A stretch of 32,854 bases of DNA from positions 1 through 32,854 of the forward strand of contig QWOO01000247.1 of NCBI GenBank assembly GCA_003669615.1, given 5' to 3'. This document shows positions 1 to 32,854 of this stretch, one piece after another. Made by a program: the position numbers and the translations under genes. The notes under the pieces were generated by a model that saw only the letters and a program-made list of their open reading frames with translations, did not search any database and was not told where the DNA came from. The number at the start of each line of letters is the position of its first letter. Positions within the stretch are counted from its first letter, which is position 1. The stretch comes from Planctomycetota bacterium (lineage in GTDB: Bacteria; Planctomycetota; Planctomycetia; Planctomycetales; Planctomycetaceae).

Positions 1-272
1 ATCACATAGTCCGAATCCGTAAGGTCCTTCTCTGCCAGCAACGACTTCACGCGAGGATCTGAGTTGCGGTGAATCACCTGCACCCAGGAACTGGAGCGAT
101 ACGCCGGCACCTGACGCTGAAACATCATGTAACCAACGCCCACACCCAGAAGCCCCAGCACAATCACGAACGATTTTCGGCGTTTCAGAAAACCGACGAT
201 GTCCAGACCTCCAGCCTGATCTTCGTTATTCTGAGGATGAACAAGCTGATTTTCGTAGGGCATACTTGGCAC
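1..272 (-). CDS. Wzz/chain-length-determinant-like or exopolysaccharide tyrosine-kinase N-terminus, truncated by window edge
   Basis: Own translation of the minus strand: (V)PSMPYENQLVHPQNNEDQAGGLDIVGFLKRRKSFVIVLGLLGVGVGYMMFQRQVPAYRSSSWVQVIHRNSDPRVKSLLAEKDLTDSDYVI. Juxtamembrane 'LKRRK' followed by one TM helix, typical of Wzz-type N-termini. Probable GTG start at 272 with AGGAG at 280-284; alternative ATG at 263. Neighbours are polysaccharide genes. Not in the supplied ORF track. Confidence 0.7.
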   Translation of the reverse strand, partial: MPSMPYENQLVHPQNNEDQAGGLDIVGFLKRRKSFVIVLGLLGVGVGYMMFQRQVPAYRSSSWVQVIHRNSDPRVKSLLAEKDLTDSDYV

Positions 273-562
273 GAGAGAACTCCTGAATTCGAGCCGCTTT
301 TGAACGGACGCTCCTGTATCAGTCGAAACTTGCGTCGACTTTCCCATTGTGAGACGAATTGACCCCATTATCCACAACAGACCCGTTAATTCAGAAACTC
401 TCAGCACATCCACTGCCATCCGGAAAGCCTGGGAGAAATGGAGAACTCGGATGCACAAAATCAACATTCACCCTATGCCCGGGAAATCGCCATCCAGGGA
501 CAAAAAGTCAATCCTGGGGGTGGACGCTGAATGTGTATGCATTTTCAATCGTGGCTCTCTCT

Positions 563-644
563 GCTCTTGGCCTGTCGGCTCCGGGTTAAACTTCACAAAA
601 CCGGGCGTTGAATCATTCAAGAACGGTGAGAGACATCCTGCTGG
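563..644 (-). repeat. Diverged half copy of the 5836-5977 MITE-like element
   Basis: GCTCTTGGCCTGTCGGCTCCGGGTTAAAC (563-591) matches reverse complement of 5890-5918 at 27/29 positions; ACAAAAC follows at the same spacing, and a GAGACA TIR-like tail lies at ~630-644. Confidence 0.55.
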
Positions 645-672
645 CACGTTTCGAAGTTGCGCATTTGCGGCC

Positions 673-956
673 ATCACAACCCGAAACGTAAGTGAGGGAT
701 TGAGCTGTCGCGTTTTACAAGTGTTGCGGGTGTAGTCACGGATTTCGGTAGGTCCTGCCTGCCGGGCAGGACTTCGCGGCTTGCCGCGACCTCTGTGCAT
801 GTGAACCGCCAGTATCGGCCTGCCGTCTCATTGGCACGTCGCACGGGGTTCGCCTGCGGCGAAAGTCCTTTCCGGCAGAAAGGACCTACTTTAACAACGA
901 TCCGCGACTACACCCCATGTTGCCGAAAATCCGTCGCTGACGCGTCGGGTTATGAT
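673..956. repeat. Nested inverted-repeat element (two repeat units head-to-head)
   Basis: Outer arms 673-701 and 928-956 (23/29 complementary), middle arms 731-743 and 900-912 (TGTAGTCRCGGAT, 12/13), inner arms ~748-774 and ~862-889. Each half contains two short hairpins. Confidence 0.75.
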
Positions 957-1069
957 AATCCCTTGTGTTTTTGGACCGCTGCTCCTCGGCAGTCTTGAAC
1001 AGCGCAACTTCAAAACTGGCGTGTCAGCATGAAGTTGCAGGCTCTTTTGACGCCACAGAGACTCGCCAG

Positions 1070-3748
1070 CTACTTGTACGTTGTCGGGGGCAATTTGATC
1101 AGCCTCTCAAGTGAACCGTCTATCTCTTTGTCTGACGAATCAAAGCTCTGCACCCGAAGCCATTCGTCATACGCTTCACCATTGCGACCCGACCGTTCCA
1201 GGACTTTCGCCCGGTTCTTTCTAAGTGGCACGTTCCGAGGATGTTCGAACAAACACCCGTCAAGATACTGGAGCGCCTCTTCAGCAGCCCCCGTGGCCTC
1301 CAAATGCTGAACGCGAGCGATCACGATCTGGTCTGTAGCACGCGGACGATCGCTTTTCCAAATTTGTGAAGCCTTTGCAAACAGAGGCTGCTGAATCGCC
1401 GGCACGCCATTTAATTCCACTGCACATTTCACACAGGCCTCGTAGGTGGAAGGCATAAACCAGTCGAGCGCTACGTCCGCTCCGAGCGACGTCGTCAGCC
1501 GCCTCATAATTTGCGGATAGAACACGTCCGATGCCGCGAGGGACTGAGCCCAGCAGGACCGGCAATCTTCCGTTCTTCCCACCTGAAGCATAAATGATCC
1601 CAAGGCAAACAATGCCGGGGCTCCATGCGGCTCCGAGAACCTCACGTAGTTCATTGTGCCGTGCGATTCAGAATACTTGTCCATCAAAAATTCATTGGCA
1701 GCCAAAGGAAGACCAATCGTGAGGACACACGACGACTGCTCCATCAGCCGCCGCGATTCCGTGTGCCACGGATACTTTTGAAGTGCCGATTCCACTTCGC
1801 TGCGCACGGCCAGCTTCATAGTGTCCGATGCCTTTTCATCCAGAATTCGGTCAGCTAACCGAACGGGTGTCAGTTCTCGAAATACATTTTCTGCCTGCGC
1901 GACCGTGAGCCCTTTTTCCTTCAGCAGTCCGGTGGTCAACTCACGCTGGAACAACAGTTCCAAAAACAACACCCGGGTGCGGTGTCCCTGAAGATCATCG
2001 GGACAACGCTCCAGTGCGATGCTTAACTGCTTCAGCATGGCATCGCCGGAATCCATCAAAACCGCCAAATCCGGACGATTCAGCAAACGCTCGGCCGGCA
2101 CGATGGCTTCAAAAACGCGAGCAGCTGCAGTGGTATTCGGGATCAGTGCCGCCGTGGAAATTACGAGTGACAGCCAGATTCCGACAACAAGCAGACCAGG
2201 CAGCTTGAGGTACCATTCTTCCGAGGTTGATCCCTTTTCAACGCCGCTTCCAGACGCCAGCGAGTACTTTTCCAGGAGCACGACAAGAACGACAACAACT
2301 CCTGCGACGGACGGCAACGATATTCCGTAGTCAAAAAAAGCGGCCCCGGCCAAGGCAGCTCCCAGAAAGACCACGGAACTGCCGAGGCGATCCGCCAGAT
2401 CAGTCTTCCTGTTCTGTCGGACTGTTTTCAGGGTCGTCGCGCGACGAGCAAAAACCAGCGCCAGTACGACAAACGCCAGCATGCAAACAACGCCGGCCAG
2501 GCCGGACTCCACAAATAATTCCACGTACTGATTGTCAGCTCTCTGGAACCATTTCCCGGTGTAATGCCGCTGATACGGCAGGGTCGCAAAACGATACGCA
2601 CCAAGACCGGAACCGAGAAATGGAAAATCAAAACCACTCTGTAACGAATCGGACCAGTGCAACAGACGGCCGGTGGATTCCGAAACCGGATCCTTCAGCG
2701 TTTGCAGTTCCGAAAGGACGATCGTATCAAGCTCCATCAGCACCAAGAGCGAACAACTCACCGCCACAAGCACCAACACACTACATGTGGCTGCCAGTAA
2801 TCGCCCACTGAACGAGCGACTGACCAGGAATGCTATCAGTCCAAGTACTGCGGCACTGACGCCGGCTCGCGACAACGTGACAGCGATCGCGGCCATCAGC
2901 AAAATGACGGCACTGATCGCCAGAATCTGCATGGGCGTGAGGTCCGCGATGCGTCCGACAAAGGTCATCCATGCCTCCCGAAATCTCTCGGTACTCGAAG
3001 CGCGGAGCCGTGAGGTCCGAGCCTCTGCCGGATGCCTGCTCTGGAAAAGCACACCCATCAGGAACAAAGCAGCTGCCAGGCACGAGATCAGCCAACCGGC
3101 GGCATTATTGGGATTCACGAAACAACCGAAAGGCGTTGTTTCACTGATTTTCCAGTCATTCCCGATCACGACGGCCCCGCCGCTGAGCTGTTGCGGGATG
3201 GCGAACACAGACATGGCGCAGCCGCTGAATACGAGCGTGGCTGCAACAAGCAACAAGTGAGTCCGGCTGCGTGCTGCTTCAAACACCACCAGCGTCACAA
3301 GAACGAGTGACATCATCCGACTCACCCACTGTCGCGTTTCCGCTGGCATCACACTGCGAGGCGAACGCGTGAACGCGATCGCGGGATCCAACGTGGCTGG
3401 CAACTGATCGACAAGCTCAAATTGAACGGCGTGCTCCATCTGAAGAACCGGTGGGGTGCAGATGGGCACGAGCTGAATTACGCCAATCAGTGCCATTCCC
3501 AGCAGCGGAAGACAGGTCAATGGAAGTCGCCTGCCCCAATCTCCGCAGAGCAACATTCCTGCCAAAGTGCACGCCCCTGCGATAACTGCCCCTGCCTGCA
3601 GAACCAGGTCCGCCTGAGGAATGGCACCTCCAAGAAACCATGGAACCACGGCAACCGCAAGCGTCGTGATGGCCAAACCCAGGATGCGAAGACCTTCCCC
3701 GATTCGATTCGCCGCACTTGTTTCCGTTTCGTGTGTGTCTGCCGGCAT
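1070..3748 (-). CDS. O-antigen ligase/polymerase (Wzy/WaaL-like) membrane protein with long C-terminal TPR-like region
   Basis: 892-aa ORF with many TM segments, a 'GCFVNPNNAAGWL' stretch and a central 'LGSGLGAYRFATLPYQ' motif region as in O-antigen ligase families; soluble C-terminal ~350 aa with repeat-like helices. Next to wecA-like and Wzz-like genes. Confidence 0.75.
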   Translation of the reverse strand: MPADTHETETSAANRIGEGLRILGLAITTLAVAVVPWFLGGAIPQADLVLQAGAVIAGACTLAGMLLCGDWGRRLPLTCLPLLGMALIGVIQLVPICTPPVLQMEHAVQFELVDQLPATLDPAIAFTRSPRSVMPAETRQWVSRMMSLVLVTLVVFEAARSRTHLLLVAATLVFSGCAMSVFAIPQQLSGGAVVIGNDWKISETTPFGCFVNPNNAAGWLISCLAAALFLMGVLFQSRHPAEARTSRLRASSTERFREAWMTFVGRIADLTPMQILAISAVILLMAAIAVTLSRAGVSAAVLGLIAFLVSRSFSGRLLAATCSVLVLVAVSCSLLVLMELDTIVLSELQTLKDPVSESTGRLLHWSDSLQSGFDFPFLGSGLGAYRFATLPYQRHYTGKWFQRADNQYVELFVESGLAGVVCMLAFVVLALVFARRATTLKTVRQNRKTDLADRLGSSVVFLGAALAGAAFFDYGISLPSVAGVVVVLVVLLEKYSLASGSGVEKGSTSEEWYLKLPGLLVVGIWLSLVISTAALIPNTTAAARVFEAIVPAERLLNRPDLAVLMDSGDAMLKQLSIALERCPDDLQGHRTRVLFLELLFQRELTTGLLKEKGLTVAQAENVFRELTPVRLADRILDEKASDTMKLAVRSEVESALQKYPWHTESRRLMEQSSCVLTIGLPLAANEFLMDKYSESHGTMNYVRFSEPHGAPALFALGSFMLQVGRTEDCRSCWAQSLAASDVFYPQIMRRLTTSLGADVALDWFMPSTYEACVKCAVELNGVPAIQQPLFAKASQIWKSDRPRATDQIVIARVQHLEATGAAEEALQYLDGCLFEHPRNVPLRKNRAKVLERSGRNGEAYDEWLRVQSFDSSDKEIDGSLERLIKLPPTTYK

Positions 3749-3855
3749 TCGTCAGGAACTCTCTACCGACAGGCGGTTCCGGAGTGATAGCGTTTCTTCA
3801 ACGTGGCCATCTGAAGAAACGAAAACCGTGACACCACGAGACCTCTGGGGCCGAG

Positions 3856-5400
3856 TCAATTCAGTGCATTTTCAATCATCGATGTTCGGCTCGCAGCAAC
3901 GGCAACATCGTGCATAGTCACCGCCGTCGGCAATCGTCGACTGATAAGGTGAGTGACGATATCTCGCAATTGCCCTTCAAACGGACGCAGTCCGATCATC
4001 AGCTCATTCACCCACTCCACCACAGCACCTTCAGGCGCTGCCGCTGCCAGACGCACGTGACCCGCTCGAATGCCATTGACAATGAGCGGAATGTCTGAAC
4101 GCCAGACATCGTGCAGTTCTCCCCGGGAACGTGATCGCCAAGTCCCGTGATATTCTTCGCCCATACTGGGCATGTTGATCATCAGGTCGACGCCGTCCAG
4201 CCCATGCTTTTCGGCAAATTCCGTCAAGGTTTGCCACAGGTGCTCCCAGGTGTGCTGGCCGTGCAGACGGACTTGTTCATCATGCAGAACAGGACTCGGG
4301 TCCGCTGTCTTCCGCACAAGCGAACTGGCAAAACGACGCAGGCGATTGGTCAGCAGATTGAGTTCCGCATGCCCAAAAGAGCGAGTAACAACCAGCAGAG
4401 AGAGGGCTGTCAGAACCCCGATGATGGCAATCAGGTCGCTACCCAGCGCCGCACCCGCAATCGCTCCAATGCCAGTGAGACTGCAGAGTGAGCCAACCAC
4501 AACCAGCAGTCGAACGCCGGTATGACCTTGACGAACAAGGCAATGATGGAGATGACCGCGGTCCGTTGTATATATACTTCGCCCGGTCAGTCGACGCCGG
4601 ACGATGGCCATCGCGACATCAAAAATTGGGATCGCCCAGATAGCCGTCGGCATAATCAAAGCAACAGCCGCGTACTGCTTCAGCGAACACTTCAAAGCAA
4701 CACACCCAAGAACCAGCCCGATCAACATGCTTCCCGAGTCGCCCAGAAACATTCGGGCGGGGGGCAGGTTGTAGACCAGAAAACCGCTTAGTGCTCCCGC
4801 AAGTGCAAGAGAAATCAGCAGACCATCAGGTCGACCACCGAGGATAAAAGTCACAGCCGCAACGGAGAGACTGAGAATGATTCCCGTGGTACTGGCGAGA
4901 CCATCCACTCCGTCAATCAAGTTCAGTGCGTTGATCGCCCCCAGAATCCAGAAGACCGTCACGAAGGGAGCCACATCACCGAATTCCAGCGGATACCCCA
5001 GGATCTCGATACGCTGAATCATAATCCCCGACGGAACCATCACCACGGCCGCAAGAAACTGGCCGGCAAGCTTCTGGCGGCCACGTAAACCGAAGCGATC
5101 GTCGAGCAGGCCAACGAAGACTATCAGCAGTGAAGCGCATGCCAGCGACATCAAAAAGCGAACGTCGCCTTCGTTTGATTTGAGCAAGTCAGGATAGGCA
5201 ACACTTGTGGCCAGCACGGCAATGACGATCGACAGCAGAACTGTCGGACCACCCGTGAGCGGGACTGCCTTTGAATGCAACTTTCGATGACCGTCAGGCC
5301 TGTCGACCAGGCCTATCCGGCGCGCGACAATTGCCATTAACGGTGAGATCACCACCGCAGCGATAACGGAAGTGATAATGGTGAGCAAGGGGAAGTTCAT
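3856..5400 (-). CDS. Undecaprenyl-phosphate N-acetylglucosaminyl/sugar-1-phosphate transferase (WecA/TagO/MraY family) with extra C-terminal domain
   Basis: Polytopic protein with 'PDGHRKLHSKAVPLTGGP', 'NALNLIDGVDGLASTTG' and 'ARMFLGDSGSMLIG', all hallmarks of polyprenyl-phosphate HexNAc-1-P transferases. Confidence 0.9.
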   Translation of the reverse strand: MNFPLLTIITSVIAAVVISPLMAIVARRIGLVDRPDGHRKLHSKAVPLTGGPTVLLSIVIAVLATSVAYPDLLKSNEGDVRFLMSLACASLLIVFVGLLDDRFGLRGRQKLAGQFLAAVVMVPSGIMIQRIEILGYPLEFGDVAPFVTVFWILGAINALNLIDGVDGLASTTGIILSLSVAAVTFILGGRPDGLLISLALAGALSGFLVYNLPPARMFLGDSGSMLIGLVLGCVALKCSLKQYAAVALIMPTAIWAIPIFDVAMAIVRRRLTGRSIYTTDRGHLHHCLVRQGHTGVRLLVVVGSLCSLTGIGAIAGAALGSDLIAIIGVLTALSLLVVTRSFGHAELNLLTNRLRRFASSLVRKTADPSPVLHDEQVRLHGQHTWEHLWQTLTEFAEKHGLDGVDLMINMPSMGEEYHGTWRSRSRGELHDVWRSDIPLIVNGIRAGHVRLAAAAPEGAVVEWVNELMIGLRPFEGQLRDIVTHLISRRLPTAVTMHDVAVAASRTSMIENALN

Positions 5401-5835
5401 TCAGGTCGCGTCAATCATTGAGTAGACAGCCAAAGCTCTCATTCACCGCGGAGTTTCTATACCCGCATCAGCCGTCTCGGTAGGGATTCCCAACGTGAGA
5501 CGAACTGCTGAGGTCTACTGCCTCCGCAAATTCCCTGCCAAACCGGTTAAGGTCTCTCGTTTGCCATGGAGCGGCAAACGGCGATGAACAGAAAACTTGC
5601 AGACTTTGTTCCCTTAAGCAGAGATTGCGATCATGGTGTAGACTCGCAACCCGTTGCAAGCATGCAATCAATGAATCACAGAAAACTCATTCAATGTTCA
5701 CAGACCCCACCATCGCTCCCAAACGTGGTGTTGACACAAATCCCCCAGACGTCGTCATTCAACATCTCGCCATTACAACCTGCGCGAAAAATGGGCAGGT
5801 ACTGAGCTTCCGGCAGCCGTGCTGATGATTCCTCT

Positions 5836-5977
5836 CTAGCGTAGTGTCTCACTCAGATGGGAGCTTAATAGAGTAGAGTGTTTTGTCTTGTTTAACCCGT
5901 GGCCGACAGGCCAAGAGCAAAAAACCTGGCCTGTCGGCCACGGGTTAAACGAAGGGATTTGAGAGACACTCCACTAG
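5836..5977. mobile_element. MITE-like non-coding element
   Basis: Imperfect terminal inverted repeats CTAGCGTAGTGTCTC (5836-5850) and GAGACACTCCACTAG (5963-5977), 13/15 complementary, enclosing a perfect 24-bp inverted repeat (5890-5913 / 5927-5950). No ORF. Confidence 0.6.
5890..5950. repeat. Perfect 24-bp inverted repeat with 13-nt spacer
   Basis: GTTTAACCCGTGGCCGACAGGCCA agagcaaaaaacc TGGCCTGTCGGCCACGGGTTAAAC. Confidence 0.95.
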
Positions 5978-6179
5978 CCACCTGACCGCTCACGGAAGAA
6001 TCCTTAAGTCCACGCCATTGACTCAAAGCGCAACGGCGTTGGCGTACGGAGATCTGAGCGCGCGGGGTACGAGAGTGCCCTGATTCCTTGCGATGGGACC
6101 GGGCAAAGCATTGGATTCACATCCCCCTCTGGCCTGACAGTCCACGTCATCGCGGCGCAAAGTGGCCTGCGGGAACGCG

Positions 6180-7019
6180 TCAGATCATGAAATCTGTTTC
6201 GCGGCAGAGGATTCTGTCGACCAGATCCTGGGGGAAATCCGCGGCCGGCGACCGCTCCGGATCAAGGTCTGTGGGATTAATACCACAGTAGACGCTCCAG
6301 GGCCCAAGATGCCGCCAGCGGCCGGCTCGTTTGGGCTCGCCAGGCACCACAGGAGTTGTGCAGCGATTACAGCCAATCGTTGAATAGCCCTGCTTATGCA
6401 AGGGGTTCAGAATCACACTGTTTTCGCGGATATAGGCTTCCAGTTGCTCGTCTGTAAAGTTCGCGAGTGGATTGATGCGAAGACAGTTCAGACGCGTATC
6501 GATGGCCAAAATTGGGCAGATACCTCGCCGACCACCGTCTGCTCGCCGCAAACTTCCGATCAACGCGTCATACTGGCCTTTGACAGCGTCTAACGGCTCA
6601 GACTTTCGCATTTCGCAGCACTGCTTTTGGCCATCCGCCGTCAAATACAGAATGCCGTATTTTTCCGTCTGTTCCACCATGGTCATGGCAGGAGTCAGCG
6701 TGTGAATCGACAACCCGTAATGCCTCATCAGCTGATCCCGGGTATCCAGAGTTTCCTGGAACAGCACTCCTGTATCCACAAAAACGACCGGAAGCTTCAC
6801 GGGGATCGAATAAAGCATATGGCAGATGACGTTTCCGGATTCCTGCATGGACGACATGGCGGCCACGCGATCTCCGAAGATCTCCTGCGCCCAGAGCAGC
6901 AATTCCTGAGGTGTGCGGTCATCAAATGCACGATTTAATGCGACAAGATCGGCCTGAGTAAGGCGGGCCATGGTTCTTTTCCGAAGTTCGCCCGGAGGCC
7001 GGGAATATCGATCCTTCAA
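6180..7019 (-). CDS. cysH: Phosphoadenylyl-/adenylyl-sulfate reductase family (CysH-like)
   Basis: '[22 protein letters not shown]', '[11 protein letters not shown]', '[31 protein letters not shown]' (CC and CxxC pairs of Fe-S APS reductases) and a C-terminal 'YCGIN' at the catalytic-Cys position. Start may be the internal Met (MARLTQ) at 6971. Confidence 0.85.
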
Positions 7020-7156
7020 GACGGCCGCCTACCAGCGAATGCTGGATTCAGGGAGCAACCGGCTCAATCTGGGCGAATAATAGCGGCTTTACCATCTGGG
7101 AAAAGACCGACGTCCACGGTCGTGCAGTCCAGCTGACTGGTAAGGGGTGAAAACGA

Positions 7157-7189
7157 AAAGAGCGAAGGCTATTCGGGCCTTCGCTCTTT
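7157..7189 (-). terminator. Rho-independent-type terminator downstream of 7247-8962
   Basis: 13-bp stem AAAGAGCGAAGGC / GCCTTCGCTCTTT with 7-nt loop; T-rich tract on the minus-strand side (CTCTTTTCGTTTTC). Confidence 0.75.
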
Positions 7190-7246
7190 GTGTCCACATT
7201 CAGGAAAAGCAAGATGGGCTAAGCAACGGTGGTTGCTCGGTGCCGC

Positions 7247-8962
7247 TTAACGAGCAGCCGCGTCCCACCACCAGCGACCGCTTTGCCCCACAGGACTGGC
7301 GTCTACAGCGGCTTCAGCAACCTCTGCAGACACTCTGAATTTCTCTGAATTAGTGACGATACTGCGGAAATCGCCACGAACTCCGCCTGCCACCTGAACC
7401 ACAATTTCGCCACCTCGATAAACCCGGCTGGTCGCCGCAGTCATCAATTCGTCGGGAACTTCCACGGTTGCAGGCACATAACTTCCATCCGCAGTCAGCA
7501 CTTCCGGATGCCATCCAATCTGACGATTCAGACCCATCGTGTGAATCATGGCCGTGGCCAAACTGAGATCAAACACGTTCTGCAGGTCAGCAAAGACAAC
7601 ATCCTGGCCAGCCAATTCCGGCAAATGTTCGGTAAATAACTGGGCGAACTGAGTGTTGGCGCCATCGGCTTTGCCCGTGGATTGTCTAGTCCCGTCGACG
7701 TTCACCAGTTGATTTTCAGACTGACACTGAACTTCTCGCCCAGAGAACTCAAAGGCCTGACGATCGGGAGAAACCTGGATTGAATCGTATCCAACCGTCA
7801 TCCACCAACGCAGAGCGTCCATTGACGCTCCTCGACGCTCGGTACGGGAGAGCAAATCAAAGTAGCTTTTCATGCCCTTCGCGCCTTCGCGTTCGCCAAT
7901 GCCAATCAGCTTCATCTGATAGTCGGCTTCGACAATCACGCTGGCCACGCGAGAATCTTCGGGAACTCCCTGTACGATAACATTCTGCAAACCCAGCATG
8001 TCTTCCAGCTTCTGCGTTACCTGACCCACGTTCTTTGGCGACAGCTTTGTTCGAGCTGCGTACTCCTGAACGGACTTGACCTGCTCAGGCTTCGGATCGA
8101 TGGAACACATGAAGAAACCGGGGCCGCCGGATGAAAACGTGCGGCTGAGCGTTACCAGATCATCAAATTTTAGTGTTGGACGACCACTGGCAACACCAAC
8201 CGTGCGGCCCGTTTCATCGGTCTTCCATTCTCCAGCGGGTCCACCAATCACGATATCGCTGGTTTCCGGGAAGACGAACAGAAACTGGACTTCCGTGAGT
8301 CCTGCCATTGAGGCGACATCGTCGGAAATCGGCTGTCCGGCTGCGGCCAGACCTTTAACATGCTGTTCCAGCCGCGGCAGAGAAACCAGTCGGAGATTCG
8401 AGGCTTCTCGAACGTCCTGATTATGATTGGCCGTCTGGGCCAACTGAGCGGCCGTTACCAGACGCGAATTATCGAACGTCATTGTGATCGCACCGGCCAT
8501 CGCAGGCACACCTACGAACACTCCCTGCAGGAACGGCGTCATCGAGCCGTATTCGCCGGAGCCCAGAGGATCGGCCCAGGATTCTTCGCCAGTTTGTTCC
8601 ACGATGAGCGTCATCAGCTGCGTAAAGTCGGCTCCACCGCCCCCGCCTGCTTCCAAAGCTTCACCCAAAGACTTCGCCTTGTCAGCAGTTCCGCGGTCAC
8701 CGACCTGCAGAGCTGCTGTTTCCAAGAATTCGGCGGCGCTGGCAAAGTCACCCTGCTCCGCTTTCAGGCGAGCTTCGAGCCTTAATTTCGCCGATTCGGA
8801 GATTGCGGCAAGAGTGGGCACTCCGTCCTTTTCTCCTGCCCGAGCCATTCCTTCAGCGGAAAGCACGGCAAGCCCACAGGCTACAGTCAGGCCCTTCTGC
8901 AGAAATCGACGAAGCCGAGGACTTGAACCAGGGACAACAGAATCAAACAGTGCCATCTGCAT
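7247..8962 (-). CDS. Secreted protein of unknown function (possibly the planctomycete DUF1598-type family)
   Basis: 571-aa ORF, N-terminal basic/hydrophobic signal-like segment (RRFLQKGLTVACGLAVLSAEGMARA), well-formed globular sequence, followed by a terminator. Family name is recollection, not searched. Confidence 0.8.
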   Translation of the reverse strand: MQMALFDSVVPGSSPRLRRFLQKGLTVACGLAVLSAEGMARAGEKDGVPTLAAISESAKLRLEARLKAEQGDFASAAEFLETAALQVGDRGTADKAKSLGEALEAGGGGGADFTQLMTLIVEQTGEESWADPLGSGEYGSMTPFLQGVFVGVPAMAGAITMTFDNSRLVTAAQLAQTANHNQDVREASNLRLVSLPRLEQHVKGLAAAGQPISDDVASMAGLTEVQFLFVFPETSDIVIGGPAGEWKTDETGRTVGVASGRPTLKFDDLVTLSRTFSSGGPGFFMCSIDPKPEQVKSVQEYAARTKLSPKNVGQVTQKLEDMLGLQNVIVQGVPEDSRVASVIVEADYQMKLIGIGEREGAKGMKSYFDLLSRTERRGASMDALRWWMTVGYDSIQVSPDRQAFEFSGREVQCQSENQLVNVDGTRQSTGKADGANTQFAQLFTEHLPELAGQDVVFADLQNVFDLSLATAMIHTMGLNRQIGWHPEVLTADGSYVPATVEVPDELMTAATSRVYRGGEIVVQVAGGVRGDFRSIVTNSEKFRVSAEVAEAAVDASPVGQSGRWWWDAAAR

Positions 8963-9298
8963 GACCTCAAAAGGAACCTAAGAAACTCGGCCAGGACATC
9001 CCCGTCAACCGCGTGGGCAGATAACATCTGCGCAACGCCCCGCTCTCGGCAAGGAAAACCTTTGTCTAGGATCGTCGCGACGGCAGCCAGCGTCAAGAAG
9101 ATTCCTCTAATTCCCCGACGCACCAGTTCTGCCGTGTACAATGTGCGAGCCGGACGAATCGACTGTAGGGAATTCATGGGATATTCCGGCTGATTTCTAC
9201 CTGAAAACGCCCTTGTTCGGGTGGAACACCGGTGTCCATTTTCCGATTCGCCTGATGTTCCGGCATGTCTCCGACATCTCTCCGAGGACCGCTGTCCA

Positions 9299-10135
9299 AT
9301 GCCAGAATTGCCTGAAGTCGAGACGATGGCGCGAGGTATCGCACGGGATTGCACCAACCGAATTGTCGATCGACTGGAGTTCGTCCAAATTGAACGGCGG
9401 CCTATGTTCGTTGCTCCGGATCGCGACACGGTGGCTTGTCGCGTTCAGGGCCGACGGATCTCGTCTGTCCGACGCCTGGCCAAACGCATCGTCCTGGAAC
9501 TGGATTCTCAGGATTCGCTTGTCGTAGAGCCTCGCATGACCGGGCTGCTGGTCGTCACCGAACCTCCTACTGCTGAACATCGCCGAATCGTATGGCACTT
9601 TCAGCGAGAACAGGGGTTGTCTGATTCGCTCGAATTCTGGGATCGGCGCGGCCTGGGAACCTTGTCGCTGCTAACTCCCGAGCAAATGCAGGAACTCCGA
9701 TACCGTCTCGGTCCAGACGCTTTGGAAATTACCGCTGACGAGTGGCTGGCACGGCTGAAGAAGACCGAACGCCAAATCAAAGTCGCCCTGCTGGATCAGC
9801 AACTCGTGGCCGGAATCGGTAACCTGTACGCGAGCGAAATTCTGCATCGTTCGGGAATTTCGCCGCTCCGCGTTGCCACTCGACTGACGAAGAATCAGAT
9901 CAACCGACTTGCCGAAGCGACGTCACAGATACTCTCTGACGCAATTCATTACGAAGGTTCTACGCTGAACGACGGAACCTATCGCAATGCACTGAACAAA
10001 GATGGCAGCTATCAAAACCACCACCGAGTCTATCAACGTGCTGATCTGCTATGTCTGACCTGCAGGACGGACCACATTCGCCGGATCGTGCAGGCGCAGC
10101 GAGCCACGTTCTTTTGTCCAAAATGTCAGAAATAG
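9299..10135 (+). CDS. mutM: Formamidopyrimidine-DNA glycosylase (MutM/Fpg)
   Basis: Starts MPELPEVETMARG; 'LLDQQLVAGIGNLYASEIL'; C-terminal zinc finger CLTC...CPKC. Supplied ORF starts upstream; the MPELPE start at 9299 is required for the catalytic Pro after Met removal. Confidence 0.97.
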   Translation: MPELPEVETMARGIARDCTNRIVDRLEFVQIERRPMFVAPDRDTVACRVQGRRISSVRRLAKRIVLELDSQDSLVVEPRMTGLLVVTEPPTAEHRRIVWHFQREQGLSDSLEFWDRRGLGTLSLLTPEQMQELRYRLGPDALEITADEWLARLKKTERQIKVALLDQQLVAGIGNLYASEILHRSGISPLRVATRLTKNQINRLAEATSQILSDAIHYEGSTLNDGTYRNALNKDGSYQNHHRVYQRADLLCLTCRTDHIRRIVQAQRATFFCPKCQK

Positions 10136-10184
10136 AGATGGCGAGTAAGGGCGCCGGCGCGGCGTTTCCGTCTCTGAAGGAAGA

Positions 10185-10628
10185 CTACCAGACGTCTTCT
10201 ATGTTGCCACTGGAAGCGTGAACCAGGCGACCGGGGCCTGCCCAGTCCGGCGGATTCTGAAGAATTCTTAGCCAGACATTGAATCCGCGAGCTGTTCCTT
10301 CGAAGGAAAGGTGATTGCCCAGATCGTCGTCATGAGAAAGCTTTTCGGCCTGCCAGTAAACCGCCGGTGCGGAATCAAATGCCGCACAGACTGATACGAT
10401 ATCAATCTGCAGCCCTGACGGAACCTGCTTGCCATCTGCTGGTCCACCGCACACCTCGGTGCGGGACACAAACAGCGACACTTCCCACACACTGTCCTCA
10501 GGCTCGAAAAAGAAATGACATCCAATCGGCGCAGTCACCTGCCTGTCAACAACGCTGCGAACGGTATCGTTGACAAACCGCCGCAACCAGGCCGGCGGAC
10601 TAAGATCTTTAGGGGAAGGAGAAGACAT
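10185..10628 (-). CDS. Conserved-looking hypothetical protein (147 aa)
   Basis: Intact ORF with balanced composition, convergent with mutM and divergent from the next gene; antisense ORFs are poorer. Confidence 0.65.
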   Translation of the reverse strand: MSSPSPKDLSPPAWLRRFVNDTVRSVVDRQVTAPIGCHFFFEPEDSVWEVSLFVSRTEVCGGPADGKQVPSGLQIDIVSVCAAFDSAPAVYWQAEKLSHDDDLGNHLSFEGTARGFNVWLRILQNPPDWAGPGRLVHASSGNIEDVW

Positions 10629-10876
10629 TGATTGTAAAATCTCTCGTTTGATCGATCATCCGCGGCGAGACTCGGGAAGTCATTGAAAAACGTCAAAGAC
10701 AGTTTCGTCTTTTCAAGCGTAACGCAAAGCTCGCGCCATTTGGCAGGAATACAACGCGAGCGATTTAGATGTTGAATTTCATCACTTGCTGCTGGCGACT
10801 GTTCATTACAGTTCACAAACTGACTTCGCATTCTGTTCAATCTGCTTATCACTTTAATCACGGGCAGGGACATCTG

Positions 10877-12154
10877 ATGATCAAGCACCTCACCGCATTT
10901 CAGACTGTCGTCTGGCTGTTGCTGCTTCTGACCGTTCTGACTCACAAAGGTCAGTGCCAGGATACGGATTCGACAGCGCGCTCCTTTCGCGACCACGTTA
11001 CTGACCGAATCACTCTGAATGACGGCACCGTGTTGTGGGGAATGGCGGTTAGCAAAAAGCCAGTACGTTTGTTCGTGTCGGTCGCCTGGCTGAAGGAAAG
11101 CCATCCCGCATTCCTGAACGAAGTCGTTCTTCCGGAATTTCGCAAACTGGATCAGCCGAGTAATTCATCGCTGGCGGCTTCGCTTCAGACTGAGATCGAC
11201 TCGCTGGATGATGAGCCCGCTTCTCTGCAGCGCGCTGGGCTGCTGAAAGAAATTCTGCAACGCCTGACACCAACGGAACTCAGCCTGCCAGAGTTTGTGA
11301 TTCTTGAATTGCCAAAAAACCGACTTCGAAGCACAGACCTCCAGGCGGATGCTCGAAGAGAACTGTGCCGGCTGGCCATTTTGAATGGCATAGACAATAT
11401 TGAAACGACTCACTGGAAATCTGTGTCCGAGCAGCTTCAAGAAATCCCTCCGGCCGCGAGAAAAACAACTCCGCCCGGACAGCCTGCGAACTCTGACGAT
11501 CCGCATCAGCAAATTCTTGCCGCCGTGGACGTCAGACTCAACAACGTCACACGACTTGTGCAGAATGGCGACAGCATCTTTGATGAATCCGCACCTTTGG
11601 ACCTTGCAGGAGTTATCCAGACGGCACTGGGAAGCAACATTCAAACACTGCTGAATGAACTCCTTAACGAGACCTCTCCTAAAGCCGCGGCGCCAACGAA
11701 CGACAAACTGCCTGATGCCGCACGACGAAGCGCCGAAACAGCGAATCACTCCACAATCGTCCTCGCCAGTTTTCAGCCGGACCTCGAAGCCGGTTCTGCC
11801 ACTGTGACTCGGCAGCTCTTTCGAAAACACTCTGACGGGCAATGGAAATTGCTTTGGGCCACAACCGGCACGTCAACGTCCGGCGACCTTAAACCCAGTC
11901 AGATCGCATCACTGGAAAATGATCCGCAGGTGAAGGAGATCTCACGTCTCGCTGAAGGCCTGGGACTCGGCGGCCAGCAGTTGTCGACCGCACTGCAGTT
12001 CGGAGCCATTGTCCAGAACGCCATGCGAGTCGCCGATCGAAATTTCGAAGAACGAATTCAGACGACCATCACAACAAAGGCTCTGACAAACACTCAGGAG
12101 ACTCCCGTGCTGATCATTCCCGACACTGGCGCTGTGCCATCCGCCACCGAGTAA
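10877..12154 (+). CDS. Secreted hypothetical protein
   Basis: Start MIKHLTAFQTVVWLLLLLTVLTHKGQCQ at 10877 gives a signal peptide, with purine-rich GGCAGGGA upstream; ~425-aa ORF. Confidence 0.75.
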   Translation: MIKHLTAFQTVVWLLLLLTVLTHKGQCQDTDSTARSFRDHVTDRITLNDGTVLWGMAVSKKPVRLFVSVAWLKESHPAFLNEVVLPEFRKLDQPSNSSLAASLQTEIDSLDDEPASLQRAGLLKEILQRLTPTELSLPEFVILELPKNRLRSTDLQADARRELCRLAILNGIDNIETTHWKSVSEQLQEIPPAARKTTPPGQPANSDDPHQQILAAVDVRLNNVTRLVQNGDSIFDESAPLDLAGVIQTALGSNIQTLLNELLNETSPKAAAPTNDKLPDAARRSAETANHSTIVLASFQPDLEAGSATVTRQLFRKHSDGQWKLLWATTGTSTSGDLKPSQIASLENDPQVKEISRLAEGLGLGGQQLSTALQFGAIVQNAMRVADRNFEERIQTTITTKALTNTQETPVLIIPDTGAVPSATE

Positions 12155-12187
12155 AGCGGAAATCCCGTCAAAGCGGACCCGCAAATG

Positions 12188-12219
12188 CGTCAGCCAAAAA
12201 TCTTCGTCAGCCAAAAATC
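12188..12219. repeat. Tandem 17-bp direct repeat overlapping folK stop codon
   Basis: CGTCAGCCAAAAATC TT CGTCAGCCAAAAATC; identical 15-mers at 12188-12202 and 12205-12219. Confidence 0.9.
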
Positions 12220-12959
12220 GCCGATCGCAGCAACGGCAGTTGTGATAATGCCTCATCCTGTGTGTCTGCATAGACGCGAATGGATCGATTTTTACTGTTT
12301 CGTGGCTGCTGAGACCGGCGAAAGTCGTGTGGCGTCTTTTCGAAAACAACCGTCGCGAAAAGTCGATCCGTCTCCTTTCGAGGTTCGTTGTTCAGACACC
12401 ATTGCACGGACTCTTCCTGTCGCGTCAGAACATTGAGAATCTCCGGCAGCCGGAAGATATCGCGATCCGAATTGTCGCACTTCAATTCCATTCGCAAGGG
12501 CCGCCGATGCAGGCTTGTCCAGAGTTCCCGCACTGTTTGCTGAAGAATCGGATGAAGCATGTCCCCGGCAATTTCGGTGGCAGGATCTAAAACGAATCGG
12601 CGATACCACATGGCTGGATGGGGCACCACCAGATGCGGTTTCTCGATGACTTCGTCACCAAACAGACAGAGATCCAGATCCAGCGTGCGAGGACCCCAGT
12701 GAATCGTGCGAGTTCGGCCTGCTTTAGCCTCAATCTCATGGAGCAGCTGAAGTAACTGGTCCGCACTTTGGTCGTATTCCAGAGTTGCAGCGGCATTCCA
12801 GAACGTGTCGCCGGCATGGTGGCCCACCGGACGGGTGAGGATGGCCGTGCTGCGGCCAGTCACGTGGATTCCTGCTGCTTCAAGCTCACTCATCGCCAAA
12901 TCATAAATCGCCTGAGAAACCCCGACGTTTCCTCCTAAAGCGATCAAACAACGCGTCAT
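12207..12959 (-). CDS. folK: 2-amino-4-hydroxy-6-hydroxymethyldihydropteridine pyrophosphokinase with C-terminal extension
   Basis: 'CLIALGGNVG', 'FWNAAATLEY', 'HWGPRTLDLDLCLFGDEVIEKPHLVVPHPAMWYRRFVLDPATEIA' are HPPK signatures. Confidence 0.93.
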   Translation of the reverse strand: MTRCLIALGGNVGVSQAIYDLAMSELEAAGIHVTGRSTAILTRPVGHHAGDTFWNAAATLEYDQSADQLLQLLHEIEAKAGRTRTIHWGPRTLDLDLCLFGDEVIEKPHLVVPHPAMWYRRFVLDPATEIAGDMLHPILQQTVRELWTSLHRRPLRMELKCDNSDRDIFRLPEILNVLTRQEESVQWCLNNEPRKETDRLFATVVFEKTPHDFRRSQQPRNSKNRSIRVYADTQDEALSQLPLLRSAIFG

Positions 12960-12989
12960 TGAACGACACTTTCCGAATCGAATTCTGCG

Positions 12990-13166
12990 TCAGTACGATT
13001 CGACTTTTGTCTTGATGTTGCCCCACCAATTACTCACGCCACCGCCCGCGGATGTTACGCCGATGATGATGGCGATCAAAATCATCGCCAAAAGGACCGC
13101 ATATTCGACCGCCGTGGTACCGTCCTCCGCAGTCAGGAAGCGACGTATTTTTTTGAGGGCTTGCAT
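12990..13166 (-). CDS. Flp/Fap-type IVb pilin (58 aa)
   Basis: Own translation: MQALKKIRRFLTAEDGTTAVEYAVLLAMILIAIIIGVTSAGGGVSNWWGNIKTKVESY*. 'EDGTTAVEYAVLLAMI' is the Flp prepilin processing/hydrophobic motif. Below the length cut-off of the ORF track. Confidence 0.9.
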   Translation of the reverse strand: MQALKKIRRFLTAEDGTTAVEYAVLLAMILIAIIIGVTSAGGGVSNWWGNIKTKVESY

Positions 13167-13422
13167 CCCGGATTTCCGTACAAAGCTAACGGAGCGAACT
13201 TTCGAACCCTATGTCACGCAACCGGAGCGCGGCCGCATCTCTTCATTTGTCGCGTTCATTTCTGGAAACTGGGTTTCTCCGTCCGACAGCATCGACAAAG
13301 ACGAACAATTCATCACGATATGTGCAATCCGGGATCATTTCAGACTACAGAATCTACCTCGGTCGGTCTTCGGATGTCTGGTGAAATGCCCGACTGAGCA
13401 GAAACATACGACAGAGTCTCCC

Positions 13423-14364
13423 ATGCTTGGTTTTACCCAACGTCTTCATGACCGCATCTTCCAATGCAAGACTCCAGCGCTCGTAGGAATTGACCCACGA
13501 TGGGACTGGCTGCCAGCGTCGATTCGCGAAAATGCGGGCTCCCGATCCCGCAATACCTTTGAGGCATCAGCATACGCATTTGAGGCTTTCTCCAAGCAAA
13601 TCATCGATATCGTGGCACCACTTGTTCCTGCCGTGAAACCACAGGTCGCGTTCTTCGAACAACTGGGTGTGCCCGGTTTTCAGGCGTTGCACGAGGTGAT
13701 GAAGTATGCACGCCAGGCCGGCCTGATTGTCATCGCGGACGCAAAACGCGGCGACATTGGATCGACCGCGGAAGCCTATGCGGATGCCTGGCTGGCGGGC
13801 GAGGATCCGGCAGCAGCAGCATGGCCGGCCGATGCACTGACCATCAATCCTTATCTGGGTACCGACTCACTGGAGCCCTTCGTCCAGCTGGCCGCGAAAC
13901 GGAATGCCGGATTGTACGTGCTTGTGCGAACGAGCAATCCTGGCGCGGCTCAGTTTCAGGACCGCATTTCCGACGGGCAGGCGCTTTATTCCAGCGTTGC
14001 TGCCACGGTGCAAAAGCTCAGCGAAGCGACTCGTCCTTCCGGGGAAGCTTTCGGATGCGTGGGCGCCGTGGTGGGCGCCACATGGCCGACTCAGCTTGTG
14101 GAGCTGGGTAAGCAAATGCCAGCCGTACCGTTCCTGATTCCAGGCTACGGCGCTCAGGGAGGTACTTCGTCCGACACGGCCGGTGCCTTCACTCTTGAAG
14201 GACTCGGCGCTGTCGTCAACAGCTCACGCGGTATTAACTTTGCGTGGCAGCGAAAAACTTACGCAGAGCAATTTGGTGAAGCCCGCTGGCAGGATGCTGT
14301 CGAAGCCGCCACTCGCGACATGATCGCTGACCTTGCGCAACACACGCCAGCAGCGAATCTCTAA
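13423..14364 (+). CDS. pyrF: Orotidine-5'-phosphate decarboxylase
   Basis: 'TPALVGIDPRWDWLP', 'VIADAKRGDIGSTAEAYA', 'DALTINPYLGTDSLEPF', 'LIPGYGAQGGT', 'NSSRGI'. Start MLGFTQRLHDR at 13423; the longer ORF overlaps the antisense pilin gene. Confidence 0.93.
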   Translation: MLGFTQRLHDRIFQCKTPALVGIDPRWDWLPASIRENAGSRSRNTFEASAYAFEAFSKQIIDIVAPLVPAVKPQVAFFEQLGVPGFQALHEVMKYARQAGLIVIADAKRGDIGSTAEAYADAWLAGEDPAAAAWPADALTINPYLGTDSLEPFVQLAAKRNAGLYVLVRTSNPGAAQFQDRISDGQALYSSVAATVQKLSEATRPSGEAFGCVGAVVGATWPTQLVELGKQMPAVPFLIPGYGAQGGTSSDTAGAFTLEGLGAVVNSSRGINFAWQRKTYAEQFGEARWQDAVEAATRDMIADLAQHTPAANL

Positions 14365-14419
14365 CAGAGCTTCGCAGAGTTGCGAGCAAAACAGCTTACA
14401 GCACCATGGGAAGAAACCA

Positions 14420-16141
14420 CTAGCCTCGAGTGGAATCCACTTCTCCGGAAAACATAGGTTTCAGCGCGCGTATCTCGTCCGTGGAGACGGGTTCAGGGCG
14501 AAGCGACAAACGCAGTCCGTCAACTTCAATCTCCTGAATTCGGTACATCTTCTGAGTCTGCCGAGTCCTGCCGGGCAGGCTGCCTCCAAATAAGGGCAGT
14601 CGACTGGAACCTCGCTGATCATTCACCGCGACTTCGTCTTCATTATCCTGAGCCAGCACGATGCGAATCGCAGGCGTCGACGGATACTGCAGAGTCATTC
14701 GCAGTGTGGTTCCCACTTCGCCGTCGCTTCGAGACTCCAGCGCCGGAGTGAAGCTGACTTCCAGACCTTCATCAATGGCTCGATGTCCGGCATATTGAAA
14801 CGTGTGTGTGCCGTCCGTAATGGAAGCCTCGGCATCGCTGAGCTTCCAGCTGCGGGCAGCTGCCACCGAAATCGCATTCATCCGACCGGACGTTCGCGGA
14901 ACAGCGGTCAATGTGGATGCCAAATAGGTTTCCGCTCCACGAGGCAGATCGTCCGGCCCCAGCAATCGCGCGCACAGCAACAGTCCAGGGATGGGTATGC
15001 GCTTTACTATCGCTTCATCTTCCAGAAGTCGCTTCAGATGAGGCTTGTCGGCCGAATGAAAATACAGAGAAACCAGCGCGACGGAACTTTGCTCCGTTTC
15101 CAGCCCATCGTCCATATTGCAAAGAATCAAATCTTCAGCGTCGCGATACTCAGCATGACGTCCCAGTACCCACGCGCAGACAAGATTGGCCTCCCAATTG
15201 CGAGTCGAATAGTTGAACGCGCGAGCCGCCGTGCGAGCTGCCTCGGGATCTTTCAGGCTTTCCTGGATCAAGGCCATGTTGGCCATGCTGCTCGCCAACA
15301 TATCGTCCTGACGAAAATGGCCCTGACCAATTTCCGAAAGGCGTTGAAAGGTTTTGACCGCCTCGTCCGAGTTGCCCAGTTGCTGGTGAGTTCTGGCGAC
15401 GTAGTACCAATACGGTGGATAACACTCCATGAATCGCTCGAGACGCGCCAGCATTCGCAGACGACGTTCAGGATCCTGCTCTTCAAGTGTCTGAGTCAGT
15501 TGATCCAGATCCTGATCGCGCAACAGCCAGCGGTCGGGAATTTCGTTCTTACGGCTCAGCTTCCAGAAGCTGTCCAGAAACGTGGAAGACCGCGTCATCA
15601 GAGTTGTGAACTGTGTCTTTTCCACCTGCCATAGATCAGAGTCGCGTTTGATTTGTGTGGATCGATGATCCCACCAGCTGTTGGCCCCCGATTGAATCAT
15701 GGATCCGACCTGACCGGTCGCGGCCTGAGCGCCGATGACAAAGAAGTCTGTGCCCATCTTTCGCTGCGCACCGCGCGTGTACTGTTCGCCGATGACAACA
15801 CGCTCTCGATCGCTGATTTCCACCTGACCGATTTCGTCAAGGATCGAGCGGTACAAGGTGATTACTTCCGGATCGTCAATCTGATTCAGGTCCAGATTGT
15901 TCAGGATCCTCTGCTGCTCTTCCAACAAGATTTTCTTCGACGGAGCGCGGCGAATTCGATGGAGCGCAGCACGACAGTAATTCAGCGTCACCGCTGTGTT
16001 ACGACGACTGGCTTCTGTAGCAGGAGTGACGTCCGGTGAATTCAATTCCTGTGAGCTGACAGAGGAAACCATCAGACACGCCAGGAAAAGACTCCACATC
16101 ATCACAAAACGGAATGGAAAATGTCTCATGGTTTCAGTCAC
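14420..16141 (-). CDS. Secreted TPR-containing protein of unknown function
   Basis: Signal-peptide-like N-terminus (MRHFPFRFVMMWSLFLACLMVSSVSSQE), helical repeats ('YYVARTHQQLGNSDEAVKTFQRLSEIGQG'). Start GTG 16141 or ATG 16129. Confidence 0.8.
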   Translation of the reverse strand: MTETMRHFPFRFVMMWSLFLACLMVSSVSSQELNSPDVTPATEASRRNTAVTLNYCRAALHRIRRAPSKKILLEEQQRILNNLDLNQIDDPEVITLYRSILDEIGQVEISDRERVVIGEQYTRGAQRKMGTDFFVIGAQAATGQVGSMIQSGANSWWDHRSTQIKRDSDLWQVEKTQFTTLMTRSSTFLDSFWKLSRKNEIPDRWLLRDQDLDQLTQTLEEQDPERRLRMLARLERFMECYPPYWYYVARTHQQLGNSDEAVKTFQRLSEIGQGHFRQDDMLASSMANMALIQESLKDPEAARTAARAFNYSTRNWEANLVCAWVLGRHAEYRDAEDLILCNMDDGLETEQSSVALVSLYFHSADKPHLKRLLEDEAIVKRIPIPGLLLCARLLGPDDLPRGAETYLASTLTAVPRTSGRMNAISVAAARSWKLSDAEASITDGTHTFQYAGHRAIDEGLEVSFTPALESRSDGEVGTTLRMTLQYPSTPAIRIVLAQDNEDEVAVNDQRGSSRLPLFGGSLPGRTRQTQKMYRIQEIEVDGLRLSLRPEPVSTDEIRALKPMFSGEVDSTRG

Positions 16142-16320
16142 TGATCAGCAGACGCCCTTTCCCAACTGAGCTTCCGACGGTCTTCGTCGACTGGCCAAAA
16201 CATCTGACCAGGATCATGCTCATTTTCGGGTTGGATCATCCCAAACCAACTGACGTCAGCTCTTCCATGAACCGCGCAGCGATACTCGCTATATGATTTC
16301 GTTCCACGGCCGGAAGACAA
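16138..16320 (-). CDS. Possible small ORF (60 aa) overlapping the start of the 14420-16141 gene
   Basis: TTG start, acidic/Trp-containing C-terminal sequence, stop overlaps the downstream GTG start (GTGA). No recognisable homology. Confidence 0.25.
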   Translation of the reverse strand: MSSGRGTKSYSEYRCAVHGRADVSWFGMIQPENEHDPGQMFWPVDEDRRKLSWERASADQ

Positions 16321-16593
16321 CTGCCAATCTGATCAGTCCACAAGTTCGTGAATCGAAAACAGAGGTCATGCTCGGCAGGCAATTCAGCCAAACTACGCAG
16401 TCTGCTGATTTAATCCTCATTCGGCCGACTTTGCCGCTTTCTGCAGATCTCCCACGGGACAGGTTCGAGAGGCATGACCAATGACTGGGCCGGCAGTTTC
16501 GTATAGCAAGAATCGGCAAAAAGCCCTAAATAGAGACACCTTTTGATGTTCTGCCGCCCAGATGCCTCGAGCATCCTGACCCGGAGATTACCC

Positions 16594-17766
16594 ATGCGCG
16601 ACAACTTTCTGCCCTTTTCGTTGCCTCTGATTGGCAATGAAGAAATCGAGGCAGTTGTTGAGGCTCTCCGATCCGGATGGCTCACGTCCGGTCCCCGAAT
16701 GAAACAGTTCGAAACGGAATTCTGTCAGGCAGTTCACGCTCCGTCAGCTCTGGCTCTGAATTCGTGCACAGCCGGTCTTCACCTTGCTCTGAAAGTTCTG
16801 AATATCGGGCCCGGTGACGAAGTCATCACCACGCCGATGACTTTCGCGGCCTCTGTCAATGTCATCGAACACACCGGGGCAACTCCAGTGCTCGTCGACG
16901 TCGAACCCGATACTCTGAATTTACAGCCGGATGCCGTGGAGCAGGCCATCACACCGCAGACCAGAGCAATCATCGCGGTTCACTACGCCGGTCATCCGGC
17001 CGAACTGATTGCTCTGCGAGCGATCGCCGAACAATACAACCTGCATCTGATTGAAGATGCCGCACACGCTATAGGAGCCGCGTTCGACGGGCAACCGATT
17101 GGCTCTGGTGAAAATCTCACGGCGTTCAGTTTCTACGCCACCAAGAATCTCACCACCGGAGAAGGCGGCATGTTGACCGGCAGCTCTGAACTCCTGGATC
17201 GAGCTCGAGTTCTTGGTTTGCATGGCATGAATCGCGAAGCATGGAGTCGCTATGCGGCCGGCGGTAAATGGGCGTATGACATTGTCGAGCCAGGCTTCAA
17301 ATACAATATGACGGACGTGCAGGCCGCCATTGGACTTGCCCAGCTGAATCGATTCGATCGGATGCAGGCCCGCCGTCATGAGATTGTGCAGGCTTACAAC
17401 AAGGCCTTTGGCTCACACTCCACTTTTCTGATTCCCACGACGCGAGCCCATGTCACGCACGCATGGCATTTGTACGTGCTGCGTCTCAGACCCGCGGAAC
17501 TCAGCATCAATCGCAATCAGTTCATCGACGAAATGACGGCTCGCAGGATTGGAACGTCAGTGCACTTCATCCCGATCCACATGCATTCGTACTATCGCGA
17601 TAAATACAATTTTCACCCGGACGACTTTCCCGTCGCCCACACGGCCTTTCAGAACATGCTTAGCCTGCCACTGTCGCCATCAATGTCTGATCAGGACGTC
17701 GCCGATGTGATCGACGCCGTCCTCGATATTCGCCAAAAATTCGCCCGCCGCCGGATCGCCGCCTAA
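16594..17766 (+). CDS. DegT/DnrJ/EryC1/StrS family PLP-dependent aminotransferase
   Basis: 'LNSCTAGLHLALKVLNIGPGDEVITTPMTFAASVNVIEHTGATPVLVDVE', 'LIEDAAHAIGA', 'FSFYATKNLTTGEGGM' (PLP Lys). Start MRDNFLPFSLP at 16594. Confidence 0.95.
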   Translation: MRDNFLPFSLPLIGNEEIEAVVEALRSGWLTSGPRMKQFETEFCQAVHAPSALALNSCTAGLHLALKVLNIGPGDEVITTPMTFAASVNVIEHTGATPVLVDVEPDTLNLQPDAVEQAITPQTRAIIAVHYAGHPAELIALRAIAEQYNLHLIEDAAHAIGAAFDGQPIGSGENLTAFSFYATKNLTTGEGGMLTGSSELLDRARVLGLHGMNREAWSRYAAGGKWAYDIVEPGFKYNMTDVQAAIGLAQLNRFDRMQARRHEIVQAYNKAFGSHSTFLIPTTRAHVTHAWHLYVLRLRPAELSINRNQFIDEMTARRIGTSVHFIPIHMHSYYRDKYNFHPDDFPVAHTAFQNMLSLPLSPSMSDQDVADVIDAVLDIRQKFARRRIAA

Positions 17767-17774
17767 TGACCGAA

Positions 17775-17830
17775 GGGCATTGGGCATTGGGCATTGGGCA
17801 TTGGGCATTGGGCATTGGGCATTGGGCATT
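17775..17830. repeat. Heptanucleotide tandem array, 8 perfect copies of GGGCATT (AATGCCC on minus strand)
   Basis: Directly counted in the sequence, between convergent stop codons. Confidence 0.97.
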
Positions 17831-18836
17831 ACCACTTCCAGCCTGTGACGCCTTTTAGATTCTGGATGCAGTCGGCCGGCCATTCACCGCCGTGAAGCTT
17901 CAGAATAATTTCGGCGCCGAGAGCCCACGTGGCGTCGTGAGACTCATTGTCCAGACCAGCCACGTGGCCTGCCAAAAGAACATTCGACATCCCAATCAAC
18001 GGACTCGTCATCGGAAGCGGCTCAACTTCGAAAACATCCAGACCGGCGGCCCGAACTTTACCTGACTGCAGTGCACGAATCAGCGCTGGCTCATCGATCA
18101 GCGGACCTCGAGCCGTATTGATGATGACGACTCCGTCTTTCATAGTCGCGATCGACTTGTCGTTGATCATGTGTTTTGTTTCAGGCGTCGAAGGAGAATG
18201 CAGCGAGATGAAATCCGACTGCGAAAACAGTTCTTCCAATGACACCATCCTGATCCCGTGCTTCTTGACAAAATCAGCCGGCGCGTACGGGTCAAAACTC
18301 AGCACTTTCATACCAAGCCCGACCGCTCGCGTCGCTGTCGCCTGCCCGATGCGTCCAAGCCCCACCAAACCCAGCGTACATTCAGAAATTCGCGGATAGG
18401 GATTTCGCTTCCATTCACCCCGACGAACTTCCTGATCCAGCGCAGGAAAGCCGCGACCGAGGGCCATCAGCATTGCAATAGCGTGCTCCGCGACAGAATG
18501 ATGATTGCAGCCAGGTGTGGTCGCGACAACGATTCCCAACTCGTCACAAGCCTTCAGATTGATTGCGTCGAAACCGACGCCGGCGCGGGCAAGAACTCGA
18601 ACATGCGGAATCGCGGCAATCACGCTGGGCGGATACGGCTCAGAACCGGCGATCACCGCATCGAAACCTTTCAAAGTCGCGATCAGTACATCATTGTCCC
18701 ACAGGTCGCGTGTACGGTCCGGAACAAGGCATTCATGCCCCGCTTCTTCCAGCATCTTAAAATGTGGACCACTCTCTCCATTCAACGCTGTGCACAAAAC
18801 GCGTACCATGTGGGTTCCTTTGTCAGTGATCTTCAT
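17829..18836 (-). CDS. D-isomer-specific 2-hydroxyacid dehydrogenase (phosphoglycerate dehydrogenase-like)
   Basis: 'LGLVGLGRIGQATATRAVGLGMKVLSFDPY', 'INTARGPLIDEPALIRALQSGKVRAAGLDVFEVEPLP' NAD-binding and active-site motifs. Confidence 0.95.
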   Translation of the reverse strand: MKITDKGTHMVRVLCTALNGESGPHFKMLEEAGHECLVPDRTRDLWDNDVLIATLKGFDAVIAGSEPYPPSVIAAIPHVRVLARAGVGFDAINLKACDELGIVVATTPGCNHHSVAEHAIAMLMALGRGFPALDQEVRRGEWKRNPYPRISECTLGLVGLGRIGQATATRAVGLGMKVLSFDPYAPADFVKKHGIRMVSLEELFSQSDFISLHSPSTPETKHMINDKSIATMKDGVVIINTARGPLIDEPALIRALQSGKVRAAGLDVFEVEPLPMTSPLIGMSNVLLAGHVAGLDNESHDATWALGAEIILKLHGGEWPADCIQNLKGVTGWKW

Positions 18837-18913
18837 TCGAATAATGGCAAGCCGCAGGCAACCGCCTGTCCGGTCGACTTCATCCCGACCCTTGCCGTAA
18901 CAGGCCAGCTTTG

Positions 18914-19411
18914 ATGCGGAACGTATCAGTCACACTCAATCCCGACAATCAGATTGAAGTTCAGGTCGGGACCGAATCCCGCGTGGGGGAAAGCTATTAT
19001 CTTGGCCTCCAGCCGAACAGTACCAATCTGGATTTTCAGCCAGCGACCGGAACATGGCAACTCGTGACCGAATGGATTCGACTGATCACTGCCATGGAAG
19101 ACGGTCTGCAGTTATTTCTTCCGTTCGATTTTTCAGACGAATACACACGCTGGCTCACCTTGCGACGCGAAAATCGCGATCTCTCCGTGGCCTTTGGCTG
19201 GGCGACCATTGAAGGTTGGGCCATTTCCCCGAGCGATCTTTCTGAGTACGCTTCCGGCCTGCCAGGCTTCATGCCCGATGAACCGATCGTATTGCAGACT
19301 TTTTACCTGCCACGGTTTCTCAGCAACCTCCGCCAGTGTCAGGCCCTTCTTCACGACAAGAGCCGCCTGGAGCAAAAACAGGGGAACATGGGCAGCAATC
19401 CGCACACTTGA
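18914..19411 (+). CDS. Hypothetical protein (165 aa)
   Basis: ATG at 18914; coherent amphipathic sequence; divergent from the dehydrogenase. Confidence 0.6.
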   Translation: MRNVSVTLNPDNQIEVQVGTESRVGESYYLGLQPNSTNLDFQPATGTWQLVTEWIRLITAMEDGLQLFLPFDFSDEYTRWLTLRRENRDLSVAFGWATIEGWAISPSDLSEYASGLPGFMPDEPIVLQTFYLPRFLSNLRQCQALLHDKSRLEQKQGNMGSNPHT

Positions 19412-19633
19412 AATGCTGATTCACGCCAATAACCCATTGTTGGCCGTTCCGCCCCACCGGGAGTAAAATTCGAGTTCCGTGAGAAGCCTCCTTGCCGCAG
19501 TTCAGTCGGCCGCATGCACATCACACCCAGTCGAAACATCCTCGACAGTCCGCACCCAAAACCGGGTGGTCAGCGGGGAGTGACGAACGCCAGAGACATT
19601 CACTCGCACGTGACATTTCCAGATCAATTTCAA

Positions 19634-20248
19634 TTAAGGTGTTCGAGGCCGATCCAGATCAAAACGGTCTGTCGTGCGACAGTAGCTCTGCCCGCCCAGT
19701 CGGCCCACCAGATCCAGCAGGCCAGGATCCGCAAACCCCGACTCATCCACCGCCCAGTCTGCAATGTGCAGAAACTCGACACGACCCACCACGATGTTTG
19801 CTCCGCCAGGTCCATCGGCCAGAGGCCAATGATGCATCAAACGGCACTCTAAACAAACGGGAGAATCAGCAACCCGCGACGGCTTCACCGTTCGAGATTC
19901 CGCCATTGCCAGTCCGGCCAAATCAAACTCAGATTCGTCCGACGGGATCTCGGCAGATGTTAAATTCATCGCTTCGGCGAGCAAAAACGGCACGACATTG
20001 ATTACGAATTCGCCGGTCTCCAGAATATTCTGAAGCGTATCTTTCGAACTTCCATCGCGGCGATTGGCCGGACAGAAGACCACGCTCGGTGGGCGAGAAC
20101 CAGCTCCACTAAAAAAGCTGTACGGGGCCAGATTGTAGCGGCCGTCACGAGAGACGGTCGAAACCCAGGCGATTGGGCGAGGCGAAATGACGCGAATCAA
20201 ATGCTGATAAACTGATGCCGAAGATATCTGCGAAGGGTCAACATCCAT
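19634..20248 (-). CDS. Flavin reductase-like / FMN-binding split-barrel protein
   Basis: 'LIRVISPRPIAWVSTVSRDGRYNLAPYSFFSGAGSRPPSVVFCP' and 'TLQNILETGEFVINVV' are typical of the flavin-reductase-like domain. Confidence 0.88.
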   Translation of the reverse strand: MDVDPSQISSASVYQHLIRVISPRPIAWVSTVSRDGRYNLAPYSFFSGAGSRPPSVVFCPANRRDGSSKDTLQNILETGEFVINVVPFLLAEAMNLTSAEIPSDESEFDLAGLAMAESRTVKPSRVADSPVCLECRLMHHWPLADGPGGANIVVGRVEFLHIADWAVDESGFADPGLLDLVGRLGGQSYCRTTDRFDLDRPRTP

Positions 20249-20285
20249 AGTTTACTGCCGTGCTTGTGGCCTGAAGAGGCTTCCG

Positions 20286-20894
20286 TCATGCAGCCTTGCC
20301 CATTGGAATCAGTCGCGGAATTGCGATCCGCAAACCCACCACTTCTCCGAAGGTGACCTGCAATTCGGAGAAGCTCAGTGTTAGAAAACGGTACAGCTCC
20401 TGAGGGGCACCCATTCGCAAATACTGCTGGGCAAAGACATCCATCTGTCTGTCATAACTCTTCTGACTCCCGGTATGCATGTAACAGGAACCGGAAAATC
20501 GCCGGATGTCACCGTTAAAATCCGGGTTGATGTGGTACAGCTCGTGGAAAACCGTGATCAGCTTTTCCTCAAATGACAGATTCAGGAAACGCGGCAACAG
20601 GAATGTCAGGATGTAGAGCGACTCCCGCCCTTGATGATAAACCCTCTGAACCGTCCAAAGCCGCCCCTTCCGACGCTCGACAATAGAACCGCCCTCGAAT
20701 CGAAGAGGAGTTAAACGCGCCTGAACGCCCCATTCAGCCGGCGACCGAGCCTGCGCAAACGTTACTGCGACCTGTGGCATTCGAATGTGGCCAAATTCTG
20801 GATGACGACGACAAATATCATCACATAACCTCGTCATCGAATGGCAAAAATCAAAGTTTTGTGTCACAACCCCGATCCTTCGAGGAAAGTACAT
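20286..20894 (-). CDS. Putative zinc metallopeptidase (HELYH motif)
   Basis: 'EEKLITVFHELYHINPDFNGDIRRFSGSCYMHTGSQKSYDRQMD': HExxH helix followed by a downstream His. Family identity not searched. Confidence 0.7.
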   Translation of the reverse strand: MYFPRRIGVVTQNFDFCHSMTRLCDDICRRHPEFGHIRMPQVAVTFAQARSPAEWGVQARLTPLRFEGGSIVERRKGRLWTVQRVYHQGRESLYILTFLLPRFLNLSFEEKLITVFHELYHINPDFNGDIRRFSGSCYMHTGSQKSYDRQMDVFAQQYLRMGAPQELYRFLTLSFSELQVTFGEVVGLRIAIPRLIPMGKAA

Positions 20895-20957
20895 TCTACA
20901 TCAGATTGCCGAACGCTAAGCCTTGCCCACTTCCCCGACAAGATCAATTCCAGCAAC

Positions 20958-20990
20958 AAAAAAACCCTCGCTCTTAACGAACGAGGGTTT
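20958..20990 (-). terminator. Rho-independent terminator of the ribosomal-protein/rpoA operon
   Basis: Minus strand: AAACCCTCG TTCGTTAAGAG CGAGGGTTT followed by TTTT; lies just downstream of the rplQ stop (21017). Confidence 0.9.
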
Positions 20991-21016
20991 CAGTAGTCAA
21001 TTATGCACGACGAGTC

Positions 21017-21601
21017 TTAGCTCGCTGAAGCTTCTACAGCAGGAGCCGTTCGCTTGCGTGACTTTGTGCGATCATTCACGCCCACAAACTCGATCAAAGC
21101 CCGCTGCCCAGCATCACCTAAACGAACAGCAGCCAAACGCACGATTCGTGTGTAACCGCCATCGCGTTCACCAAACCGCTGCGCGATATCGCTGAACAAA
21201 ATGTCTACGGCAAGATCATCCCGCAGCTCGGAGAAAGCGCGACGACGAAGAGTCAGAGCCGGCGAGCTTGCCTTGACCCAGTTCTTGCCCTTCTCAGACT
21301 CACGCCAAGCTTTCCACTCATCCGTACCACGAGCGGCAGGAGTTCCGAACTCAGCGGCAGCAGCAGAGATCTTCGCTGCCTTTTTGGCCATCGTGACCAA
21401 CTTATCGACGATTGGTCGAAGCTCTTTCGCCTTCGGAACAGTAGTCACAATGCGACCGGCAACCTTTGGCTGCCCGACTTCGCCTTCAACCACACGCACC
21501 GTGCGAATCAAGCTCACAGCCATATTACGAAACATCGCTTTACGATGTGACGCATTACGACCCAGTTTACGACCAGAAACAAGGTGTCTCATATCAGACA
21601 C
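21017..21601 (-). CDS. rplQ: 50S ribosomal protein L17, with insertions
   Basis: '[30 protein letters not shown]', '[20 protein letters not shown]', '[15 protein letters not shown]'. Confidence 0.96.
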
Positions 21602-21661
21602 TCACCCAAAAAATCGCTATGAACAAACCTCGTCCGAGCCGCCCCGAACCCATCAAACGAT

Positions 21662-22672
21662 CTACTTCAACTGCTGATTAGGCAACCGCATCCCGAGCCG
21701 CAAATCGATGCCGCCCAGACGCTCTCGCACTTCCTCAAGCGTTGTTTCGCCGAAATTTCTCACCTGCAACAGCTCGTCTTCAGTCCGCACAACCAAGTCT
21801 CGAACAGTGTTGATTCCAACAGATTCAAGGCAGTTTGTAGCACGAACAGACAGATTGAGTTCAGCAAGGCTCTTATTAAGCTTCTCTTCCAGTTCCATGT
21901 CAACCGGAGAATATCCAGTCGCTTCCATCATCCCACGAAGACCAGCCTCTGGACCCGTTTCGGGGCCAGGTTCGCGGAATGTGATGAAGCAATTCAAGTG
22001 CTTGCGAAGAATCTTGGCCGCTTCAACCAACGCCATGTCGGGCGTGATCGTTCCGTTCGTCCAAATCTCCAGATTCAACTTATCGTAGTTTGTTCGTTGC
22101 CCTACACGAGTCTCCTCGATCAGATGACGAACGCGTGTAACAGGAGAAAATGCGGCATCCAATGGAATGATGCCAACCTCGGGCTCGTGCTGGTACTGCT
22201 CTGTAGCAGCCACATAACCACGGCCATTCTCCACGGTCATCTCAACGTTAAACGGAACATCGTCCGTCATCGTCGCGATTACCAAGTCCTTATTGATCAC
22301 CTCAACCTGATCGTCACAAATGACGTCAGCACCGGTAACAACTCCACGAGTGTGCTTCTCAATACGAAGCGTCTTACTAGACGCACTATGATTTTTAACG
22401 ACCAGAGACTTGAGATTAAGGCAGATGTCAGTGACGTCTTCCACGACCCCTGGAATAGTTGTAAACTCGTGCTGCACTCCCTGAATGCGAGCGCGTGTTA
22501 CCGCGGAACCTTCGAGACTGGACAGCAGAATCCGACGAAGGCTGTTACCGACAGTCGAGCCAAAGCCACGTTCAAAAGGCTCAGCCACAAATTTACCGTA
22601 GCTTCCAGTGCGAGTCTCACGATCAATCGCAACTCGACTCGGCAACTCTAAACCACGCCAACGAATTCGCAT
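21662..22672 (-). CDS. rpoA: DNA-directed RNA polymerase alpha subunit
   Basis: '[32 protein letters not shown]' and alpha-CTD '[23 protein letters not shown]'. Start [11 protein letters not shown] at 22672. Confidence 0.97.
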
Positions 22673-22716
22673 ATCCCAACCCCTAAAACCCAAACCAAAG
22701 CCAATCCGCAACTACA

Positions 22717-23097
22717 TCAGACACGTCGTCGTTTTGGCGGACGACAACCATTGTGCGGCAGAGGAGTGATATCTTCAATTGACTTAATAGCCATCCCGGA
22801 AGCCTGCAAGCCGGTGATCGCGCTCTCGCGGCCAGCACCAGGGCCCTTAACGCGAATCTCAACTTCCCGCACGCCAACTTTGGCTGCCTTCTCGGCAACA
22901 ATCTCAGCAGCGCGCTGTGCCGCGAACGGCGTACTCTTGCGGGAACCCTTGAACCCAACTGTCCCAGCCGTCGCCCAGCAAATTACATCGCCAGCAGCGT
23001 CGGTCATCGTGACAATCGTGTTGTTGAATGTCGCCTTAATATAGGCAACACCCTTGTTCACATTACGACGGATCTTCTTCTTCTTGACTTTCGCCAC
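22717..23097 (-). CDS. rpsK: 30S ribosomal protein S11
   Basis: '[30 protein letters not shown]', '[15 protein letters not shown]'. Confidence 0.98.
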
Positions 23098-23145
23098 GCT
23101 ACCATCCCACTCAAAATATTACCAAGCCCAAGACACCGCGATTTT

Positions 23146-23532
23146 TTAGTGCTTCATGTCTTTCACGCCTTTTTTACCAGCAACAGTCTTCTTGCGACCC
23201 TTGCGGGTACGAGCATTCGTCTTCGTGCGCTGTCCGCGTACTGGTAAGCCCTTGCGATGCCGAACGCCACGGTAGCACTGGATCTCTCGGAGACGACCAA
23301 TGTCCTGCTGAATCTTGCGACGCAATGGACCTTCAACAGTGTAATTCTTATCCAGGTGAGTCGTAATGCGACTCACCTCATCTTCGGTCAACTCACCAGC
23401 ACGGATGTGCGGATCCACTCCCAGTTCGAAGCAAATCTGAACAGCAAGGACAGGTCCAATGCCGTAAAGATAAGCCAAGGAAATGTAGACCGGTTTATTA
23501 TTCGGTATGTCGACGCCAAGCACGCGGGGCAT
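23146..23532 (-). CDS. rpsM: 30S ribosomal protein S13
   Basis: 'MPRVLGVDIPNNKPVYISLAYLYGIG', 'CYRGVRHRKGLPVRGQRTKTNARTRKG'. Start MPRVLG at 23532. Confidence 0.97.
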   Translation of the reverse strand: MPRVLGVDIPNNKPVYISLAYLYGIGPVLAVQICFELGVDPHIRAGELTEDEVSRITTHLDKNYTVEGPLRRKIQQDIGRLREIQCYRGVRHRKGLPVRGQRTKTNARTRKGRKKTVAGKKGVKDMKH

Positions 23533-23565
23533 TGCAAATCTCCACTGCAAATACAAAAACGATTA

Positions 23566-23682
23566 CTAGCCCTGACGCTGTTTGTGTCGCGGATTTGACG
23601 AACAGATCACGAAGATCTTTCCGCGCCGACGAACCAACTTGCAGGAGTCACAAATCCGCTTAACGCTTGAACGAACCTTCAT
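23566..23682 (-). CDS. rpmJ: 50S ribosomal protein L36 (zinc-binding type)
   Basis: Own translation: [38 protein letters not shown]. Too short for the ORF track. Confidence 0.97.
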
Positions 23683-23712
23683 TGCATCACCAAATCAGCG
23701 GCAAAACCGCTT

Positions 23713-25083
23713 CTATTTGTCAGAGTCCAGCAGACCAGGATAATTCCTCATCACCAGATGAGAATCAATCTTCTGAACGAGATCCAAAGCCACAGAAACA
23801 ATAATCAGCAACCCTGTTCCGCCGAAAAAGCTGGCAGTCACAAAGTCCTGAGTCATGGTATTCGAAACAATCGTGGGAATCACGGCAATCACTGCCAGAA
23901 ATGCAGCACCAACGTAAGTGATTCGAAGCATCACCTGTTCAAGATGACCAGCAGTACGAACTCCCGGACGGTAGCCCGGAATGAAGCTCCCGTTATCCTT
24001 GAGATTCTCCGCCATTTCTTTCGGATTGAAAGTGATGGCCGTCCAAAAATAACAGAAGAAGTAAATCAGGATAATATAGGACAGACTGTACACAAAACCT
24101 TGACCCGGAGAAAACGCAGACCCGAGACTTGTGAACACGCTGCCAGCGGTGGAATCAGGCCCGAAAGCCAAACCCAACTGGCCGAACAAGAAAAACGGAA
24201 TCATCAACAAGCTGGACGAGAAAATGATGGGCATCACGCCGGACTGATTCACTCGCAGAGGCAGCCACTGGCGATTTCCGCCCATGACCCTCCTGCCGCG
24301 CACATGCTTAGCACTTTGAATCGGGATTCGTCGTTGACCCTGAGTGATAAACACAACTACAGCAATTACGCAGACAAACAACGCCGCCATCACAAGCAAT
24401 CGCTCGATGCCGAACTGGCTTCCGATCTGGAGCCCCCCGGACCGAATCCCGTCAACCCACTTCCTGACAATCTCGGGCATGCGGGCCAAAATGCCCGCCA
24501 TGATCAACAAGCTGATACCATTACCTATTCCGTAGGCGTCAATCTGCTCACCGATCCACATCAGGAACACAGTCCCGGCAGTCATCAGAATGGTGCCAAA
24601 GATCAACCAACTTAAAGAATTGTATCCAGGAAGAATCGCAGCCTGCCCGTTCGCACCGCTACGCATGGACCACAGCAGCGCAAAGCTCTGGAGCACACAG
24701 ACCACTACAGTTGCATAACGCGTGTACTCGTTCAGCCGCCTCCTTCCTGATTCGCCCTCTTTTTGAAGAGCTTCCAACGGAGGATAAACGGTGCCAAGCA
24801 GTTGAAACACGATCGATGCAGTGATATAGGGCATAATGCCCAAACCAAATAGCGACCCGTTCTGAAGTTCCGAGGCGGAGAAGACTGAAACAACCTGCAG
24901 CAATCCACCAAGCCCGGTGCTGCCACTCTGAGCATTCTCCATCACCCTGCCAATAGACTCATGGTCCATAAACGGCAGCGTGATGTGGTAACCTAGCCGA
25001 TAGACTCCAAGCAGAATCACCGTAAGGATGATCTTCCTGCGAAGTTCAGGGATGCGAAACACCGTAAGCAACTTAGCAAACAT
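23713..25083 (-). CDS. secY: Preprotein translocase subunit SecY
   Basis: Ten-TM protein; 'LGIMPYITASIVFQLL', 'GIGNGISLLIMAGILARMP', 'FKPKEMAENLKDNGSFIPGYRPG'-type motif. Confidence 0.97.
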   Translation of the reverse strand: MFAKLLTVFRIPELRRKIILTVILLGVYRLGYHITLPFMDHESIGRVMENAQSGSTGLGGLLQVVSVFSASELQNGSLFGLGIMPYITASIVFQLLGTVYPPLEALQKEGESGRRRLNEYTRYATVVVCVLQSFALLWSMRSGANGQAAILPGYNSLSWLIFGTILMTAGTVFLMWIGEQIDAYGIGNGISLLIMAGILARMPEIVRKWVDGIRSGGLQIGSQFGIERLLVMAALFVCVIAVVVFITQGQRRIPIQSAKHVRGRRVMGGNRQWLPLRVNQSGVMPIIFSSSLLMIPFFLFGQLGLAFGPDSTAGSVFTSLGSAFSPGQGFVYSLSYIILIYFFCYFWTAITFNPKEMAENLKDNGSFIPGYRPGVRTAGHLEQVMLRITYVGAAFLAVIAVIPTIVSNTMTQDFVTASFFGGTGLLIIVSVALDLVQKIDSHLVMRNYPGLLDSDK

Positions 25084-25117
25084 CCGCTCCCTTTCTTCGA
25101 AGCAAAACCAACGTCAA

Positions 25118-25579
25118 CTAAAAACTACTAACGGCGATACGGCTAACCGTACCACCAGCCGCTGCAATCTTTGCCTCAGCACTGGCAGAAAAGCGATGGG
25201 CATTGATGACAAAACTCTTAGTCAGCTCGCCGTCACCCAGAACCTTCAATTCGTCAAACTTCGAGGGAATGAGTCCTTTGCCGGCCAACAATTCTGGAGA
25301 AATCTCGGCGCCAGCCTCGAAGGCGTCATTCAGCTCACCAATGTTGATGACAGCAACGTCAGAGGCGAAGAAATTGTTACTGAAGCCACGCTTGGCAACG
25401 CGACGGAACAAGGGCATCTGACCGCCCTGAAACCCTCGTCGACGAGAAGATCCTGATCGACTAAAGAAACCCTTGTGACCCCGACCAGCCGTCTTGCCGT
25501 GGCCGGACCCAACGCCACGACCAATTCGCTTGCGTGCTTTGCGAGGCTCATTACCGGACTGAACGTCATTAAGAATCAT
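25118..25579 (-). CDS. rplO: 50S ribosomal protein L15
   Basis: '[22 protein letters not shown]...[20 protein letters not shown]'. Confidence 0.97.
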
Positions 25580-26073
25580 AGAGACACCCCTCGCAACCGT
25601 TCAATCTGTTCTCTTGTACGAAGCTTCTTCAACGCATCCAAAGTTGCCTTCACAAGGTTCAACGGATTCGTGGAGCCGTACGCCTTAGTCAAGATGTCTG
25701 TAATGCCGACCGCCTCGACAACCGAACGAACGCAGTCGCCGGCAATAATCCCAGTACCAGGCTTCGCAGGGAGCAAAAGCACGCGAGAAGCGCGGAACTC
25801 ACCCAGGACCTGATGCGGAATAGTAGTTCCCACAATCGGAACGCTCATCTGAGTCCGGTTCGACTGCTTGGTCGCCTTATCAACAGCCAGCGGAACTTCG
25901 ATAGCCTTACCGTACCCGTAGCCAACGCGACCGTTTCCGTCGCCAGTAACTACCAGTGCCGCGAAACTAAAGCGACGTCCGCCTTTTACCACGCAGGCGC
26001 AACGTCGGATCTGAACGACCCGTTCGCCTGAATCACCTTTTACTTCTGCCGTCGACAACAGACACCTCAACAA
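25576..26073 (-). CDS. rpsE: 30S ribosomal protein S5
   Basis: '[40 protein letters not shown]', 'PGTGIIAG'. Overlaps rplO by ATGA. Exact start uncertain. Confidence 0.96.
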
Positions 26074-26089
26074 ACGTATGCAGAATTAA

Positions 26090-26461
26090 TTAAAAATCCA
26101 GCCCGGCTTCGCGGGCGGCTGTGGCTAACGCCGCAACCCGACCATGATAGCAAAACGCCCCACGATCGAAAACTACTTTGCTGATCCCAGCAGCGGTTGC
26201 ACGTTCCGCGATCAACTTTCCAACTTTCGAAGCGGCATCCTGGTCGCTGCCGACTCCACCAGGCCCGGCAATCTCAGCATCGACCGTGCTGGCGGCGACC
26301 AAAGTCCTTCCGGCCACATCGTCGATGATCTGAGCATACATATGCCGATTGCTTCGGAACACCGACAGACGCGGACGCCCGTGTGCATCGCGAATAACGC
26401 GATTTCTAACACGAAACTGTCTTCGCTTCTGCTGCAATGCAAGACGTGATCGAACGCTCAT
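26090..26461 (-). CDS. rplR: 50S ribosomal protein L18
   Basis: '[31 protein letters not shown]', '[28 protein letters not shown]'. Confidence 0.96.
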
Positions 26462-26493
26462 CGCTAAAACCCAAACCTAACAAACTTGAAAAA

Positions 26494-27036
26494 TCACTTG
26501 GAACCAAATGCCTTGCCGGCCTTCCGACGCACAAACTCATCCTGATAGCGAATCCCCTTGCCCTTGTAGGGTTCCGGAGGCCGTACCGCACGAATATCTG
26601 CGGCAAACTGACCACAAGCTTGCTTATCGGAACTCTTAATGATTACGTGAGTCGGGTCCGGAACCTCGCACTTAACCCCGTCCGGTACGACAAGCACAAT
26701 CTTATTCGCAAACCCAACCTGCAATGTCAGCTTACCAGCAGCTAGATTGGCATTGTACCCAACACCCTGAATCTCAAGCTTCTTCTCGAAGGGCTTAACG
26801 ACGCCCGAGACCATGTTCTGAATCAAACTGCGAGTGAGACCGTGCAAAGCACGACTGCTACGCTTATCGTCTGGCCGAGAAACCTGCAGCGACGCTCCGT
26901 CCACAGCGACAGACATCGCAGGATGAACATTGACGCTCAACTCCCCAGCCGGGCCCTTGACGGACACCCTGGAGCCACACACTTCAACATTTACGCCGCC
27001 TGGAACGGCGACCGGCTTCTTACCAATTCTCGACAT
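26494..27036 (-). CDS. rplF: 50S ribosomal protein L6
   Basis: 'MSRIGKKPVAVPGGVNVEV', 'VRPPEPYKGKGIRYQDEFVRRKAGKA'. Confidence 0.97.
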   Translation of the reverse strand: MSRIGKKPVAVPGGVNVEVCGSRVSVKGPAGELSVNVHPAMSVAVDGASLQVSRPDDKRSSRALHGLTRSLIQNMVSGVVKPFEKKLEIQGVGYNANLAAGKLTLQVGFANKIVLVVPDGVKCEVPDPTHVIIKSSDKQACGQFAADIRAVRPPEPYKGKGIRYQDEFVRRKAGKAFGSK

Positions 27037-27085
27037 GGAACTCGCCCAACTTAAGATAACCGAAGTTTCAGTGTATCAACGACGC

Positions 27086-27478
27086 CTACCAAACCTGACA
27101 AACCAACTCGCCGCCAACACCCTGCTTACGAGCTTCACGATTGCTCAATACGCCTTTTGACGTCGTCAGAACAGAAATCCCTGTCCCCTGACGTACGTCC
27201 TTCATGTCGCCCACTGCGCAATAAACCCTGCAGCCCGGCTTCGATACTCTTTCGATATGCTGAATGACGTGCTCTCCATTTGGGCCGTACTTCAGATTCA
27301 CCCGCAGCGTCTTACCCGCGTTAGCATCAAGAAGTTCATAGTCCCAAACGAAACCCTCACGCTGAAGCGCCTCGACGATGCTCACTTTGATCTTTGAAGA
27401 AGGAACGTCGACAAAAGGTCGGTCGACCTGTACGCCGTTACGAATTCGAGTCAGCAAATCTGCAATAGGATCAGTCAT
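27086..27478 (-). CDS. rpsH: 30S ribosomal protein S8
   Basis: 'MTDPIADLLTRIRNG', 'GTGISVLTTSKGVLSNREARKQGVGGELVCQVW'. Start set to MTDPIAD at 27478. Confidence 0.97.
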   Translation of the reverse strand: MTDPIADLLTRIRNGVQVDRPFVDVPSSKIKVSIVEALQREGFVWDYELLDANAGKTLRVNLKYGPNGEHVIQHIERVSKPGCRVYCAVGDMKDVRQGTGISVLTTSKGVLSNREARKQGVGGELVCQVW

Positions 27479-27500
27479 CATAAAAACACGTGCTCTCGTT

Positions 27501-27686
27501 CTACCAACTGGCCTTCTTGACACCCGGAATCAAACCATCAAGGGCAAGATTCCTGAAGCAGATTCGACAGACCTTAAACTTACGATAGACCGCACGTGGA
27601 CGCCCACACAGCATGCAGCGATGTTCAATCCTGCTGCTGAATTTTGGAGTCCGCTTTGCTTTTTCAATCTTAGCTTTGCTTGCCAT
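27501..27686 (-). CDS. rpsN: 30S ribosomal protein S14, zinc-binding short type
   Basis: 61 aa; '[38 protein letters not shown]'. Confidence 0.97.
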
Positions 27687-27727
27687 TGCCTAATCTCAGG
27701 ATCCAGGAACCAATGTTTCGTTCAAAC

Positions 27728-28273
27728 CTACTCTTCAGTCTTGAAAGGCATCCCAAATGCCTTCAACAACAGTCGTCCTTCGTCGTCCGTAGACGCAGTC
27801 GTCACGAACGTAATATTCATACCCTGAGTGACAGTCACCGTCTCAGGATCAATCTCAGGGAACACCAACTGTTCGCTCAGACCATAGTTATAATTGCCGC
27901 TGCCATCAAACCCCTTGGGGTTCACGCCGCGAAAGTCTCTCACTCGGGGAAGTGCCAAAGTGATCAGACGGTCGAGAAAATCGAACATCCGCTTGTTTCG
28001 CAGCGTAACTCGACAACCAATGGGCTGACCTTCACGCAAACGGAAACCGGACACCGATTTCTTAGCTCGAGTGATCTGGGCCTTCTGCCCGGCCAGCTGG
28101 GTCAACTGGTCGGCGGCCTGATCAAGTCGCTTACGATCATTCACCGCCTCACCAACGCCCATACTGACCACAATCTTTTGTAGACGTGGAATAGAATGAA
28201 TGTTCTTACGACCTAGCGCCGTCTGCAGTTCGGGGACGATACGACTGCGATACTCTTCCTGCAACCGAGACAT
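27728..28273 (-). CDS. rplE: 50S ribosomal protein L5
   Basis: 'IPRLQKIVVSMGVGEAV', 'RVRDFRGVNPKGFDGSGNYNYGL'. Confidence 0.97.
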   Translation of the reverse strand: MSRLQEEYRSRIVPELQTALGRKNIHSIPRLQKIVVSMGVGEAVNDRKRLDQAADQLTQLAGQKAQITRAKKSVSGFRLREGQPIGCRVTLRNKRMFDFLDRLITLALPRVRDFRGVNPKGFDGSGNYNYGLSEQLVFPEIDPETVTVTQGMNITFVTTASTDDEGRLLLKAFGMPFKTEE

Positions 28274-28309
28274 GTCTGCTAACTCTTCAGAAAGTAACCA
28301 AACGGAAAA

Positions 28310-28678
28310 CTAGACGACTTCGCTGGCAAGGCTGACGATCTTCATGAACTTTCGATCCCGCAGTTCTCGTGCAACAGCACCGAAAATGCGAGTCCCCTTC
28401 GGATTGCCGTCATTGTCGACAATCACGATTGCGTTCCGATCAAAGCGAACGTAGGACCCATCAGCACGGCGAGCCGCCTTCCGAGTTCGGACCACTACAC
28501 CCTTGACAACTGAACCAGATCGAATCGCGCTGCCAGCAAGTGCCTTCTGCACGCTGACAACCACGATATCACCAAGTCCAGCGTACCTGCGGCGAGTGCC
28601 GCCGAGCACTTTAATACACCTGGCTGTTTTTGCGCCTGAATTGTCAGCAACATCAAGCAGAGTCTGCATCTGAATCAT
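28310..28678 (-). CDS. rplN: 50S ribosomal protein L14
   Basis: '[27 protein letters not shown]', '[25 protein letters not shown]'. Confidence 0.98.
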
Positions 28679-28704
28679 GACTTATCCCCAAACACTCAAA
28701 AACT

Positions 28705-28980
28705 CTACTCAACACCGACCGACGCCGACTTGCTCACAACGCGCACGAGCTCCCAGCGCTTCAAACGACTCTTCGGCGGACACTCGACGATCTCAACAGT
28801 ATCACCCTTGCGAGCAACGCATTCTTCGTCGTGAACATGACAAACAGTCCTGCCGCGAATGATCTTCCCGTATTTCGGGTGTTTCATTCGTCGGTCAATC
28901 TCAACCCGCAAACTATTCTTCTGCGGATCACGAGCCACAACACCAACCAGAGTCTTTCTCATCGCATCAGTACCAATCAA
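28705..28980 (-). CDS. rpsQ: 30S ribosomal protein S17
   Basis: 'RKTLVGVVARDPQKNSLRVEIDRRMKHPKYGKIIRGRTVCHVHDEE'. Confidence 0.95.
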   Translation of the reverse strand: MIGTDAMRKTLVGVVARDPQKNSLRVEIDRRMKHPKYGKIIRGRTVCHVHDEECVARKGDTVEIVECPPKSRLKRWELVRVVSKSASVGVE

Positions 28981-29177
28981 ACCTTAGAGAGTTCACGCTC
29001 ACGCTGAATTGTGATAATTCGTGCGATGTTTCTACGAAGTTTCTTAACGTTCGATGGCACGTCGTTCCGCTCAGTGGCGGCCTGAACACGCAAACGGAAC
29101 AAAGACTGTTGCGCTTCACGCAGCTCGTGCTGCAGTTGCTCATCAGACATTTCGCGAATCGCCGACGGTTTCGACAT
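28977..29177 (-). CDS. rpmC: 50S ribosomal protein L29
   Basis: 'REMSDEQLQHELREAQQSLFRLRVQAAT...VKKLRRNIARIITIQRERE'. Overlaps rpsQ by 4 nt. Confidence 0.95.
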   Translation of the reverse strand: MSKPSAIREMSDEQLQHELREAQQSLFRLRVQAATERNDVPSNVKKLRRNIARIITIQRERELSKV

Positions 29178-29195
29178 GATAACACCTCAACAACA

Positions 29196-29615
29196 TTAAA
29201 TCTCAGGACGCCGCCCTACGAGACGAACCCTGACCGGCAGCTTGTGAGCCACACGATTGAAACAACTACGAGCGGTGTCGTGAGGAACACCACCCAGCTC
29301 AAACAAAACGGTCCCTGGCTTGACAACTGCAACCCAGCGATCCGGTTCGCCTTTTCCCTTACCCATTCGGGTTTCAAGCGGCCGAGAAGTCACTGACTTC
29401 TGCGGGAATATACGGATAAAGACTCGACCTTCACCACGGACATACTGTGTCGCAGCAATTCGGCAGGCTTCAATCGTCTGACCAGTAATATGACCTGGAT
29501 CCAATGACTGCAGTGCCCATTCACCAAAGACAACAGTGTTGCCGCGAGTCGCCTTACCTCTTATACGCCCTCTTTGGCTTTTTCGATGCTTGACCCGCTT
29601 TGGCATTAGCGCCAT
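29196..29615 (-). CDS. rplP: 50S ribosomal protein L16
   Basis: 'MALMPKRVKHRKSQRGRIRGKATRGN'; start ATG 29615 with GAGGAG upstream (alternative MPKRV start at 29606). Confidence 0.96.
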   Translation of the reverse strand: MALMPKRVKHRKSQRGRIRGKATRGNTVVFGEWALQSLDPGHITGQTIEACRIAATQYVRGEGRVFIRIFPQKSVTSRPLETRMGKGKGEPDRWVAVVKPGTVLFELGGVPHDTARSCFNRVAHKLPVRVRLVGRRPEI

Positions 29616-30255
29616 CTGCAGTCTCCTCGTTCGAATAATCGCCCAGATCAATCCACACTTTCACACCAATAATCCCCATCGCCGTCTTCGACTCGGCAAA
29701 GCCGTAGTCGATATGGCGACGAAGAGTTGACAGCGGGATAGAACCCCGACTTGCCTTCTCCTGTCGAGACATCTCAGCACCGCCAAGACGGCCCGACATC
29801 TGAATCTTTACGCCGTACACCCCGGCACTCATAACCTCATCAAGAGTCTTCTTAATCGCCCGTCGAAAACTGCCACGCTTCTGAAGCTGCTGCGCAATCT
29901 TCATGGCAACAAGACGTGAATTTCGATTAGGATTTGTAATCTCGACAATCTTCACATCCATTCGTCGTCCAGTCAGGTCTTCCAACTCAGCTTTGAGCTT
30001 GTCGACTTCCTGACCCTTGCGACCAATGATCACGCCCGGCCGAGCTGTGTGCATATGCACCACAACCTGATCCCGCGTACGCTCGATCTCAACACGAGCA
30101 ATCTCCGCAAATTCGTACTTAGTGGCCACGAACTTACGAATCTTTTGATCTTCAATCAGCAAGTCACCAAACTCGCGTTTTGAAGCGTACCAACGACTCC
30201 GCCACGTCTCCATGACGCCAACACGAAACCCAGTTGGCCTAACTTTTTGACCCAT
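29554..30255 (-). CDS. rpsC: 30S ribosomal protein S3
   Basis: 'MGQKVRPTGFRVGV', 'HTARPGVIIGRKGQEVDKLKAEL', 'KIQMSGRLGGAEMSR'. Confidence 0.97.
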   Translation of the reverse strand: MGQKVRPTGFRVGVMETWRSRWYASKREFGDLLIEDQKIRKFVATKYEFAEIARVEIERTRDQVVVHMHTARPGVIIGRKGQEVDKLKAELEDLTGRRMDVKIVEITNPNRNSRLVAMKIAQQLQKRGSFRRAIKKTLDEVMSAGVYGVKIQMSGRLGGAEMSRQEKASRGSIPLSTLRRHIDYGFAESKTAMGIIGVKVWIDLGDYSNEETADGANAKAGQASKKPKRAYKR

Positions 30256-30287
30256 AACCGTTGATCCTGACGAAGCGACCGAAAAAA

Positions 30288-30632
30288 TTAGCCCAGCTCT
30301 GGAGCCTCAACCGCAACATGAATGTGCGCGGTACGACGACGAATCAAATTCGCCATCCCACGAGCCCTTGCATGAACTCTCTTGAACATCGGACCGCCGT
30401 CAACACGGGCTTCCGAAATCTTAAGCCTGTCAGGGCTGCGAACCCCTCGATCTTCAGCGTTCGCAATCGCACTCTTCAACACTCGCTCCAGGAACCGCGC
30501 ACCGCGGTTCGGCTCGAACGCCAAGGCGTTCAACCCCTGTTCCGCGGACATTCCGCGGATCATATCAGCGAACGGACGAATCTTCGTTGGCGAAATGCGA
30601 GCGAAGCGATGTATAGCACGTACTGCCGCCAT
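30288..30632 (-). CDS. rplV: 50S ribosomal protein L22
   Basis: 'RFARISPTKIRPFADMIRG', 'VDGGPMFKRVHARARGMANLIRRRTAHIHV'. Confidence 0.96.
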   Translation of the reverse strand: MAAVRAIHRFARISPTKIRPFADMIRGMSAEQGLNALAFEPNRGARFLERVLKSAIANAEDRGVRSPDRLKISEARVDGGPMFKRVHARARGMANLIRRRTAHIHVAVEAPELG

Positions 30633-30634
30633 GA

Positions 30635-30904
30635 TTACTTCTTACCCTTCGAGCCATGCCCGCGGAACGTCCGCGTTGAAGAAAACTCGCCGAGCTTGTG
30701 CCCGACCATATCCTCAGTGACGTACACACTAATGTGCGCACGACCGTTATGTACAAGAAACGTATGCCCAACGAATTCTGGAGAGATCGTACAACGACGA
30801 GCCCAAGTCTTCACTGGCTCTTTCCTGCCCGCCTGGTTGAGCTTCTCAACCTTTTCGAGCACGCGAGGGTCAACGTAAGGACCCTTCTTCAGCGAGCGAC
30901 CCAT
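30635..30904 (-). CDS. rpsS: 30S ribosomal protein S19
   Basis: '[19 protein letters not shown]', '[32 protein letters not shown]'. Confidence 0.98.
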
Positions 30905-30931
30905 TCAAACACCCTTCCACAAATCCGATGT

Positions 30932-31786
30932 CTACTTAACCTGACCATAACGAACCGACTTGCGACGACGAATAATAGCTTTCGAAGAAGCCTTCTTTTT
31001 ACTTCGTGTGCGTCCACCCTTAGCAAGCTTACCGCTCGGACTACAAGGATGACGACCTCCGGAATTTCGACCTTCGCCCCCGCCCATCGGGTGAGCGAAT
31101 GGATTCATCGCTGTCCCTCGGACTCGAGGACGAATGCCCTTCCAGCGATTACGACCAGCTTTGCCAATCACAATACTGCTGTGTTCAGAATTCCCAAGCA
31201 CACCGATAGTCGCTCGACAGCTACTCGGAAGCCGACGAACTTCACCGCTCGGCAAAGTGACCTGGGCCCAACGGCCTTCCCGTGCATTCAAAGTTGCACC
31301 GACGCCGGCACTCCGACACAGCTGGCCACCGCGACCCGGCTGCATCTCAATGTTATGAATCACAGTTCCCGCAGGAATTGATCCGAGGAGCATCGAGTTC
31401 CCGATGTTAGGCTCGAGAGCAACACCGCTCTCAACCTTGTCTCCAGCCTTCAAACCCTCAGGAGCCAGAATGTACCGCTTCTCGCCATCCGCATACTCAA
31501 TGAGCGCGATCCGGCTTGAACGGTTAGGGTCGTACTCAATGTGAGTAACAGTCCCAACTACACCATCCTTATCACGCTTGAAGTCGATATGGCGGTACAG
31601 CCTCTTGTGACCACCACCACGATGCAAAGCAGTGATCTTACCCTGATTGTTTCGACCACCACGCTTCTTGAAGCGGCTGGTCAATTCCTTCTCGGGACGT
31701 TTCTTCTTGTCGGTGATTTCAGCGAAGTCACTAACGGAAGCGCCACGGCGACCTGGAGTAACCGGCTTGTAAAATCGAATGCCCAT
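30932..31786 (-). CDS. rplB: 50S ribosomal protein L2
   Basis: '[18 protein letters not shown]', '[35 protein letters not shown]'. Confidence 0.98.
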
Positions 31787-31833
31787 GTTTGAAACTCACA
31801 CCCAAACAGCCAAAATGAAAGCCCAAACCAATC

Positions 31834-32142
31834 CTAGAAAAACGCGATCCGATCTTCGTCGTGCAGTTTCACAACCGCCTTCTTCCAGCTTCGCGTCAAT
31901 CCCAACACCATCTTGTGCCGTCGAGGCTTTCCGATTCGGGTTTGAGTTCGAACAGCCACCACACGAACATCCCACAACTGCTGAACCGCAGCCTTGATGT
32001 CCGTCTTGGTAGCCAGTGGATGAACCTCAAATGAATAAGCGTTCAACTTCTCTGACAAATAAGTACCCTTCTCCGTGACCAAAGGCCTGCGGATAACCTG
32101 ATACGGTTCAAGGGTAATACCTGATACAAAATAAGATGTCAT
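31834..32142 (-). CDS. rplW: 50S ribosomal protein L23
   Basis: 'EPYQVIRRPLVTEKGTYLSEKLNAYSFEVHPLATKTDIKAAVQQLWDVRV'. Start MTSYFVSG at 32142. Confidence 0.95.
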   Translation of the reverse strand: MTSYFVSGITLEPYQVIRRPLVTEKGTYLSEKLNAYSFEVHPLATKTDIKAAVQQLWDVRVVAVRTQTRIGKPRRHKMVLGLTRSWKKAVVKLHDEDRIAFF

Positions 32143-32167
32143 CGAAACACCAAATCCCAGTGTCAAA

Positions 32168-32794
32168 TCAAGCCTGGCGGCCAAGAATGCGATTCATTTC
32201 ACCAACGGTGATAACCAAATGCCTCTGACGAAGCAGACTAAATGCGTTCAGATCGCTGCCCGGCAGCACCATAACACCGTGAATGTTGCGAGCGGATCGC
32301 CATACATTCTGATTAACGCCTTCAGTCGCAAGGAGAACAGTCTTCCCCTCGAGACCAACTGCTTTAAGCAGCCCAGCAACGACCTTTGTCTTAGGCTCAG
32401 AAACGTCCCAGCCCTTCAGCACGACGGCCTGAGAATCCTGAAACTTGCTGAGAAGGGCCATCCGAGTTGCCTTCTGAACAGCCTTCTTTGGAAGCCTGTA
32501 ATAGTAGTCTCTCGGCTTCTTCGCAAATGCGTGGCCACCACCGCGACGAACTGGAGTACGAATCCCCCCAGCTCGAGCACGACCAGTACCCTTTTGCTTA
32601 AACAGCTTACGAGTACTACCCGAAACCATCCCGCGAGACTTGGTCTGAACCGTGCCCACTCGACGATTAGCGAGGTACATCACCACAGCATCATGCAACA
32701 ACTGCTTGCAGACCACATCAGAAATTTCTGACGGCTCAAACGCAAGAGTGCCACAATCAGCACCGGACATATCTTTTACTGGAACCGAAATCAT
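32168..32794 (-). CDS. rplD: 50S ribosomal protein L4
   Basis: 'RKLFKQKGTGRARAGGIRTPVRRGGGHAFAKKPRDYYYRLPKK'. Start MISVPVKD at 32794. Confidence 0.97.
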   Translation of the reverse strand: MISVPVKDMSGADCGTLAFEPSEISDVVCKQLLHDAVVMYLANRRVGTVQTKSRGMVSGSTRKLFKQKGTGRARAGGIRTPVRRGGGHAFAKKPRDYYYRLPKKAVQKATRMALLSKFQDSQAVVLKGWDVSEPKTKVVAGLLKAVGLEGKTVLLATEGVNQNVWRSARNIHGVMVLPGSDLNAFSLLRQRHLVITVGEMNRILGRQA

Positions 32795-32808
32795 GGCACC
32801 ACCAAAGC

Positions 32809-32854
32809 TCAAGCACGATTCTTCATGGAACGACGAATGACTACATACCCACCA
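32809..32854 (-). CDS. rplC: 50S ribosomal protein L3, C-terminal end only (truncated by window edge)
   Basis: Own translation: ...GGYVVIRRSMKNRA*, matching the L3 C-terminal 'GGYVxVR' tail; position immediately upstream of rplD. Not in the ORF track. Confidence 0.85.
   Translation of the reverse strand, partial: GGYVVIRRSMKNRA

Follow-up and report, generated by a model that had tools for sequence, protein, structure and literature searches.

The stretch of DNA analysed (the window, 32,854 nucleotides from a planctomycete draft genome) carries at positions 748-889 an inverted pair, 142 nt long, of a unit of ~45 nt. In each unit a GTAG foot precedes an 8-bp hairpin with the loop TGCCG, and a second hairpin follows. 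The left unit is on the plus strand and comprises the foot (748-751), conserved across copies, the main hairpin GTCCTGCC-TGCCG-GGCAGGAC (752-772) and the second hairpin TCGCGGC-TT-GCCGCGA (774-789). A spacer that is variable between copies (790-848) leads to the right unit, found on the minus strand, which has the second hairpin TTCGCC-TGC-GGCGAA (849-863), the main hairpin GTCCTTTC-TGCCG-GAAAGGAC (865-885) and the foot at 886-889 (CTAC on the plus strand). The arms 748-774 and 863-889 form an inverted repeat of 85% complementarity. Folding of the segment 725-918 gives z = -10.6 against dinucleotide shuffles, none of which was equally stable. A sequence-only reading had described two TGCCG-looped hairpins at 752-772 and, on the minus strand, at 865-885, with two inner stem pairs changed on both sides (G-C to T-A and C-G to T-A) and companion hairpins at 774-789 and 849-863 that differ yet both pair. 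The main hairpins are borne out to the base, the paired changes can be read directly from the window and the companion hairpins match its sequence. The GTAG directly 5' of each main hairpin had been missed.

Also missed were the terminal repeats GGGTGTAGTC... that enclose the hairpin core, GGGTGTAGTCACGGAT at 728-743 (plus strand) and GGGTGTAGTCGCGGAT at 900-915 (minus strand), detected as inverted repeats and bounding an ISKra4-like element. The motif TGTTGC at 722-727 and again at 918-923 is a possible remnant of a target-site duplication, which fails in the strict 9-mer register (3/9 positions). Further out lie the two halves of a dispersed palindromic repeat, with approximate boundaries at 648-721 and 923-1016; an uninterrupted copy lies elsewhere (G000:C325:10769-10934). 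This third repeat, with GTTTYGAAGTTGCGC ends and a CACAACCCGAAACGTNAGTGAGGGA core, has numerous copies. In the window the hairpin-bearing element interrupts it, and at C325 it is intact. The neighbouring minus-strand genes at 1070-3748 and 3856-5400 resemble polysaccharide synthesis genes (Wzy_C O-antigen ligase domain, glycosyl transferase family 4).

The core element is found in ~20 full or decayed copies in the window's own genome, a draft assembly of 3.77 Mb in 350 contigs that is 62% complete. A survey of 59 genomes, made up of the own genome and 58 relatives, found it in half of the genus (9 of 18 genomes) and in none of the other 41. The highest count, 97 pattern matches for the hairpin, is that of genome G001; copy numbers are lower than the hundreds known from classic REP families. 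The GTAG foot is nearly invariant across copies and the TGCCG loop is likewise fixed. Among own-genome copies the left half often has GTCCTGCC followed by TCGCGGC/GCCGCGA, and the right half often has GTCCTTTC with TTCGCC/GGCGAA. Because the two halves are usually constant subtypes across these copies, a feature that the earlier reading had not noticed, they are old, separately inherited members of the family and the stem difference between the window's two hairpins was inherited rather than generated at this site.

Doublets identified in the genus (n = 29) are mostly 141-195 nt long, and single units and tandem arrays also exist. None of the 29 has identical stems; those of the L015 doublet match closely, and the more distant element at L185 has a doublet with identical stems. 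Whole doublets are arranged head-to-tail at three loci (L127, L129 and L131) with a period of ~190-196 bp, adjacent doublets being separated by a single base (CTACNGTAG). Single REP units in tandem, with a spacing of 33 nt, are found at L128 (G001:C9) and at G001:C6, C85, C110 and C130.

For the covariation analysis units had to carry just the foot, the loop and the 5' arm of the second hairpin, and were admitted whether or not their main stem paired. In the 89 units so selected, standard pairs make up ~89-93% at every stem position, and mutual information peaks on the true partner at 6 of 7 stem positions. The 54 distinct 25-mers give a covariation score of 0.472 versus 0.208 in shuffles, a value reached in 0 of 500, a count that is not a strict probability since the rows are related. 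When the partner position is slid along, pairing in this set drops from 85.9% to 35-55%; the set holds a few false positives, which depress its figures. A hand-picked collection of 38 units yields 92.1% pairing and a score of 0.512, and the unselected 54 are preferred as the basis for covariation. The compensatory changes suspected from the two hairpins of the window are thus a property of the aligned copies, and the second hairpin varies in a paired fashion too in other copies. In the 29 doublets the local hairpins pair 393 of 406 positions (97%) versus 290 of 406 (71%) for one long hairpin joining left and right halves, and where the halves differ the figures are 148/156 and 45/156; a single long hairpin is accordingly disfavoured as the fold of the element. 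Imperfect stems are commoner in copies with a damaged foot or loop (9/23 vs 8/59, p = 0.016), as expected if pairing is enforced at copying and decays afterwards.

Comparison of the positions of PF01797 matches and of the hairpin pattern across the genus revealed two Y1 transposase genes within ~60 bp of TGCCG hairpins. At locus L124 an intact ORF (893-1504) encoding a REP-associated tyrosine transposase (RAYT) of 203 aa has a complete doublet on either side (687-861 and 1501-1675). Its orthologue at L131 in genome G004 is flanked by a tandem of three doublets and, at the opposite side, by another REP, and a truncated orthologue abuts a doublet in G015 (L125/L132). A fourth one, from another planctomycete metagenome-assembled genome (MAG), neighbours hairpins with the same feet and loops (L185); L184 and L186 denote the L131 and L132 loci again. 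TGCCG-loop hairpins adjoin the transposase gene in all four close orthologues found, and the named records carrying the same RAYT clade are planctomycete MAGs. The L124 protein matches Y1_Tnp (PF01797, 24.1 bits for a cut-off of 23) and aligns with the TnpA_REP structure 4er8. Its H119, H121 and Y179, the HUH motif and catalytic tyrosine, are invariant in three aligned orthologues. It is labelled RAYT-type because its best family hit is NCBIfam REP_Tyr_transpos, with 70.1 bits, below the curated cut-off of 80, and E = 1.7e-19.

The stop codon TAG of the transposase gene is inside the GTAG foot of the next REP in three of the four orthologues. Precedents exist for REPs placed right at the stop codon of rayt (PMC2817692). 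The overlap was dropped as a rule, the L185 frame running on into the REP. More distant RAYTs, in the genus and beyond, mostly have GTAG/GTGG hairpins of other kinds beside them, with loops such as tcc, tct, ttct or ctccgc, and no REP was detected alongside a few of them. The genus holds a large variety of RAYT genes, the majority flanked on either side by GTAG/GTGG hairpin doublets peculiar to them, which makes these loci rich material on the coevolution of RAYTs and REPs.

The REP-associated transposase envisaged by the sequence-only reading is thus found beside the hairpins in relatives, while the window's own 62%-complete assembly yielded no orthologous RAYT. Its three Y1_Tnp genes were considered as the cognate enzyme and rejected: those on C289 and C74 are accompanied by other hairpins, and beside the one on C341 there are no hairpins of this family. 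G001, rated 100% complete, has only RAYT relatives of 32-34% identity. RAYT orthologues occur in 3 of 9 element-bearing genomes versus 0 of 9 others, numbers too few to show a correlation.

The family combines covarying stems with a fixed foot and loop and adjoins one RAYT clade. The inverted arms, the copies in the own genome and the doublets of the same kind that flank RAYT genes in relatives make it very probable that the window segment 748-889 is a REP heterodimer, a non-autonomous BIME/REPIN-like element recognised as folded single-stranded DNA by a cognate RAYT/TnpA_REP, with copies whose stems still pair being copied or moved. It is known that TnpA_REP binds folded single-stranded REP DNA using GTAG as a guide, and that one group of these enzymes depends on certain loop bases and on a stem that pairs, many substitutions within that stem being accepted (PMC8266576). 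A fixed foot and loop with interchangeable paired stems is, by analogy, this published recognition pattern. The planctomycete transposase would recognise the folded REP by reading the GTAG foot, the TGCCG loop and the paired stem, ignoring the exact letters of the inner stem. Paired changes would then accumulate family-wide because copies with still-pairing stems are those that get copied or moved. The elements are probably mobilised as single-stranded DNA by RAYT, which would have recognised, cleaved and moved the window copy and given it its shape. Among the kinds of selection that the earlier reading had listed, a transposase-recognition hairpin is supported by the covariation and the flanking RAYT genes, with the correction that the paired changes did not arise at the window locus.

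Template switching during replication (quasipalindrome correction) could copy one stem arm onto the other and generate paired changes in a single step with no selection on the hairpin. One report describes it as creating and maintaining hairpins with compensatory changes (PMC8794818), and the stems of the present family are short perfect palindromes. The palindrome-directed conversion proposed by the sequence-only reading may accordingly be a source of paired changes, and leaves unexplained the fixed GTAG foot, which is outside the palindrome, and the fixed TGCCG loop. Template switching does not predict the link to one RAYT clade either, and the excess of imperfect stems in copies with a damaged foot or loop argues against strong in-place repair. 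As a full explanation it is unlikely. It is compatible with recognition by RAYT, as it may supply the changes on which transposition selects.

That the ISKra4-like miniature element 728-915 is the sole mobile unit, with the inner hairpins as passengers devoid of a role of their own, is a good deal less probable. Related copies do have terminal repeats and 9-bp duplications: the flanking 9-mers match at >=6 positions in 8 of 17 elements, three of them perfectly, when 1% is expected by chance. Four of these eight carry REP-like hairpins inside, as called by a simple motif rule, and at L168 a fragment of an ISKra4-like transposase (119.9 bits, cut-off 205) is beside the same 16-nt end, on a contig that stops before the other terminus. 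Passenger hairpins would neither covary nor adjoin a RAYT, many doublets lack such terminal repeats (L005, L008, L010, L011, L012 and L015), and the doublets in direct tandem with a 1-nt linker and the single units in 33-nt arrays also speak against passengers. Slightly less probable still is a regulatory RNA element whose hairpins would serve to terminate or stabilise the transcript of the adjacent gene or to direct its processing. The element sits just past the stop codon of the minus-strand ORF 1070-3748, its sequence folds into strong hairpins as RNA, and REPs elsewhere can have such effects (PMC6006769). The RNA hairpin invoked in the sequence-only reading found no backing at this level, an Rfam search of the element giving no match and no intrinsic-terminator-like site being present at it; a search for a sigma-70 promoter at the element found none. 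An RNA role would also leave the dispersal, the GTAG feet and the RAYT neighbours unexplained, though it could be a secondary effect.

The REP heterodimer of the window belongs to a new REP family with its own RAYT clade, of a kind of element already known. GTAG REPs, inverted dimers, heterodimers, REPs nested in palindromes and RAYT neighbours have all been described (PMC3733652, PMC6006769), and GTAG repeats were reported from the PVC group including Planctomycetes (PMC3733652). The elements share with the GTAG REP heterodimers of the latter study the foot, a short hairpin, inverted pairs 20-100 bp apart with differing stems, the nesting in other palindromes and the RAYT neighbours. They differ from them by a second hairpin in each unit and by the combination of the TGCCG loop with widely varying stems; the sequence of the TGCCG-loop unit was not found in the text of that study, figures aside. 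As for the REPINs and BIMEs of Pseudomonas and E. coli (PMC3116915, PMC6006769), the element is a non-autonomous inverted doublet and the RAYT is flanked by its own REP type. Unlike these, stems are never identical in the 29 genus doublets and several element-bearing genomes yielded no cognate RAYT. Group 3 TnpA_REP of Stenotrophomonas maltophilia also acts on a perfect-stem hairpin with a GTAG guide and partly exchangeable stem letters (PMC8266576). It needs a particular loop base, and the TGCCG loop is fixed here; recognition by the planctomycete protein may be similar. With more than 12 distinct stems, all fully paired, on an unvarying loop and foot, the family is a natural data set on how a RAYT reads its substrate, and a planctomycete RAYT clade that has REPs of its own allows recognition to be tested outside Proteobacteria. 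The family also provides material on why REP dimers are so often heterodimers, a question posed in PMC3733652. The general picture of what REPs are is unchanged.

The enclosing element may be akin to ISKra4-family insertion sequences, to judge from its GGGTGTAGTCGCGGAT end, which is the one neighbouring the L168 transposase fragment, and from the 9-bp duplications around related small elements. Unlike these insertion sequences it has no transposase gene, its interior being the REP doublet, and no ISKra4 gene was found in the own genome. A tentative proposal, somewhat less likely than not, is that a REP heterodimer was captured in an ISKra4-type miniature element, so that the hairpins could be spread by two unrelated transposases, RAYT acting on single strands and the ISKra4 enzyme on a double-stranded unit with terminal repeats. 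The two stems of a genus doublet would be prevented from becoming alike, perhaps because identical ones would make a single long and unstable palindrome. The same terminal ends also bound other small elements without REPs. Those at L156, L164, L172, L173 and L178 are 90-162 bp long, with GGGTGYAGTCGCGGAT ends and no TGCCG REP; most of them hold a different long palindrome (GGGAGGGCGAGGCTCCTGCCGAGCC) and several have perfect 9-bp duplications.
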